A stretch of 64,000 nucleotides of DNA, from the NCBI GenBank assembly GCA_015478725.1, contig JADMIG010000012.1, positions 1 through 64,000 on the forward strand, written 5' to 3'. The notes under the pieces are model-generated. The model saw nothing but the letters and a program-made list of their open reading frames with translations. It did no database searches and was not told the DNA's origin. Shown piece by piece: positions 1-64,000 of the stretch (position 1 is its first letter; every line of letters begins with the position of its first letter). The stretch comes from Chloroflexota bacterium (GTDB taxonomy: Bacteria > Chloroflexota > Limnocylindria > Limnocylindrales > CSP1-4). The position numbers and the translations under genes are program-made.

Positions 1-378
1 CCTCACGGGCGGGTGATCGGAAACCTCCGAAACGACTGATCGGATTGGAGCGAAATCCGCAGACGGGGAGACGGGGCCACTTGCCGGTGATGCACTCCTC
101 GGCAACGTTCGTCAGATCGCATTCGAAGTCGAGCGGACGCTCGCAGAGCAGCTCCCAGGCATCCTGCCGGAAGCGATCCCAGCGTCATGAATCTGGGTGG
201 CCCTCCCGGCCCGGACATCGGGACCAGCAGTCGAAGTCGCACGTTGCTGAGGCGGGTTTCGCGTGATCTGTGGCAGCCTGTCTCTGCCGGCGGCACGGTT
301 CCGAAAAGATGGCGTGTGAAGGGACCCCTCAGCCACAAGCACACGATCGTGCGCAAACAGGAGCGCGAGGAGATCCCG
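1..378. other. Leader region with no complete gene; possible 3' gene remnant on + strand
   Basis: No complete gene is supported here. A + strand frame is open from about base 17 and ends in TGA at 188-190. It reads like the C-terminal tail of a real protein (GNVRQIAFEVERTLAEQ and onward), but it has no start codon and an in-frame stop just upstream at 14-16, so it may be a decayed gene end. Bases 190-378 precede the IS110-type transposase remnant; in intact IS110 elements the 5' non-coding end can encode the bridge RNA, but I could not identify one by eye. Confidence 0.25.
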
Positions 379-510
379 ATGACAATCGAAGGTGGCCTTG
401 ACGTGCACTGGGCACAGATCACCTTCGACTACCTCGACACGGACACAGGCGAGGTGAGCACCGGGCAGATCCGCCCGGCGACCCGCGCGAACGCGCGCCG
501 CTGGCTGGCT
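379..510 (+). pseudogene. IS110-family transposase, N-terminal fragment only
   Basis: The first 44 codons match the N-terminus of IS110-family DEDD transposases: GLDVH near residues 6-10 carries the first catalytic aspartate of the RuvC-like fold, and the stretch through GQIRPATRANARRWL is typical. A good ribosome site (GCGAGGAG) precedes the ATG at 379. After WLA the frame departs from the family and runs antisense into the 3' end of the methyltransferase gene, stopping at 606. The remaining catalytic residues and the C-terminal serine-containing Tnp domain are missing, so the element is dead. It marks the methyltransferase region as acquired or rearranged. Confidence 0.7.
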
Positions 511-531
511 CCCGGTCGCTCGCCACGATGC

Positions 532-2193
532 CTACCCGAACAGCTCGGCCTGCTCAGCCGCCTTCCTGACCGGGCGCGCCTGCTGGAAGGCGGGCAGCAC
601 GAGTAAGGGCAGGCTCGGCTTCCTGCCTTCGTCGAGCAGCTCGCGGATAGTGATGATCTGGACGCCCGGGTAGTCCTTGCCTGACACGTCCGAGTGGTAG
701 TACCCGGCCTCGGCGGCTTCGAGCCGCATCGGAGCGGTCGGCTCTTCGAGCGTCACGAATAGGCCCATCGCGGCACCGTGTGCCTGCATGTCACCCTTGA
801 GCTGGGCGACCATGGCGCGGTTCACCGTGCCGCTCTTGACCGAGACGATGCACGTCTCCGGCTTGTTGCCGGCACCAGTGAACGTGATCACGCCGTCGAC
901 GCCCTTATCGGCACCCTTCTTCTCGACGCTGCCGCGCGGGGTCGCGCCGACGAGGTCGAGTGCCCACCACTGGAACTGGTAGCGGTGCTCCAGGCTCCCG
1001 TCGGCAAGCATGGCGCGGGCACCGGCCACCTCCGTCGGCCGGTTGACGACCTCAACCTCGCCGAGTTCCGGGAAGCTGTCACGCAGCCGCTGCCGCATGA
1101 CGGCGATCGCGAGGTACGTGATGTCGATCCCGATCCACTGCCGGCCGAGCTTCTGAGCGGCCACCGTTGCCGTGCCACAGCCACAGAACGGGTCGAGCAC
1201 GATATCGCCCGGCTTTGAGGAAGCGGAGATGATCCGCTCCAGGAGCGCGAGCGGCTTCTGCGTCGGATACGGCAGGCGCTCCGCGCCTTGAGCTTGAACA
1301 GGCCGGATGTCGTCCCACCAAGTCCCGAGTGGCATGCCTGGCATCTCGTCGAGATAGCGCTTCTGGCGCGGGACGGTTCCCGGCTTGGACTGGACAATCC
1401 GCCCCTCCGCGAACAGCTCCCTCATGCGCTCCTCGCTGAACCGCCAGTAGCGCGTGACGCCGAGGAACTCGTAATGAGGATTGCGCTTCTCCGGCGAGGC
1501 GCCGCCCGGCGCCGTGATGTCGCTCAGGGTGAAGCGACGGCCGGTTCCCGGCTCAACACTCCGATAGAAGTCCTCAACGTATTCCGGGTCGTAGGCGCGG
1601 TACGGCTGGGTCCAGTAGTAGCTCGAACTCTTCGCGTAGAAGAGGAGAACGTCCTGGAGCCGACCGAAGTGCTTGGCGCCCTGCGCCGCGTCGTTGTGGG
1701 ACGTCTGCCGCTTCCACACGATCTCGTTGATGTAGTGCTCGGGGCCGAAGATCGCGTCGAGCACGAGCTTCAGGTGGTGGCTCGCGGTCGGATCGCAATG
1801 GAGGTAGAGCGAACCGGTCGGCTTCAGCACCCGGTGCAGCTCGACGAGTCGGACAGCCATCTCGACGAGATACGCGAGCATCGGGCTCGGCCGGATGCCC
1901 TGATGGAACGCGCCGATGAGCGCGCTCACCGACGGCGCCACCGAGCCTTGGTGATACGAGCTGTTGGTCAGGTAGAGGTACTGGCGCTCGGGGTCCGGTC
2001 CCCAGTGCCACGTGTCGTCGAACGCCGTCATCTGCGCGTCGCTGCCGCGCCCTGACTCGTCCTTGAAGATGACGCTGTAGCTCGCGTTCGAGTTGAAGGG
2101 CGGATCGAGGTAGATGAGGTCGACGGACTCGTCCGGGATGAAGCGGCGCAGGATGTCGAGATTGTCCCCGTAGTAGAGGACGTTGGTCTTCAT
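532..2193 (-). CDS. Site-specific DNA methyltransferase fused to a C-terminal restriction-endonuclease-like domain
   Basis: A 553-aa protein. The N-terminal two thirds is a beta-class N6-adenine/N4-cytosine methyltransferase: catalytic motif IV (DPPF) is at residues 30-33, and the AdoMet-binding motif (DPFCGCGT) follows near 333-340, the order seen in type III Mod-like enzymes. The last ~140 residues resemble Mrr-type PD-(D/E)xK nucleases: GVDGVITF near 430 supplies the acidic residue, and VSVKSG near 450 resembles the QxK/ExK strand, with serine at the usual E/Q position. The protein may methylate and cleave, or the nuclease part may only bind DNA. The start ATG at 2193 gives the typical opening MKTNVLYYGDNLDIL. 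An IS110 remnant abuts its 3' end, and its base composition is lower in GC than the housekeeping genes. Confidence 0.85.
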   Translation of the reverse strand: MKTNVLYYGDNLDILRRFIPDESVDLIYLDPPFNSNASYSVIFKDESGRGSDAQMTAFDDTWHWGPDPERQYLYLTNSSYHQGSVAPSVSALIGAFHQGIRPSPMLAYLVEMAVRLVELHRVLKPTGSLYLHCDPTASHHLKLVLDAIFGPEHYINEIVWKRQTSHNDAAQGAKHFGRLQDVLLFYAKSSSYYWTQPYRAYDPEYVEDFYRSVEPGTGRRFTLSDITAPGGASPEKRNPHYEFLGVTRYWRFSEERMRELFAEGRIVQSKPGTVPRQKRYLDEMPGMPLGTWWDDIRPVQAQGAERLPYPTQKPLALLERIISASSKPGDIVLDPFCGCGTATVAAQKLGRQWIGIDITYLAIAVMRQRLRDSFPELGEVEVVNRPTEVAGARAMLADGSLEHRYQFQWWALDLVGATPRGSVEKKGADKGVDGVITFTGAGNKPETCIVSVKSGTVNRAMVAQLKGDMQAHGAAMGLFVTLEEPTAPMRLEAAEAGYYHSDVSGKDYPGVQIITIRELLDEGRKPSLPLLVLPAFQQARPVRKAAEQAELFG

Positions 2194-2353
2194 TGTTTCG
2201 GCTTCCCCTCGCCCATGCCGGGGAGCGTAGCAGCCCGTCGGTGCGGCCGGCGGGGCGATCTCTGCATCGCGGCCGAAAAAGGGGGTGCGATGGGTCGATC
2301 TGCGGCGCGACTCGACGCTCGTGGCCGCACGCGACGGCCGGGAGTGTTTGGTC

Positions 2354-2971
2354 CTATGGGCGTGGTGGTCTCGGCCCCAGGAAGTTCGGCACGATGAAGA
2401 GGCTATCCACGACGGGCCTTCGCTCGAGCTCGACCGCGAAAAGCGGTGCGAACGCGATCGCGATCTGGCCGAAACGTCGCCGCCGGCATTCCTCGAGCGT
2501 CACCGCGGCCGTGTCGAGGATCTGGCCGAGAGCCGCCCAGTAGAGGTCCTGGCCTTCGTCGGTCGTCCAGCCCCCGAAGGGCTCACCACTCGGATTGCCG
2601 ATCTGCGGGATACGGTCGTGGATCACGTCCAGATAGCTCGACGAGATCTGTCGGACGGCGTCCTCGGACCAGAGGAGATAGGCGAGCGCTTCTGCCGACA
2701 GATTCACGAGTCCGAGCATCTCCCGCACCTTGAGCAGCAGGACCGGCCGGTCCGGCATGCCCCAGACAAGAGATCCGGTGAGCGGGGGCCAGGTCCGCCA
2801 TACGCGAACGGCGTCCGCAAGCTCGACGAGTGCGTCCCGAATTGCGCGAGCATCGCGGTCGCGTTCGCGGTTCTTGCGGCTGCGATACGCCTCCAAAGCT
2901 GCCCAGAAGGCGCCGCCACCGAGGAGGAAGGTCGCAAGCGCGAGAAGTTCCGTGGCCTGTGCAACGTCCAT
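2354..2971 (-). CDS. Hypothetical membrane-anchored protein
   Basis: About 205 aa from the ATG at 2971. The frame stays open further upstream to 3088, but that extension is rich in Cys/Arg/Pro and unlike protein, whereas the chosen start opens directly into a hydrophobic helix (ATELLALATFLLGGGAFWAA, residues ~5-24). This is followed by a charged segment (RSRKNRERDRDARAIRDAL) and a mostly helical soluble domain. I recognise no family. Single-helix-plus-cytoplasmic-domain proteins of this type are common beside restriction or defence genes, and it shares the island with the methyltransferase and a DUF4143-type ATPase. No function is assigned. Confidence 0.6.
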   Translation of the reverse strand: MDVAQATELLALATFLLGGGAFWAALEAYRSRKNRERDRDARAIRDALVELADAVRVWRTWPPLTGSLVWGMPDRPVLLLKVREMLGLVNLSAEALAYLLWSEDAVRQISSSYLDVIHDRIPQIGNPSGEPFGGWTTDEGQDLYWAALGQILDTAAVTLEECRRRRFGQIAIAFAPLFAVELERRPVVDSLFIVPNFLGPRPPRP

Positions 2972-3058
2972 GGCGGGCGATCGTACCCCTCCCCTGCCAA
3001 CGGTGGCACGTCTGTGGCACGAAGGGTTCGCCTCTGGCGTGAGATTCTTCAGTGTTCG

Positions 3059-3150
3059 TCCGCATTCATCCCCAGGGCAACGCCGCATACGTCACCGTCA
3101 CAGATCCGCAGACATCCCCCTGCGAAGTCCGCAGACATCCCCCTGCCAGT
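3059..3150 (+). repeat. Four imperfect tandem repeats with exact 23-bp period upstream of the ATPase gene
   Basis: Copies begin at 3059, 3082, 3105 and 3128. The last two share 19 identical bases (TCCGCAGACATCCCCCTGC); the first and second are degenerate but keep the frame and the core CCGCA....TC.CC. The array ends 35 bp before the ATG at 3186. It could be an operator array for an autoregulator, an iteron-like binding array or a remnant of a mobile element. There are no unique spacers, so it is not CRISPR. Confidence 0.7.
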
Positions 3151-3185
3151 TGACTGACCGACGCCTGCGAGCGGACAATCCGCGC

Positions 3186-4436
3186 ATGCCATACCACGCT
3201 CGCGTCGTCGACGCCGAACTCGCCGCCTCGCTCGCGAGCGCGGGGGCTGTCCTCGTCGAGGGACCGAAGGCGTGTGGCAAGACCGAGACCGCGCGCCGAG
3301 CGACCCGCAGCGAGGTTCTCCTCGACGTGGACCGGCGGGCGCGCCAGGCTGCCGCCATCGACCCGTCGCTCGTCCTCGACGGGGACACCCCGCGGCTCAT
3401 CGACGAGTGGCAGCGCGAGCCGGCGATCTGGGACCACGTCCGGCGCGCCGTCGACGACCGTGGCGCGACGGGCCAGTTCATCCTGACGGGATCCGCGGTG
3501 CCGCCCGACGAGGAGACGCGCCACATCGGGGCGATGCGGATCATCCGGCTCCGGATGCGACCGATGGCACTCTCCGAGTCGGGTCACTCGACGGGCGCGG
3601 TCTCGCTCGCAGCGGTCCTGCGCGGCGAGCCGGTTCGCGCGACTGACCCGGGGCTGACCGTCCGGCAGATCGCCGATCTTGTGTCGGCGGGGGGCTGGCC
3701 CGGCAACCTCGGCCTCGCCGTCCCGCAGGCCCAGCGCCGCCTGCGCGGCTACATCAACGAGATCGCGCGCGCCGACGTCCAGCGTGTCGACGGGGTGCGG
3801 CGGGACCCGCAGGTCGTCACACGCCTCCTGCGCTCGCTTGCCCGGAACCTCGCGACGTCGGCCCCGATCAAGCTGCTCCGGGCCGACGTGAACGGGACGG
3901 ACGGAAACCTCAAGGAGGAGACGGTCTCGTCGTACCTCGACGCCCTGGCCCGGCTGATGATCATCGAGGACCTCCCCGCGTGGTCTCCCGGGCTGCGCTC
4001 CCGAACCCGCCTCCGGGCAGCGTCGGTGCGCCACTTCGTCGACCCGTCGCTCGCCGTGGCCGCGGTTCGCGCGACGCCGGCGCGCCTGCTCGCGGACCTC
4101 AACTGGTTCGGGTTCCTGTTCGAGAACCTGGTCGTGCGCGACCTGCGAGTGTACGCGCAGGCGCTCGAGGCGGAGATCTACCACTATCGCGACGAGTCGG
4201 GCCTCGAGGCCGACGCGATCATCGAGATGCCGGATGGCCGGTGGGCGGCGTTCGAGGTGAAGCTGGGTCCCGGCGAGGTCGATGCCGCGGCGGAGCACCT
4301 GATGAAGCTGCGGGCCCGCGTCGACACGGACGCGACGGGTGAACCACTCGTCCTCGCCGTCATCACGGGCACCGGCTATGGCTACGTCCGCGACGACGGC
4401 GTCGCGGTCGTCCCGATCGGCGCGCTTGGCCCCTGA
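3186..4436 (+). CDS. DUF4143/AAA_14-type ATPase
   Basis: A 416-aa protein opening MPYHARVVD. The N-terminal AAA_14 domain has a Walker A (GPKACGKTETA, ~residues 27-37), a Walker B-like strand with downstream RLIDEWQ, and a sensor-like FILTGSA, all typical of the family. The C-terminal half is DUF4143, with the nuclease-like ending YHYRDESGLEADAIIE...AAFEVKLG that resembles a PD-(D/E)xK fold (E..D...FEVK). These proteins are widespread, patchily distributed and of unsettled function; some are suggested to act in defence or as toxin-like modules. A longer open frame upstream exists, but the ATG at 3186 gives the normal family N-terminus. The 23-bp repeats lie directly upstream. Confidence 0.85.
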   Translation: MPYHARVVDAELAASLASAGAVLVEGPKACGKTETARRATRSEVLLDVDRRARQAAAIDPSLVLDGDTPRLIDEWQREPAIWDHVRRAVDDRGATGQFILTGSAVPPDEETRHIGAMRIIRLRMRPMALSESGHSTGAVSLAAVLRGEPVRATDPGLTVRQIADLVSAGGWPGNLGLAVPQAQRRLRGYINEIARADVQRVDGVRRDPQVVTRLLRSLARNLATSAPIKLLRADVNGTDGNLKEETVSSYLDALARLMIIEDLPAWSPGLRSRTRLRAASVRHFVDPSLAVAAVRATPARLLADLNWFGFLFENLVVRDLRVYAQALEAEIYHYRDESGLEADAIIEMPDGRWAAFEVKLGPGEVDAAAEHLMKLRARVDTDATGEPLVLAVITGTGYGYVRDDGVAVVPIGALGP

Positions 4437-4476
4437 CCGAGGCGATCCGCGGCGGGGTACAGCCGAGCGTAGCGAC

Positions 4477-4482
4477 TACCAT
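4477..4482 (+). promoter_or_regulatory. -10-like TACCAT, 9 nt before the start codon
   Basis: TACCAT stands 9 nt upstream of the ATG at 4492, in a context (GACTACCATCG) closely matching the element before the DUF971 gene at 10132. Such spacing implies a leader of only a few nucleotides. No clear -35 was seen. Confidence 0.4.
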
Positions 4483-4491
4483 CGGTCGACG

Positions 4492-5217
4492 ATGACCGAG
4501 CAGCTCTCGATGCGTCTCGAGCCGGAGCTCCCGAACCTGCCGCTGGACCTCCGTCCGATGCTCGCCCGATCGGCGCCCGAGCCGTTCGACTCGGCGGACC
4601 ACCTGTTCGAGCCGTCATGGGGCGGTGAGCGCGCCCTCGCCTTCGTCGAGGCCGCGGATCGGGGACCGCTGCGCCTGCTCGGCGCGCAGGGACGCGATCT
4701 CGCCGCGCTCGTCCCCGAGCTCGCTGATCTCCAGAGCCGGACGCTTGCCCGATCGGCGGTCATCGACGGCGAGCTCGTCGTGGTGGATTCCTCCGGCCGG
4801 GTCGATCCGCTCGGTCTCGCCGAACGGCTCGCGGGACGGCCGGGCCCGCCGGTCGCCTACCTCGTCTTCGATCTCCTCGTCCTCGACGGTCGCCCGCTCC
4901 TCCGCGAGCCGCTCGAACGCCGCCGCCGGCTGCTCCGCGGGGCGCTCACGCCGGGCGACGCGGTCATCGCGGTCCCGGCGATCGTCGGTTCCGGGCTCGC
5001 CCTCCACGCCGCCGTCCAGGCCCAGGGCATCACCGGGATGATGGCCCGGGTTCGGGGGAGCCCGTACCTGCCGGGCCTCCGAAGCCGTCTGTGGCGCTGG
5101 ATCGAGGCCGGCCCCGCTTCCGCGCAGGCTGTCGTCGGCGACGCAGCAGGAGTTTCGGCGGGGACGACGTCACCGGTCCTGACCCTCATCAGCCGCCTGC
5201 CCTTCGACGACGTCTGA
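4492..5217 (+). CDS. ATP-dependent DNA ligase-like protein lacking the catalytic lysine (probable pseudoenzyme)
   Basis: A 241-aa protein with the overall pattern of the LigD-type ligase adenylation domain: LRPMLARSAPEPF, LFEP.W.GERALAFV, VIDGELVVV, VAYLVFDLLVLDGR, LLREPLERRR, and near the end GITGMMARVRGSPYLPG. In active ligases motif I is KxDG after EP; here the residues are EPSWGGERAL, so both the nucleotidyl-accepting lysine and the aspartate are gone. Motif IV, usually GVVAK, is GMMAR, and motif V is WRWI rather than KWK. The OB-fold domain is absent. The ORF is intact with normal codon use, so it is probably maintained in a non-ligase role, for example DNA-end or nucleotide binding. The start is set by the promoter-like element just upstream. 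Confidence 0.75.
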   Translation: MTEQLSMRLEPELPNLPLDLRPMLARSAPEPFDSADHLFEPSWGGERALAFVEAADRGPLRLLGAQGRDLAALVPELADLQSRTLARSAVIDGELVVVDSSGRVDPLGLAERLAGRPGPPVAYLVFDLLVLDGRPLLREPLERRRRLLRGALTPGDAVIAVPAIVGSGLALHAAVQAQGITGMMARVRGSPYLPGLRSRLWRWIEAGPASAQAVVGDAAGVSAGTTSPVLTLISRLPFDDV

Positions 5218-5225
5218 TCCCGCGG

Positions 5226-6530
5226 TCAGCGCCGGCTGCGGGCCGCGGCGAGGAACGCCCTCACGCCCGGATGTTGACCGTACATGAGGACGCCCGTGGT
5301 GTAGACGCGTGCGGCGATCCACATGACGACGCCGATCGTCGCGGCGAGGAGGGCGACGGCCAGCGCGACCTCCCCGAGCGACGCCCGACCCTCCGTCAAC
5401 CGGACGAGCATGACGAAGGGGCTGAAGAACGGGACGAACGAGAGCGGCGCGACCCACGGCGCATCCACGGCGGAGACGGCGAGCGAGGCGCTGAAGTAGC
5501 CCGCCATCGACAGCGCGATCATCGGCATCGCGACCTGCTGTACGTCCTCCTGGCGGCTGACGAGGGACCCCGCCGCCGCGTAGAGGAACGCGTAGAGGGC
5601 GAAGCCGAGGATGAAGAAGACGATGAAGCCGGCGAGGATCCCGACGGACAGGCCGGAGATCGGCGGGCCGCCACTCGTGGCGCCGAAGAAGATGCGCCCG
5701 ACCGGACCCTGGAGCAGGAGGCCGACCAGACCCGCCCCGATGAGGAGGGCGTACTGGGTGAGCCCGGCGGCACCGACGCCGACGACCTTGCCGGTGAGCA
5801 TCTGGAGGGGCGTGGCGGCGCCGAGCATGAGCTCCATGACGCGACTCGACTTCTCTTCGGCGACGCTCGTCGCGATCCACATCCCGTAGGCCATGATCGT
5901 GATGAAGACGAGGATCACGAGGACGGTCGCGAGGATGAGATTGCCGATGGTCTGGACCTCCGTGGGGGCGGCGGCCGAGCCGCTCAGCGGGTGGATCGTG
6001 AACGCGCCGATGAGGGCCGAGCCACGCTCGGTGGCGTTCGCCCGCTGGAGGGCGTCGCGGGTGGCGATCCACGTCGCCGCGAGCCGCAGGTAGACGGCTT
6101 GGCTTCCCGCCGGGTTGGCATCCGACCGGACATCGAACGTCAGGCGCCCGTCCGGGCCGCGAGCGACGACCATGACCGCCCGGAGATCGCCACGACGGAG
6201 GGCCGCGGTCGCCGCGGCGGAGTCGGTCCAGCCGCTGACGACGAACGGCGGGCTGCCACCGGACGACGACGCATAGACCGAGAGGATGGCCGTCGCGTCC
6301 GCCACCGGGTCCGTGACGAGCCCCGAGGCCGAGGCCCCGACCACGATGCCGAGCTTCGCCTGGCTGCCGCGCTCGAGCGCCTGGAGGGCGACCGGGGCCT
6401 GGCCGAGGACGAGGACGACGATGGCGAGGACGACGGTCGAGACGATGAACGCCCGCCGTCGCACCCACTGGAGGTACTCGCGACGGGCGATGAGGCCGGC
6501 GTTCCGAAGGGAGGCGCGATCGACGGTCAC
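5226..6530 (-). CDS. ABC-2 type exporter permease (NatB-like)
   Basis: A 434-aa integral membrane protein. A cytoplasmic N-terminus (ARREYLQWVRRRAF) leads into a first membrane helix (~residues 28-50), a ~140-residue extracytoplasmic domain, then five or so helices from ~residue 180 onward, including ILATVLVILVFITIMAYG and IGAGLVGLLLQG. EEKSSRVMELML after the second helix is the characteristic loop of NatB/YhaP-type permeases. It begins inside the last codons of the ATPase gene (ATGA overlap at 6527-6530), so the two are translationally coupled and form one exporter, in the family known for Na+ extrusion or drug and peptide export. The substrate cannot be told from sequence. Confidence 0.88.
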   Translation of the reverse strand: MTVDRASLRNAGLIARREYLQWVRRRAFIVSTVVLAIVVLVLGQAPVALQALERGSQAKLGIVVGASASGLVTDPVADATAILSVYASSSGGSPPFVVSGWTDSAAATAALRRGDLRAVMVVARGPDGRLTFDVRSDANPAGSQAVYLRLAATWIATRDALQRANATERGSALIGAFTIHPLSGSAAAPTEVQTIGNLILATVLVILVFITIMAYGMWIATSVAEEKSSRVMELMLGAATPLQMLTGKVVGVGAAGLTQYALLIGAGLVGLLLQGPVGRIFFGATSGGPPISGLSVGILAGFIVFFILGFALYAFLYAAAGSLVSRQEDVQQVAMPMIALSMAGYFSASLAVSAVDAPWVAPLSFVPFFSPFVMLVRLTEGRASLGEVALAVALLAATIGVVMWIAARVYTTGVLMYGQHPGVRAFLAAARSRR

Positions 6531-7510
6531 GCGGCGGAGCCCGAGCGCGGCGTGGCGGTCGCGGTAGCGGCCTCGACGCCGCCGAGCGAGGCGAGGTGCC
6601 GCTCATCAGACGGCGGCCGCCCGACGTGCTCGATGAAGATCGCCTCGAGGGATGGCTCGGCGATCTCGAAGCGTCGAACGGCTCCGTGCGCGATCGCGGC
6701 GGCGAGGATCGTCCCCGGATCCGACTCACGGGCGATCTCCACCTCCGTGTAGTCGAGGCCGGATCGGACGACCGTCACGCCCGGGATCTCCGCCAGCCAG
6801 GCGAGCTCCCGGTCGTCCTCCATCGCGAGCCGCACGAACCGCCGGCCACTCGCCCGCTTCACGGCGGCCAGCCGTCCGCCGACGACGACCCGCCCCCGAT
6901 CCACGATCGCGATCGACTCGCACAGCTCCTCGACGGTGTCCATCTGGTGGGTGCTGAAGATGAGCGTCCGGCCGCGCTCGCGCAGCTCGGCGAACGCCTC
7001 CTTGAGGAGGGCCGCATTCACCGGATCGAGGCCCGTGAACGGCTCGTCCATGATGAGGACCTCGGGATCGTGGAGGATCGCCGCGATGAACTGGACCTTC
7101 TGCTGGTTCCCCTTCGAGAGCTCCTCCGCGCGCCGGCCCGCGTACTCCGGGATCCGGAATCGCTCGAGCCAGGCGTGGACGTCGCGGCGGGCGGTCCGCT
7201 CGTCGATCCCGTACAGGCGGGCGAAGAAGACGAGCTGGTCCAGGACCCGCATCCTGCCGTACAGGCCGCGCTCCTCGGGAAGGTAGCCCCAGGTCCGGCG
7301 GGGCAGCTCCACGGTGGGACGGTCGCGCCAGGTGACCGTTCCGGCGTCGGCGGCAAGGATGCCGAGCACGATCCGCATCGTCGTCGTCTTGCCCGCACCG
7401 TTGGCGCCGAGGAACCCGAACACCTCGCCGGGCTCCACCCGGAACTCCACGCCGTCCAGGGCGAGGACGGTGCCGAACCGTTTCGTGAGTCCGTCGATGA
7501 CGAGCGACAT
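6527..7510 (-). CDS. ABC exporter ATP-binding protein (NatA-like)
   Basis: A 327-aa ATPase with Walker A GANGAGKTT (~residue 35), signature SKGNQQKVQ, Walker B VLIMDEP followed by FTGLDPVNAALL, and the switch histidine in IFSTHQMD. The C-terminal ~90 residues form the DUF4162-type extension of this exporter class. SKGNQQ in place of LSGGQ is normal for NatA/CcmA-like exporter subunits. It pairs with the permease it overlaps by 4 bp. The gene starts 27 bp from the end of the P-type ATPase gene on the same strand, so the three could be co-transcribed, giving a possible ion-export operon. Confidence 0.92.
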   Translation of the reverse strand: MSLVIDGLTKRFGTVLALDGVEFRVEPGEVFGFLGANGAGKTTTMRIVLGILAADAGTVTWRDRPTVELPRRTWGYLPEERGLYGRMRVLDQLVFFARLYGIDERTARRDVHAWLERFRIPEYAGRRAEELSKGNQQKVQFIAAILHDPEVLIMDEPFTGLDPVNAALLKEAFAELRERGRTLIFSTHQMDTVEELCESIAIVDRGRVVVGGRLAAVKRASGRRFVRLAMEDDRELAWLAEIPGVTVVRSGLDYTEVEIARESDPGTILAAAIAHGAVRRFEIAEPSLEAIFIEHVGRPPSDERHLASLGGVEAATATATPRSGSAA

Positions 7511-7537
7511 GACGGGCAGGATAGCCGCCGGGAGCGG

Positions 7538-10096
7538 TCAGGCCACCCAGGACGTTCGGCGGAACGTGCGCACCGTCTCGGCGAGGAGCGCCGGCCCGAG
7601 CGCGACGAGCGCGACGAGGAGCCAGTCGCGGCCGTCGAGCGGGACCGCCCGGAACGCGTCCGCGAGCGGTGGCACGATCGGGATGAGCGCCTGGACGGCG
7701 ATGACGGCGAGGCAGCCGGCCGCGAGGACCCCGTTCCGTCCGAGTCGGTGGAGCGGGGTCGAGAGGCTCCGGTTCGCGTAGGCGCGGACGGCCTGGCCGA
7801 CGACGAGGGCGGTGAAGGCGAGCCACCGCTCGTGCTCGAAGCCGCCACCGCTCGCCTCCATGAGGACGAGTGCGGCGACCGCGCTGAACCCGCCGGCCGC
7901 CACGATGCGCCCGAGGAGGTCGTTCGTGAGGAGCGGCTTCCCGGCCGGCCGCGGCGGTCGCTCCATGAGATCCGGCTCCGGTGGCTCGCGCTCGAACGCG
8001 ATCGAGGTGGAGAGATCGATGAACAGCTCGAGCCACAGGATCTGGATCGGCAGGAGCGGTTGGCCGAAGCCGGCGATCGTCGCGATGAGGAGGAACCCGA
8101 GCAGCGCCACGTGGGTGGAGACGAGGAAGACGAGGCCTTTCCGGACGTTATCGACGATCCGTCGACCCTCGCCCAGGCCGTACATGAGCGTCGCGAACGA
8201 GTCGTCACCGAGGACGAGGTCGCTCGCCTCGCGCGCGACGGCGGTCCCGCTGCCCATCGCGACGGCGACGTCCGCGCGGTGGAGCGCGGGCGCATCGTTG
8301 ACCCCGTCGCCGGTCACCGCGACGATCCGTCCACTCGCGCGCGCCACCCGTACGAGCCGTTCCTTCTGTTCCGGGGTGCTCCGGGCGACGATGTGCAGGT
8401 CGGGAAGCTCACGACGGAGCCGCTCGTCGTCCCAGCCGGCGAGCTCGTCGCCGGTGACGATCCGCGTCTCACCGAGGCCGGCGGCGCGGGCGATCGCCGC
8501 CGCGGTCCGGGGGTGGTCGCCGGTGACCACGAGCACCTGCACGCCCGCTCCGGTCGCCACGGCGAGCGCGTCCGCGACGCCGGGCCGGATCGGATCGGCG
8601 AACCCGATGAGGGCGGTCACCTCCCAGCCGATCGTCGACCCGTCGAGCGGTTCCCCGGGGTGGACGGCCGTCGCCAGGGCGACGAGTCGCTCACCGTCCG
8701 CAGCGGCCTCGTCGACGAGCGTTCGCCATCGTGCGGCGACGCCGGCGTCAGTGCCGACCGCGAGGCCGAGGATCGCCTCCGGCGCCCCGAGGGCGTGGGC
8801 GACGAGCGTCCCGTCCGGTTGACGCGACGCGGTCCGCGATGCGGGCAGCGCGTCGGCGACCGGGATCGAGCTGACGAGATCCTGCGGATGGAGGGTCGGA
8901 TCGCCGTCGAGCGCGAGGATCGCCGACTCGAGCGCTCGGGTGAACGATCCGGCCACGGTTCCGTCCGCGCGACCCCACGCGTCCTCCTCCGCCCGGAGCG
9001 CGGCATCGAGGAGACGGCCGCGTCCCACAGGATCGACCACCGGGCCGCCGAGGGTGCGGATCGCGACGACCTCGAGCCGATTCGCCGTGAGGGTTCCGGT
9101 CTTGTCCGTGACGATCAGGTCGATCGCCCCGAGGGTCTCCTCCGCGTTGAGGCGCCGGACGAGGACGCCGCGTCGGAGCAGCCGGTACGCCCCGAGGCCG
9201 AGGATGACCGCGAGGAGGATCGGCGGCTCCTCGGGGATCGCGGCGATCGCCGCCGAGACTCCGGCGAGGAGGTTCTCGCCGGCCGGCTGGCCGCGGACGA
9301 ACCCGAGCCCTGTGACGATCGCGATGAGCCCGATCGCGACGACGAGGAGGATGCGGACGAGCCGATCGAGCTCGAGCTGGAGGGGCGACCGACGGCGCTC
9401 GGCGCCGGCGAGGTGGGCGGCGATCCGGCCGAACTCCGTCTGCGGACCGATCGCCACGACGATCCCCTCCCCTCGTCCGCCGACCACGCTCGTCCCGGCG
9501 TAGGCGATGGAGCGGCGGGCCGTCAGTGGCCCGTCCGCCGGGTCGGGGTCGACCGAGCCGGGCTCCGGGAGCGACTCGCCGGTGAGGACGCTCCGATCGA
9601 GGAGGAGCCGCGTGGCGCGGACGAGTCGCAGGTCCGCCGGGACGATGTCGCCCGACCGGACGAGGACCACGTCGCCCGGCGCGAGCTCCGCGGCGGGGAT
9701 ATCGAGGACGGCGCCGGCGCGGCGCACCCGGGCGACCGGTGCCGTGGCGTCGTGGAGCGCCTCGAGCGCTCGCTCACCACGGTATTCCGTGACGACCTCC
9801 GCTCCGACGATCGGGATGAGCGCGCCGAGGATGAGCAGCCCGTCGCGGCCCTCGCCGAGCGCGATGGCGAGGACGCCGCTGATGAAGAGGAGGAGGACGA
9901 ACGGTTCGACCGCCGCCTCGACGATCATGTGGACGACCGACTCGCGGCGGGCCGCCTCGAGCGCGTTCGGCCCGGCCTCGCGGGAGCGGCGTACCGCCTC
10001 GTCCGGGTCGAGACCGCGGGCCGGATCCACGCCGAGCGCATCGGCCACCGCCGCGGCCTGGGCGGCGTGCGGATCGGCCGGCATCATCGGCTTCAT
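7538..10096 (-). CDS. Cation-translocating P-type ATPase (P2-like)
   Basis: An 852-aa pump with an N-terminal cation-ATPase domain, A-domain motif VLTGES, phosphorylation motif DKTGTLT (aspartate near residue 329), and hinge GDGVNDAPAL. Membrane helix 4 reads AAIPEEPPILLAV instead of the Ca2+-pump PEGLP, and helix 6 carries LWLELFIDLSTSIAFE. This combination marks a bacterial subgroup related to PacL/PMR1-type pumps whose ion is not established. Helices flank residues ~60-100, 235-300 and the last 200 residues. The ATG at 10096 is preceded by another in-frame Met region (MKPMMPADPHA), so the exact start could differ by a few codons. It is divergent from the DUF971 gene. Confidence 0.9.
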   Translation of the reverse strand: MKPMMPADPHAAQAAAVADALGVDPARGLDPDEAVRRSREAGPNALEAARRESVVHMIVEAAVEPFVLLLFISGVLAIALGEGRDGLLILGALIPIVGAEVVTEYRGERALEALHDATAPVARVRRAGAVLDIPAAELAPGDVVLVRSGDIVPADLRLVRATRLLLDRSVLTGESLPEPGSVDPDPADGPLTARRSIAYAGTSVVGGRGEGIVVAIGPQTEFGRIAAHLAGAERRRSPLQLELDRLVRILLVVAIGLIAIVTGLGFVRGQPAGENLLAGVSAAIAAIPEEPPILLAVILGLGAYRLLRRGVLVRRLNAEETLGAIDLIVTDKTGTLTANRLEVVAIRTLGGPVVDPVGRGRLLDAALRAEEDAWGRADGTVAGSFTRALESAILALDGDPTLHPQDLVSSIPVADALPASRTASRQPDGTLVAHALGAPEAILGLAVGTDAGVAARWRTLVDEAAADGERLVALATAVHPGEPLDGSTIGWEVTALIGFADPIRPGVADALAVATGAGVQVLVVTGDHPRTAAAIARAAGLGETRIVTGDELAGWDDERLRRELPDLHIVARSTPEQKERLVRVARASGRIVAVTGDGVNDAPALHRADVAVAMGSGTAVAREASDLVLGDDSFATLMYGLGEGRRIVDNVRKGLVFLVSTHVALLGFLLIATIAGFGQPLLPIQILWLELFIDLSTSIAFEREPPEPDLMERPPRPAGKPLLTNDLLGRIVAAGGFSAVAALVLMEASGGGFEHERWLAFTALVVGQAVRAYANRSLSTPLHRLGRNGVLAAGCLAVIAVQALIPIVPPLADAFRAVPLDGRDWLLVALVALGPALLAETVRTFRRTSWVA

Positions 10097-10131
10097 TATC
10101 GGGCGTCACCGGGCAGGCGGAGGGATGCGAC

Positions 10132-10137
10132 TACAAT
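10132..10137 (+). promoter_or_regulatory. -10-like TACAAT, 9 nt before the start codon
   Basis: TACAAT lies 9 nt before the ATG at 10147, the same spacing as at 4477-4492, and the flanks are alike (GACTACAATCGACCGACG against GACTACCATCGGTCGACG). A transcript from it would be nearly leaderless. Confidence 0.45.
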
Positions 10138-10146
10138 CGACCGACG

Positions 10147-10578
10147 ATGACCGACCGCACGACGCCGACTCGCATCCACGCCGATCGGACGGCGGGGACC
10201 CTCGAGATCGCGTGGGCGGACGACCACGTCACGACGTTCGGGTCCACGACCCTGCGCTGGCTCTGCCCGTGCGCCTACTGTCGGGGCGAGGCTGGCATGC
10301 CCGGCTGGCTCGACTCGCGTCCGACGCTCACCGCCGAGCAGACGCGACTCGTGGACCTCCAGCTCGTGGGCCAGTACGCCGTGGCGCCGAGCTGGGGTGA
10401 CGGGCACCAGACGGGGTACTACACGTTCGCGCTCCTGCGGGACCGCTGCCCGTGCCCCGTCTGCACGGCCGGGCGCGCGTCGGACGCCCGTGCACACGAC
10501 GGATCGACCGCCGACCGCCCGCCGGATCACGCCGTCCATGCCCCACTCGCCACGACCGCGGAGGGATCCACCCGATGA
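10147..10578 (+). CDS. DUF971-domain protein (gamma-butyrobetaine hydroxylase N-terminal-like)
   Basis: A 143-aa protein. Residues ~5-105 match the DUF971 fold: LEIAWADDHVTTFGSTTLRWLCPCAYCRGE, then QLVGQYAVAPSWGDGHQTGYYTFALLRDRCPCPVC. Two cysteine pairs (CPCAYC and CPCPVC) probably bind a metal. In bacteria DUF971 occurs alone, as here, or with Fe-S carrier genes; in eukaryotes it is the N-terminal domain of gamma-butyrobetaine hydroxylase. The C-terminal ~40 residues are low-complexity. The gene ends in a 4-bp ATGA overlap with the next gene, so they share a transcript. The role is unknown. Confidence 0.85.
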   Translation: MTDRTTPTRIHADRTAGTLEIAWADDHVTTFGSTTLRWLCPCAYCRGEAGMPGWLDSRPTLTAEQTRLVDLQLVGQYAVAPSWGDGHQTGYYTFALLRDRCPCPVCTAGRASDARAHDGSTADRPPDHAVHAPLATTAEGSTR

Positions 10579-10922
10579 TGACCACGACCACCCCGTACAT
10601 CGCCGGCTGGCGCGTCCAGGAGACGAAGGGCCAGGTGTTCGGGCTCGTCGTCCGGAGCCGCGGCTTCGCCGGCAACTTCGCGGCCGGTCTCCGCTCGCTC
10701 GTCGGCGGCGAGATCCACGAATACACCCAGCTCCTCGAGGACACCCGCCGTCAGGCCCTCGACCGGATGATCCAGAACGCGACGCTCATGGGTGCGAACG
10801 CGGTCATCTCGTTCCGCTTCGACTCGTCCGAGATCGGCCAGACGATGTCGGAGATCGTGGCCTACGGGACGGCCGTCGTCGTCGTGCCGGACGCGACCGC
10901 ACCCCAGCCGATCGCCGAATAG
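10575..10922 (+). CDS. YbjQ/UPF0145 family protein
   Basis: About 115 aa (the start may be the first or second of two adjacent ATGs). The body from GWRVQETKGQVFGLVVRSR through LMGANAVISFRFDSSEIG and TEIVAYGTAVVV-like sequence is the YbjQ (DUF74, heavy-metal-binding-like) family, which forms pentamers of compact beta/alpha subunits; function is unproven. Start choice is supported by the 4-bp overlap with the DUF971 stop and the purine-rich GAGGGAT upstream. The short C-terminal tail PDATAPQPIAE is not conserved in the family. Confidence 0.85.
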   Translation: MMTTTTPYIAGWRVQETKGQVFGLVVRSRGFAGNFAAGLRSLVGGEIHEYTQLLEDTRRQALDRMIQNATLMGANAVISFRFDSSEIGQTMSEIVAYGTAVVVVPDATAPQPIAE

Positions 10923-10935
10923 TCCCGGCACGCCG

Positions 10936-11283
10936 ATGATGCACACGGGAGTCCGGATCCTCATCGGTGTCGTCGCCGGGGTGATGCTCCTCGGCGGCCT
11001 CGTGTTCATCCTCGGCGGCGGATCGCCGGGCGTGGGGATCGAGCTGGTCGTCCTCGGCGGCGCGGGGATCCTCGCCGTGACCCTCGAACGCGGCCGCTAC
11101 CGCTCCGAGCACGCGGAACGGACGGCGGCGCCCGCCGGTCCCGGCGGCGGCGAGACGGACGGCGCCCTCGAGGCGCGGTTCCAGCGGACGGGCGAGGCGT
11201 TCGTGGACCCGACGACCGGCCGCCGGATGCGTGTCTGGCTCGATCCGGGGACCGGCGAGCGCCGCTACCGGGCGGAGGGCTGA
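10936..11283 (+). CDS. Small membrane protein, hypothetical
   Basis: About 115 aa, with two hydrophobic helices close together (GVRILIGVVAGVMLLGGLV and GIELVVLGGAGILAVTL, residues ~4-50), then a charged tail. The last ~35 residues (FQRTGEAFVDPTTGRRMRVWLDPGTG) look like a short beta-rich motif common at the ends of small actinobacterial or Chloroflexota membrane proteins. I recognise no named family. It is 14 bp downstream of the YbjQ-like gene and probably in the same operon. The Shine-Dalgarno is weak, consistent with coupling. Confidence 0.65.
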   Translation: MMHTGVRILIGVVAGVMLLGGLVFILGGGSPGVGIELVVLGGAGILAVTLERGRYRSEHAERTAAPAGPGGGETDGALEARFQRTGEAFVDPTTGRRMRVWLDPGTGERRYRAEG

Positions 11284-11301
11284 CCTCGAGCGGGGCCGTG
11301 C

Positions 11302-11307
11302 TACGAT
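11302..11307 (+). promoter_or_regulatory. Extended -10-like TGCTACGAT upstream of ppk
   Basis: GTGCTACGATCG, 50 bp before the ppk ATG, is identical over 12 bases to a sequence upstream of upp (34892). TGnTACGAT fits an extended -10. No convincing -35 was seen. Confidence 0.4.
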
Positions 11308-11356
11308 CGGCGACCCCGGGCACGGCGCCCGGAACGTCGCTGGAGTCCTCCGCCGG

Positions 11357-13531
11357 ATGACCGCCCTTCGCCCGGGTGTCGCGCGCTCGACCGGCGCCCG
11401 TCCGCGGGCGCGGCGCCCGGTCGCCGACGCCCCGTTCCCGTACCTCAACCGCGAGCTCTCGTGGCTCGACTTCAACGCCCGTGTCCTTCACGAGGCACGC
11501 GACGATCGGAATCCGCTCCTCGAGCGGGCGAGGTTCCTCGCGATCTTCGCGAGCAACCTCGACGAGTTCTTCCAGGTCCGCGTCGCCGGCCTCCGCCAGC
11601 AGGTGGCAGCCGGCTCGGCCTCGGCATCGCCGGACGGCCGGACCGCCGCGGCACAGCTCGGCGAGATCCAGCCGCGCGTCCAGGGCCTCATCGCCGAGCA
11701 CTCGGCGATCTTCGCGACGGTCCGTGCCGAGCTCGCCGAGGAAGGCGTCGCGATCGTCGACTATCAGGCTGTGGCGGACCACCACGCCCGGCTCCGGGAA
11801 CGGTTCATCGAAGAAATCTTCCCGGTCCTCACGCCGCTCGCGGTGGACCCGGGCCACCCGTTCCCGTACATCAGCACGCTGAGCCTCTCTCTCGCCGTCG
11901 GGATGCGCGACCCGGAGACCGGGGAACGGCGGTTCGCCCGGGTGAAGGTGCCGCAGATCCTGCCGCGGCTCGTCGAGATCGCGCCGCACACGTACGTCCT
12001 CATCGACCAGGTGATCGAGGCGAACCTGGACCTGCTCTTCAGCGGCATGGAGATCCTCGAGACCCATCTCTTCCGGGTCACCCGCAACGCCGACCTCGCG
12101 ATCGAGGAGGACGAGGCGGACGACCTCCTCATGGCGATCGAGGAGGAGCTCCGACGCCGGCGGTTCGGCGAGGCCGTCCGGCTCGAGGTCGAACGATCCA
12201 TGCCGGCCGCGACGCGGCTCATCCTCCTGCGCGGCATCGGCCTGACGAACGCCGACTGCTACGAGGTGAGCGGCATGCTCGACCTCACCGGCCTATGGTC
12301 GATCGTGGAGCTCGACCGGCCGGATCTCCGCGCGCCGACGTGGACCCCCATCGTTCCGGCCCGTCTCACCCCGCCCGATGATGACGAGCCGACAGACGTC
12401 TTCAGCGTCATCCGCGCCGGCGACCTCCTCGTCCACCATCCGTACGAGAGCTTCGCCGCATCGGTCGAGCGGTTCATCGCCCAGGCGGCGGACGATCCCG
12501 AGGTCCTGACGATCAAGCTGACGCTCTACCGGACGAGCGGCGACTCGCCGATCGTGCGCGACCTCATCCGCGCGGCGGAGCGCGGCAAGCAGGTCGTCGT
12601 CCTCGTCGAGATCAAGGCCCGCTTCGACGAGGAGGCGAACATCGTCTGGGCCCGCAAGCTCGAGCAGGCCGGCGCCCACGTCGTGTATGGCCTCGTCGGG
12701 CTCAAGACCCATTCGAAGGTCCTCCTCGTGGTGCGCCGCGAAGGGACCGGTCTGCGCCGCTACGTCCACGTCGGGACCGGCAACTACAACCAGAAGACGG
12801 CCCGCCTGTACGTGGATCTCGGACTCCTGTCGTGCCGCCCGGAGCTCGGCGCAGACGTGACGGACCTGTTCAACGTCCTCACCGGGCTGTCGCGGCAGCG
12901 GTCCTTCCGGCGCCTCCTCATCGCGCCCCTCTCGCTCCGATCCCGCGTCATCGAGCTCATCGAGCGCGAGATCGGCCACGCCGCCGCCGGGCGGGAGGCG
13001 CGGATCACCCTCAAGCTCAACTCGGTCGTCGACCCGGCGTGCATCGCGGCGCTCTACCGGGCGAGCCAAGCCGGTGTGGATGTCGACCTCATCGTCCGTG
13101 GCATCAGCGCGGTGTGGCCGGGCCTCGCCGGGATCTCGGACCGCATCCGCGTTCGCTCGATCGTCGGCGAGTTCCTCGAGCACTCGCGGATCTTCGGGTT
13201 CCGCAACGGCGGTGAGCAGGAGTGGTACATCGGCTCGGCGGATCTCATGGAGCGGAACCTCGACCGCCGGGTGGAGGCCGTGGTGCCGGTCGAGGATCCG
13301 GACGCCCGGGCCCGGATCGAGGAGATCGTCGCGGTCATGCTCGCCGACGACCGCCGATCGTGGCAGCTCGGCGACGATGCGATCTGGCGGCGCACGGAGG
13401 ACCTCCTCCACGCGCCGGGCACGGTCGACACGTTCGCGGCGCTCAAGGAGCGCGCCCTCGCCTCGGGCGCGACCGCCTCCACGCCGCACCGACCCGGCGC
13501 GGGCGCGGGTTCGCTCGACCCGCGAGCGTGA
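11357..13531 (+). CDS. ppk1: Polyphosphate kinase 1
   Basis: A 724-aa enzyme that reversibly polymerises the gamma-phosphate of ATP into inorganic polyphosphate. All family blocks are visible: YLNRELSWLDFNARVL at the N-terminus, FLAIFASNLDEFFQVRV, the first phospholipase-D-like histidine motif LKTHSKVLL (His near 452, the autophosphorylated residue in the family), and the second LEHSRIFGF (near 608), plus YVHVGTGNYNQKTARLY. The start at 11357 fits family length; an upstream open frame has no conserved sequence. The CYTH-CHAD gene follows after 10 bp, so polyphosphate synthesis is co-expressed with a polyphosphate-binding protein. The C-terminal ~20 residues are unstructured. Confidence 0.97.
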   Translation: MTALRPGVARSTGARPRARRPVADAPFPYLNRELSWLDFNARVLHEARDDRNPLLERARFLAIFASNLDEFFQVRVAGLRQQVAAGSASASPDGRTAAAQLGEIQPRVQGLIAEHSAIFATVRAELAEEGVAIVDYQAVADHHARLRERFIEEIFPVLTPLAVDPGHPFPYISTLSLSLAVGMRDPETGERRFARVKVPQILPRLVEIAPHTYVLIDQVIEANLDLLFSGMEILETHLFRVTRNADLAIEEDEADDLLMAIEEELRRRRFGEAVRLEVERSMPAATRLILLRGIGLTNADCYEVSGMLDLTGLWSIVELDRPDLRAPTWTPIVPARLTPPDDDEPTDVFSVIRAGDLLVHHPYESFAASVERFIAQAADDPEVLTIKLTLYRTSGDSPIVRDLIRAAERGKQVVVLVEIKARFDEEANIVWARKLEQAGAHVVYGLVGLKTHSKVLLVVRREGTGLRRYVHVGTGNYNQKTARLYVDLGLLSCRPELGADVTDLFNVLTGLSRQRSFRRLLIAPLSLRSRVIELIEREIGHAAAGREARITLKLNSVVDPACIAALYRASQAGVDVDLIVRGISAVWPGLAGISDRIRVRSIVGEFLEHSRIFGFRNGGEQEWYIGSADLMERNLDRRVEAVVPVEDPDARARIEEIVAVMLADDRRSWQLGDDAIWRRTEDLLHAPGTVDTFAALKERALASGATASTPHRPGAGAGSLDPRA

Positions 13532-13541
13532 GTGCCCGACG

Positions 13542-15197
13542 ATGACCGTCGAACGACCGGTCGAGATCGAGCTCAAGTACCGCGTCGTCGACCCGGCGGT
13601 CGGCGAACGCCTCCTCGGCACCGAGGCGCTCGGTCCGTTCCGCGCATCGGCGGCGCCACGGACGGCTCAGCACGAGGATCGCTACCTTGACACCGTGGAT
13701 GGCGCCCTGGCGCGAGCCGGATTCGCCGCCCGCCTCCGCCAGACGAACGGCGAGACGATCGTCACCGTCAAGGGCACGACGCCGAGCGAGGGGGCGCTCA
13801 CCCGCCGCGAAGAGCTCGAGGGGCCCGCCGACCGCGCCCTCGAGCCACGCGACTGGCCGCCGTCGGACGCCCGCTCGCTCATCCTCGAGCTGTGCGGCGA
13901 CGCACCGCTCGTCGAGCTCGTCACCGTGCGCCAGCTCCGCCGCAAGCGCCGGCTCCGCGCGACGGACGCGACGGCCGAGCTGAGCCTCGACGAGGTGGAC
14001 GTGGTGTCGCGTGGCCGGATCGTGGACCGCTTCGTCGAGCTCGAGGTGGAGCTGACCGGCGGCGACGCCGCCCGGCTCGTGGAGCTCGAGGGGGAGCTCG
14101 GGCAGCTCGCGGGTCTCACGCCGGCGCCGGGCTCGAAGCTCCAGACGGCGCTCGCCGCACGTTCGGCCGCGGATGACGAACGGCCGCCCGAGACCCCCGA
14201 CGACCGGGCGACCGGGGAGAGCGCCGGCGCGAGCGGACCGACGCCCCGCTCCGCGCCGCTCGTCGTCGGCAAGACCCCGGGCGTCGTCGCGGAGGACAGC
14301 GTCGCCGAGGCCGGGCGGAAGGTCCTTCGGTTCCACCTCGCCCGGATGCTCGCCCGCGAGGCCGGCACGCGGGAGGGCACGGACCCCGAAGAGCTCCATT
14401 CGATGCGCGTCGCGACGCGCCGCATGCGCGCTGCGTGGCGGGTCTTCGGCGACGGCTTCCGGGCGGACCGGACCCGCCGCCATCGACGCCGCCTCCGGGC
14501 CGTGGCCGGGCGGCTCGGTGCGGTCCGCGATCTCGATGTCCTCATCGACGCCGCGGAGGCCTACCTCGCCGACCAGGCGGTCGTCGAACAGCTCGCCCTC
14601 CAGCCGCTCTTCGCGGCGTGGCGCGATCAGCGCGACGATGCGCGCGTCCTCCTCATCCGCGAACTCGACAGCGACGGCTACGCGCGCTGGGTGGACGAGT
14701 TCCGCGACTTCGTCCGCACGGAGGGCCTCGCCTCAGGCTCGGTCCTCCCGACGGCGCCGCACCGCATCCGCGACAGCGCCGGATCGCGGATCTGGGCCGC
14801 CTACGAGGCCGTGCGGGCCTACGAGCCGGTCCTCCGCTGGGCGGACGTCAGCACCCTGCATGAGCTGCGGATCGCCGGCAAGTGGCTCCGCTACACGCTC
14901 GAATTCGTGCGCGAGTGTCTCGGTCCCGAGGCGGCGGGTCTCATCGCCCGGGTGACGGCGCTCCAGGATCACCTCGGCCTCCTCAACGACGCCGATGTCG
15001 CCGCGTCCATGGCTCGCGCCTTCCTTGTCGAGCGGGCCGGCCGGCTGTCGGAGGCCGAGACGGCGGCGATCGGGCGATACCTCGTCGACCGCGAGCGCGA
15101 GGTGGCCCGCCTCCGGCGCTCGATCGGCCCGGTCTGGCGCGGTCTCGTGAGCGTGGGCTTCCGGCGCAGCCTCGGTCGGGCGACCGCCGCGCTCTGA
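13542..15197 (+). CDS. CYTH-CHAD protein: triphosphatase-like domain fused to a polyphosphate-binding CHAD domain
   Basis: A 551-aa protein. Residues ~5-205 form a CYTH (triphosphate tunnel metalloenzyme) domain with the signature ExExK at E8-E10-K12 (VEIELKYRV) and later charged strands (ELSLDEVDVV, FVELEVEL). After an acidic linker (~210-250), residues ~265-545 are a CHAD domain with its two histidine motifs, EELHSMRVATRRMRAAW and TLHELRIAGKWLRY. CYTH domains of this type hydrolyse inorganic triphosphate; CHAD domains bind and target polyphosphate granules. Position right behind ppk supports a role in polyphosphate processing. The ATG at 13542 follows the ppk stop by 10 bp. Confidence 0.93.
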   Translation: MTVERPVEIELKYRVVDPAVGERLLGTEALGPFRASAAPRTAQHEDRYLDTVDGALARAGFAARLRQTNGETIVTVKGTTPSEGALTRREELEGPADRALEPRDWPPSDARSLILELCGDAPLVELVTVRQLRRKRRLRATDATAELSLDEVDVVSRGRIVDRFVELEVELTGGDAARLVELEGELGQLAGLTPAPGSKLQTALAARSAADDERPPETPDDRATGESAGASGPTPRSAPLVVGKTPGVVAEDSVAEAGRKVLRFHLARMLAREAGTREGTDPEELHSMRVATRRMRAAWRVFGDGFRADRTRRHRRRLRAVAGRLGAVRDLDVLIDAAEAYLADQAVVEQLALQPLFAAWRDQRDDARVLLIRELDSDGYARWVDEFRDFVRTEGLASGSVLPTAPHRIRDSAGSRIWAAYEAVRAYEPVLRWADVSTLHELRIAGKWLRYTLEFVRECLGPEAAGLIARVTALQDHLGLLNDADVAASMARAFLVERAGRLSEAETAAIGRYLVDREREVARLRRSIGPVWRGLVSVGFRRSLGRATAAL

Positions 15198-15229
15198 ACG
15201 GCGCGGGCGGCGGAGCCCGGGGTCGACCG

Positions 15230-16162
15230 TCAGCGGCGCCAACCGTGGGCGATGGACCGAAGCTCGCCCCGCCAGCCCGGCCCCGCGTGTGTCGTCGCGA
15301 GCACGGCTCCCTCCCGGATCCCCGTGTCGACGACCGTCATCCGGTCCAGCCCGTAGCGCTCGAGGATCGCCTCCATGATCGCGGTCCCGGCAGGCAGGAC
15401 CCGTGCCCGGATGGGATTGACCGCGTGGTGGATCGCGGCATAGGCGGCCGGTTCGGCGGTGAGGGTCGCCATCGCCGACGCGAGCCGCGCCCGCGTGAGG
15501 GTCCGATCGAGCGCCGCGACCGGCAGGACCTTGAGGAGGTTCGTCGCGGTGCCGCCCACGGCGACAAGCCGCCGGACCTCGGCATCCGGAGCCGAGGCGA
15601 GCCGCTCCCGGGCGGCCGCCCGGAGCGACGTGACCTCATCGGCGGTCGGTGGATCGTGGGTGACGCACTGGGCCGTCAACCGCGCCGAACCGACACGCAC
15701 GCCCCTGGCGACCGCATCGCGATCCGGTCCGACGAGAACGAACTCGCTGCTGCCGCCACCGACGTCGACGACCGCCAGGTCGGCAGCCGGCTCCCGACCG
15801 TGGGTCACGCCGATGAGCGTCAGGTACCCCTCCTCCTCATGCGTGAGCACGAGGAGCGGCACGTTGCTCGCGCGCTCTGCGTCGCGAACGGCGAGTCGCG
15901 CATCCGCCGCGCGACGGAGCGGCTCGGTGCCGACGAACGTGATGGACGCCGCGCCGAGGTCGCGGGCGATCCCGGCGAAGCGACCGAGGGTGGAGGCGAG
16001 CTCGGCGCGCTTCTGGCGCCCGAGGCGGCCTCGCTCGTCGACCGCCGCGCCGAGGCCGAGGAATGCCGACTCGTCGAGGAGCGGCTCGAGGCGATGGCCG
16101 GCAACGACCGCGACGAAGAGGTGGACCGAATTCGAGCCCGCGTCAGCCGAGGCCGCGATCAC
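15230..16162 (-). CDS. Ppx/GppA-type exopolyphosphatase
   Basis: About 310 aa if begun at the GTG at 16162, which gives the usual family N-terminus (M/VIAASADAGSNSVHLFV; phosphate-1 motif). A longer frame runs to 16342 but would overlap the next gene, has no conserved residues and would make the protein too long. Other actin-fold motifs are FVGTEPLRRAADA, VVDVGGGSSEFVLV (phosphate-2) and LVAVGGTATNLL. The short type without the C-terminal HD domain is common. Hydrolysis of polyphosphate ends or (p)ppGpp gamma-phosphate is expected. The gene converges with the CYTH-CHAD gene (32-bp gap) and sits beside the H1-like gene, which is on the same strand upstream. Confidence 0.9.
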   Translation of the reverse strand: MIAASADAGSNSVHLFVAVVAGHRLEPLLDESAFLGLGAAVDERGRLGRQKRAELASTLGRFAGIARDLGAASITFVGTEPLRRAADARLAVRDAERASNVPLLVLTHEEEGYLTLIGVTHGREPAADLAVVDVGGGSSEFVLVGPDRDAVARGVRVGSARLTAQCVTHDPPTADEVTSLRAAARERLASAPDAEVRRLVAVGGTATNLLKVLPVAALDRTLTRARLASAMATLTAEPAAYAAIHHAVNPIRARVLPAGTAIMEAILERYGLDRMTVVDTGIREGAVLATTHAGPGWRGELRSIAHGWRR

Positions 16163-16223
16163 CGGACGCTGGGTACGCCCGAGCGGTGTCCCGAACGACG
16201 CAATGAACGCGCGGCGGGGCCCC

Positions 16224-16790
16224 TCACCCGCCCGCCGGCCCGCCGGACGGTCGGTCGGTTCGGGGCGCCCTCCGGCTGCGTGGCCGGGCCGTGCCGCGAG
16301 CGGGAGCCTTCGGGGCCGCCGATCGTCGCCGGACCGTGGCACCCGTCGCCCTGGCCTTCGCCGGGGTGGCGCTCCGACTCGGCGCCGGCGATCCGAGCGT
16401 CGACGTCGTTAAGGTCGCCGCGGGCTTCGCCGGGGTGGCCTTCGCGGTCGCGGCCCTGGCCTTCGCCGGGGTGGCCTTCGCCGGGGTGGCCTTCGCGGCC
16501 GTCGCCTTGGCTTTCGCCGGCGCGGCCTTCGGTGTGCCTCCACTGCTCGCCGGGCCGGACGCCGGAGTCGGAGGAGGCGCGCTGAGCGTCGCCCGTCGAG
16601 ACTCGAGATCGGCCACGACCGTCGAGGCCTTGCCGAGCTGTCGCGTCCGACGGGCGACTTCCGCGCGGGCGACCTCGAGCGCCCGATCCACCTTCGCGAC
16701 CGCTCGCGACCGCTTCGCCTCGGCCGCGCTCGGACGATCCGCCGCCCGGCTCGGCCTGTTCGGGCCTGTCGCGCGCTCTTTCTTGACCAT
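16224..16790 (-). CDS. Histone H1-like Lys/Ala/Pro repeat protein
   Basis: A 188-aa, strongly basic protein. Residues 1-75 are charged and helical (AEAKRSRAVAKVDRALEVARAEVARRTRQLGKA). Residues ~80-188 are disordered and made of tandem AKAT/PAKA units, ending in an Arg/Pro-rich tail. The start ATG at 16790 is set by the strong ribosome site GGAGGAGAA; an upstream in-frame Met at 16838 lacks one. Such PAKA-rich proteins resemble eukaryotic histone H1 tails and Pseudomonas AlgP, which bind DNA or polyphosphate granules. Adjacent ppx, ppk and CHAD genes make a granule or nucleoid-linked role likely, but this is inference. It has the usual codon use. Confidence 0.8.
   Translation of the reverse strand: MVKKERATGPNRPSRAADRPSAAEAKRSRAVAKVDRALEVARAEVARRTRQLGKASTVVADLESRRATLSAPPPTPASGPASSGGTPKAAPAKAKATAAKATPAKATPAKARAATAKATPAKPAATLTTSTLGSPAPSRSATPAKARATGATVRRRSAAPKAPARGTARPRSRRAPRTDRPSGGPAGG
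16345..16530 (-). repeat. Imperfect 15-bp coding repeats in the H1-like gene
   Basis: On the + strand GGCCTTCGCCGGGGT and variants recur near 16352, 16425, 16459, 16474 and 16490. They encode the AKATPAKAT-type units and are in-frame, so repeat-number change would alter the length of the tail without frameshift. Confidence 0.75.
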
Positions 16791-16863
16791 TTCTCCTCCT
16801 GCGCCGTGCTGTGGCGTTGCGCCCGTTGCGGTCGGCACGGTCGACGATGATGCGCCGTGAAAC

Positions 16864-16869
16864 GTTAAC
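16864..16869. promoter_or_regulatory. GTTAAC site between the H1-like gene and pstS
   Basis: GTTAAC is 74 bp upstream of the H1-like ATG. The same hexamer occurs in the pst Pho-box array (17145) and before phoP (29693). It is a candidate PhoP half-site for the H1-like gene; the 11-bp repeat pattern is not clear here. Confidence 0.35.
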
Positions 16870-17035
16870 GTGCGCTCACGTGTCGACGACCGGCCGTTGA
16901 CTCCGTGCCGCGAGCGTACACCACGGACGAACGACGCAGACCCCTTGCCCCACCAGGGCAGGCGGAAACGCTCCGTCCGGCACTCCTCCCTCCTCCGGCG
17001 CCGTTCTGCTCGGGACCGGCGCCGGGCTCCTCCCG

Positions 17036-17068
17036 ACCGGCGTGTCCGACCTCACCGGACACGCCGGT
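17036..17068 (+). promoter_or_regulatory. 13-bp perfect inverted repeat upstream of pstS
   Basis: Arms ACCGGCGTGTCCG and CGGACACGCCGGT are separated by a 7-nt loop and followed by TTCCC on the + strand. It may be a weak terminator for a small transcript, an attenuator or a protein-binding dyad. Besides this hairpin, the GTTAAC site and the Pho boxes, the 477-bp gap between 16790 and 17268 shows nothing I can support; in particular I see no real small gene in it. Confidence 0.55.
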
Positions 17069-17133
17069 TTCCCACTTCCGCGAGGAGGGCGCGACGTCGT
17101 CCGCCGTCCACGGCCGCGCGACGGCCCACTGGC

Positions 17134-17177
17134 GTTGACCCACGGTTAACGCCTCACCAACCCCGGGTTCATCGGCG
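17134..17177 (+). promoter_or_regulatory. Pho-box array: four 11-bp units upstream of pstS
   Basis: Exact 11-bp register: GTTGACCCACG, GTTAACGCCTC, ACCAACCCCGG, GTTCATCGGCG, starting at 17134, 17145, 17156 and 17167. Three units begin with GTT and the third is degenerate. This matches the direct-repeat Pho-box type known for PhoP of high-GC bacteria. It lies 91 bp before the pstS start and should bind the PhoP encoded at 28977-29669 under phosphate limitation. Confidence 0.65.
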
Positions 17178-17267
17178 CCGCCCACCGTGAGCGGCGTCAC
17201 GGCGTCGATCCGACCGGAGGCCTGCCCGCCTGCAGGCGGCCTGCCCACCCACAAGAAGGAGACCCTG

Positions 17268-18188
17268 TTGATCGTTCATCGAATGCGCCTGGCGAGCCTT
17301 GGCGTCGCAGCCTTCCTCATCGTCGGCGCGTGCGGTTCGGCTGCCACGCCGAGTCCCGCGGCGACCACCGCCCCGAGCGCCGCCGCGCCCTCGACCGCCT
17401 CGTCCGCCGGCACCCCTCCGACCTGCGTCTCGGGGAGCATCACCACCGCCGGCTCCACGGCCCTTCAGCCACTCATCGACGCCGCGGGCAAGCAGTACAC
17501 CACCGCCTGCTCCGGGGCCTCGATCCAGGTCCAGGGCGGCGGTTCGGGCACCGGACTCACCCAGGTCCTCCAGGGCACGGTCCAGATCGGCGACTCCGAC
17601 ATCACCGCGGAGTCCAAGCTCCAGCCGGCGGATGCGTCGCAGCTCATCGACCACCTCGTCGTCCGGCAGGGCTGGGTCATGGTCGTCAATCCGAGCGTTA
17701 CCGGCGTGACGAACCTCACGACGCAGCAGGCGAGTGACATCTGGACCGGCAAGATCACGAACTGGAAGGGCGTCGGCGGCAACGACCAGCCGATCGTCCT
17801 CATCCTCCGACCGCAGTCGTCCGGAACCCGGGCAGTCTTCAAGCAGGTCGTCCTCAAGGGCGCCCAGGAAGCCTCCGGTCAGGCCCTGACCGAGGACTCG
17901 AACGGCGCGGTCACCCAGGCCGTCACCGCCACGCCCGGGGCGACGAGCGTCATCGGCTTCGCCTACTACCAGCAGAGCAAGGGGGCGCTCGTCGGGCTCC
18001 AGCTCGACGGCGTGGACGCCACCGTGGCGAACATGGCCAACGGTTCGTACAAGATCCAGGCGTTCGGCCACATGTACACCAAGGGCCAGCCGACCGGTCT
18101 GACGAAGGCGTTCCTCGACTACATGCTCAGCCCGGCGATCCAGGGGACGCTCGTGCCGAGTCTGTTCTACGCTCCGGCAGCACAATAG
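17268..18188 (+). CDS. pstS: Phosphate ABC transporter substrate-binding lipoprotein
   Basis: A 306-aa protein from a TTG start at 17268, preferred because AAGGAG lies 6 nt upstream; the ATG at 17283 would be 21 nt away. The signal peptide ends in the lipobox VGAC, followed by an Ala/Ser/Pro-rich linker that tethers the binding domain to the membrane. PstS motifs are evident: ITTAGSTALQPLIDAA, VQGGGSGTGLTQV, GDSDITAE, and RPQSSGTRAVFKQ near the second hinge, which line the phosphate site (Ser, Thr, Asp, Arg). It heads the pst operon behind the Pho-box array; no second pstS is in the window. Discrimination against arsenate is imperfect in this family, relevant to nearby arsenic genes. Confidence 0.95.
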   Translation: MIVHRMRLASLGVAAFLIVGACGSAATPSPAATTAPSAAAPSTASSAGTPPTCVSGSITTAGSTALQPLIDAAGKQYTTACSGASIQVQGGGSGTGLTQVLQGTVQIGDSDITAESKLQPADASQLIDHLVVRQGWVMVVNPSVTGVTNLTTQQASDIWTGKITNWKGVGGNDQPIVLILRPQSSGTRAVFKQVVLKGAQEASGQALTEDSNGAVTQAVTATPGATSVIGFAYYQQSKGALVGLQLDGVDATVANMANGSYKIQAFGHMYTKGQPTGLTKAFLDYMLSPAIQGTLVPSLFYAPAAQ

Positions 18189-18229
18189 GTCGACGGTCCG
18201 ACCCGGCACCTGCGCTCGGAGGCCACCAC

Positions 18230-19168
18230 GTGGCGGCGATCGATCTCGTCAGCCCGTCATCGAGCCTGAGGCGCTCGCTCACCGTGAGCGAGCGCCTCGA
18301 TCCGTCGCGGCGCATCACCCTGCTGGCCGCTGGACTCGTCGTCGTGCTGGTCGGCCTCCTGCTCGCGTTCATCAGCTGGAACGGGATCCAGCTCTTCACC
18401 GCGTCGCACGTCCCGATCGCGGAGGTCCTGTCCGCGACCTGGGCGCCCGATGCCGGCGCCGCCACGTCGTTCGGGATCCTTCCGTTCATCCTCGGCACGA
18501 TCAGCGTGATGGCCGTCGCCGCGATCATCGCCGCGCCGCTGTCCATCGGCCTGGCGATCTTCATGGCGGAGGTCGCGCCGCCATGGGCGCGCGCGATCAC
18601 CCGGCCGGCGATGGAGATCTTCGTCGGGATCCCGAGCGTCGTCTATGGCTGGCTCGGGATCACCATCCTCGTGCCGTTCCTCCGTGAGAACGGGTCCGGC
18701 CTCGGCTTCACGGTCGGGTTCAGCTGGTTCGCGGGGTCCCTCGTTCTCGCACTCATGATCCTGCCGACGATCTCGAGCATCGCCTATGACGCATTGCTCG
18801 CCATCCCGGCCGATCTCCGCTCGGCGTCGCTCGCCCTCGGCACGACCCGCTGGCAGACGATCCTCCACATCCTCCTTCCCGCCGGCGCGACCGCCCTGAC
18901 GACCGCGGTCGTCCTCGGCATGATGCGGGCGGCGGGCGAGGCCCTCGCGGTCCAGATGGTGATCGGCAACCGGCCGGTCATCCCCACGAGCCTCACCCAG
19001 CCCATGACGACACTCACGAGCCAGATCACCCTGGACATGGGCAACACGGTCTCCGGCGAGCCGTGGAACGAGGCGCTGTGGACGATGGGGCTCGTCCTCC
19101 TCGTGATGTCGCTCGGGTTCGTGGCCCTCGTACGCGTCCTCGGTCGGCGGAGGGTGGTCGGGGCATGA
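18230..19168 (+). CDS. pstC: Phosphate ABC transporter permease
   Basis: A 312-aa protein with a GTG start preceded by GGAGG. It has six membrane helices, the first at ~residues 27-48. Conserved permease features include GTISVMAVAAIIAAPLSIGLAIFMAE, EIFVGIPSVVYGWLG, and the cytoplasmic EAA-like loop [27 protein letters not shown] that contacts PstB. It forms the membrane channel with PstA. The last four bases overlap the pstA start (ATGA). Confidence 0.96.
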   Translation: MAAIDLVSPSSSLRRSLTVSERLDPSRRITLLAAGLVVVLVGLLLAFISWNGIQLFTASHVPIAEVLSATWAPDAGAATSFGILPFILGTISVMAVAAIIAAPLSIGLAIFMAEVAPPWARAITRPAMEIFVGIPSVVYGWLGITILVPFLRENGSGLGFTVGFSWFAGSLVLALMILPTISSIAYDALLAIPADLRSASLALGTTRWQTILHILLPAGATALTTAVVLGMMRAAGEALAVQMVIGNRPVIPTSLTQPMTTLTSQITLDMGNTVSGEPWNEALWTMGLVLLVMSLGFVALVRVLGRRRVVGA

Positions 19169-20052
19169 GACGGGCGATCCTCATCGACCGCATGGCGACC
19201 GTCGTACTGTGGGCGATCGCCGGGCTCGTCATCCTCATCCTCGGCGCCATCATCGTCCATTTCCTTCTCGCCGCGGTCGGGACCATCAGCCTCGGCTTCC
19301 TCGTCGGCGATCCGAGCGACACGACCGTCGGCGGGATCGGGCCGATCCTCTGGAACTCGCTCTACATCCTCGTCCTCACCCTCGCCATCACCGTCCCGCT
19401 CGGCATCCTCGGCGGGATCTACCTCGCGGAATACGCCGGCGAGGGCCCCGTGACGACCGCGATCCGTTTCTGCCAGGAGCTCATCAGCTCGGTCCCCTCG
19501 ATCGTCGTCGGGATGTTCGGTCTCGCCCTCTTCGTGGGCGCCACGCACTGGGGCTTCACCGCGCTCAGCGGCTCGCTCGCCCTCACCGTGTTCAACCTGC
19601 CGCTCATGGCGCGCCTCGCCGAGCAGGCGATCCGGGCTGTTCCCGACGATGAGCGACAGGCAAGCCTGGCCCTCGGGACGACCAAGTGGGCGTCCATCCG
19701 CCACGTCGTCCTGCCGCTCGCGATCCCCGGCATCGTCACGGGCATCATCCTCACCGCCGGGCGGATCTTCGGCGAGGCGGCGGCACTCATCTTCACCTCG
19801 GGGCTCTCGACGCCGACGAACTACGACTTCCTCAACCTCAACGTCACCGACCCTCGCTCGCCGTGGAGCCCGTTCCATCCGGCGACGACCCTGTCCGTCT
19901 ACATCTGGAAGCTCAACTCGGAGGGCCTCGGCGCGTTCGTCCGGCAGATCGCCGACACGAGCGCGGCCGTCCTCGTCATCATGGTCCTCGGCTTCAACCT
20001 CGGGGCGCGCGGGCTGGGCCGGGCGCTCCAGCGGCGGATCACCGGCGCATGA
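19165..20052 (+). CDS. pstA: Phosphate ABC transporter permease
   Basis: A 295-aa protein beginning at the ATG overlapping the pstC stop. It shows six helices and the PstA patterns: [30 protein letters not shown], and the EAA loop [31 protein letters not shown]. It ends in an ATGA overlap with pstB, so pstC, pstA and pstB are translationally coupled. A longer open frame upstream is antisense-like and was excluded. Confidence 0.96.
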
Positions 20053-20981
20053 TCCATCCCGAACCGACGCGCGAGGCACGCGGCATGGACGCGATCGAGG
20101 ATCGAGCGGTCGACGATGTCCGCGACCCGAACGAGGGCGACGCCGCGGGGACGCCTCGCGATGCGGAGGCGACCGAGGCGGAGCTCGTGCCCGCGGCGGA
20201 GGTCGTGCCGCCCACGAAGCTCGCCCTCCGCGGTCTCCGCGTGTCATACGGCGGCCGTCTCGCCGTTCGCGACGTCGACCTCCGGATCCCGTCCAACGCG
20301 GTGACCGCATTCATCGGGCCATCCGGCTGTGGGAAGAGCACGGTCCTGCGCTGCTTCAACCGCATGAACGACCTCATCCCGACGGCGCGGGTCGAAGGTC
20401 GCGTCGAGCTCGACGGGGAGGACATCAACGGACCTGACATCATCCCGGTCGAGGTCCGTCGCCGGGTGGGTCTCGTCTTCCAGCGGCCCAACCCGTTCCC
20501 GATGACGATCTACGAGAATGTCGCGTACGGGCCCCGCCGTCACGGCGTCCGTGACCGGGCCCGGCTCGACGAGATCGTCGAGCGGTCGCTGCGGAGAGCG
20601 GCGCTGTGGGACGAGGTCAGGGACGATCACCACCGGAAGTCGGGCCTCGCCCTGTCCGGTGGTCAGCAGCAGCGGCTGTGCATCGCGCGGACGCTGGCGA
20701 TCGATCCGGAGGTCATCCTCATGGACGAGCCGTGCTCGGCCCTCGACCCGATCGCGACGTTGAAGATCGAGGAGCTCATCGCGGAGTTGCGCGATAACTT
20801 CACGATCGTCATCGTTACCCACAACATGCAGCAGGCATCACGGGTGAGCGACCGGACCGCGTTCTTCACGATGGGCGAGGATCGAGCCGGCTACCTCGTG
20901 GAATACGGCCCGACCGCTGCCATGTTCACGAATCCCCGGGAGCGGCTCACCGAGGACTACGTCTCCGGCCGGTTCGGCTGA
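20049..20981 (+). CDS. pstB: Phosphate ABC transporter ATP-binding protein
   Basis: A 310-aa protein. The catalytic part is standard: Walker [10 protein letters not shown], PstB-specific [12 protein letters not shown]-loop FQRPNPFPM, signature [13 protein letters not shown], Walker [17 protein letters not shown], and switch [10 protein letters not shown]. The first ~57 residues form an acidic, low-complexity extension (many Asp, Glu and Ala) absent in most PstB proteins; an internal ATG at 20085 (MDAIED) is an alternative, but the 4-bp overlap with pstA favours 20049. It energises PstCA. Confidence 0.96.
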
Positions 20982-20997
20982 GACGGAGGGAGGGTCG

Positions 20998-21675
20998 ATG
21001 ACGGAGGCGCTCCATCACGCGACGCGCGAGCCGCTCGATCGCGAGCTGCGGGCGATCACCGATTCGATCCTCCGCATGGGGAACCTCGTCGAGGAGGCGA
21101 TCCGGGGCGCGCTCCAGGCGCTGACGGACCACGACGCCGAGCGCGCGCTCGGCGTCATCGTCGGGGACCGGCGGATCAACGAGGCGCAGCGATCCGTCTC
21201 GACACTCATCGCAACGACCATCGCGACACAGGCGCCGGTGGCGCGCGACCTGCGCTTCCTCCTCACCCTCGACCACGTGAGCTACGAGCTCGAGCGGATG
21301 GGCGACCATGCCGCCAGCGTGGCGAAGCAGTCCCGCAAGCTCGCTCCGCAGCCGCCGCTCATGGGCTACGTGGGCCTGCCCGAGATGGCGTCCACCGTGG
21401 CCGGCCTCGTCCACGGCGTCCTTCGCGCCCTCGTCGACGCGGACCAGGAGGCGGCCCGGCTCGTCGCGTCCGGCGACGACGACGTGGACGACCTGTACCA
21501 CCGGACGTTCGACGAGGTCCTCGACCTCATGCGGGCGGATCCGGCCAACGTCGACCGCGGAGCCCGGATCCTCTTCGCCGCCCACTACCTCGAACGGATC
21601 GGCGATCGGGTGACGAACATCGCCGAGGACGTGGTCTTCCTCGCCACCGGCGAGATCGAGGACCTCAATCCCTGA
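20998..21675 (+). CDS. phoU: Phosphate signalling regulator
   Basis: A 225-aa all-helical protein of two PhoU repeats, each with the metal-binding E/D pattern (ERMGDHAASVAKQ in the first, LERIGDRVTNIAEDVVFL in the second). It couples the transport state of PstSCAB to the PhoR kinase and represses the Pho regulon in high phosphate. Its ribosome site GGAGGG stands just before the ATG. It is 16 bp behind pstB, completing pstSCAB-phoU. Confidence 0.96.
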   Translation: MTEALHHATREPLDRELRAITDSILRMGNLVEEAIRGALQALTDHDAERALGVIVGDRRINEAQRSVSTLIATTIATQAPVARDLRFLLTLDHVSYELERMGDHAASVAKQSRKLAPQPPLMGYVGLPEMASTVAGLVHGVLRALVDADQEAARLVASGDDDVDDLYHRTFDEVLDLMRADPANVDRGARILFAAHYLERIGDRVTNIAEDVVFLATGEIEDLNP

Positions 21676-21679
21676 TGCG

Positions 21680-22180
21680 ATGATGGGCGATCGGACGCGA
21701 CGGATCGAACTCCACCTCCTCCGGCACGCCGATGCCGGCGACCCGATGGCGTGGACGAGGCCGGACGCGGAGCGCCCGCTCTCGGCGAAGGGACTCCGCC
21801 AGGCCGACCGGCTCGCGCGCCACCTCGCGGCGCTCGACCTCGAACCGGACGCCATCCTCACGAGCCCCAAGGTCCGCGCCGCGCAGACGGCAGAGGCGGT
21901 GGCCGTCGCCCTCGGCCGGCGCGTGACCGTGGACGAGCGCCTGGCCGGCGATCTCGACCTCGAGACCCTCGAGGCGATCCTCCGCGACGCCGGTGACCTG
22001 CGCCGACCGCTGCTCGTCGGCCACGATCCGGACTTCAGCGAGCTCGTCTCGACGTTGATCGGCGCAGAGCTCACGATGCGCAAGGGCACCCTTGCCCGGA
22101 TCGACCTCGACGGACCCATCGCCCCGGCGGCGGGCGTCCTCCGCTGGCTCCTCCCGCCGGACGCCCTGCCCGGCGGCTGA
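21680..22180 (+). CDS. SixA-type phosphohistidine phosphatase
   Basis: A 166-aa member of the histidine phosphatase (RHG) superfamily. The catalytic histidine motif LLRHADAGD is at residues ~13-21, the second histidine is in VGHDPDFSEL (~113-122), and KVRAAQTAEAVA is the conserved arginine-bearing segment. SixA proteins remove phosphate from phosphohistidine, for example on signalling or PTS proteins. It starts 4 bp after phoU and is probably co-transcribed, which suggests a possible link to histidine phosphorylation in the Pho pathway. ATG at 21680 or the adjacent 21683. Confidence 0.88.
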   Translation: MMGDRTRRIELHLLRHADAGDPMAWTRPDAERPLSAKGLRQADRLARHLAALDLEPDAILTSPKVRAAQTAEAVAVALGRRVTVDERLAGDLDLETLEAILRDAGDLRRPLLVGHDPDFSELVSTLIGAELTMRKGTLARIDLDGPIAPAAGVLRWLLPPDALPGG

Positions 22181-22193
22181 ACGAGAGACCGAG

Positions 22194-23471
22194 ATCAACG
22201 GACCGCTCGCCGCGGCGACCGGCGTCGGGCTCTTCCTCGTCGTCGTCGTCCTCACGATCGCGCGCCCGCGCGGACTCCCCGAATGGGCGAGTGGCGTGGG
22301 CGGGGCCGTCGTCGCGGTCGTCGTCGGCCTCGTCGGGCCGGACGCGGCGGTCGCCGCGGTGGTCGGCGACGCAAACGTACTCGCCTTCTTTGTCGGGATG
22401 ACCGGACTCGCCGCCGTCGCCGAACGGAGCGGCTTCTTCGAGCAGACCGGCGCCCTCGCGGTGCGCTGGTCGGCCGGGAGCGGGCGGCGACTGCTGCTCG
22501 CCGTGCTCTGCCTCGGTGCGGCGATCTCGATGGTCCTCTCGAACGACGCGACCGTCCTCATCCTCACGCCGGTCGTGTACGGGCTCGTCGTCGGCCTCGG
22601 CGTCGACGCCCTCCCGTACGTCCTCGCCTGCACGTTCATCGCCGATGCGGCCTCGCTGCTGCTGCCGGTGAGCAATCCCGTCAACGTCCTCATCCTCGAT
22701 GGCGTCGGCGTCCCGGTCCCGGACTACCTCGCGGCGGTCGGGCCGGCGGCGGTCGTCGCGGTCGCCCTGACGATCGTCGCGCTCATGTGGCTGTTCCGGC
22801 TTCGGGTGCCACGCCGTCTCCGGCACGCGACAGCGAGCTTCGAACGTCGCCCCCTGCCCGCGGTCTGGATCGCCCTCGGCGGGGTCGCCGTCACGTTCGT
22901 CGGCGGGGGCCTCCTCGGCGCTCCGCTCGGCCTCGTCGCCTGCGTCGGCTTCGTCTTCCTCCTCGTCGTGGAGGCGTTGGCAGCGGGCGCGGCGCATCGT
23001 CGACCGCTCGACGGCGTGAGCTGGGCGATCCTCGCCTACGTCGCGGGGATGGTCGTCCTCGTCCGGGCGCTGGAGGACCAGGGAGTCGTCCAGGCGCTCG
23101 TCGGCACGACGCTCTCGGCCGGTCGGGACTCTCCTGCCGTCATCGCCATCCTCTCGACCGCCGTCGCCGCGGTCGGCGCGAACCTCGTGAACAACGTCCC
23201 GATGGCGCTCGTCATGGTGAGCGCCATCGACGGCACCCATCTCGCCGGACCGGTCCGCCAGGCGGCCGCCTTCGGCTCCATCGTCGGCGCCGACCTGGGG
23301 CCGAACCTCACGACGGTCGGCTCCCTCGCCACGGTGCTGTGGCTCCTCATCCTCCGCGACCGGGGGATGGACGTCCGGCCCGCGGACTATCTTCGGGTGG
23401 GGCTGCTCATCACGCCGCCGATCCTCGTCGCCAGCACCGCCGTCCTCGTCGCGACACTGACCGTGAGGTGA
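22194..23471 (+). CDS. ArsB/SLC13-like membrane transporter
   Basis: About 425 aa with ~11 membrane helices. The first is GVGLFLVVVVLTIAR; NVLAFFVGMTGLAAVAERSGFF, AISMVLSNDATVLILTPVV, LPVSNPVNVLIL and GANLVNNVPMALVMV...GADLGPNLTTVGSLATVL are hallmark paired motifs of the ArsB arsenite-efflux/ion-transporter superfamily. Substrate is unproved: arsenite efflux is plausible because an arsenate reductase lies 2.5 kb downstream, but related members move Na+/H+ or dicarboxylates. No ATG, GTG or TTG is found near the first helix in this frame; a TTG at 22092 would add 34 non-conserved residues overlapping sixA, and an ATC at 22194 fits the domain start. The start is therefore uncertain. Confidence 0.8.
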   Translation: MNGPLAAATGVGLFLVVVVLTIARPRGLPEWASGVGGAVVAVVVGLVGPDAAVAAVVGDANVLAFFVGMTGLAAVAERSGFFEQTGALAVRWSAGSGRRLLLAVLCLGAAISMVLSNDATVLILTPVVYGLVVGLGVDALPYVLACTFIADAASLLLPVSNPVNVLILDGVGVPVPDYLAAVGPAAVVAVALTIVALMWLFRLRVPRRLRHATASFERRPLPAVWIALGGVAVTFVGGGLLGAPLGLVACVGFVFLLVVEALAAGAAHRRPLDGVSWAILAYVAGMVVLVRALEDQGVVQALVGTTLSAGRDSPAVIAILSTAVAAVGANLVNNVPMALVMVSAIDGTHLAGPVRQAAAFGSIVGADLGPNLTTVGSLATVLWLLILRDRGMDVRPADYLRVGLLITPPILVASTAVLVATLTVR

Positions 23472-23476
23472 CTGCC

Positions 23477-23935
23477 ATGGAACCGCCGACCGTCCTCGTC
23501 GCCGTCTCGGGTGAGGAGACCGTGGAGTTCTGGACGGAGGTCCGGGCACTCGTGCCCCCGACCGCCGCCATCGAGATGTTCCACGTCATCGATGACGCCG
23601 CGGCCCACCAGATCGGGCTTCGGGCCGCCCATCTGCCAGGCCGCGATCCGGCGCACGGCCTGCCACCCGCGTCCTACGGGGCGGAGCGTCACGGGGCGGA
23701 GGCGCTCGTCGCCGACGCGGTGGCCGCCCTGGGTCGGCCGGCGAGCTCGGCCATCGCCCGTGGGCGGCCGGGTCACACCATCGTGGAGCGGGCCGCAGAG
23801 CGGCGGGCGGACTGCGTCGTCGTCGGCGTCCGTGCGGCCGCGGTGCGGGTCGCGGCGGATCCCCACAGCCTCGGCCATGCGGCGCGCTTCGTCGTCGACC
23901 ACGCGCCGTGTCCGGTTCTCCTGGTGCGGCGGTAG
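23477..23935 (+). CDS. Universal stress protein-like domain protein
   Basis: A 152-aa protein of USP/adenine-nucleotide alpha-hydrolase-like fold: it begins with a beta strand (TVLVAVSGEE), has the mid helix (GAEALVADAVAALG), and ends with a strand-turn motif, RRADCVVVGVRAAA...VDHAPCPVLLVRR. The ATP-binding GxxGxxxxxxxxG(S/T) motif is degraded, so nucleotide binding is doubtful. Six bases after the transporter stop, it is likely coupled to it; USP-like domains commonly accompany transporters of this superfamily. It converges with the phosphodiesterase gene (5-bp gap). Confidence 0.75.
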   Translation: MEPPTVLVAVSGEETVEFWTEVRALVPPTAAIEMFHVIDDAAAHQIGLRAAHLPGRDPAHGLPPASYGAERHGAEALVADAVAALGRPASSAIARGRPGHTIVERAAERRADCVVVGVRAAAVRVAADPHSLGHAARFVVDHAPCPVLLVRR

Positions 23936-23940
23936 GTCCG

Positions 23941-24627
23941 TCAACCGTCGAGCGCAGGACCCTCCGCGCAGATCGCGACGACCCCGAGCTCGACGAGCCG
24001 GGCATACGTCGGCCTCCGCGTCACCGTCCACGCCGCCAGCGCGAGGCCTGCCCGTGCGACGCGGGTCACCGCCGGCTCATCGATCGCCCGCCACTCCGCA
24101 GAGATCCCGGCACAGGCGAGATCCGCGGCGAGGGCGATCGTCGCCGGCGCAAGATCTTCGGCATTGAGCCAGATCGACCATTGCGGCGCGAGGCCGTGAA
24201 GGCGGCGGAGCGCCTCGGGATCGAAGGACGAGACGACGGCGTCGGCGAGGTGAGGACCTCGACCAGCGGCGAGCACCTCGACCACAGGTCGCCCGATGGG
24301 AACCTTGAGCTCGACGTCGAGGAACATCCGTCGGGGTGCGACGGCGAGGACCGCCTCGAGTGTCGGGACGCCGTGGCGCCCGAGCTCGCCGGCCGTGAGG
24401 TCCACCGCGGCGCCGGCCACGCCCTGAACCCGTTCGAGCGTCTCGTCATGGAGGACGATCGGGACGCCGTCGCGGGAGAGCTGGACATCGAACTCCAGCC
24501 CGTCGCAGGCCGGCACCCGCATCGCGGCCTCGAAGGCGGCGAGCGTGTTCTCCGGCGCGTGCCGGTGGTCGCCGCGGTGGGCGAGCCGGAGGGTCCGCGG
24601 GGTGTGGATCGGCGTGTGTCGGTCCAT
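23941..24627 (-). CDS. Glycerophosphodiester phosphodiesterase
   Basis: A 228-aa TIM-barrel enzyme that releases glycerol-3-phosphate from glycerophosphodiesters, a phosphate-scavenging function. Signatures are LAHRGDHRHAPENTLAAF (metal and phosphate His-Arg, Glu-Asn), LEFDVQLSRDGVPIVLHDETLERV (second metal pair, catalytic His), and MFLDVELKVP. It is cytoplasmic (no signal). The start ATG at 24627 is preceded by GAGGAGCC. It is 10 bp downstream of phoR on the same strand, so the pair forms a Pho-related operon. Confidence 0.92.
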   Translation of the reverse strand: MDRHTPIHTPRTLRLAHRGDHRHAPENTLAAFEAAMRVPACDGLEFDVQLSRDGVPIVLHDETLERVQGVAGAAVDLTAGELGRHGVPTLEAVLAVAPRRMFLDVELKVPIGRPVVEVLAAGRGPHLADAVVSSFDPEALRRLHGLAPQWSIWLNAEDLAPATIALAADLACAGISAEWRAIDEPAVTRVARAGLALAAWTVTRRPTYARLVELGVVAICAEGPALDG

Positions 24628-24637
24628 CGGCTCCTCG

Positions 24638-25909
24638 TCAGACGGCGGTGGCGTCGACGATCGGCGTCGGTGGCTCGACCGTGGGCAGCGGGCCGATCGG
24701 CAGCTCGAAGGTGAAGGTCGAACCCCTGCCCTCACGGGATTCGACCCGGATCCGTCCGCCGTGCTGCTCGACGACGTTGCGCGCGATGGCGAGTCCGAGG
24801 CCCGTCCCGCCGCCGCTCCGCACGCGTGCCCGATCCACCTTGTAGAACCGCTCGAAAACCCGATCGAGCGACGCCTTCGGGATGCCGATCCCGCGGTCCT
24901 CCACCGAGACCGCGACGGTGGCTCCGTCGGTCCCGGCGCGGACCGTGACCTCGCCGCCGTTGGGGCTGAACTTCACGGCGTTGTGGAGGAGGTTGACGAG
25001 GACCTGACCGAGCCGGTCCTCGTCGCCACGGACCAGCGGCAGGTCAGGCTCGATGACGATCTCGAACCGCACACGCTGGCGTTCCGCGAAGAGCCGGAGC
25101 CGCTCCACGGACGCCTCGGCCAGGCGCCCGAGGTCGACGTCGTCAAGGAGGGCGAGCGCCCTGCCGCTCTCGATCCGGCTCAGGTCGAGGAGTTCGTTCA
25201 CCATCTGGACGAGGTGCCCGGTCTCGATCTCGATCTTCCCGATCCGATCCCGCATCCGGGCCGGGACGGCCTCGCCCGCCGCGTCGGCATCCCGCGACAA
25301 GGTCTCGGCGAGGAGGCTCACCGTGGTAAGTGGCGTCCGGAGCTCATGGGAGAGGTTGTCGATGAACTCGGTCCTGATCCGCTGCAGCCGTCGGAGCTCG
25401 GACACGTCCTCGAGGACGAGCCAGACGCCGCCCGGTGACCGCCGGGCCCGGACCAGGAGCTTTGGTCCGTCGGCGTCGGCGGAGACGATCTCCGCGGACA
25501 CCACCGCGCGGTCGGCCGCCGCAGCGACGATCACCGCCTCGATCCGCGCGTCCACGACCGCCTCGAGCGCCGGGCGACCCAGCATCGAGCCCGGCGAACG
25601 GCCGAGGTACCGGTGGGCGGCCGTGTTCGCGGCGTCGACCTGGAGATCGGCCGTCAGGTGGACGACGCCGACGCCGACGATCTCGACGAGATGATCGAGG
25701 TCCCGGGCGTCGCGGGCCTCGCGATCCGCCAGCTCGGTGACCCGTGTCTCGAGCTCCCGGAGGCGCTCGGCCACGTCATCCGATGCGTCGACCCCCGCAG
25801 TGCGGCGGAGTCGCCGCATCTCGGCGACGCCGCGACGAGGGCCGACAAGTCCCGCGCCGAGGGCCGCGAGCGCCGCCATCGCGACGACGACGATCGCCAA
25901 AGGCTCCAT
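24638..25909 (-). CDS. phoR: Membrane histidine kinase, PhoR-like
   Basis: A 423-aa kinase. One membrane helix (residues ~4-22) is followed by a coiled-coil (RLRELETRVTELADREARD), a PAS domain (~70-165) and the catalytic core. The H-box is FIDNLSHELRTPLTTV (His near 187), and the N-box is VLVNLLHNAVKFSPNG, with the G1 box VEDRGIGIPKASLDRVF and G2 box GGTGLGLAI. Domain order (single helix, PAS, kinase) is typical of PhoR. The partner response regulator is at 28977, separated by proS and the divergent merR-arsC gene, so kinase and regulator are not in one operon. The start ATG at 25909 faces the MerR operator (43 bp away). Confidence 0.88.
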   Translation of the reverse strand: MEPLAIVVVAMAALAALGAGLVGPRRGVAEMRRLRRTAGVDASDDVAERLRELETRVTELADREARDARDLDHLVEIVGVGVVHLTADLQVDAANTAAHRYLGRSPGSMLGRPALEAVVDARIEAVIVAAAADRAVVSAEIVSADADGPKLLVRARRSPGGVWLVLEDVSELRRLQRIRTEFIDNLSHELRTPLTTVSLLAETLSRDADAAGEAVPARMRDRIGKIEIETGHLVQMVNELLDLSRIESGRALALLDDVDLGRLAEASVERLRLFAERQRVRFEIVIEPDLPLVRGDEDRLGQVLVNLLHNAVKFSPNGGEVTVRAGTDGATVAVSVEDRGIGIPKASLDRVFERFYKVDRARVRSGGGTGLGLAIARNVVEQHGGRIRVESREGRGSTFTFELPIGPLPTVEPPTPIVDATAV

Positions 25910-25952
25910 GCCCGGAGCATCGCACACTGCGACGAGACGCACCGGCTCCCGC

Positions 25953-25983
25953 TTGACCTTCGAGTGACTCGAAGGTGTACGGT
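25953..25983 (+). promoter_or_regulatory. MerR-type promoter-operator: dyad in a 19-bp spacer
   Basis: -35 TTGACC (25953-25958) and -10 TACGGT (25978-25983) are exactly 19 bp apart, the diagnostic MerR-regulated spacing. A perfect dyad fills it: ACCTTCGAGT at 25956-25965 and ACTCGAAGGT at 25967-25976, one base between. The ATG at 25991 lies 7 nt after the -10, so the mRNA start probably coincides with the start codon (leaderless). The dyad also lies only 47 bp from the phoR ATG on the other strand. Confidence 0.85.
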
Positions 25984-25990
25984 TCCGGCG

Positions 25991-26827
25991 ATGAACGTCT
26001 CCGAGCTCGCCCGACGGGCGGGGATCGCGGCGACGGCGATCCGCTGGTACGAATCGTCCGGGATCCTGCCGCCTGCCCGGCGCCGGGCGAACGGCTACCG
26101 CGAGTTCGACGAGGCCGATCTCGACCGTCTCCGGCTCATCGTGAGTCTCCGCGATCTCGGCCTCGGCCCGCGCGAGGCCGCTCGACTCGCCCGTCTCGCC
26201 GCGGAGCGTCCGGCCGGACTCGACCTGGATCTCGCGGCGCTCGTCGCCGCGCAGCGCGCGGCGATCGCCAGACGCCGTGCGGACCTCGATCGCGTCGAGG
26301 GCCAGCTCATCGATCTCGAGCACACGATCGTCGCCGCCGGTCGCGCGGCAGAGGAGGCAGTCCCGATGTCCGACCAGCCCATCCGCGTCCTGTTCGTCTG
26401 CACCGGCAACAGTGCGAGGAGCCAGATCGCCGAGGCATTGCTCGGCCGGATCGGGGGACCGGACTTCGCGGTCTTCTCTGCCGGGACCGAGCCGCGGGTT
26501 GTGAACCCGTATGCGATCCGGGTCCTTGCCGAGTCCGGGATCGACTGGTCGGGCGCGCGGAGCAAGTCCGTCGACGAGTTCCTCGAGGAACGGTTCGACT
26601 ATGTGGTCACCGTCTGCGACCGGGCCCGGGAATCCTGCCCGGTCTTCCCCGGTCGCTACAACGCCCTCCACTGGGGTCTCGACGACCCTGCCGAGGTGGA
26701 CGGCACCGATGCCGAGAGGCTGGCTGCCTTCCGGCGGACGAACCTCGAGCTTGTCGGTCGGATCCGCCCGTTCGTCGAGCTCGCCCGGAGAGCAGCCGGG
26801 AGGTCCGCGGTCGGCGCGATGGCCTGA
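25991..26827 (+). CDS. MerR-family regulator fused in frame to thioredoxin-linked arsenate reductase
   Basis: A 278-aa fusion. Residues 1-70 are a MerR winged helix (ELARRAGIAATAIRWYESSGILPP), 75-120 a dimerising coiled coil (RRRADLDRVEGQLIDLEHTIV). From Met126 it is an arsenate reductase of the low-molecular-weight phosphatase fold: P-loop CTGNSARS with Cys137, and the redox pair Cys209 and Cys216 in VCDRARESCPVFPG. Spacings C-72-C-7-C equal those of S. aureus ArsC (C10, C82, C89), so the triad is complete. An internal start at 26366 (Met126) has its own GAGGAGG 8 nt upstream, so ArsC could also be made separately. The regulator part has no own sensor cysteines. It is divergent from phoR. 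Confidence 0.9.
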   Translation: MNVSELARRAGIAATAIRWYESSGILPPARRRANGYREFDEADLDRLRLIVSLRDLGLGPREAARLARLAAERPAGLDLDLAALVAAQRAAIARRRADLDRVEGQLIDLEHTIVAAGRAAEEAVPMSDQPIRVLFVCTGNSARSQIAEALLGRIGGPDFAVFSAGTEPRVVNPYAIRVLAESGIDWSGARSKSVDEFLEERFDYVVTVCDRARESCPVFPGRYNALHWGLDDPAEVDGTDAERLAAFRRTNLELVGRIRPFVELARRAAGRSAVGAMA

Positions 26828-26878
26828 GCGGTCGGCGGGAACGAGTGGCGAGGTGCGCAGCGAGGTGGGCGGCGACAG

Positions 26879-28600
26879 TCAGCGACCGACGAGCGTCGCC
26901 TCGACCTCCTCGATGGAGCGGGTCGTCCGCTCCCCCGTCGCACGGTCGGTCACCTCGATGCCGCCGGCGGCGAGCGAGCGCGGGCTCACGGTGAGGATCG
27001 TCGGCATGCCGAGGAGTTCCGCGTCCGTGAACTTCACCCCAGGCGATTCGTCCCGATCGTCGTAGAGGATCTCCCGGTCGGGACCGGCGGCGAGGGCCGC
27101 GGCGTGGAGCCGATCGCCGACCTCCGTCACCCGCGGATCGCGGTTCGCACCGATCGCGACGAGATGGGCGGCGTACGGTGCGACGGCGGCCGGCCAGACG
27201 ATCCCCTTCTCGTCATGGTGCGCTTCGACGATGCAGGCGACGTTCCGGCCGAGGCCGATCCCATACGAGCCCATGACGATCGGGTGGGCCGCGCCGTCCT
27301 CGCCGAGGTACGTCGCGCCGAGCGCCGTCGTGTACTTCGTGCCGAGCTTGAAGATGTTGCCGACCTCGATCCCGTTGCGGAGGACGACCGGCGAGCCGCA
27401 GTTCGGGCAGGCGTCGCCCTCCCTGGCGTTGTCGATGTCGGCGACAACGTCCGGGGTGTAGTCGCGGCCGGCGTTGACGTTACGGACGTGCCAGCCGATC
27501 CGGTTCGCCCCGGCGACGAGGTTCGGCGTGCGAGCAGCGAGCTCATCGGCGACGACGAGCGTGTCGTGGGCGCCGAGCGGCGAGCCATAGCCGGGCTCCA
27601 TGCCGGCGGCCCGGATCTCATCGACCTGGGCCGGTCGAAGGCCGCCGATGGCGGCGACCACGTTCGAGAGCTTCGTCTCGTTGACGTCGCGGTCGCCACG
27701 GACGATCGCGGTGACGAGCCGACCGTCGCCGGTGACGAAGAAGGCGGCCTTCGCGGTCTCCGCCTCCGCGATGCCGAGGAAGGTGGCCAGGTTCGCGATC
27801 GTGGTGGCGCCGGGCGTCTCGACGTCCTCCATCGGGAGGAGGGCGACCGGGTCGGCCGCGGCAGCGCCGGTGGCTGCGGGCGGGCGCACGCGCGCAACCT
27901 GACGGTTCGCCGAGAAGCCGCACGACTCGCACAGGACGAGGACATCCTCGCCCGCGACGTTGAGGACCATGAACTCGTGGGCGCCCGAGCCGCCCATCAT
28001 CCCGACATCGCTCGCGACGGCGATCGCCTGGAGCCCGAGCCGCTCGAAGATCCGCGCGTAGGCGTCGTAGTGGAGCCGATAGCTCCGGTCGAGCCCCGCT
28101 TCGTCGCGGTCACAGCTGTACGAGTCCTTCATGACGAACTCGCGGACGCGGATGAGACCGCCCCGGGACCTCGGCTCGTCGCGGAACTTCGTCTGGAAGT
28201 GGTAGACCATGACCGGCAGCTGGCGATAGCTCCGGACGATGTCGCGGAGCAGGTCCGCGACGACCTCCTCGTGGGTCATCGCGATCACCATGTCCCGGCC
28301 GCCGCGATCCTTGAAGCGGGCCATCTCCGGGCCGATCTGGTCGTACCGGCCGGTCTCCCGCCACAGATCCGCCGGATGGATGACGGGCATGGACAACTCC
28401 TGGCAGCCGATCCCGTCCATCTCCTCGCGGATGATCTGCTCGACTCGCTGCGTCACGCGGAAGCCGAGCGGGAGGAGCGAGTACAGCCCAGATCCGAGCT
28501 GGCGGACGTAGCCCGCCCGGAGCAGGAGGCGATGCGACGGCATCTCGGCATCGGCCGGATCGTCACGGAGGGTGGCGAAGAACAGGGCTGACAGGCGCAT
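26879..28600 (-). CDS. proS: Prolyl-tRNA synthetase
   Basis: A 573-aa class II synthetase that charges tRNA-Pro. The catalytic core is split by the bacterial editing (YbaK-like) insertion (~residues 225-390): motif 1 PVIHPADLWRETGRYDQIG, motif 2 FRDEPRSRGGLIRVREFVMKD, motif 3 GSYGIGLGRNVACIVE. The anticodon-binding domain follows (PYAAHLVAIGANRD...). A CPNCGSPVV knuckle sits near the end of the insertion. Length and architecture match the bacterial type rather than the eukaryote-like type. It lies between phoR and phoP on the same strand, an unusual neighbour. Confidence 0.97.
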   Translation of the reverse strand: MRLSALFFATLRDDPADAEMPSHRLLLRAGYVRQLGSGLYSLLPLGFRVTQRVEQIIREEMDGIGCQELSMPVIHPADLWRETGRYDQIGPEMARFKDRGGRDMVIAMTHEEVVADLLRDIVRSYRQLPVMVYHFQTKFRDEPRSRGGLIRVREFVMKDSYSCDRDEAGLDRSYRLHYDAYARIFERLGLQAIAVASDVGMMGGSGAHEFMVLNVAGEDVLVLCESCGFSANRQVARVRPPAATGAAAADPVALLPMEDVETPGATTIANLATFLGIAEAETAKAAFFVTGDGRLVTAIVRGDRDVNETKLSNVVAAIGGLRPAQVDEIRAAGMEPGYGSPLGAHDTLVVADELAARTPNLVAGANRIGWHVRNVNAGRDYTPDVVADIDNAREGDACPNCGSPVVLRNGIEVGNIFKLGTKYTTALGATYLGEDGAAHPIVMGSYGIGLGRNVACIVEAHHDEKGIVWPAAVAPYAAHLVAIGANRDPRVTEVGDRLHAAALAAGPDREILYDDRDESPGVKFTDAELLGMPTILTVSPRSLAAGGIEVTDRATGERTTRSIEEVEATLVGR

Positions 28601-28976
28601 CAGCGAAGGATACCGGTCGGGCAGGCTCGCGCAGGCGCCGCGGGCCGGCGGCCGGCTGGCGCGGGCGGTGCGGCGGGCGGCGCGGGGCGTTCGCGGCGGG
28701 CGCGGCGGTGGATACGGATCCCGTCAGATGGTCATCACGCGGGCGTTGGTCGGGACCGCGGTGTCAGATGTGCGCCTGGAGGTCAGATGGCAGGGTTGCG
28801 GGCGCACCGATCGCGCATCGACGCTTGTCGAGACCGATCGCGGTGGACGGGGGACGGCAGCCGGCCGACGAGTGTCTCCCTGGTGGTCGTTTGTCAGGAT
28901 CCGCGACCGGGGCGCGCGACCGCGAGCCGGGCGCCCGCCCGCGAGCCGCCCGCGATCCGCGAACCCCGCGCGGCAT
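28601..28976. other. Gene-free 376-bp gap between proS and phoP
   Basis: I see no gene, tRNA or clear terminator. The half near proS is a run of GC-only purine/pyrimidine blocks. GTCAGATG occurs three times (28725, 28762, 28784), of unknown meaning; similar CGTCAGAT copies lie in the 49.2 kb gap. Confidence 0.5.
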
Positions 28977-29669
28977 TCAGCCCGGGCGGCGGAACCCGTA
29001 CCCGACGCCGCGCACCGTGTGGAGGAACACCGGGGCGCTCGGGTCCTCCTCGATCTTGCTTCGGAGCCAGTGGATGTGGACGTCGACGGTTCGCGTCTCC
29101 CCCGCGTAGTCGTACCCCCACACGTGCTCGAGGAGCTGGTCGCGAGTGAAGATCCGGCCCGGATGGCGGACCAGGAACGCGAGCAGCTCGAACGCCTTCG
29201 GCTTGAGCGCGACCGGACGGCCGTCACGGAGCACCCGGTGACCGGCGAGGTCGATCTGGACGCGGCCGAGGTCGATGACCACAGGCGGGGATTCGACGGC
29301 CTGCGACTCCGCCCGCCGGAAGATCGCCCGGATCCGCGCCGACAACTCCCGAAGGCTGAACGGCTTCGTCACGTAGTCGTCCGCCCCGAGCTCGAGGCCC
29401 ACGACCTTGTCCAGCTCGGCGTCCTTGGCCGTCAGCATGACGATCGGCACGTCCGACTCGGCTCGGATGATCCGGCAGACCTCGATCCCGGACAACTCCG
29501 GAAGCATGAGGTCGAGGAGGATGAGGTCGGGATGCTCTGCCCGGAACGCCGAGAGTGCGTGGCGGCCGTCGGGAGCGGTCAGGACACGATACCCGTCGGC
29601 CTCGAGCGACTCCGCGATCGTCTCGCGGAGGGTGGGCTCGTCATCGACGACGAGGATCGTGCGGGCCAT
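28977..29669 (-). CDS. phoP: OmpR-family response regulator, PhoP/PhoB-like
   Basis: A 230-aa regulator. The receiver domain has the acidic pair D9-D10, phosphoacceptor Asp53 (LLDLMLPELSG), Thr/Ser in MLTAKD and Lys in YVTKPFSLRELSARI. The DNA-binding winged helix starts near residue 130 and ends with RTVDVHIHWLRSKIEED. It is the likely partner of PhoR and the binder of the Pho boxes before pstS. A GTTAAC site 24 bp before its start suggests autoregulation. It shares no operon with phoR, though both read in the same direction. In Chloroflexota and Actinobacteria, OmpR regulators of this length control pst and related genes. Confidence 0.85.
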   Translation of the reverse strand: MARTILVVDDEPTLRETIAESLEADGYRVLTAPDGRHALSAFRAEHPDLILLDLMLPELSGIEVCRIIRAESDVPIVMLTAKDAELDKVVGLELGADDYVTKPFSLRELSARIRAIFRRAESQAVESPPVVIDLGRVQIDLAGHRVLRDGRPVALKPKAFELLAFLVRHPGRIFTRDQLLEHVWGYDYAGETRTVDVHIHWLRSKIEEDPSAPVFLHTVRGVGYGFRRPG

Positions 29670-29692
29670 CGATCCTCAGGATAGTCGGCTGC

Positions 29693-29698
29693 GTTAAC
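29693..29698. promoter_or_regulatory. GTTAAC candidate Pho half-site upstream of phoP
   Basis: GTTAACGC on the minus strand equals the first eight bases of the second pst unit (17145). It is 24 bp upstream of the phoP ATG. Only one unit is clear. Confidence 0.35.
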
Positions 29699-29730
29699 GG
29701 CGCGTTGCGTCCCGACCCGGATCCGGACTC

Positions 29731-30111
29731 TCAACCTTCGGGCTGGGTACGCTCGACGAAGAGCTCCGTGAACGATCGGCACCGACCCTCGCGATCGAAC
29801 TCGAGCAGGAACAGGTTGTCGAAGGTCGTCCGATGTGTGCCGTCGGGATTCGCGTAGCGCGTCTCGCCGGTCGCCACGGCTCGATCGCCGTCGACCGTCC
29901 AGGGCGAGTAGCGGGCCTCATAGGTCCCCGGCGCGTCGCGGTTCGCGAGCCAGTCGCCGACGATCGCGTCCGCTCCCACCACCGGTTCTGTGGACGGTCT
30001 GTAGCGGTACTCGGCCTCAGCAGCGAACAGCTCGCGGATCGCGTCCGGGTCATAGGTGCGCCACGCCTCGACGTAGTCGTCGAGCCAGCGCTGGACGTCC
30101 GCATTGGTCAT
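29731..30111 (-). CDS. SnoaL/NTF2-like fold protein
   Basis: A 126-aa protein of the small NTF2-like family: an N-terminal helix (ADVQRWLDDYVEAWRTYDPDAIRELFA), then beta strands with a pocket (YRYRPSTEPVVGADAIVGDWL, YANPDGTHRTTFDNLFLLEFD) and a final FTELFVER. Such proteins act as small enzymes (isomerases, dehydratases) or binding domains, and the substrate cannot be inferred. The ATG at 30111, with AGGAGCG upstream, overlaps the gltX stop by 4 bp, so it is translationally coupled to gltX. Confidence 0.8.
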   Translation of the reverse strand: MTNADVQRWLDDYVEAWRTYDPDAIRELFAAEAEYRYRPSTEPVVGADAIVGDWLANRDAPGTYEARYSPWTVDGDRAVATGETRYANPDGTHRTTFDNLFLLEFDREGRCRSFTELFVERTQPEG

Positions 30112-31628
30112 GTCGCTCCTCCTTGGTCCCCCACGGCCCCCGCAAGGATCCGCGCCGCTCTCGCGAGGCGGGCGAGTGTCCGCTCGTAACCCAGGGCGAC
30201 GAGCGTCTCGAACAGCGGCGGCGTCGCGGTCCGCCCGGTGACGCCGACGCGGATCGCCATGAACAGGTCGCCGGCCTTCCACCCACGCGCTTCGGCCAGA
30301 CCACGGAGCGTGATCTCGAGCCCGTCGTGATCAAATGAGACCTGTCCGCCGGCCGCGATCGCCGCGCGGGCCGCGGCCAGACCGTCGAGCGTCGTCGCGG
30401 CGTCCCAGCGCTTCGGGACGAGCTCCACCGGGTCGATCACGGGCGCATCGACGAAGAGGAACCCGACGAGCTCGCCGATCGCGCCGAGCGTCGGCAGACG
30501 TTCCTGGACGAGTGGGACGAGTGCGGCGATCTCATCATCGGCGGGCATCCGGTCGATCCGGCCGGCGGCCGACTCGGCCGCGAGGAACGGGCGCAGCCGG
30601 TCCACGAGCTCGCTGGCCTGCAGGCGACGGATCCACTGTCCATCGAGCCACTCAAGGCGCCCCCGGTCGAACACCGCACCGGCCTTCTGGACGTGCCCGA
30701 TATCGAACCGCGCGGCGAGGTCCGCGAGCGAGAGGATCTCCTCCTCGGTCCCGGTCGACCAGCCGAGCAGGGCGAGGTAGTTGACGACGGCTTCCCGGAC
30801 GAAGCCCTCGGCGATGTAGTCGACGATGGCCGTCTGGCTCTTCCGCTTGCTCATCTTCGTCCGATCCGGGTTGAGGATGAGCGGGAGATGGCCGAAATGC
30901 GGCTCGGGCTCACCAAGCGCCCGGAACAGGAGGATGTGCTTCGGAGTGTTCGAGAGGTGATCCTCACCGCGGATGACGTGGCTGATCCGCATCGCGGCGT
31001 CGTCGACGACGACCGTGAAGTGATAGAGCGGGATGCCGTCAGCCCGGACGATGACGAGGTCGCCGCCGAGCGCCGACGCATCGATCTCCACGCGGCCGCG
31101 GACGAGGTCGTCGAACGCGACGACGCCGTCGACGATCCGGAATCGGAGGGCCGGCCGGCGGCCCTCCGACTCGAACGCCGCACGCTCGGCCGCACCGAGA
31201 TACGCGCATCGGCCGCTGTACCGTGGCGGCAGATGCGCGGCCTCCTGACGCCGTCGCTCGGCCTCGAGCTCCGCGGGCGAGCAGTAGCACGGATAGGCGA
31301 GGTCGGCGGCCCGCAGCCGATCGGCGGCCGCGGCGTACAGCGGGAGTCGTTCCATCTGCCGATACGGAGCGTAGGGGCCGCGGGCCGCCTCGCCGGCCAC
31401 GGCCGGTCCCTCATCCCAGGTCAGTCCGAGCCAGTGCAGTCCGTCGAGGATGTCCTTCTCGTAGGCCAGGGAGCTTCGAGCGACGTCGGTGTCCTCGAGG
31501 CGCAGGATGAACGTCCCGCCGGCATGGCGGGCGAAGAGGTAATTGAAGAGGGCGGTCCGCGCCGTGCCGATGTGGAGGGGACCCGTGGGGCTCGGCGCGA
31601 TGCGGACGCGGACATCGCCGGCGGTCAT
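30108..31628 (-). CDS. gltX: Glutamyl-tRNA synthetase
   Basis: A 506-aa class I synthetase. The HIGH signature is PTGPLHIGTAR near residue 14, the KMSKS motif is KMSKRKS near 257, and a zinc-like CxC...YxxxC (CYCSPAELE... YSGRC) lies near 110-140. The C-terminal half is the helical anticodon-binding cage. Single gltX of the bacterial type; whether it is discriminating cannot be told. Start ATG 31628 overlaps the stop of the DtxR-like gene by 4 bp, and its stop overlaps the next start likewise, so three genes form one coupled unit. Confidence 0.95.
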   Translation of the reverse strand: MTAGDVRVRIAPSPTGPLHIGTARTALFNYLFARHAGGTFILRLEDTDVARSSLAYEKDILDGLHWLGLTWDEGPAVAGEAARGPYAPYRQMERLPLYAAAADRLRAADLAYPCYCSPAELEAERRRQEAAHLPPRYSGRCAYLGAAERAAFESEGRRPALRFRIVDGVVAFDDLVRGRVEIDASALGGDLVIVRADGIPLYHFTVVVDDAAMRISHVIRGEDHLSNTPKHILLFRALGEPEPHFGHLPLILNPDRTKMSKRKSQTAIVDYIAEGFVREAVVNYLALLGWSTGTEEEILSLADLAARFDIGHVQKAGAVFDRGRLEWLDGQWIRRLQASELVDRLRPFLAAESAAGRIDRMPADDEIAALVPLVQERLPTLGAIGELVGFLFVDAPVIDPVELVPKRWDAATTLDGLAAARAAIAAGGQVSFDHDGLEITLRGLAEARGWKAGDLFMAIRVGVTGRTATPPLFETLVALGYERTLARLARAARILAGAVGDQGGAT

Positions 31629-32365
31629 CGGGAGACCGTCGCCGGGACATGATGGAAGAGCGCCGGATCCGCCTCGCCGGGGATGACGTGGACCAGGCTG
31701 GCAGGCCGAAGCCCGAGTGTGGCTCGACCCCGCGGGCCGTCGAGCGTGAGGGAATCGAGCGACGCGGATCTGGCAAGGACGACGATCGGCGCGCCGGGTG
31801 TGAGCGCCCTGGCCTCGAGGTACGAGAGGAGGGCGGCGTCCTCTTCGGCCTCCTCGGTGATCCGGTAGATGGTCGCCCGCTGACCCGCCTCGAGATCGGC
31901 GAGCGGCGTGCCGGCCGGCCGGCGACGAGCGATCGCCGCGTCGATCGGGTTGCCATGGGGGCACGTCTCGGGATGACCGAGCAGCTCATCGAGTCGGGCC
32001 TCCACGCGCGGGCTGATGGCACCCTGGAGCCGCGCCGCCTCCTCGTCCGACTCGGCCCAGCCGAGCCCGACCACGGCGGTGAGGAGCCATTCGAGCAGGG
32101 CATGCCGGCGGAAGATCGCGTCCGCCGCGGTCCGTCCCGCATCCGTGAGCGCGAGCTCGCGGCCGTCCGTCTGCGTGACGAGACCGTCCGCGGTGAGGCG
32201 GCGGAACATCTCGGAGCTCGCCTGGGTGCTGACGCCGAGGTGCCGCGCCACATGCGCCGCCGTGGCGCGCGATCCGGCCACGGCAGTGATCCGGAGGGCG
32301 AGGAGATATTCGCCGGCTGCGCCGGAGATATCGTGGCGGCTCGAGCGATCAGGGCGGTGCGGCAC
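31625..32365 (-). CDS. DtxR/MntR-family metal-dependent regulator
   Basis: A 246-aa protein with a GTG start. The N-terminal winged helix (EYLLALRITA...ATAAHVARHLGVSTQASSEMFRRL) is followed by the dimerisation and metal-binding region with typical HALLEWLLTAVVGLGW and HPETCPHGNPI (Cys, His and Glu ligands), then a FeoA/SH3-like C-terminal domain (LADLEAGQRATIYRI...). Family members repress metal-uptake genes when Fe2+ or Mn2+ is high. No metal transporter is nearby; its coupling to gltX is odd. The start could shift within the first 12 residues. Confidence 0.9.
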   Translation of the reverse strand: MPHRPDRSSRHDISGAAGEYLLALRITAVAGSRATAAHVARHLGVSTQASSEMFRRLTADGLVTQTDGRELALTDAGRTAADAIFRRHALLEWLLTAVVGLGWAESDEEAARLQGAISPRVEARLDELLGHPETCPHGNPIDAAIARRRPAGTPLADLEAGQRATIYRITEEAEEDAALLSYLEARALTPGAPIVVLARSASLDSLTLDGPRGRATLGLRPASLVHVIPGEADPALFHHVPATVSR

Positions 32366-32440
32366 GCCGATGATGGTACGGGACCTCGCGGCGCGGCGGC
32401 CGGAGCATCGCGGCGCAGCGCAGGCACGCGCCCACCCGGA

Positions 32441-33478
32441 TCAGGCTCGTCGGCCGGGCCCGATGAGCTCGCGACCGACGGCGACCGCGGTCGCGCCGAG
32501 ACCAATGATGACGACGACCGCGAAAGCGGAGCCCGCGGTGAGGCCGTTCCCCGCCGCGAGGAGCAGCAGAGTCACGACGATCGCCCCGACCACGGTGACC
32601 GCGACGATCCCGATCCCGGGCGCGCGCGACGAACCGTCTCGCGCGGGGCGCGACGAGCGGTTGAGCGGTCCGGTCGGGCGTGAACGGCCGGCGTCGGCCG
32701 GGTCGGCGTTGGCCGGCGACCGTGCCGGAACGTGTCCGGAGGCTCGCCTCGCGCTCTCGCCGGGGCCGTTCCCTGCCTCCCCGGGGCGGACGTCGTGCTC
32801 GAACGGTGGCCGGTCCGTCGCCATCTGCCGATCGTCGTCCGGCGGTCGTCCGCTCCCGCCGGGCGCCGCCGTTCTCCGCGTCGCGCCGGGCGTGACCGGC
32901 GTCCCCCTCGACCCGGGCCGAGGCCGGTCACGGCGACCCCGGGCCAGGTATTCCGGGCCGTGCTTGCGAGGGTCCGCGAACTCCTTCGGGTTGAGGGTCC
33001 AGTACGTGCCGGAGGAGCCGCCATACCAGCTCGCGCCCTCCCACTCAGGCTCGAACGGCTCCGCCTCGACGCCGTCGTACGAGGTCGAGGCGGGCGTGCG
33101 GCGCGCTCGACGTGCGCGGCCGCCACCCGATGCCCCGGAGCCGGCCGTCTCCGCACCGGGCGTCCGTCCCCCGCGGCCCTCCGACCGTCCCGCGGATCCC
33201 CTGGCCGGTCCTGGTCGCTCCGGCTCGGGCCCGCCATCGGCCGATCGCCGGGTGCGCGAGGCGGGACGAGGCCGGCTCGCGCCCATCCGGATGCGCGTGG
33301 GACCCTCGGTCAGGGTCTCGTACGCAGCCTGGATGGCGAGGAAACGCGGCAGCGCCGCCGGTCCCGCCGAGTCGGGATGGTAGAGCTTGGCGAGCCGTCG
33401 GTAGGCCGCCTTGACGTCACCGAGCGTCGCGTCGCGCGGAACGTCAAGGGTGCGAAAGGGATCGGGCGGTCGAGTCAT
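32441..33478 (-). CDS. N-terminal J-domain protein with C-terminal membrane segments
   Basis: A 345-aa protein. Residues 8-~55 are a J-domain: FRTLDVPRDATLGDVKAAYRRLAKLYHPDSAG, with the HPD tripeptide that stimulates DnaK ATPase. A long disordered region (~60-275), rich in Arg, Pro, Gly, Asp and Ser, contains WEGASWYGGSSGTYWTLNPKEFADPRKHGPEYL (~150-180), a conserved-looking island. Two hydrophobic helices end the protein (IGIVAVTVVGAIVVTLLLLAAG and SAFAVVVIIGLGATAVAV). It is thus a J-protein tethered to the membrane by its C-terminus, not a DnaJ chaperone with zinc fingers. Function unknown. Confidence 0.75.
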   Translation of the reverse strand: MTRPPDPFRTLDVPRDATLGDVKAAYRRLAKLYHPDSAGPAALPRFLAIQAAYETLTEGPTRIRMGASRPRPASRTRRSADGGPEPERPGPARGSAGRSEGRGGRTPGAETAGSGASGGGRARRARRTPASTSYDGVEAEPFEPEWEGASWYGGSSGTYWTLNPKEFADPRKHGPEYLARGRRDRPRPGSRGTPVTPGATRRTAAPGGSGRPPDDDRQMATDRPPFEHDVRPGEAGNGPGESARRASGHVPARSPANADPADAGRSRPTGPLNRSSRPARDGSSRAPGIGIVAVTVVGAIVVTLLLLAAGNGLTAGSAFAVVVIIGLGATAVAVGRELIGPGRRA

Positions 33479-33581
33479 CCGTGTCGAGTATCGACCTCTC
33501 GCTCGTTTCGCGCTCCTGGTTCACGTCGAGCGCTGGACCGCCGGATCCCCCGCGTTGGCGCCGCTCGGCCGTTGCCGCCGC

Positions 33582-34679
33582 TCAGGCGAAGAGCTCGCCG
33601 ACCGGCGCGAGATCGAAGGCCGGGATCGCCTCCGCCGCGACGCGGCCATGCGGGTCGAGCGACGCCGGCCGGTGGTAGCGGGCGAGTGCACGCAGGGGCT
33701 GGCCGTCGAGCAGGCCGATCTGACGGAGCGCCTCCACGGTCGCGGCCCACGTCGCTCGCTCGTACCCATCGCCGTCCTCGATCTTCACGGCCACGCCGGA
33801 CGGCCCAACGGTCGCGCCGTTCGTCCGTGACCCCGCGAGGACCGCGATGCCGCGAAGGGCCTCCATCCCGGACTTGCTGACGAGCCGGCCCGGCAGTGCC
33901 TTCATGAGCGAGGTATCGAGCCGGTCGCGGGTTCCGCCGATCATCTCCGGCTGGGCGAGCATCGCGTCGCGGATCGTGCGGAGGTGGCGGGCCACCGCGG
34001 TCCGGGGGTCGGTGGCCGGGATGGCGTCGGGGTCGGCGAGGAAGGCATAGGCCCGGGCCACCTCGCGGAGCGGCACCGCGTACGTCAGGACGCCACAGCC
34101 GTCGAGTGCCGTGCGGAGGGACCCGCTGGCGACGCCGTACGAGCGCTCGACCGCCGCGCGGTACGCGACCTGGGCCGGATGGTCCGGTTCCCAGTAGTCA
34201 TCGAGGGGCCAGCCCTTGAGCCGCGCGAGGAGGAGGAACACCGAGTGCTGCCCCGAACACATGTGGCGGATCGGCGAGGTCCGCTCTCCGTCACGGGCAA
34301 GCCGGGCTGCGGTGAGGGCATCGAGCGGCATGCCCTCGGTCCCACAGCCGAGGAGGGTCTGGCTCACGCCCGCCCGGCGATACATGGCCTGGATCGTCCG
34401 GACGTGAAGATCCTCACCCGAATGGGAGGAGGCGAGGATCGCGATCTCGGCGGGCGTCAGATCGAGGGCGACCTCCGCGCCCGCCTCGAGGAGGGCGATC
34501 GCGCCGAACGGCTTGACGGTCGAGCGGAGCGTCACGACCCGATCGGGATCGCCGACCATCCGCACGATCCGGCCCCCTGCGTCGACCTCGACGATGTGGC
34601 CGCGATGCTCGCTCTCACCGATCCCATTCCGCACCTGGCGGACGAGGACCGGCGCTATCGAGCGCGACGCGCGAGTGAC
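33582..34679 (-). CDS. L-asparaginase II-type amidohydrolase
   Basis: About 365 aa from the GTG at 34679, the start that gives the usual opening (APVLVRQVRNGIGESEHRG); a longer frame up to 34919 is unconserved low-complexity. The asparaginase II (pfam06089-like) features are DPDRVVTLRSTVKPFGAIALLEAGA, SSHSGEDLHV, MCSGQHSVFLLLA, CGVLTYAVPL and the Ser/Thr block VSKSGMEALRG. This family is unrelated to AnsA/B; it hydrolyses asparagine. No signal peptide is seen, so it is cytosolic. The gene is divergent from upp. Start confidence is moderate. Confidence 0.82.
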   Translation of the reverse strand, partial: VTRASRSIAPVLVRQVRNGIGESEHRGHIVEVDAGGRIVRMVGDPDRVVTLRSTVKPFGAIALLEAGAEVALDLTPAEIAILASSHSGEDLHVRTIQAMYRRAGVSQTLLGCGTEGMPLDALTAARLARDGERTSPIRHMCSGQHSVFLLLARLKGWPLDDYWEPDHPAQVAYRAAVERSYGVASGSLRTALDGCGVLTYAVPLREVARAYAFLADPDAIPATDPRTAVARHLRTIRDAMLAQPEMIGGTRDRLDTSLMKALPGRLVSKSGMEALRGIAVLAGSRTNGATVGPSGVAVKIEDGDGYERATWAATVEALRQIGLLDGQPLRALARYHRPASLDPHGRVAAEAIPAFDLAPVGELFA

Positions 34680-34891
34680 GCGCCCGGTGCGTCCCGTCGC
34701 TGCGGCGACGTGGGCCTGCCCGGATGGGACCGCGTCGGGAGGACCGTGTCGGGCAGGCGTGTGGGGGGACGTGGGCACCCCGGGAGGATACCGCGCGGAA
34801 CGCCGACCGGACGGGCCGGAACGACCGCTCGCGGACTCGAGCCTGCCGTCCGATCCCACCCGGCCGCGCACGAGGCACACCGGCCCGGTGC

Positions 34892-34897
34892 TACGAT
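34892..34897 (+). promoter_or_regulatory. Extended -10-like TGCTACGAT upstream of upp
   Basis: GTGCTACGATCG is identical over 12 bases to the element before ppk. It lies 36 bp before the GTG start of upp. Confidence 0.4.
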
Positions 34898-34933
34898 CGA
34901 CCCATCGCCCGGATGCCATGACGGAGTCGAATC

Positions 34934-35578
34934 GTGCCCGAACCGGCGAACCTCCACGTCTCGCGCCATCCCGCCGTCCTCCACAAGCTCGCCATCCTCC
35001 GCGACGCCGCGACCGAGCCGAAGAAATTCCGAGAGGTCGTCCGCGAGCTCTCGTGGCTGCTCGGCTACGAGGCCCTCGCCGATGCGCGGGTACGCCCGCT
35101 CGAGGTCGAGACGCCGCTCGAGCAGATGGAGGGCAGCGAGCTCGCGGACCGGATCGGCCTCGTGCCGATCCTGCGGGCCGGCCTCGGCATGGTGGACGCG
35201 ATGCTCGAGCTGATGCCCACCGCCCAGGTCTGGCACCTCGGCCTGTTCCGCGACGAACGGACGCTGCGGCCGGTGGAGTACTACAACCGTCTCCCCGACT
35301 CGGCGACCGTGGACCTCTGCCTCATCCTCGACCCGATGCTCGCGACCGGGGGTTCCGCCACCGCGGCCATCGAGGTCCTCAAGCGCTGGGGCGCCGAGCG
35401 GATCAAGCTCGTCAACCTCATCGCCGCACCGGAAGGCGTGGCCGCCGTGAGCGCCGCCCACCCGGACGTCGAGATCTACTGCGCCGCACTCGACCGCCAG
35501 CTCAACGGCAAGGGATACATCCTGCCCGGCCTGGGGGACGCCGGCGACCGCCAGTTCGGAACGGGCCGGACGGACTGA
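34934..35578 (+). CDS. upp: Uracil phosphoribosyltransferase
   Basis: A 214-aa enzyme converting uracil and PRPP to UMP. It opens with [16 protein letters not shown], has the PRPP site [21 protein letters not shown], and the uracil-binding end [31 protein letters not shown] start, with GGAG ~9 nt upstream. Standing some kilobases before the uracil-catabolic genes, it represents the salvage branch. A promoter-like element is at 34892. Confidence 0.96.
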
Positions 35579-35651
35579 GCCGACACCGAGACACCCGAGC
35601 AGCGATCGCCACGGTTCGCCCACGCCGCCACCGCTCGAAGGAGACCGGTCC

Positions 35652-36353
35652 GTGCCCTCGCTCGACTTTGACCGCTTCGACGCCCTCACGTTCGACTGCT
35701 ACGGGACGCTCATCGATTGGGAGACCGGGATCCTCGCCGGGCTGCGGTCGGTCCTCGGTCCACGTGGGATCGAGCCGCCTGACGATGAGCTCCTCGAGCG
35801 GTACGCCGCCGCCGAGGCGGCCATCGAGGCCGGCTCGTATCGTCGGTACCGCGACGTCCTCGCGGGAGCCCTTCGCGCCGTCGCCGCCGCCTATGACGTC
35901 GAGCCCACCGCCGCGGAGGTCGCCGTATTCGGCGGTTCGGTCGTCGACTGGCCGGCATTCCCGGACTCAGCGGACGCCCTGGCCCGGCTGGCGGGGCGAT
36001 TCCGCCTCGGCGTCATCACCAACTGCGACGACGACCTGTTCGCGGCGTCGAATCGGCGGCTCGGCGTGACGTTCGACTGGATCGTGACGGCCGAGCAGGT
36101 CGGCAGCTACAAGCCGTCCGAGCGGAACTTCGAGACGGCGTTCGCCCGCATCGACGTCCCGCGCGAGCGCGTCCTCCACGTGGCGCAGAGCCTCTTCCAC
36201 GACCACGTTCCTGCCCGGCGCTTCGGCCTGTCGACCGCCTGGGTCGATCGGCGCCATGGCCGATCCGGATTCGGGGCGACGCCGCCCGCCGCCACGACGC
36301 CGGACCTGACCGTCCCCGACATGGCGTCACTCGCCCGGATCGCGCTCGCCTGA
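35652..36353 (+). CDS. HAD-superfamily hydrolase (haloacid dehalogenase type II-like)
   Basis: A 233-aa protein with a GTG start and a strong AAGGAGA site. Motif I FDCYGTLIDWETGI (nucleophile Asp, ~residue 16), motif II VITNCDDDLFA, motif III lysine in SYKPSERNFETAF and an altered motif IV (HVAQSLFHDHVPA) mark the L-2-haloacid dehalogenase/phosphatase class. Actual substrate is unknown; the active-site pattern allows a phosphatase. It is the last gene before a strong hairpin terminator and may be co-transcribed with upp (73-bp gap). Confidence 0.88.
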   Translation: MPSLDFDRFDALTFDCYGTLIDWETGILAGLRSVLGPRGIEPPDDELLERYAAAEAAIEAGSYRRYRDVLAGALRAVAAAYDVEPTAAEVAVFGGSVVDWPAFPDSADALARLAGRFRLGVITNCDDDLFAASNRRLGVTFDWIVTAEQVGSYKPSERNFETAFARIDVPRERVLHVAQSLFHDHVPARRFGLSTAWVDRRHGRSGFGATPPAATTPDLTVPDMASLARIALA

Positions 36354-36373
36354 ACGCCGCCGTCCTGAATCGG

Positions 36374-36401
36374 AGAGGCCGGCCCGAGCGGGCCGGCCTC
36401 T
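36374..36401. terminator. Hairpin terminator between convergent genes
   Basis: AGAGGCCGGCCC and GGGCCGGCCTCT form a perfect 12-bp stem with loop GAGC between the HAD gene (+) and the binding-protein gene (-). No U-run follows on either side, as often in GC-rich bacteria; it can serve both directions. Confidence 0.75.
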
Positions 36402-36425
36402 GGTCTGCGATGGACGCGCTGGGGC

Positions 36426-37523
36426 TCAGTTCCCGCCCGCGTTAAGCGTGATGGTCTGCATCTGGAACGACGCGCCCTTCGTGTCGACGGACGAGCCGAG
36501 CGCGGCGAGGGCCGCGGTGGCGAGGTCCGTGCGGTAGGCGCCGTCGCTCGGCGCAGCCTTGAGGACGCCGTACTTGGTCGCGACGTCGACGGTCTGCGTC
36601 CAGAGCGCCGGATCGAGGATGCCGATGCCGTTCGGGGACGGCCAGATGAGGCCGTTGATCTCGTTCATCTGCCATGCCTGGTGGCTCGCCCCGAGCTGCG
36701 TCCCCGACTTGAGGACGATCTGGACGCACGCCTGCGGGTTGTCGCGGCAGTAGATCCAGCCCTTGAACGAGGCGCTGAGGAACTTCGTCGCGACATCGGC
36801 GTTGCTCCCGCTGCTCAGCCATTTCGCGCTCGCGAAGATCTGGTCCTGGAGCATCGCCGTGCCGATGGCCGGGTCGTTGAAGTTGATGAGGTTGAAGTCG
36901 CTCGGCTGGTAGAGGTTCCCGGTCGCCGGGTTCTTCGCCTCGAGGACCTGCGCGTATTCGTTGTAGATCATCGCCTGGGCGACGTCGAGGTCCCCGTTCA
37001 GGAGACCGGACATGTCGAAGTTCTGCTTGATGATGTTCTGCTTCAGCGGATCCATGCCGGCCTTGGTCAGCGCGGCGAACAGCTCGGGCTCATTGCCGCC
37101 GAGCCACGACCCGATCTTCTTGCCGGCGAAATCGGCCATGGTGGTGATGTTCTTGTTCTTGAACGACACCATCCGGGTGCCCGAACGCTGGAACACCTGG
37201 GCGATCGAGACCAGATCCGTCCCGTTCTGGCGCGACTGGAGCATCTTCGGCAACCATGCCGTCCCGATGTCGGCGCCGCCGGACGCGACGACCTGGACGT
37301 TGTCCACCTGCGGACCGCCGAGCAGCAGCGTGACGTCGAGCCCGGCATCCTTGTAGTAGCCCTGATCGACGGCGGCGTAGTAACCGGCGAACTGGGCCTG
37401 GGCGACCCACTGGAGCTGGAACCTGACCTTCGTCAGGCTTCCCCCGCTACTGCCGCTGCTGCACGCGGTCGCGATGAGCGCGACCGCCACGCCGAGTCCG
37501 AGCGCCCTTCGAGGCATCTTCAT
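36426..37523 (-). CDS. ABC transporter substrate-binding lipoprotein, NMT1/THI5-like
   Basis: A 365-aa secreted lipoprotein: signal LGVAVALIATACSS, then the NMT1/SsuA-type fold with VRFQLQWVAQAQFAGYYAA, GLDVTLLLGGPQV, VVASGGADIGTAWLPKML, GKKIGSWLGGNEPELFAAL and so on. These proteins bind pyrimidine precursors of thiamine, other N-heterocycles, sulfonates or taurine. WLPKML and the Trp/Tyr-rich pocket (LQWVAQAQFAGYY) fit an aromatic heterocycle. It ends a five-gene minus-strand run with two permeases, an ATPase and an aminotransferase; the neighbouring catabolic genes suggest a pyrimidine or related ligand. Confidence 0.9.
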   Translation of the reverse strand: MKMPRRALGLGVAVALIATACSSGSSGGSLTKVRFQLQWVAQAQFAGYYAAVDQGYYKDAGLDVTLLLGGPQVDNVQVVASGGADIGTAWLPKMLQSRQNGTDLVSIAQVFQRSGTRMVSFKNKNITTMADFAGKKIGSWLGGNEPELFAALTKAGMDPLKQNIIKQNFDMSGLLNGDLDVAQAMIYNEYAQVLEAKNPATGNLYQPSDFNLINFNDPAIGTAMLQDQIFASAKWLSSGSNADVATKFLSASFKGWIYCRDNPQACVQIVLKSGTQLGASHQAWQMNEINGLIWPSPNGIGILDPALWTQTVDVATKYGVLKAAPSDGAYRTDLATAALAALGSSVDTKGASFQMQTITLNAGGN

Positions 37524-37625
37524 CGATCGCCTTCCTCCTCACACCTGTCGGCGCATCCCCCGCGGCCTGGAGCCGCCCCGTGCACCGGGAATGGATCGGT
37601 CGATGGTAGGACACGGGACGCCCGT

Positions 37626-38408
37626 TCATCGGCTCGCTTCGCGAGCGGCCTGCCACGGCACGACGAGCCGCTCGGCGACGAGCGCCGCACAATAGAACGC
37701 GATCCCGAGGGCGCAGGCGAGGACGATCGCTGCCCACGCGTCCGGGTAGTTCGAAACCCCGGTCCGATTCGTGATGAAGATCCCGAGCGAGTAGAGCGGG
37801 CCCCCGAAGAACTCGCCGACGACTGCCCCGATGACGCTCAACGACGTCGCGATCCTGAGCGCCGTGAACCAGAACGGCAGGGCGTTCGGGATGCGGAGGC
37901 GGGTGAGCGTCTGGGAGTCGCTTGCCGCGTATGACGCCATGAGCTCCAGCGCTGCCGGCTCCACCTGGGTGAGGCCGCGGACAGTGTTCACCATGATCGG
38001 GAAGAAGACCATCGCCGCGACCACGATCATCCGTGGCAGCATGCTCTCCGGACCGAACCAGTTGATCGTGATGGGGGCGAACGCGATGATCGGGACGGTG
38101 CTGGCACCGATCGCGATGGGGAGGAGCGTCTCGCGGGCAGTCGCCCAGCGGGCCGTGGCAAGGCCGGCCAGCGTCCCCGCCAACACGCCGATGACGAGCC
38201 CCCCGAGCGCCTCCGTCGCGGTGAACGCGACGCCCCGGGCGAGCGTGTCCGGCCACAGTTCGGCGACCCGCTCGAGGATGAGCGAGGGACGCGGGAGGAG
38301 GAACGACTGGATCCCGAATCCGATGGACGCCCCCTCCCACACCGCGAGGACGACGACGAAGAGGATCACCGGCGGGAGCCAGTCGGCCGTCCGTCGGAAC
38401 ACGGTCAT
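37626..38408 (-). CDS. ABC transporter permease (pyrimidine/heterocycle-type), first of two
   Basis: A 260-aa, six-helix SsuC/ThiX-type permease. Conserved parts are FLLPRPSLILERV, TEALGGLVIGVLAGTLAG, VPIIAFAPITINWFG and the EAA loop LELMASYAASDSQTLTRLRIPNALP. It overlaps the ATPase gene by 4 bp, and the binding protein follows after a 102-bp gap. With the second permease (39301) it forms a heterodimeric channel. Confidence 0.93.
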   Translation of the reverse strand: MTVFRRTADWLPPVILFVVVLAVWEGASIGFGIQSFLLPRPSLILERVAELWPDTLARGVAFTATEALGGLVIGVLAGTLAGLATARWATARETLLPIAIGASTVPIIAFAPITINWFGPESMLPRMIVVAAMVFFPIMVNTVRGLTQVEPAALELMASYAASDSQTLTRLRIPNALPFWFTALRIATSLSVIGAVVGEFFGGPLYSLGIFITNRTGVSNYPDAWAAIVLACALGIAFYCAALVAERLVVPWQAAREASR

Positions 38409-39304
38409 CCGAGACCCTCGGCCCGGATGCGGGCCCCTTCGGCGCCATCCGCGAGCCCGCCGCGCGGGCCGTCGGCGGCGGTCTCCACGTCGTGGTGCCG
38501 GAGCGCCTCCCGGACGCTCGTCACGAGCTCGAAGTAGCGGCCGGTCTCGCGCGTCTCGACCGTCCGGACCGCCGGCAGGTCGATGTCCACGATCCGTGCG
38601 ATGCGACCGGGTCGGGCGGACATGACGACGACCCGCGTCGAGAGGAACACGGCCTCGGGGATCGAATGGGTGACGAAGATGACGGTGGTCTTCGTGCGAC
38701 CCCAGATCTTGAGCAGCTCGAGGTTCATCCGCTCGCGGGTCATCTCGTCCAGCGCCCCGAACGGCTCGTCCATGAGGAGGAGCTGCGGGTCGAACGCGAG
38801 GGCGCGGGCGATCGCGACCCGCTGCTGCATCCCGCCCGACAGCTGCCACGGATGCTTCGATTCGAAGCCCTCGAGCTCGACGAGGCTGAGGAGCTCGGCC
38901 GAGCGGCGCGCCCGCTCCGCCTTCGGGAAGCCCATGATCTCGAGCGGCAGCTCGATGTTCCGGGCGATCGTGCGCCACTCCATGAGGACCGGCGCCTGGA
39001 AGACCATCCCGTAGTCGCGGTCGAGGCGGGCCTGGCGGGCGGGCTTGCCGTTGACGCGAACGTCGCCGCTGGTGGCCTCCGTGAGGTCGCCGATGATCCG
39101 GAGGAACGTCGACTTCCCGCATCCGGACGGACCGATGAGGGAGACGAACTCGCCGGCCTGGATCGTCAGGTCGATCCCGTCGAGTGCGGGCACTGCGGCC
39201 GCGGCCGTTCCGAACACCTTGCCGACACCCGTCGCCTCGACCACCGGCACGGTCAACGGAGGGGTGGGTCGCGGACCGGCGGCTCCCGATGGCTCGGTCG
39301 TCAT
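38405..39304 (-). CDS. ABC transporter ATP-binding protein, SsuB/ThiY-type
   Basis: A 299-aa ATPase: Walker [11 protein letters not shown]-loop MVFQAPVLMEWRT, signature LSGGMQQRVAIARAL, Walker B LLLMDEPFGALDEMTR, switch VTHSIPEAVF and the C-terminal STRVVVMSARPGRI typical of taurine/nitrate/pyrimidine importers. A ~40-residue C-terminal extension and a Pro-rich N-terminus are dispensable-looking. It is coupled by 4-bp overlaps to both permease genes. Confidence 0.95.
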   Translation of the reverse strand: MTTEPSGAAGPRPTPPLTVPVVEATGVGKVFGTAAAAVPALDGIDLTIQAGEFVSLIGPSGCGKSTFLRIIGDLTEATSGDVRVNGKPARQARLDRDYGMVFQAPVLMEWRTIARNIELPLEIMGFPKAERARRSAELLSLVELEGFESKHPWQLSGGMQQRVAIARALAFDPQLLLMDEPFGALDEMTRERMNLELLKIWGRTKTTVIFVTHSIPEAVFLSTRVVVMSARPGRIARIVDIDLPAVRTVETRETGRYFELVTSVREALRHHDVETAADGPRGGLADGAEGARIRAEGLG

Positions 39305-40245
39305 CGGGCGAACTCCGTGGGGTGGTAGCGACCACCGGTGAGTGCCGCCTCGGCCAGCCGGACCAGGCCGACGAACGCGAGGCCCACGAACGAGCAGACG
39401 ACGATCGTCGCCCAGAGCTTCTCCGGGCCCGAGGTGTAGTACTGGTTGTAGTTGAGGATCGCGCTGCCGAGACCGTCCGCGATGCCGGACGGCAGCTCTC
39501 CGATGATCGCCCCGATGACGGCGGCCGCGGCGGCGACCCGGAAGGCCGAGAAGAGATACGGCACGGACGTGGGGAGTCGGAGCTGCCAGAGCACCTGGCG
39601 ACTCGTGGCCGCGTACGAGCGGAAGAGCTCGAATGCCCGTGGATCCGCCGCCCGCAGCCCGCGGAGCGCGCCGATCGTCACCGGGAAGAAGGTGAGGTAG
39701 GCGGAGATGATCGCCACGGAGAGCCACCCCGCCTTGGTCGCGACGACGATGATCGGCGAGATCGCGAGGATGGGGACGGCCTGCGAGGCGACGACGTACG
39801 GCACGAGCGCCCGCTCGGCGAGCCGCGAGTGGACGAAGAGGATGGCCAGGCCGAGGCCGAGCGCCCCGCCGAGCGCGAACCCGAAGAGCGCCTCGCGGAA
39901 CGTGAAGAACGCCTGCCCGACGAGGATGAGCCCGAGGGGCGGACCATTGCGCTGGGCGGGATCGACGAACGCGCGCACGACGTCCCAGACGTGCGGCAGG
40001 GACAGGTCCGAGGCGATCCGCCAGGCGAACGGCGGGGTATGGACGTAGTCGATCGCGACGCCGAGGACGATCCCGTGGATCCGCCACGGGTCACCGCCGA
40101 GCCACTTCGCGCCCTCCCAAACGACGATGACAGCGAGGACGAGGACGATCGTTCCGAGGACACGGCGACGCCATCCGGCGGGGCGCCCCGTCGCCGTGGC
40201 GACGAGCGGCTCGGGCCGGGCAACGGACGCGCCCGTGGTCGCCAT
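39301..40245 (-). CDS. ABC transporter permease, second of two
   Basis: A 314-aa, six-helix permease of the same family as 37626-38408 but longer, with an N-terminal cytoplasmic stretch, first helix VLGTIVLVLAVIVVWEG, and EAA loop FELFRSYAATSRQVLWQLRLPTSVP. Two different permeases with a single ATPase are as in ThiXYZ- and RibXY-like importers. It overlaps the ATPase start by 4 bp and follows the aminotransferase gene by 30 bp. Confidence 0.93.
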   Translation of the reverse strand: MATTGASVARPEPLVATATGRPAGWRRRVLGTIVLVLAVIVVWEGAKWLGGDPWRIHGIVLGVAIDYVHTPPFAWRIASDLSLPHVWDVVRAFVDPAQRNGPPLGLILVGQAFFTFREALFGFALGGALGLGLAILFVHSRLAERALVPYVVASQAVPILAISPIIVVATKAGWLSVAIISAYLTFFPVTIGALRGLRAADPRAFELFRSYAATSRQVLWQLRLPTSVPYLFSAFRVAAAAAVIGAIIGELPSGIADGLGSAILNYNQYYTSGPEKLWATIVVCSFVGLAFVGLVRLAEAALTGGRYHPTEFAR

Positions 40246-40275
40246 CGCCGCCCGCCCGCCGCTTCGCCGCCCGCC

Positions 40276-41610
40276 CTAGCCGCGGAACGAGCGGTCGGCG
40301 ATCTCGAGGGCGCGGTCCACGATCTCGAATGCCTCGCCGAGCTGCGCTTCGCTGATGCAGAGCGGCGGGTTCGTGTGGATCGAGTTGTTCGCGATCATCG
40401 TGTAGAGGCCGTTCTCGCGGAAGAACGTCCCGATCGCCTTCATCTCGTCGCTCGTGCCGTTGAACGGGGTGAGCGGCTCGTACGGCTCGCGGCTGCGGAC
40501 GAGGTCGAGGATGCCGAACAGGCCGAGGCTGCGATGGGCGCCGACGCTCGGGTGCTTCGCGGCGAGGGCCTCGTGATGCGCGCGCATGACCTCGCCCATC
40601 CGGGCGGCGTTGGCGATGAGGTCGTCCTCCTCGTACACCTCGATCGTCGCGAGCGCCGCGGCGAGGCTCAGCGGATGGCTGCTGTACGTGAGCCCGCCGT
40701 AGTACATCTTCGTCTCGAAGAACTCGGCGATGTGGTGGCGCATCGCGACCGCGCCGAGCGGCAGGTAGCTGCTCGTGAGGCCCTTTGCCATCGTCATGAG
40801 GTCGGGCACGGTGTCCCAGTGGTCGACGGCGAACCAGCGCCCGGTCCGCCCGAAGCCCGCCATCACCTCGTCGGCGACCATGAGGATGCCGTGCCGATCG
40901 CAGATCTCGCGGACGCCGGCGATGTAGCCGTCCGGCGGGATGAGGATCCCGTTCGTGCCGACGATCGTCTCGAGGAAGACCGCCGCGATCGTGTGCGCCC
41001 CCTCGTAGCGGATGACGTCCTCGAGGCCCTGCAGGCTCTCGGCGACCGGGCGCGGTCCGGGCTCGCCCCAGCGGTGCGTGTCCGGGTAGCGGACCACCCC
41101 GACGATGCCCGGCTCGTTCGCCCAGCGGCGCGGATCGCCGGTGAGGGTCATCGCCCCCATCGTCGCCCCGTGGTAGCTGCGGTAGCGGGCGAGGATCTTG
41201 TGGCGGCCGCTGTAGTGTCGGGCGAGCTTGATCGCGTTCTCGATCGCCTCCGCCCCGCCGAGGGTGAAGAAGACCTTGTCCAGGTCGCCCGGCATGATCT
41301 CGGCGAGCTTCGCCCCGAGCCTGGCCCGCGGCTCGGTCGCGAAGGCCGGCTGGACGTACTGCAGCTTGGCCGCCTGGGCGCTGATCGCGTCGATGACGCG
41401 GCGGTCACCGTGGCCGATGTTCACCGACATGAGCTGGCTGTTGAAGTCGATGATCCGGCGGCCGTCGGGGGTATAGAGATAGATCCCCTCGGCGTGGTCG
41501 ATCGCGATCGGGTCGACGGCGCCCTGGACGGACCAGGAGAAGAAGGTGTGTTCGCGGGACAGGCGGACGATCTCCTCGGCCGTCATGGCGGGGGCCGTGC
41601 TGATACCCAT
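40276..41610 (-). CDS. Class III aminotransferase, candidate beta-alanine or omega-amino acid transaminase
   Basis: A 444-aa PLP enzyme. Family features are YLYTPDGRRIIDFNSQL, VFFTLGGAEAIENAIKLARHY, YRSYHGATMGAMTLTGDPRR, ILMVADEVMAGFGRTGRWFA and the PLP lysine in LMTMAKGLTSSYLPLGAVA (~Lys 290). Its neighbours (beta-ureidopropionase, dihydropyrimidinase, malonate-semialdehyde dehydrogenase, importer) suggest it transaminates beta-alanine to malonic semialdehyde; other omega-amino donors remain possible. The ATG at 41610 (MGISTAPAM) is used; a second ATG eight codons in is possible. First gene of the importer operon. Confidence 0.88.
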   Translation of the reverse strand: MGISTAPAMTAEEIVRLSREHTFFSWSVQGAVDPIAIDHAEGIYLYTPDGRRIIDFNSQLMSVNIGHGDRRVIDAISAQAAKLQYVQPAFATEPRARLGAKLAEIMPGDLDKVFFTLGGAEAIENAIKLARHYSGRHKILARYRSYHGATMGAMTLTGDPRRWANEPGIVGVVRYPDTHRWGEPGPRPVAESLQGLEDVIRYEGAHTIAAVFLETIVGTNGILIPPDGYIAGVREICDRHGILMVADEVMAGFGRTGRWFAVDHWDTVPDLMTMAKGLTSSYLPLGAVAMRHHIAEFFETKMYYGGLTYSSHPLSLAAALATIEVYEEDDLIANAARMGEVMRAHHEALAAKHPSVGAHRSLGLFGILDLVRSREPYEPLTPFNGTSDEMKAIGTFFRENGLYTMIANNSIHTNPPLCISEAQLGEAFEIVDRALEIADRSFRG

Positions 41611-41783
41611 CGGATACCTCGGATCTGTCGGAGCGGGGCGGATCCGGCCCCGCGACGTGCCCTGATGCAGCCGCCTCCCGGCTGCGGGCCCGGACGCGGC
41701 GCGCGGTCGCGGCGGGACGACCGTGGTCGCCATTACACCACAACCGGTACCATGCCACGGAGAGGATCCGCGCTTGAGGTGAC

Positions 41784-43937
41784 ATGGAACACGGACGTCG
41801 TCCGCCCGCCGCCGCCCTCCGGACCGCCGTCCTCGTGACCCTCGTCCTCGCCGCGGGATCGATCGGACCGGCGCCTGCATCGGCCACGGTCCTCGTTCCC
41901 TTCACCGTCGCCGGCTCCGAGCCGCTCGGGCCGGGAACCGTCCACACGTGGGGCAGCCTCACCACGGACGCCGGCCCATCGGTGGCGAACATCGTGCGGG
42001 TGGATCCAGCCGCCCCGAACGTCCATCTCGAGTCGCTCGTATCGAACGACACAGTCGCCGGGCTGGAGACCGTCTCATCCATGGCCAGCCGGGAAAGCAC
42101 GCCCGGTCACCGTGTCGTCGCCGCGGTGAACGGCGACTTCTGGAGCGGCTACGGCGGCGTGCTCGCGGCGCCGAACGGCACCCAGATCCACGGCGGAGAG
42201 CTCGTGACGGCCCGGCGCGGGTCGCGGCCGCTGATCGGGGTGGATGCGGCCGGCGTCATCCGGATGGATGACGTGACCGAGACGATGACCCTCGACGTGG
42301 GCGGCGGGCTCGTGGTCCCCATCACCCGCTTCAATCAGGCCCGCAACGAGTACGAGACCGCGCTCTTCTCGCCCCGTTTCGGCACCTCGACGGGGACCGA
42401 CGCGACGGGGACCGAGGTCGTGCTCAGCGGCGTTCCCGGCCCGATCGCCCCGAGCGGCACGTACGTCGCGACCGTCCAGTCGATCGGCATCGGCGTCGGC
42501 GACACCGCGCTCGCGCCGGGCACCCTCGTCCTGTCGCGGGCGGGGACCGATTCGTACCTCAACGCACTCGTGCCGGGCCAGAGCGTCACGATCGCCACGG
42601 CGATCACTCCCGGCTGGGAGGGCGTCACCGAGGCGATCGGCGGAGGCGAGTGGATCCTCCGCGGCGGCGTGGTCGGGGTGAACCCGCCGTGGTCCGGGGC
42701 AGGCACCGCCAACGCCCGGACGGCCGTCGGCATCACGGCGGACGGGAAGCTGCTCATCGCCACGGTCGACGGCCAGCTCCCGGGCTACAGCGCCGGCATC
42801 GACCTCACGGACCTCGCGGGATTGCTCCAGGGCCAGGGAGCCGTCAGCGCGATCAACTTCGACGGCGGCGGATCGACGACGCTCGTCGCCCGCCGACCGG
42901 GCGACGCGATGGCCGGCCTCGTGAACCGGCCGTCGGACGGCGCTCCACGGGCGGTGACGAATGCGCTCGCGGTCGTGAGCACGGCCCCGGACGGGCCGAT
43001 CGCGGGGCTCGCCATCCGGCCCGCTCCCGCGAGTGTCGCGGTCGGTTCGGCCACGACCTTCTCGGCCGTCGGCTGGGACACCGCGATCAACGCCGTCCCG
43101 GTCCCGCCCTCGAGCGTCGGCTGGTCGGCGAGCGGCGGGACGATCGATCCGAGCGGCAGATTCCTCGCCGCCACGCCGGGGCCGGCGATGATCCAGGCGG
43201 TCGCCCTCGGCCTGAGTGCGAGCGCGACGTTTCCGGTGGTCGTCGCGACGGACACCACGCCGCCGATCGCCGGCCCGCCGATCGCCTCGTTCGTGACCGG
43301 CTGGATGGCCGGCCAGACGGCGATCGCGGTCCAGCTCGCCTGGCCCGCGGCGACCGACGTGGGGAGCGGCGTCGCCGCCTATCACGTGTGGATGAGCGCG
43401 AACGGGGCCGCCTACACGGCCGTGCCGCTGTTCGGACCGCTCGTCCGGTCGGCCGTCGTCCGGGTCGCGCCGGGGCCGACGTACCGCTTCGCCGTCGATG
43501 CGATGGACGGCGCCGGCAACGTGAGCCCGAAGGCGGTGGGCCCCCGCATCACCCAGACGGTGGTCCAGGAAGGGAGTTCGACCGTGGCCTACCGCGGGCG
43601 GTGGGCCCGCTTCACCGCCGCCGGCTACTACGGGGGCGCCGTGCGGGCCGCGACGACCGGCGGGACGTCCGTCACGATCCGTTTTAGCGGATCCGACGTG
43701 GCGTGGGTGTCGAGCATCGGGCCGGACCGTGGCGCCGCCCTCGTGTTCGTCGATGGACGGCTTGCGGCGACGATCGACCTGCGGGCGGCGAAGTCGGCCG
43801 CACGGCGGGTCGTCTTCCGGACGGGCTGGGCGACGGTGGGCCGCCACGTCCTCGAGATCCGACCACGCGCGACCGCCGGGAGGCCGCGAGTGGACGTCGA
43901 TGCCTTCCTCATCGAGGTGACGCGACCGGCGCCCTGA
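41784..43937 (+). CDS. Secreted phosphodiester glycosidase (NAGPA-domain) protein with Ig/FN3-like modules
   Basis: A 717-aa protein with a signal peptide (VLVTLVLAAGSIGPAPASA). Residues ~95-400 are the NAGPA domain, the enzyme family of the uncovering enzyme and related bacterial exopolysaccharide glycosidases: AAVNGDFWSGYGG, GVNPPWSG, INFDGGGSTTLVARRPGD and the closing LVNRPSDGAPRAVTNALAVVS. A bacterial Ig-like domain (~405-480), an FN3-like domain (~490-590) and a C-terminal jelly-roll domain (~595-717) follow; no anchor is seen, so it is likely released. It is unrelated in function to the neighbouring catabolic genes; a TACCAT promoter-like element at 41748 precedes it. Confidence 0.85.
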   Translation: MEHGRRPPAAALRTAVLVTLVLAAGSIGPAPASATVLVPFTVAGSEPLGPGTVHTWGSLTTDAGPSVANIVRVDPAAPNVHLESLVSNDTVAGLETVSSMASRESTPGHRVVAAVNGDFWSGYGGVLAAPNGTQIHGGELVTARRGSRPLIGVDAAGVIRMDDVTETMTLDVGGGLVVPITRFNQARNEYETALFSPRFGTSTGTDATGTEVVLSGVPGPIAPSGTYVATVQSIGIGVGDTALAPGTLVLSRAGTDSYLNALVPGQSVTIATAITPGWEGVTEAIGGGEWILRGGVVGVNPPWSGAGTANARTAVGITADGKLLIATVDGQLPGYSAGIDLTDLAGLLQGQGAVSAINFDGGGSTTLVARRPGDAMAGLVNRPSDGAPRAVTNALAVVSTAPDGPIAGLAIRPAPASVAVGSATTFSAVGWDTAINAVPVPPSSVGWSASGGTIDPSGRFLAATPGPAMIQAVALGLSASATFPVVVATDTTPPIAGPPIASFVTGWMAGQTAIAVQLAWPAATDVGSGVAAYHVWMSANGAAYTAVPLFGPLVRSAVVRVAPGPTYRFAVDAMDGAGNVSPKAVGPRITQTVVQEGSSTVAYRGRWARFTAAGYYGGAVRAATTGGTSVTIRFSGSDVAWVSSIGPDRGAALVFVDGRLAATIDLRAAKSAARRVVFRTGWATVGRHVLEIRPRATAGRPRVDVDAFLIEVTRPAP

Positions 43938-43952
43938 CGAGGAGCCGCCCGT

Positions 43953-45407
43953 TCAACGTGTGGGCGCCACCGTCGCGTCGAGCGCATCGCGTGCGGCTCG
44001 GGCGCAGCGGAGGATCGCCTCCGCGGAGCGGTCGATGTCGGCGGGCGTCGTCTGCCAGCCGCTCACGGAGACCCGCATGGCCGTCATGTCGTGCCACGTC
44101 GTCCCACCGAGCCAGCACGTGCCGTCGGCCTGGACGCGGGCGATGACGTCGCGGGTCAGCGCATCCGCCGCCGGGTCGGGGCTCGGAGCCGCCGCCGGGT
44201 CGTTCGGCAAGAATCGGACGAGCACCTGGTTGAGCACCACCTCGTTGAGGATCGCGACCCCCGCTTCGGTCGCCAGCCCTTCCGCCATCCGGGAGGCGTT
44301 CGTGCAGTCGCGCTCGATGAGCTCGGCGAGCCCCTGCCGCCCGAGGGACGCGAGGGCGGCCCAGACCGCGAAGCCGCGCGCCCGGCGCGACGACTCGGGT
44401 ACCCAGTTGTAGCTGTCGCGTTCGGCCCCGCCGGTCTCCACGTAGTACGCCGCCCCAAGGCGCATCGCCACCTGGTGCGCAGCCACGTCGCGGACGAACA
44501 CGAGTCCCGAGTCGTACGGCACGTTGAGCCACTTGTGGGCATCCGTCGTCCACGAGTCCGCGAGCTCGATGCCGGCGACGAGGTGCCGCCGCGCGGGTGC
44601 CACGGCCGCCCACAGTCCAAAGGCACCGTCCACGTGGAGCCAGCCGCCGTGGCCGCGCACGGCGGCGACGATCTCCGGCAATGGATCGAACGCGCCACTG
44701 TTCACGTTGCCGGACTGGGCGCAGACGATGGTCGGCCCGTCGAGGCCGGCGAGGGTCGCCCGAAGGGCGTCCGGTCGCATCCGGCCCTGCCCGTCCGCGG
44801 CGACCCGATGGACATGGCGGGCGCCCCGCCCCAGGCCGAGCATCTGGAGTGACGCGAAGATCGTCACGTGCGCCTCGGCGCCGACGACGACGTTGATCGG
44901 TGGGGCCCCGACGAGTCCCTCCTCCTCCACGTCCCAGCCCACGTCGCGGAGGACGCGGTCACGGGCCGCCGCGAGCGCCGTGAAGGTCGCCATCGTCGCC
45001 CCGGTCGGAAAGCCGACGCTCGTTCCGCTCGGAAGGCCGAACAGCTCGACGAGCCATCGCCCGGCCACCTCCTCGGCGACGGCCGCCGCGGGCGACAGCG
45101 CGTAGAGCCCGGCGTTCTGGTTCCAGGCGGTCGTCAGCCAGTCTGCCGCGGTCGCCGCGGGATGCCCGCTGCCCACGACGAAGCCAAAGTAGCGCGGCCC
45201 GGCGGACGCGACGAGGCCCGGGTCCGCCGCGGCGGCCAGCCGCTCGATGACCTCACGGGGCTCCGTGGTGGCCTCGGGCAGGGGGCCGCCGAGCGCTGCG
45301 CGCAGGGCATCGAGGTCGACCGGTCGCGCTACCGGCCGCTCGTCCAGGCCTGCCCGGTAGTCGGCCGCCAGTCTCGCCGTGCGCCCGAACAGTGCGCGCT
45401 CGTCCAT
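43953..45407 (-). CDS. PLP-dependent group II amino acid decarboxylase
   Basis: A 484-aa enzyme: PRYFGFVVGSGHPAATAADWL, WLVELFGLPSGTSVGFPTGAT, VVVGAEAHVTIFASLQMLG, IVCAQSGNVNSGAFDPL, WLHVDGAFGLWAAVAPA and PLP lysine in WTTDAHKWLNVPYDSG. Family members act on aspartate, cysteine sulfinate, DABA, tyrosine or tryptophan; the substrate is not determinable by eye. Aspartate would give beta-alanine, relevant to the flanking pathway, but this is only a possibility. It converges with the glycosidase gene (15-bp gap) and is divergent from pydC. Confidence 0.88.
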   Translation of the reverse strand: MDERALFGRTARLAADYRAGLDERPVARPVDLDALRAALGGPLPEATTEPREVIERLAAAADPGLVASAGPRYFGFVVGSGHPAATAADWLTTAWNQNAGLYALSPAAAVAEEVAGRWLVELFGLPSGTSVGFPTGATMATFTALAAARDRVLRDVGWDVEEEGLVGAPPINVVVGAEAHVTIFASLQMLGLGRGARHVHRVAADGQGRMRPDALRATLAGLDGPTIVCAQSGNVNSGAFDPLPEIVAAVRGHGGWLHVDGAFGLWAAVAPARRHLVAGIELADSWTTDAHKWLNVPYDSGLVFVRDVAAHQVAMRLGAAYYVETGGAERDSYNWVPESSRRARGFAVWAALASLGRQGLAELIERDCTNASRMAEGLATEAGVAILNEVVLNQVLVRFLPNDPAAAPSPDPAADALTRDVIARVQADGTCWLGGTTWHDMTAMRVSVSGWQTTPADIDRSAEAILRCARAARDALDATVAPTR

Positions 45408-45466
45408 CGTCCACCTCGTGCGTGTTCGGCCGATCGTACCGCCCTTCGACCGCCGCAGCCCCGGTG

Positions 45467-45472
45467 TACGAT
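45467..45472 (+). promoter_or_regulatory. -10-like TACGAT upstream of the beta-ureidopropionase gene
   Basis: GGTGTACGAT, 71 bp upstream of the ATG at 45544, resembles the elements before ppk, upp and merR-arsC. No -35 is clear. Confidence 0.35.
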
Positions 45473-45543
45473 TCCGTCCTTCGATCGGCAACTGCGAATC
45501 ATCGGACTCGACGCAGTCGAGCGTCTCGAGGAGGGACCCGACC

Positions 45544-46392
45544 ATGCCCCGGATCGTGCGCGGTGCGCTGCTCCAGGCGAGCTGGACCGGCGACAAGGAA
45601 ACGATGATCCAGAAGCACGAGCAGGCCGCCCACGACGCCGCGAAGCAGGGCGCCCAGGTCATGTGCTTCCAGGAGCTGTTCTACGGCCCGTACTTCTGCC
45701 AGGTCCAGGAGCCGCAGTACTACTCGTACACGGAGCTCATCCCGGATGGTCCGACGACCGCCCGGATGCAGGCCCTCGCGAAGGAGACCGGGATGGTCCT
45801 CGTCGTGCCGATGTACGAGGAGGACGAGACGGCGAGCGGGATCTACTACAACACGGCGGCGGTCATCGACGCCGACGGGACCTATCTCGGCAAGTACCGC
45901 AAGACGCACATCCCGCACGTCAAGGGCTTCTGGGAGAAGTACTACTTCCGGCCGGGCAACCTCGGCTACCCGGTATTCGAGACGGCCGTCGGCAAGGTCG
46001 GCGTGTACATCTGCTACGACCGCCATTTCCCCGAGGGGGCACGGGCGCTCGGCCTCAACGGCGCAGAGATGGTGTTCATCCCGAGCGCGACATCGCGCGG
46101 CCTGTCCGAGTACCTCTGGAGGATCGAGCAGGTCAGCCACGCCGTCGCCAACGGGTACTTCGTCGGGACGATCAATCGGGTCGGGATCGAACCGCTCGGC
46201 GACGACGACTTCTACGGCCAGAGCTACTTCTGCGACCCGCGCGGGCAGTTCATCGGCGCGGTCGGCGACGCGCACGCCGAGGAGCTCCTCGTTCGCGACA
46301 TGGATCTCGACAGGATCGTCGAGGTCCGCCAGACGTGGCAGTTCTATCGCGACCGTCGACCGGACATGTACGAGGACCTCGTCACACCATGA
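45544..46392 (+). CDS. pydC: Beta-ureidopropionase (N-carbamoyl-beta-alanine amidohydrolase), nitrilase family
   Basis: A 282-aa enzyme. The Glu-Lys-Cys triad is E44 (MCFQELFYG), K120 (KYRKTHIPH) and C157 (VYICYDRHFPEGAR). The segment HVKGFWEKYYFRPGNLG is typical of the beta-alanine-synthase subgroup rather than general nitrilases. It converts N-carbamoyl-beta-alanine to beta-alanine, CO2 and ammonia, the last ring-opening product step. GAGGAGGGACC precedes the ATG. Followed closely by a 126-aa gene, the LLM enzyme and dihydropyrimidinase, all on the + strand. Confidence 0.93.
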   Translation: MPRIVRGALLQASWTGDKETMIQKHEQAAHDAAKQGAQVMCFQELFYGPYFCQVQEPQYYSYTELIPDGPTTARMQALAKETGMVLVVPMYEEDETASGIYYNTAAVIDADGTYLGKYRKTHIPHVKGFWEKYYFRPGNLGYPVFETAVGKVGVYICYDRHFPEGARALGLNGAEMVFIPSATSRGLSEYLWRIEQVSHAVANGYFVGTINRVGIEPLGDDDFYGQSYFCDPRGQFIGAVGDAHAEELLVRDMDLDRIVEVRQTWQFYRDRRPDMYEDLVTP

Positions 46393-46411
46393 CGCGAAGG
46401 GACGCTGTCCG

Positions 46412-46792
46412 ATGACCGAGGACCTGCACGAGTCGCACGAGTCGAACCTCCACCCGGCGGGCGCCGGGCCGAACGACGCGCCCGGCCGGGCCGATGGCGA
46501 CGCGCCCGATCGCGGCGACGAAGCGCCCGGCCGGGCGGACGAAGCCGCGGCGATCGCCGAGTCCGCTGCCGAGATCGGGGTCGGAGCGATCATCGCCCCG
46601 TTCACCGGTGGCCAGACGGTCGAGATGGTCGAGTCGCTCGTCTCGATCGTCGAGGCCGGCGTCGATCACCTGACCCACCTCGGTGACCATCACCCGCCGG
46701 ACGCGCCGAGCTCCGTCTCCGACGCGATGGTGAAGCCGGCCGCCGAACCATCCGAGCCGGCCGAATCGCACGCGCCTCGCGAGGCCCCCTGA
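46412..46792 (+). CDS. Small acidic hypothetical protein between pydC and the LLM enzyme
   Basis: A 126-aa protein, strongly acidic at both ends and low in aromatic residues. The ends are disordered (Asp, Glu, His, Pro and Ala); the middle, AAAIAESAAEIGVGAIIAPFTGGQTVEMVESLVSIVEAG (split here for reading into residues ~46-84), is predicted helical and amphipathic with a glycine-rich turn. No family recognised. It starts 20 bp after pydC and ends 4 bp before the LLM gene, so it is translated in the operon; GAC-rich codon use is like that of neighbours. Confidence 0.6.
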   Translation: MTEDLHESHESNLHPAGAGPNDAPGRADGDAPDRGDEAPGRADEAAAIAESAAEIGVGAIIAPFTGGQTVEMVESLVSIVEAGVDHLTHLGDHHPPDAPSSVSDAMVKPAAEPSEPAESHAPREAP

Positions 46793-46795
46793 CCG

Positions 46796-47803
46796 ATGCG
46801 GTTCGGCTTCACCCTCAAGCTCGACCACCCGATCGAGCGGACCATCGAGCTCACGCGCCGGGCCGAGGACGCCGGCTTCGAGCACGGCTGGGTCTTCGAC
46901 TCGCACGTCCTGTGGCGCGATCCGTACCCCCTCCTCACGCTCATGGCGCAGGCGACGCGGACCCTCCGTCTCGGCACCTGCGTGACGAACCCCGCCACTC
47001 GCGAGCCGTCCGTCACCGCATCCGCGCTCGCCGTGCTCGACGAGCTGAGCGGCGGTCGGATGGATCTCGGGATCGGCCGGGGCGACTCGGCGCGCCGGGT
47101 GCTCGGCAAGCCGCCGACGACGATGGCGACGCTCGAGGAGGCGATCGTCGTCATCCGCGACCTCGTGGAGGGCCGGACCACGACCTACGAGGGGGCCGAG
47201 CTCGCGCTGCCCTGGACCGGACGCTGGAAGCTCCCCGTGTGGGTCGCCGGCTACGGGCCGATGGCGATCGCGATGACCGGGCGCGTCGCGGACGGGCTCA
47301 TCCTCCAGCTCGCCGACCCCGACCTCATCCGCTGGTTCGTCGGTCAGCTGCGGACGGCCGAGGCCGCCGCCGATCGGCCCGCCGGCTCGGTGAAGGTCCA
47401 GGCGGCCGCGCCCGCCCACGTCGGCGAGCGGGGCGAGTGTCGCGAGCGGACCCGATGGTTCCCGGCGCTCGTGAGCAACCATGTCGTGGACCTGGTGAAC
47501 AAGTATCCCCGTGAGCAGCTGCCCGACTCGCTCACCGGCTACGTCCGCGATCGGACCGGCTACGACTACCACCACCACGCGGAGGTCGGCTCGAGCAACG
47601 CCGGTTTCGTGGGCGATGAGGTCACGGACCGGTTCTGCGTGCTCGGGTCGGTGGACGAGCACCTTGCCAAGCTCCGCGAGCTGGCGGAAGCCGGAGTGGA
47701 TCAGTTCAACCTCTACCTGATGAACGGCGACGAGGAGTCGGTCCTCGAGACGTACGGACGTGAGATCGTCCCGGCGCTCCGGGACGGCGCCGCGGTCGGC
47801 TGA
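46796..47803 (+). CDS. LLM-class flavin/F420-dependent oxidoreductase
   Basis: A 335-aa TIM-barrel protein of the bacterial luciferase-like superfamily: MRFGFTLKLDHPIERTIELTRRAEDAGFEHGWVFDS, TLRLGTCVTNPATREPSVTAS, DELSGGRMDLGIGRGDSARR and LPVWVAGYGPMAIAMTGRVADGLI are F420-enzyme-like. The family is frequently seen beside dihydropyrimidinase genes in high-GC bacteria (recalled, not checked). In this locus a reduction or oxidation at the uracil/dihydrouracil level is an attractive role. It lies in the operon pydC-unknown-LLM-dihydropyrimidinase. Confidence 0.9.
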   Translation: MRFGFTLKLDHPIERTIELTRRAEDAGFEHGWVFDSHVLWRDPYPLLTLMAQATRTLRLGTCVTNPATREPSVTASALAVLDELSGGRMDLGIGRGDSARRVLGKPPTTMATLEEAIVVIRDLVEGRTTTYEGAELALPWTGRWKLPVWVAGYGPMAIAMTGRVADGLILQLADPDLIRWFVGQLRTAEAAADRPAGSVKVQAAAPAHVGERGECRERTRWFPALVSNHVVDLVNKYPREQLPDSLTGYVRDRTGYDYHHHAEVGSSNAGFVGDEVTDRFCVLGSVDEHLAKLRELAEAGVDQFNLYLMNGDEESVLETYGREIVPALRDGAAVG

Positions 47804-47827
47804 TCGGCCAGGGAGGACAACGAGACG

Positions 47828-49225
47828 ATGCGCATCCTCATCGTGAACGGGACGGTCGTGACGGCCGAGGGTTCATCGGTCGCCGACGTGTTCGTCGACG
47901 GCGAGACGATCGCGGCGATCGGGCGCGACCTGGCAGCGGCCGGCATGGCCGCCGAGGAAACGATCGAGGCGACCGGCCGCTACGTGATCCCCGGCGCCAT
48001 CGACGTCCATACCCACATGGAGCTGCCGTTCGGCGGCACCTTCGCCAAGGACACGTTCGAGACAGGGACGCGCGCGGCGGCCTTCGGTGGGACGACGACG
48101 ATCGTCGACTTCGCCGTCCAGTCGCGCGGGCAGTCGCTCCGGGCAGGCCTCGACGCCTGGCACGCCAAGGCCCAGGGCAACACCGTCATCGACTACGGCT
48201 TCCACATGATCATGAGCGACGTCAATGACGCAACGCTCGCCGAGATGGACGGGCTCGTCGCCGAGGGCGTGCCGGACTTCAAGCTCTTCACGGCCTACCC
48301 GGGCGTCTTCTACAGCGACGACGGGGCGATCTTCCGGGCGATGCAGCGGACTCGCGGGAACGGCGGGCTCATCATGATGCACGCCGAGAACGGGATGGCG
48401 ATCGACGTGGTCGCCGCCGAAGAGGTCGCGGCCGGCCACGTTTCACCGTATTACCATGGTATCGCGCGATATCCGATCTTCGAGGGCGAGGCGACGAACC
48501 GGGTCATCCGTCTCGCCGAAGCGGCCGGCGTGCCCGTCTACATCGTCCACCTCTCGGCCCGGGAGGCCCTCGACGCCGTGCGCAGCGCCCGCGACCGCGG
48601 GGTCCGCGCCTACGCTGAGACGTGCCCTCAATACCTGTTCCTCTCGCTCGACGACCTCGGCAATGACTTCGAGGGGGCAAAGTTCGTCTGCTCTCCGCCG
48701 ATGCGGACGAAGGACCATCAGCCCGAACTCTGGACCGGCCTCCTGCGCGACGACCTCCAGGTGGTCTCGACCGATCACTGCCCGTTCGACTTCCACGGCC
48801 AGAAGGAGCTCGGCCGGGGAGACTTCCGGAAGATCCCGAACGGCCTCCCGGGCGTCGAGGATCGGCTCGACCTCATGCACGATGGCGGGGTCGTCGGTGG
48901 TCGGATCACCAGGGAGCGCTGGGTCGAGATCTGCTCGACGGCGCCCGCCCGGATGTTCGGTATGTACCCGCGCAAGGGGTCCGTCTCGGTGGGGGCGGAC
49001 GCGGACCTCGTCGTCTACGACCCGAACCGCAAGCGGACGATCAGCGCGTCGACCCACCACATGGACGTCGATTACTCGTGCTACGAGGGTCGGGTCGTGC
49101 AGGGTGCCGCAGACGTGGTCCTGTCCCGCGGCTCGGTCGTCGTCCGCGATGGCGCGTTCGTAGGCCACAAGGGCGCCGGTCGGTTCATCAAGCGGAGCCC
49201 GGCCGACTTCGCACGGGAGCACTGA
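47828..49225 (+). CDS. hydA: Dihydropyrimidinase (D-hydantoinase type)
   Basis: A 465-aa amidohydrolase opening the dihydrouracil ring to N-carbamoyl-beta-alanine. Metal ligands: H61 and H63 (AIDVHTHME), the carbamylated lysine in PDFKLFTAYPG (~Lys 152), then HAENG and a histidine in YIVHLSARE, and the catalytic Asp in VSTDHCPFDF. The pattern matches dihydropyrimidinases rather than allantoinases. Start ATG 47828 is preceded by GGGAGGACAACGAG. Last gene of the + strand operon. Confidence 0.95.
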   Translation: MRILIVNGTVVTAEGSSVADVFVDGETIAAIGRDLAAAGMAAEETIEATGRYVIPGAIDVHTHMELPFGGTFAKDTFETGTRAAAFGGTTTIVDFAVQSRGQSLRAGLDAWHAKAQGNTVIDYGFHMIMSDVNDATLAEMDGLVAEGVPDFKLFTAYPGVFYSDDGAIFRAMQRTRGNGGLIMMHAENGMAIDVVAAEEVAAGHVSPYYHGIARYPIFEGEATNRVIRLAEAAGVPVYIVHLSAREALDAVRSARDRGVRAYAETCPQYLFLSLDDLGNDFEGAKFVCSPPMRTKDHQPELWTGLLRDDLQVVSTDHCPFDFHGQKELGRGDFRKIPNGLPGVEDRLDLMHDGGVVGGRITRERWVEICSTAPARMFGMYPRKGSVSVGADADLVVYDPNRKRTISASTHHMDVDYSCYEGRVVQGAADVVLSRGSVVVRDGAFVGHKGAGRFIKRSPADFAREH

Positions 49226-49557
49226 CGCGGTCCGTTCGTGGCGGATGTCCCTCAGGTTCGCGAGCGACGAGCCGGGATGTTCGCGTCAGATCACGTCGCG
49301 AGGATCGCTCGGTTCGCGTCAGATGACCACCAGGCGCGCACTCGTCATTGAAGCCTCGCCGGCGCGGGTGCCGCGTCGAGCGTGAGCGCGAGGCGATCCG
49401 TCCGACCTTACGGACAGGCGCTCATCACGCGACCGCATGACCGCGACAGCGCGACCAACGCCCTCCTGGAGAGCATCTGACCGAAACGGCGGCGACGAGC
49501 GATCGCCGGAACCTGCCACGCGGGCTCGGCGAACATCGCCGGGCCGCGCGCAGAGCG
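49226..49557. other. Gene-free 332-bp gap between convergent genes
   Basis: No gene, tRNA or strong terminator found. Two CGCGTCAGAT copies (49283 and 49315) and a short hairpin GTCCG...CGGAC (near 49405) are the only visible structure. Confidence 0.5.
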
Positions 49558-51123
49558 CTACCGCGTCCGCGGGAAGCCCAGGTCCACCTTCGATGTGCCC
49601 GGATCCGGCCAGCGCGACGTCACGACCTTGCCGCGCGTATAGAACTGGATCCCCTCGGGGCCGTACATATGGAGGTCGCCGAACAGTGAAGCCTTCCAGC
49701 CGCCGAACGAGTAATACGAGACCGGAACCGGGATCGGCACATTCACGCCGACCATCCCGACGTTCACGTCGAACTGGAACTGCCGGGCGGCGCCGCCGTC
49801 GCGGGTGAAGATCGCCGTCCCGTTCCCGTACGGATTCGAGTTGACGAGCTCGACGGCCTCGTCGTACGTCGCCACCCGGACCACACCGAGCACCGGCCCG
49901 AAGATCTCGTCCCGGTAGGCATCCATCGATGGTGTCACGCCGTCGATGAGCGACACACCGAGGAAGAACCCATCCGACTCCCGATACAGCGGGTGCTCGC
50001 GTCCGTCCGCCACCACCCGCGCTCCCTGGGCGACGGCGGAGTCGAGATAGCTCGCGACCTTGTCCCGGTGCTGGCGGGTGACGAGCGGCCCCATCTCGGC
50101 GTCCGGATCCGAGCCCGGTCCCACCTTCACCTTCGGCAATCGTGCCTTGATCGCCTCGACGACCGCGTCGCCGATGCCGCCGACGGCCACGACCGTGGCG
50201 ATCGCCATGCATCGCTCGCCTGCCGAGCCGTACCCCGCCGAGACCGCGGCGTCGGCGACCATGTCGATGTCCGCGTCCGGCAGCACGACCATGTGGTTCT
50301 TCGCACCACCGAGCGCCTGGACGCGCTTGCCCGCCTTCGTCCCCGTCTCGTAGATGTACCGCGCGATCGGCGTCGAGCCGACGAACGACAGGGCCGCGAT
50401 GTCCGGATGCTCGAGGAGGCGATCGACCGCCACCTTGTCGCCCTGGATCACGTTGAAGACGCCCGCCGGCACGCCCGCCTCGGCGAGCAGCTCGGCGAGG
50501 TAGATCGAGGCCGACGGATCCTTCTCGGACGGCTTGAGGATGAACGTGTTGCCGCAGGCGATGGCGTTGGCGAACATCCACATCGGGACCATCGCCGGGA
50601 AGTTGAACGGGGTGATGCCGGCCACGACACCGAGCGGCTGGCGGATCTGATAGACGTCGACCCCGGTGGAGGCCTGCTCGCTGAACCCGCCCTTCATGAG
50701 ATGGGGGATCCCGCAGGCGAATTCGATGTTCTCGAGCCCACGGGCGATCTCGCCGAGTGCGTCGGACGGGACCTTGCCATGCTCCGAGGTGAGGAAGTCG
50801 GCGATGTCGCGCCGATGGACATCGACGAGGTTCCGGATGCGGAACATGATCTCGGCGCGCTTCGCGAGCGATGTCGCTCGCCACGCGGGAAAGGCCGCCT
50901 TCGCAGCCGCCACCGCGGTGTCGACCTCCTCGACCGACGCGAAGGCCACCTCTCGGGCGATCCGCCCGGTCGCCGGATCGTAGACCGGCCCGTGGCGAGC
51001 GGATGTCCCGGCGACTCGCCGGCCACCGATCCAGTGATCCACGCGGGCGAGGCCGGCGCCTCCCGCGGGCTGCCCGCTCGGCGTCGCACCGGACGGGAGA
51101 TGCGGTTCGGCGACCTGCGTCAT
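49558..51123 (-). CDS. mmsA: CoA-acylating (methyl)malonate-semialdehyde dehydrogenase
   Basis: A 521-aa aldehyde dehydrogenase of the MMSDH subgroup, converting malonate or methylmalonate semialdehyde and CoA to acetyl- or propionyl-CoA and CO2 with NAD+. Motifs: GVVAGITPFNFPAMVPMWM, GNTFILKPSEKDP, LSFVGSTPIARYIYETG, and the catalytic cysteine in GSAGERCMAIA (~Cys 305), with the MMSDH-type neighbours rather than a glutamate base. The ATG at 51123 is used, with an extra 21-codon lead upstream rejected. It would finish beta-alanine breakdown (from the aminotransferase product). It converges with the dihydropyrimidinase gene. Confidence 0.94.
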   Translation of the reverse strand: MTQVAEPHLPSGATPSGQPAGGAGLARVDHWIGGRRVAGTSARHGPVYDPATGRIAREVAFASVEEVDTAVAAAKAAFPAWRATSLAKRAEIMFRIRNLVDVHRRDIADFLTSEHGKVPSDALGEIARGLENIEFACGIPHLMKGGFSEQASTGVDVYQIRQPLGVVAGITPFNFPAMVPMWMFANAIACGNTFILKPSEKDPSASIYLAELLAEAGVPAGVFNVIQGDKVAVDRLLEHPDIAALSFVGSTPIARYIYETGTKAGKRVQALGGAKNHMVVLPDADIDMVADAAVSAGYGSAGERCMAIATVVAVGGIGDAVVEAIKARLPKVKVGPGSDPDAEMGPLVTRQHRDKVASYLDSAVAQGARVVADGREHPLYRESDGFFLGVSLIDGVTPSMDAYRDEIFGPVLGVVRVATYDEAVELVNSNPYGNGTAIFTRDGGAARQFQFDVNVGMVGVNVPIPVPVSYYSFGGWKASLFGDLHMYGPEGIQFYTRGKVVTSRWPDPGTSKVDLGFPRTR

Positions 51124-51267
51124 GTCGATCCCTCGCTGTTCGTCAGCCGCCCGGATGCGCGCAACCTGGCGAATGCCGGCCACGTTCGAGCGAAACCGGT
51201 CGTCGCGTCGTGGACGACGACCGCTCGGGCAAGGATAGCGCGATGGTCGATGGGGACGGTTCGAGAC

Positions 51268-52176
51268 TTATGCGCGGGGCGGATCCGTGGGATCCGGCCA
51301 GTCCGCCATGGCCAGGTCGCCCGCAGCCCGGACGCGGCGGCGCGTGGTCCATCGGCGGACGACGAGGCTCGCCAGCGCGACCGACGCGACCCCGAGGGCG
51401 AGGACGCCGCCGGCCGGGAGCGGGCCGAGCAGCGGGTCGTCGCGCCAGGTGGCGGAGACGACGGCGCGACCGAGGGCCCAGATGAGCAACGCGACGAGGA
51501 ATACCGAGCCGTCTCGGGCGCGGAAGCCGCCGAGGGCCGTGAGGAGGCCGACGACCACGAGGACGAGGCCGGCGACGATCGCGCCGTACACCTGCGCCGG
51601 ATGGGCCGGGATCGCCGGCCCCAGCGAGCCCCACGGACCGGCACCTCCATATGCGAGCGCCCACGACGCGTCGGACGACGCGCCCTGGCCACTGCCTCCG
51701 AGCACCCGGGCGAGCTCGCCGAGCCCGATCGTCAGGAAGACTGGCACGACCGCAGCGTGGAGCCAGCGACCCACGGGGGCGTCGAGCAGGCGTGCGACAT
51801 ACGCGCCGGTGAGGGTCGCCCCGACGACGGCCAGGCTGAGTTCGAGGCTCCCCTGGCCCGGATCGAGGATCGTCGACGAGTTCGCGGCATAGAAATCGCG
51901 ATGGAGCAGGACGTAGCCGATGCGTCCGCCGACGGCCGCGCCCGGCACGGCCCCGAGCACGATGAACAGGAGGTCGTCACGGCGAAGCCTGGCCCGATCC
52001 CCCCGCGCCCACGCGGGTGTCGCCGGGCCATCGACCGCCGTCCGTCCGGCGATGACGGCGGCGAGCAGGATCCCGACCAGCACCGAGCCGGCGATGCCGA
52101 GGGTCTCCCAGCGCACGCCATACCCGCCGAAGCGGAGGATCGGGTCGAAATCGAGGACGATCGCGGCAAACGGCAC
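51268..52176 (-). CDS. Lgt-like membrane protein with degenerate active site
   Basis: A 302-aa, seven-helix protein with a GTG start. Lgt traits are the N-terminal FDPILRFGGYGVRWETLGI, GGRIGYVLLH and IPAHPAQVYGAI. In the true enzyme a conserved GRxGNFxNxE binds the phosphatidylglycerol; the aligned stretch here is LGELARVLGGSG with Arg and Asn absent. Compare the canonical copy at 63098-64000. It is therefore probably inactive as a diacylglyceryl transferase. The C-terminus adds a basic tail (RRWTTRRRVRAAG). Its gene lies downstream of mdh. Confidence 0.75.
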   Translation of the reverse strand: MPFAAIVLDFDPILRFGGYGVRWETLGIAGSVLVGILLAAVIAGRTAVDGPATPAWARGDRARLRRDDLLFIVLGAVPGAAVGGRIGYVLLHRDFYAANSSTILDPGQGSLELSLAVVGATLTGAYVARLLDAPVGRWLHAAVVPVFLTIGLGELARVLGGSGQGASSDASWALAYGGAGPWGSLGPAIPAHPAQVYGAIVAGLVLVVVGLLTALGGFRARDGSVFLVALLIWALGRAVVSATWRDDPLLGPLPAGGVLALGVASVALASLVVRRWTTRRRVRAAGDLAMADWPDPTDPPRA

Positions 52177-52258
52177 GGTGCCCGAGAGTGTAGCCGTCGC
52201 ACCGGGCGACTCGACGTGGACTGGAGGCTGGACGTGGACGACGCGTTCGGTTGAGCGT

Positions 52259-52284
52259 CGACCTGTCGTCAGGCCGACAGGTCG
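52259..52284. promoter_or_regulatory. 10-bp inverted repeat between mdh and the Lgt-like gene
   Basis: CGACCTGTCG and CGACAGGTCG, 6-nt loop (TCAGGC), then TTTGTC on the + strand. It could be a terminator on the + strand or an operator upstream of the Lgt-like gene. The rest of the 293-bp gap has no gene. Confidence 0.45.
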
Positions 52285-52469
52285 TTTGTCGGCTCGAAGC
52301 TCACGGACGCGTCGGCCAGCCGACCATCATCCGCCCGTCGGATACCCTCGGCGTGAGCCATCCGACCGGTCGGTTCCCGGCCCAGAGGGGGGAGGGCCGG
52401 GCATCGACCCGGGCGCCGGTCTGACCCCCTCGACGCTCGGATTCTCAGGCCTCGAGCTCCGGCGCCCCG

Positions 52470-55083
<2,614 letters not shown>

Positions 55084-55259
55084 CTCCGTCTCCTGTGCGC
55101 GAGGCTGGCCGGCCCAGCCCGATTCGTCGGGTGGTCGACCGGCCGCGCGTGGCTCCGTGCTCGATGGTGTCGTCGGGCCCGGAGGGAGTCGGCTTCCGCA
55201 GTCCGGCGGATGATACACCCGTTACACAAGGTTGCGACACGGTCGCGACGCTGGCAGGT

Positions 55260-58200
55260 CTACGCTGAGGCGACCGGACGGGCGGCGTGCGCTTCTGCCC
55301 GAACCGCGGACGTCGTCCAGCGAGCCAGACCCGCATCGAGACGGGCGAGGAGCGGCAGGGACCCGAGACGCGTGAAGATCTCGCGCGCCTCGTCGGCGAC
55401 CGCGCGCGCGTCGGGGACACCCGGGCCGATGATCGTCGCGTAGTCGAGCAGGCTCATCCCGAGGTGGAGCGGCAGCCGCAGGTCGCGATAGGCGGCGATC
55501 GCGACTCGGTAGTCGGCGATCGCCCCGGCGCGATCGCCCTCGAGCGCTCTGACACCGGCGCCCAGGACGCGCCGGTCGGCGGCGACCACCGGACCCCGCT
55601 CCGGCCGGGCGAGATGCAGCTCCAGGGCGCTCCGGGCGCGTCGCGCGTCACCCGACCAGATCGCCGCCCGGGCGGCCCACTCGGCCCCGACGAATGCCAT
55701 GTCCAACCCGAGCCCGGCACATCGCATGCCGGCGGCAAACGCCTGGTCGAGGCTCCCGGCGAGCGAATCGATGATGGCGAGCGTCTGATGCCGCCATCCC
55801 TCCGCCCGCGGGTCGTCGAACAGGCCGCGAAACGGCTCGAGCCCCGTGAGCGTCGACCGTGCACGTGCAGCGTCGCCACGCAGGGCGAACAGGAGTGCCT
55901 CGCTCTCGCCGAGGCTCACCGCCATCGACGGCGTCAACTCGTCCCGGTCGATCTCTGCGATGAGCCGGTCGGCGTCCGCCCACTCGCCGACGTACACCGC
56001 GGACCCGACACCGCCCTGCAGGAACTGGGAGAGCCAGCCCCGTATCCCGTTGCGACGGGCGAGGTCGATGAGCTCGTCATTCATGGCGTGTGCGGCTCGC
56101 GGGTCGAACGCCCAGAGATTTGCGCTCAGGTTGTTCCCGGCCCGCAGGCGGGTCTGGATGAGTCCGTGAGCCTCGGTGAGCGGAATGACACCCCGCAGGA
56201 TCGCGATGGGCTCCTGGCTTCGACCGGCGAATCCGAGGGCGAGCGCGCGGTTGACCAGCGCCTCCGCGACGGACGGGATGAGCTCGAGGCGCTCGGCCGC
56301 CGCGATCGCCCGATCGGCGAGCTCGAGTGCGCGCGGATCACTGACGATCGCGTAGGCACGAGAAAGATCGGTCAGGAGGCGCACGACGTCCGGCTCGGAT
56401 TCGAGATCGGCTGCCTCGAGGACGGCGGCCTCGAGGACGGCGGCCGCCGCGATCGGTTGGGCGTCGTTCGTGAGGGCCATGCCCAGCAGCGCGCTCGTCC
56501 GCGCGACTCCGGTCCGATCGCCCTGCTCGCGATACCAGGCGATGGCCGGGTCGATGAAGGAGCGGACCGTCTCGATGTCCGCGTCGTTCGACGCTGCCTC
56601 GGCGGCCCGTTCCCGGAGAACGGCGAGCTCGGTCGGGTCGACCGTCGTCTCGAGCGCCTGGCGGAGGAACCCGAGGGCCTGCCGATACGATCCGAGTGAC
56701 GCGGCACGGTCCGCGGCACCCTTGAGCGCGAGCCGCGCCTGGCCGGCCAGGGCGTCCGCCTCCGGTCCCTCCGGCGCGTTGCGATAGGCGGCGAGGTATT
56801 GGGCGGCACGCGCACCGGCGAGTTCGCCAGCACCCTCGCCGTCATCGAGCGACTCGAACCAGCGGGCAGCGGCGAGGTGGCGGCTCTTGCGGTCGGTCCG
56901 GGCGAGCGTGTTATAGGCAACCTCGCGGATGAGCGCCTGGACGAACGCATACTGCCCGCGATCGGGGCTTCGCGGGTCCGATTCCAGGGTGAGGAGCTCG
57001 CGCCGGACCAGGGCCCGGAGGCGCGGCTCGAGTGTCTCGGCATCCACGGTCGAGACGGCTGCCAGGCCAGCGATTGTGAAGCTCTGGCCGAGGACGGCCG
57101 CATCCTGGAGGAGCGATCGGTCGGCTGACTCGAGACCGTCGAGCCGGGCCGCGACGAGGGCGTGCAGTGTCTCGGGCACGGCGAGGTCGGCGAGCGTGCC
57201 GACTGGCCGATAGGCGCCGCCCTCCTCCGTGAGCCGGCCGTCGGCCAGGAGCATCCGGACGGTCTCGACGGCGTAGAGCGGGATGCCGTCGGCGCGGGCG
57301 ACGATCGTCCTGACGACCGAATCCGAGAGGCCGGGCACGAGTCCGCCGAGGAGCAGGCGCATCGCCGCCGGCGACAGGGGCTCGAGGCTCAGGCTGGTGA
57401 AGTTCCGCTTTCCGGCCCCCCACGAGGCTCGCTGCTCGAGGAGTTCAGGCCGGGCCAGGGTGACGATGCAGATCGGCAGGTTGCGCGCCCACTCGAGCAG
57501 GTGGTCGATGAAATCGAGCAGCCCGGAATCCGCCCAGTGGAGGTCCTCGAACACGAGGACCACGGTGCCCTCGGCCGCGATCCGCTCGAAGAATGTCCGC
57601 CAGGCCGCGAACAGTCCATCGGCCCGCGCCGGTGCACCGCCGCCATCGGATGTCGTGCGGTCGAGACCGAGGAGCGTAAGAATCGCGGGCTCGATCCAGC
57701 GACGCTCGGGTTCGTCCAGGACCCAGCGCTCGAGCGTCTCCCGCACGCGACTCCTCGTGGTGGCCTCATCGTCGGTCGCCAGGAGCCCGCAGCGTTCGCG
57801 GACCATCTCGCCGAGTGCCCAGAAACTGATCCCGTCGCCGTACGCCGGCGATCGTCCATCGTGCCAGTACATCGTCTCGACGAGCCCGTCGAGGTACTTG
57901 AGGAACTCCCAGGCGAGTCGACTCTTGCCGATTCCCGCCGGACCGATGACGGAGACGAGGCGGGCGCGCCGGTCGCGTCCCGTCGCATGGAACTGCTCCT
58001 TGAGGAGTCGCAGTTCCTCGTCGCGACCCACGAACGGCGCTTCGAGCGCTTCGGATCGGTTCCGACCGCCTACCTCGGCGACGACGCGGAGCGCGCGCCA
58101 CGCGGGTACCGGCGCGGACTTGCCCTTGAGCGTCTGCTCGCCGGCCTCCTCGAACGCGATGGCCTTCGACGCCGCCCGATGCGTCGCATCGCCGACGAGG

Positions 58201-58877
58201 ACGGCACCCGGCGGAGCCACGCTCTGCAGGCGCGACGCGGTGTTCACCAGGTCGCCGGCGACCATCCCCTCGCCGGTCGCGCCGAGCGTCACGGCGGCCT
58301 CGCCGGTGAGAACGCCGGCGCGTGCCTCCACGCCTGGCCCGAGGGCGCGGACCGCGTCGACGAGCTCGAGGCCCGCCCGAACCGCCCGTTCGGCATCGTC
58401 CTCGCGCGCGACGGGTGCACCCCAGACCGCCATGACGGCATCGCCGATGAACTTCTCGACGATCCCGCCGTAGCGGCCGATGACGTCGCGGGCGATCTCG
58501 AAATAACGGCTGAGAAGGGCGCGCGTCTCCTCCGCGTCGCGGCCTTCGGCCAGGCTGGTGAAGCCGACCAGGTCGGCGAACAGGACCGATACGAGGCGAC
58601 GCTCGGAGATCGGCGTCGCGATGGCCGTGCCTCCCCGCCCGTCAGATCGGGTGGGATCGCCGGACTGTGGCGTCGCGGCTCCCCCACGGGATCCGTCCTC
58701 CTCGGCCAGCGCGGTCCCGCACTCCCCGCAGAAGCGCGCTCCAGGCGGGTTCATCGCGCCGCACGTCGGGCACCCGGCGACCAGGCGCGCACCGCACTCG
58801 ATGCAGAATTTTCGACCTGCGACGTTCTCCTTGCCGCAACTCGCGCAGATCACGGTCGACTCCGCGTCACGTCCCAC
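55260..58877 (-). CDS. Adenylate cyclase (class III) fused to zinc ribbons, an AAA-type ATPase and TPR repeats
   Basis: A 1205-aa protein, GTG start. Two zinc ribbons (CASCGKENVAGRKFCIECG; CPTCGAMNPPGARFCGECG, residues ~12-60) precede a class III cyclase domain (~92-265) with both metal aspartates (LFADLVGFTS and GDAVMAVWG), adenine-specifying Lys and Asp (VEKFIGD; VAGDLVNTASR) and the Asn/Arg pair in VNTASRLQ, so it looks active. The next part is an ATPase (GPAGIGKSRLAWEF; VVLVFEDLHWAD) of the STAND/PknK-like kind, ending in ~500 residues of helical TPR-type repeats. Such proteins work as signal-gated cyclases; the input is unknown. It is divergent-free, standing alone between pckA and the sulfur genes. 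Confidence 0.92.
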   Translation of the reverse strand: MGRDAESTVICASCGKENVAGRKFCIECGARLVAGCPTCGAMNPPGARFCGECGTALAEEDGSRGGAATPQSGDPTRSDGRGGTAIATPISERRLVSVLFADLVGFTSLAEGRDAEETRALLSRYFEIARDVIGRYGGIVEKFIGDAVMAVWGAPVAREDDAERAVRAGLELVDAVRALGPGVEARAGVLTGEAAVTLGATGEGMVAGDLVNTASRLQSVAPPGAVLVGDATHRAASKAIAFEEAGEQTLKGKSAPVPAWRALRVVAEVGGRNRSEALEAPFVGRDEELRLLKEQFHATGRDRRARLVSVIGPAGIGKSRLAWEFLKYLDGLVETMYWHDGRSPAYGDGISFWALGEMVRERCGLLATDDEATTRSRVRETLERWVLDEPERRWIEPAILTLLGLDRTTSDGGGAPARADGLFAAWRTFFERIAAEGTVVLVFEDLHWADSGLLDFIDHLLEWARNLPICIVTLARPELLEQRASWGAGKRNFTSLSLEPLSPAAMRLLLGGLVPGLSDSVVRTIVARADGIPLYAVETVRMLLADGRLTEEGGAYRPVGTLADLAVPETLHALVAARLDGLESADRSLLQDAAVLGQSFTIAGLAAVSTVDAETLEPRLRALVRRELLTLESDPRSPDRGQYAFVQALIREVAYNTLARTDRKSRHLAAARWFESLDDGEGAGELAGARAAQYLAAYRNAPEGPEADALAGQARLALKGAADRAASLGSYRQALGFLRQALETTVDPTELAVLRERAAEAASNDADIETVRSFIDPAIAWYREQGDRTGVARTSALLGMALTNDAQPIAAAAVLEAAVLEAADLESEPDVVRLLTDLSRAYAIVSDPRALELADRAIAAAERLELIPSVAEALVNRALALGFAGRSQEPIAILRGVIPLTEAHGLIQTRLRAGNNLSANLWAFDPRAAHAMNDELIDLARRNGIRGWLSQFLQGGVGSAVYVGEWADADRLIAEIDRDELTPSMAVSLGESEALLFALRGDAARARSTLTGLEPFRGLFDDPRAEGWRHQTLAIIDSLAGSLDQAFAAGMRCAGLGLDMAFVGAEWAARAAIWSGDARRARSALELHLARPERGPVVAADRRVLGAGVRALEGDRAGAIADYRVAIAAYRDLRLPLHLGMSLLDYATIIGPGVPDARAVADEAREIFTRLGSLPLLARLDAGLARWTTSAVRAEAHAARPVASA

Positions 58878-58974
58878 TCCCGGTGCCCAGCCCGGAGGCG
58901 CCTCTCGCCGTCCGCCAGCGTGAAGACGCGAGGGTACACCGCGCCGATACCGGGTCTCGCCACGGGTCCCACCG

Positions 58975-60216
58975 CTACGCCCCGTCCAGCGCCTGGCGGA
59001 GATCGGCGATGAGGTCCTCGGCGGCCTCGATGCCGACGGAGAGACGGATGAGCGCCTCGGGGACTTCCAGCGGCGAGCCGGCCACAGAGGCGTGGGTCAT
59101 GACCGCCGGCAGCTCGATGAGGGACTCGACGCCGCCGAGCGACTCGGCGAGGGTGAAGATGCGGGTCGCCTCGCAGATCGCGATCGCGCGCTCACGGGCG
59201 GTCCTCCCGGCGAGGCGGGCAGAGCCGGCGGCGGCCTCGGAGCCGAGAAGAGGCCGCGGCACGAAACTCACCATCCCGCCGCCGGTCCGCATCTGGCGGT
59301 CCGGGCCCACGAGGCTTGCCGCCGCGTCCGAGGCGAGACCGGGGTAGGCGACCCATTCCACGTCGGCCCGCACGGCGAGGAAGCTCGCGACGGCGAGGGC
59401 GTTCGTCGCATGTCGCTCCACCCGCAGCGCGAGGGTCCGCAGCCCGCGGAGGACGAGGAAGCAGTCGAACGGTCCGGGCACCGCACCCATCGCGTTCTGG
59501 AGAAAGCGCAGTCGCTCCGCGATCGCGTCGTCGTTCGTGACCGCAACCCCGAGGACCGTGTCCGAATGACCGGACAGGTACTTCGTCGCCGAGTGGAACA
59601 CGATGTCCGCTCCGAGCTCGAGCGGGCGCTGGGTGATCGGGGACGCGAAGGTGTTGTCGACGACGATGCGCGGTCGTCGGCCTCCCTCCGCGGCCCTTCG
59701 ATCCACCGTCCGAGCCGTGGCGGCGATATCGACGAGCTTGAGGAGCGGATTGGAGGGCGACTCGAACCAGACGAGCGCAGTACGCTCGCTCAGCGCCTCC
59801 CACAGCGCATCGGACCCGGACGCGAGGTCGACGTAGCGCGGCACGACGCCGTGAGCGCGGTGGACCCGCTCGAGATAGCGGTACGTCCCGCCGTACACGT
59901 CGTCGCCGACGAGCACCTCGTCGCCCTCGGCGGCGAATTCGGCGATGGCAGCGGTCGCCGCGGACCCGCTCGCGAATGCGATCCCGTGTCGTCCACCTTC
60001 GAGCGCGGCGACCGCGCGTTCGAGCCGATCGCGGGTGGGGTTCTGGGTCCGGCTGTATTCGTACCCGTGTCGCGGTCGGCCGACGCCATCCTGGGCGTAC
60101 GTCGCCGTCTGATAGATCGGCGGTGCGACCGCACCGGTCAGCTCGTCCGGTTCCTGGCCCGCGTGGACGGCGAGGGTGGCGAGCGCCCAACCGGTCGGGA
60201 TCGGTTCGTCCTGCAT
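58975..60216 (-). CDS. Cystathionine gamma-lyase/synthase-type PLP enzyme
   Basis: A 413-aa Cys/Met-metabolism PLP enzyme: YEYSRTQNPTRDRLE, FASGSAATAAIAEF, VWFESPSNPLLKLVDI, IVVDNTFASPITQRPLELG and the PLP lysine in FHSATKYLSGHSD. The family includes cystathionine gamma-lyase, gamma-synthase and O-acetylhomoserine sulfhydrylase. Because the CBS gene is directly upstream (49-bp gap, same strand), gamma-lyase in reverse transsulfuration is most likely. Confidence 0.92.
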   Translation of the reverse strand: MQDEPIPTGWALATLAVHAGQEPDELTGAVAPPIYQTATYAQDGVGRPRHGYEYSRTQNPTRDRLERAVAALEGGRHGIAFASGSAATAAIAEFAAEGDEVLVGDDVYGGTYRYLERVHRAHGVVPRYVDLASGSDALWEALSERTALVWFESPSNPLLKLVDIAATARTVDRRAAEGGRRPRIVVDNTFASPITQRPLELGADIVFHSATKYLSGHSDTVLGVAVTNDDAIAERLRFLQNAMGAVPGPFDCFLVLRGLRTLALRVERHATNALAVASFLAVRADVEWVAYPGLASDAAASLVGPDRQMRTGGGMVSFVPRPLLGSEAAAGSARLAGRTARERAIAICEATRIFTLAESLGGVESLIELPAVMTHASVAGSPLEVPEALIRLSVGIEAAEDLIADLRQALDGA

Positions 60217-60265
60217 GGCGGCATCATCGCATCGGCGGCCGGGCCGGATCGCGGTCGGACGTCGA

Positions 60266-61687
60266 CTACCTCCGGACGATCGGCCGGTGAGCGAGGTACT
60301 CGAGCACGTCGAGCTTCGTGACGACGCCCGCCGGCCGATCCACCCCCACCGCGATCACCGCAGACGCACCCTCCGAGAGGAGGGCGAAGGCCTCGTCGAG
60401 CGAGGCCGACAGGTCGATGAGCGGCAGCGGTCGATCCATCACCTCGCCGACGGTCCGCTCGACGACGGTCGGATCGCGGAAGGCCCGGTCGAGCAGGCCC
60501 TTCTCCGTGATCGACCCGACGATGCCGGCGATCGCCGAGCCTTCGGCCGCCTCCGAGACCGGCAGCTGGCTGATCCCGTACTCCTGCAGCAGCGCGATGG
60601 CGTCGCCGACGCGCTGCGTCGTCCGGGCAAGGACGAGGTCCGGGAGCGAGCCGGCATGGTGCCGGTCCGCGAGGAGGTCGCCGATGCGGACGACCGCGCC
60701 GGTCGTGTCGAGCAGGCCGTTCGAGCGCATCCACTCGTCGTTGTACAGCTTCGAGATGTAGCTCCGGCCGCCGTCCGGCAGGAGGACGACCATGACCGTC
60801 TCCGGTCCGGCGCCGGCGGCCGTGAGCTCGCGGGCGACCTCGAGGGCGGCAACGAGGGCGGTCCCGCACGACTCACCGGACAGGATCCCCTCCTCGCGCG
60901 TGAGCCGTCGGGCGGCGGCGAACGCGTCGCGGTCGCTCACGCGGACCCATCGGTCGACGACCGCCGGATCGTAGGTACCCGGGAGGAAGTCCTCGCCGAT
61001 GCCCTCCGTGAGGTACGGGCGAGCCGTGTCGCCGCTGAGGATGCTTCCCTCCGGGTCCGCCCCGACGACGGTGAGCGACGGGTTCCGAGCCTTGAGGAAG
61101 TGCGACGCGCCGGTGATCGTCCCGCCGGTGCCGACACTCGCGACGAAATGGCTGATCCGGCCGTCCGTCTGCTCCCAGATCTCGGGGCCGGTGGTCCGTT
61201 CGTGGGCGGCGGGATTCTCCGGGTTCCAGTACTGGTCCGGCTTGAACGCGCCGGGGATGTCGCGGGCGAGACGCGCAGCGACCGAGTAGTAGCTTTCCGG
61301 CGATTCGGGAGGGACGTTGGACGGGCACAGGACGACCTCCGCCCCGTACGCGCGAAGAAGCTGGCGCTTCTCGGTCGACTGCTTGTCCGCCATGACGAAG
61401 ATGCAGCGATACCCCTTGAGCGCGGCGGCGATCGCGAGGCCATGGCCGGTATTGCCGCTCGTCGGCTCGATGATCGTGCCGCCCGGGCGGAGGAGGCCGG
61501 CACGCTCGGCGGCTTCGATCATCGGCAGCCCGATCCGATCCTTCACCGATCCGCCGGGGTTGAGCATCTCGAGCTTGGCGAGCAGGAGCGGCTGACGCTC
61601 GAGCGGGCCGAGATCGCGGGTGACTCGGGTCAGCCGGACGAGGGGCGTATGGCCGACGAGCTCGACGATGGATCCGGCGTACTGCAT
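60266..61687 (-). CDS. Cystathionine beta-synthase with tandem CBS domains
   Basis: A 473-aa enzyme. The PLP fold has lysine in LNPGGSVKDRIG (~Lys 46), the phosphate loop SVGTGGTITGAS and GNTGHGLAIAAALKGY. The C-terminal ~135 residues are two CBS domains (MDRPLPLIDLSASLDEAFALL in the second) that could sense AdoMet or ATP, as in the eukaryotic-type enzyme. Reaction: homocysteine + serine to cystathionine. ATG 61687 gives MQYAGSIVELVGHTPLVRL, the normal N-terminus. Operon partner of the gamma-lyase-type gene downstream. Confidence 0.93.
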   Translation of the reverse strand: MQYAGSIVELVGHTPLVRLTRVTRDLGPLERQPLLLAKLEMLNPGGSVKDRIGLPMIEAAERAGLLRPGGTIIEPTSGNTGHGLAIAAALKGYRCIFVMADKQSTEKRQLLRAYGAEVVLCPSNVPPESPESYYSVAARLARDIPGAFKPDQYWNPENPAAHERTTGPEIWEQTDGRISHFVASVGTGGTITGASHFLKARNPSLTVVGADPEGSILSGDTARPYLTEGIGEDFLPGTYDPAVVDRWVRVSDRDAFAAARRLTREEGILSGESCGTALVAALEVARELTAAGAGPETVMVVLLPDGGRSYISKLYNDEWMRSNGLLDTTGAVVRIGDLLADRHHAGSLPDLVLARTTQRVGDAIALLQEYGISQLPVSEAAEGSAIAGIVGSITEKGLLDRAFRDPTVVERTVGEVMDRPLPLIDLSASLDEAFALLSEGASAVIAVGVDRPAGVVTKLDVLEYLAHRPIVRR

Positions 61688-62169
61688 CGCGGCGGAGTAT
61701 AGGTGGCGTCGACACCGGCAGCGGAGACGGCTGTCAGTGGCCGAGACGGCAGAGACGCGCCGGCGGCGCATCAGGCGACTGAGCGTCGCGGCGCGGCCGC
61801 CGTCGTGGCCGTCATCGAGGCACCGCTTCGGCGGGTGTGGCGCCGCTTCGGCGAACTCCCACCTGGTGGGCCCTATCCGAGTGCGAGGCGCAGGCGACCA
61901 GTGATCTCGACGATCGATCGCTGGATCTCGTGTTCCGGGCCGCCGCAACCACGCTCGTGGATGCGTCGCTGGCACCGGAACCGGCGTCGCCCGCTCGCCA
62001 CCCTGGGCCCGCGAGCGATCAGGACTCGGATACGACCCGTGAGGCGGGAGTACGCTCGGATCGGCCGGGGCGGCGACGACGGGCGACACCGGCGACAGAG
62101 CCGGGAGCCGAGCCGGTCCGCAGCGACGGATCTCCGAGCGCGGCCCGCCCCTGGGTTCCGGACGCAACC
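61688..62169. other. Gene-free 482-bp gap between the CBS gene and the acyltransferase
   Basis: Open frames run across it on the + strand (to 62758 and 63228), but their sequence is antisense to plsC in its greater part, with no protein character. I support no gene, RNA or terminator here. Promoter for the CBS operon must lie near its left end. Confidence 0.45.
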
Positions 62170-63015
62170 TCAGTCGGACCGATCGAGCCGACCGGGTCGG
62201 AGCAGCAGCCACGTCAGGCGACCGCGGAGGCGACGGGGACGGCCGGGCGGATCGTCCGTCCACGGGTGGAGCGCCGCGACGGCCGGGGCCAGGCGCAGGG
62301 CGAGCGCGTCGGTGAGCCGTCGTGCGAGATCGAATTCCTCGCGGCTGCCCTCCGGCGGCGAGGGCACCGGGCCGGACGACCCGAGCAGTTCCTCGAGGGA
62401 CGTCGCCGGCAGCACCCGCGACGCCATCCGCCGTCCGAGATACAGCTCCTCCGTGCCGGCCATCGCGAGCGGCACGACCGGCGTCCGGGTCCGGAGCGCG
62501 ATGATCGCCCACCCGATCCGGAACGTCCCGATACGTCCGGGCGGCCCGTTCACCGTCCCTTCCGGCATCTGGACGAACACACCGCCCCCGGCGATGACCG
62601 CCCGGGCGGACGCGACGTGCGCGTCGATGCCGACGCCCCCACGCCACACCGGCAGGAGGCCGCCCAGCCGATGGATGAGCGCTTCGCGGAAGCGCGACGT
62701 GAAGGTGGACGGTGCGCTGCCGAGGAACCAGGCCCGTGGTTCGGACGGGATCGCGTGAAGGACGAGGAAGGGATCCATCCAGCCTCGGTGGGCCGCCCCC
62801 ACGAGCAGGTATCCACCGGTGGGCAGGTGCACCTGACCGGACGTCCGGATCCGGAAGCGGAGGATGACGAACAGGATGAACCGGGCGAACAGGCGGACGA
62901 CCCGGTAGAGGACGGACGCCCGAGCCTCCGGGGGTCGACCGAGCCAGGCGAGCCCTTCGACGGCCCCGTCGGGCCTGGCCTCGGCGAGCGCTCGGGGAGC
63001 GAGCCTGCCGGACAT
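62170..63015 (-). CDS. PlsC-like 1-acylglycerol-3-phosphate acyltransferase
   Basis: About 281 aa from the ATG at 63015 (MSGRLAPRA). The catalytic H(X4)D is AAHRGWMDPF, the second block is PEGTVNGPPGRIGTFRIGWA (glycerol-3-phosphate-binding EGT), with VFVQMPEGTV before it. One membrane helix near residues 40-60 (LYRVVRLFARFILFVILRF). It would transfer an acyl chain to lysophosphatidic acid or a related acceptor. Its gene lies 82 bp from the lgt stop on the same strand, so the two membrane-lipid genes may be co-transcribed. Confidence 0.82.
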   Translation of the reverse strand: MSGRLAPRALAEARPDGAVEGLAWLGRPPEARASVLYRVVRLFARFILFVILRFRIRTSGQVHLPTGGYLLVGAAHRGWMDPFLVLHAIPSEPRAWFLGSAPSTFTSRFREALIHRLGGLLPVWRGGVGIDAHVASARAVIAGGGVFVQMPEGTVNGPPGRIGTFRIGWAIIALRTRTPVVPLAMAGTEELYLGRRMASRVLPATSLEELLGSSGPVPSPPEGSREEFDLARRLTDALALRLAPAVAALHPWTDDPPGRPRRLRGRLTWLLLRPGRLDRSD

Positions 63016-63097
63016 CGCGCGTCGCCGACGCGGACCGTCCACCGCGCGCACGGCGTTCGTGCCGGAGTCCGGTGTGCCGGAGTCCGGTGTCGGGCCG

Positions 63098-64000
63098 TCA
63101 GGCAGGCGCGGTCGCTCCTGGATCCACGCCCTCGCCGGCGAGCGGTGCAGCCGCAGCAGCGGCCGCGGCCCGCGCAGCATCGTCGACGGTCGCGAGCGTC
63201 GGCGCGACCCGCCCGCGGACCGCGATGACGACGAGGCCCGCAGCGATGAACAGCACCGAGAAGATCTGCGCGGTCGGGATCGAGAAGAACGTCCAGTTGT
63301 CCGCCCGCAGCGTTTCGAGCGTGTACCTCGTCACCCCATACCAGACGAAGAAGAAGCCGAGAAGCTGGCCCGTGTGGATGCGGGGGGCGAACCGGCGCGC
63401 GAGCCAGAGCAGGACGAGGAGTCCGGCGAGCCCGGACAGGGACTCATAGAGGAAGAGAGGCTGGAAGGCGGTCGTCGCGAACGGATACGTCGCGCAGGGG
63501 TACGCAACGATCCGGTGATCGCACTGGATCGCGATCCCCCACGGCAGGCTCGTCGGCGGGCCGTACAGCTCCTGGTTGAAGAAGTTGCCCCATCGCCCGA
63601 CCATCTGCATCGCGAACAGCCCGGGCGCGACGATGTCCGTCCACGTCCAGAACGACGCTCGCTTCCAGCGGGCATAGAGGAACGCCGCGATCGTCCCGGT
63701 GATCATCCCGCCGTAGACCCCGAGGCCGGTGTATGGCGGCAGGAAGACCTTGATCGGGTCCGACGCGTAGAGGTTCGACCACTGGTCGATGACGTGGTAC
63801 GCCCGGCCGCCGATGAGCGCCGCGACAGCGACGACGATGAGTCCGTTGGCGAGGAGATCCGCATCGTGGCCGCGCCGGCGCGCTTCGCTGGTCATGACGA
63901 AATACGCCACGGCGAGGCCGACCGCGTAGCCGATGCCGTACCAGAAGATCGTGAGGGGCCCGAGCTGGAGGGCGATCGGGTTCGGGGTGATGTCGATCAT
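63098..64000 (-). CDS. lgt: Prolipoprotein diacylglyceryl transferase
   Basis: A 300-aa, seven-helix enzyme that moves diacylglycerol from phosphatidylglycerol to the lipobox cysteine of lipoproteins such as the PstS of this window. The Lgt signature GRWGNFFNQELYG is complete (Arg and Asn present), with YGIGYAVGLAVAYFV, GGRAYHVIDQW, LGVYGGMITG and a conserved Arg near the C-terminal helix (VTRYTLETLR). An unusual low-complexity Ala-rich tail (~40 residues) ends the protein. The ATG is the last codon of the window at 63998-64000; MIDITPNPIAL is the usual N-terminus, so the gene is probably complete. Confidence 0.94.
   Translation of the reverse strand: MIDITPNPIALQLGPLTIFWYGIGYAVGLAVAYFVMTSEARRRGHDADLLANGLIVVAVAALIGGRAYHVIDQWSNLYASDPIKVFLPPYTGLGVYGGMITGTIAAFLYARWKRASFWTWTDIVAPGLFAMQMVGRWGNFFNQELYGPPTSLPWGIAIQCDHRIVAYPCATYPFATTAFQPLFLYESLSGLAGLLVLLWLARRFAPRIHTGQLLGFFFVWYGVTRYTLETLRADNWTFFSIPTAQIFSVLFIAAGLVVIAVRGRVAPTLATVDDAARAAAAAAAAPLAGEGVDPGATAPA

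Follow-up and report, generated by a model that had tools for sequence, protein, structure and literature searches.

How a gene that joins a MerR-type regulator in frame to an arsenate reductase might work is the question raised by positions 25991-26827 of the window, the whole stretch of 64,000 nucleotides of Chloroflexota DNA that was analyzed. Arsenic genes in bacteria are mostly described as controlled by ArsR-type repressors. The best explanation for the locus, and a fairly probable one, is a one-gene, autoregulated, arsenic-induced regulator-enzyme. On this view, arsenic would activate a MerR-type switch whose effector domain is the detoxifying enzyme itself; regulator and enzyme would come in different amounts from one gene, which seems to hold the sensor, the switch and the remedy for arsenate together. 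Such a gene would offer a compact, testable case of enzyme-as-sensor regulation and possibly a part for an arsenate biosensor. Beyond the original prediction, the analysis found that the gene carries a conserved MerR-type promoter of its own, that a start within the frame is conserved too, and that relatives keep the fusion among arsenic operon genes. Like the fusion and its catalytic residues, these features can be read from the sequence, and the model is built on them.

The merR-arsC gene (25991-26827, plus strand) was identified from its frame, Pfam, TIGR02691 and homologues as a single unbroken frame of 278 aa, in which a MerR part (residues 1-121) precedes a thioredoxin-type ArsC. The MerR winged helix-turn-helix (wHTH) domain and a 43-residue coiled-coil helix (residues 79-121) are encoded at 25991-26353 on the plus strand, as indicated by Pfam MerR_1, AlphaFold2 and Foldseek matches to CueR/CadR. 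MerR_1 covers residues 1-67 (E 5.5e-17) and Pfam MerR residues 3-39, both above cut-off, while LMWPc covers residues 133-237 (E 9.2e-18). The thioredoxin-type (pI258) ArsC domain lies at 26387-26764 on the plus strand, where TIGR02691 (thioredoxin ArsC; residues 133-258, E 4.3e-35) was top-scoring among the ArsC models with 120.8 bits, short of the whole-protein cut-off of 174.3 bits; by its residues and fold this half is a divergent pI258-type ArsC and no TIGR02691 equivalog. Its best PDB relative is 8p5n (Deinococcus indicus ArsC2), and B. subtilis 1jl3 is matched as well. In the AlphaFold2 model (mean pLDDT 84, pTM 0.59), a short linker leads from the wHTH and the helix 79-121 to the ArsC fold. 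The profiles, PDB relatives and model thus bear out the original prediction of a MerR helix-turn-helix and coiled coil joined in one frame to ArsC.

The only cysteines of the window protein are Cys137 (26399-26401), Cys209 (26615-26617) and Cys216 (26636-26638), all on the plus strand. Their spacings of 72 and 7, as first noticed, were confirmed, and the CX5R P-loop and two resolving cysteines of pI258-type ArsC are present. In fact, C137, R143, C209, C216 and D232 are invariant among 30 aligned fusions, so that the tethered enzyme looks competent rather than a dead sensor domain. The ArsC half resembles those of S. aureus pI258, B. subtilis and D. indicus ArsC2 in fold, CX5R P-loop, Cys triad spacing and DDP loop, but those are free enzymes. 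Fusions of ArsC with ArsR, ACR3, AqpS and ArsN have been described (PMC6205960, PMC6514093), among them ArsR-ArsC proteins of Leptospirillum, Microbacterium, Sinorhizobium and Actinobacteria (PMC6205960, PMC6514093), in agreement with the earlier statement that ArsR-ArsC fusions are known (PMC6205960). Like these, the window protein joins a regulator, in its case a putative arsenic regulator, to ArsC; unlike them, its DNA-binding half is a MerR with a MerR-type activatable promoter instead of an ArsR/SmtB repressor, and an ArsR/SmtB HTH was not found in it, Pfam giving MerR only.

A MerR-type promoter was found at 25953-25983 on the plus strand, composed of a -35 element TTGACC (25953-25958), a 19-bp spacer and a -10 element TACGGT (25978-25983), whose last base lies 7 nt before the fusion ATG. 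Centred in the spacer region is the perfect palindrome ACCTTCGAGTGACTCGAAGGT, a predicted operator of the 10-1-10 form ACCTTCGAGT-G-ACTCGAAGGT at 25956-25976 (unstranded). MerR-controlled promoters typically have spacers of 19-20 bp that hold a palindrome (PMC9909328), and the locus shows these family traits, with an N-terminal wHTH and coiled coil and a palindrome in an overlong 19-bp spacer. A search for a standard sigma-70 promoter with a 16-18 bp spacer found none, as expected with 19 bp. Among relatives the promoter takes the form TTGACC, a 19-bp spacer filled by the palindrome, and TAnnnT. Wherever a homologue has its gene start at this place (29 of 29), TTGAC stands unchanged 37-38 nt before the start codon and the spacer is 19 bp; both operator half-sites are conserved, and across the 29 the information content drops to background just upstream of TTGAC, leaving the flanking DNA unconserved. 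No clear covariation was seen at palindrome positions 9/17. In the held-out homologues the promoter is kept except in L118 and the degraded copy L139; it is absent at the usual place in L005 and L118 and lies about 100 nt further upstream in L006. A strict operator pattern gave 26 matches in 101 genomes against 0 for a reversed-pattern control, every match lying at a fusion gene or, in the window's own genome, at an aquaporin gene. Since this conserved promoter stands at the 5' end of the gene, the fusion regulator most likely controls its own gene, and since it stands so close to the start codon, the mRNA is probably leaderless. In the proposed mechanism, the MerR half of the full-length protein would sit on the palindrome and, when arsenic is present, would untwist the DNA and turn the promoter on; the transcript would begin at or beside the first codon, and leaderless translation would give a little of the full-length MerR-ArsC, the switch.

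The signal would most likely be read by the tethered ArsC, through arsenate in the P-loop or through arsenylated, disulfide or arsenite-bound cysteines. We infer sensing through the ArsC cysteines because the window protein contains no other thiol, its MerR part having no cysteine before residue 137. A more specific and tentative idea is that the regulator, while on the DNA, would follow the catalytic cycle of its own active ArsC, switching when arsenate is bound or turned over there or when the resolving cysteines form their disulfide, and that the same gene also gives the free enzyme; if so, a MerR regulator would sense enzyme flux. Alternatively, the MerR part may sense a signal of its own, which could be a metal or the redox state or, in relatives, arsenite at residue 70, with ArsC as an induced enzyme carried by the fusion. 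In its favor, the MerR half scores best, by fold and profile, against the metal regulators CueR and CadR (Foldseek), and in 28 of 31 homologues the MerR part carries an extra cysteine, aligned at residue 70, so that another sensing site is possible in those relatives. For the window protein, however, this account is rather doubtful, as its MerR part has zero cysteines yet faces the same operator, and scores far below the CueR/CadR/MerR equivalog cut-offs. Unlike the CueR, CadR, MerR and ZntR metal sensors, this MerR part is without metal-binding cysteines.

The regulator-enzyme reading further supposes a second product. An internal Shine-Dalgarno (SD) sequence, AGGAGG, lies at 26352-26357 on the plus strand, 8 nt before an in-frame ATG (26366-26368, plus strand; Met126), which is predicted, on conservation and anti-SD pairing, to start a free ArsC of 153 aa. 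An ATG or GTG occupies this position, exactly before ArsC, in 45 of 46 fusion-derived homologues, and the median anti-SD energy at the internal start is -9.5, compared with -3.1 at 412 other in-frame start codons. In the first homologue set (n=31), every member matches the SD in 4 or more bases and 27 members do so in 5 or more, as against 13% and 3% elsewhere; in 2000 rounds of synonymous recoding, SD counts as high as those observed did not occur. The SD is kept in most homologues though the encoded residues change (KE, EE, RRT), and where the start position is valine the codon is always GTG (11 cases), compared with 34% of valine codons elsewhere. Because the first set consisted of the roughly 30 best-matching homologues, a held-out set was also examined; the start was found in 12 of 13 (Mann-Whitney p 9e-6), a result that is significant but weaker than in the first set, and 4 of the 12 starts match the SD in fewer than 4 bases. 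L118 has neither the internal start nor the promoter at this place. All these homologues are related by descent, and the counts do not equal independent events. From the conserved start and SD, an ArsC-only product besides the full-length protein is inferred: the strong internal ribosome site would give free ArsC, which would reduce arsenate to arsenite with thioredoxin, and the two products would differ in amount.

The frame, open from end to end, would also suit a plain fusion with no separate ArsC, in which the internal start is the relic of a two-gene operon and the enzyme works within the DNA-bound dimer; the weak or missing SD in the 4 held-out homologues fits this, as do L112 and L118, which have no start at the junction. 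Such a relic is nevertheless an unlikely explanation: start codon and SD persist despite changing residues, the choice of GTG stands far from the usage of other valine codons, synonymous recoding leaves the SD unexplained, and L112, without the start, has lost Cys209 as well.

The arrangement favored here, with two products from one gene, has a counterpart in TipA (TipAL/TipAS) of Streptomyces lividans, an autoregulated member of the MerR superfamily in which two alternative start codons in one gene yield the full-length regulator and the effector domain alone (PMC7762955). Both genes combine a MerR wHTH, a coiled coil and an effector domain, and at the sequence level the fusion's own promoter carries a predicted operator, as in TipA-type autoregulators. 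The effector differs, being a drug-binding domain in TipA and here a redox enzyme with intact catalytic residues; the TipAS domain (PF07739) was not found in the fusion, whose domain is LMWPc/ArsC. Compared with TipAS, the second product of the fusion gene is a predicted one. The best reading is that the fusion would work like TipAL/TipAS but is no TipA.

Arsenic is the presumed inducer because of the ArsC domain and the operon partners. In relatives the fusion heads operons, in which the next gene encodes an aquaporin (L003-L008, six loci), ACR3 (L011, L016-L020 and L026; divergent and below the curated cut-off in those of the L016/L018 type) or ArsM (L013 and L029). These three families were confirmed on examples by profile search, including ncbifam; in the remaining loci the following gene is unrelated or without assigned family. 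A SaoE/ArsP-like permease gene was also seen near the fusion in L027, L133, L135, L136, L143 and L144.

In the window's own genome, one more perfect operator besides that of the fusion promoter was found, on the redundant contigs C40 and C42. Behind it come an ATG and a frame of 28 codons whose product aligns with the C-terminal end of the fusion protein (score 85, shuffled maximum 45), and then an aquaporin gene (PF00230, E 1.4e-57). Operator and relic lie on the minus strand at L063:5250-5443, and the aquaporin may start at a TTG overlapping the stop codon of the relic. The two contigs (L063, L064) are identical over 11.9 kb, by redundant assembly or true duplication. Most simply, an operon of the order operator-merR-arsC-aquaporin, a kind still present in L003-L008, would have been stripped here of most of its first gene, and the copy in the window would have been retained. 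ArsC is coupled to arsenite exit through an aquaporin in AqpS of Sinorhizobium meliloti and AqpS-ArsC of Salinispora tropica (PMC6205960), whereas in this family the coupling would occur via a shared operator or an operon under a MerR-type regulator.

Arsenite would then exit via a co-regulated channel or pump: in relatives, the aquaporin or ACR3 downstream of the fusion, and here the aquaporin under the same operator elsewhere in the genome, probably together with the nearby ArsB. This ArsB-type arsenite permease (22092-23471, plus strand; Pfam ArsB E 8.2e-44) ends the pst-phoU cluster and is the probable exporter of arsenite made by ArsC; no ACR3 was found in this genome. In the cluster pstA/B-phoU-sixA-arsB-usp (19063-23935), the arsenite-pump gene is joined to phosphate uptake genes.

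The fusion gene itself stands alone between phoR and proS, so that arsenic induction is argued here from relatives and the aquaporin operator. That cluster, a phoR-like kinase and a phoB-like regulator, all neighbors in the window, could instead point to a phosphate-regulon element answering phosphate, or arsenate as its mimic. This is very improbable, because the neighbors in relatives are aquaporin, ACR3, arsM or unrelated genes and the aquaporin operator of the same genome sits on a different contig.

The arsenic-switch reading presupposes a real fusion. A scan of 107 genomes of the same family of uncultured Chloroflexota gave about 45 full-length fusions, mostly 62-73% identical; of the 27 genera in this family, about half have one. 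None has a stop at the MerR-ArsC junction, which excludes the sequencing error or hidden stop between residues 110 and 126 that had been named as a way in which the fusion could prove false. That an assembly or sequencing artefact fused two genes in this 151-contig draft, where one other contig pair is redundant, can be regarded as already refuted by the copies in separate genomes.

The supposed rarity of the architecture also held. Among the matches listed from a 400-genome phylum sample, no full-length fusion lay outside the family, the outside matches covering mostly the ArsC part, with at least one (L105) preceded by an ArsR-like frame; no match covering 80% of the query was found in 72,556 plasmid records. 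A widespread architecture is supported by neither search. A public-record scan, which reached close relatives only, gave full-length matches solely in Chloroflexi MAGs. A described MerR-ArsC protein was not found in the papers searched, which covered few subscription journals and are weak evidence of absence.

That the fusion arose once, in a single clade, was considered and rejected, since the ArsC tree does not yield one clade. The unfused ArsC of L107, L109 and L116 are nested among fused ones with patchy support, which fits later loss of MerR. L116 has an ArsR frame in place of the MerR HTH; of MerR only the coiled-coil tail remains, followed by the start codon and an intact ArsC. The same kind of MerR tail and ArsC start are kept in L035, where the frame upstream opens like an ArsR gene in its first codons. 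Since both keep the tail and the start without the MerR HTH, ArsC must begin at that start, an indication that the start can function by itself. The two loci also suggest that MerR and ArsR can take each other's place in this role.

L112 (G034; L112:2060-2920) is a divergent MerR-ArsC with Cys209 replaced by Ser and no internal start. Its palindrome differs (TTTGCAG-CCA-CTGCAAG), and its neighbors are HIT-like and permease genes, not arsenic genes. L112 is possibly a sensor-only offshoot, as it would be if the catalytic cycle is what the regulator senses, and it may sense something else. Fused, ArsR-swapped and catalytic-cysteine-lost forms offer a natural series for how regulator-enzyme fusions arise and get replaced. 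L139 (G040:C85) and L115 (G033:C62) are apparently broken fusion copies, with an in-frame stop or with the N-terminal part lost.
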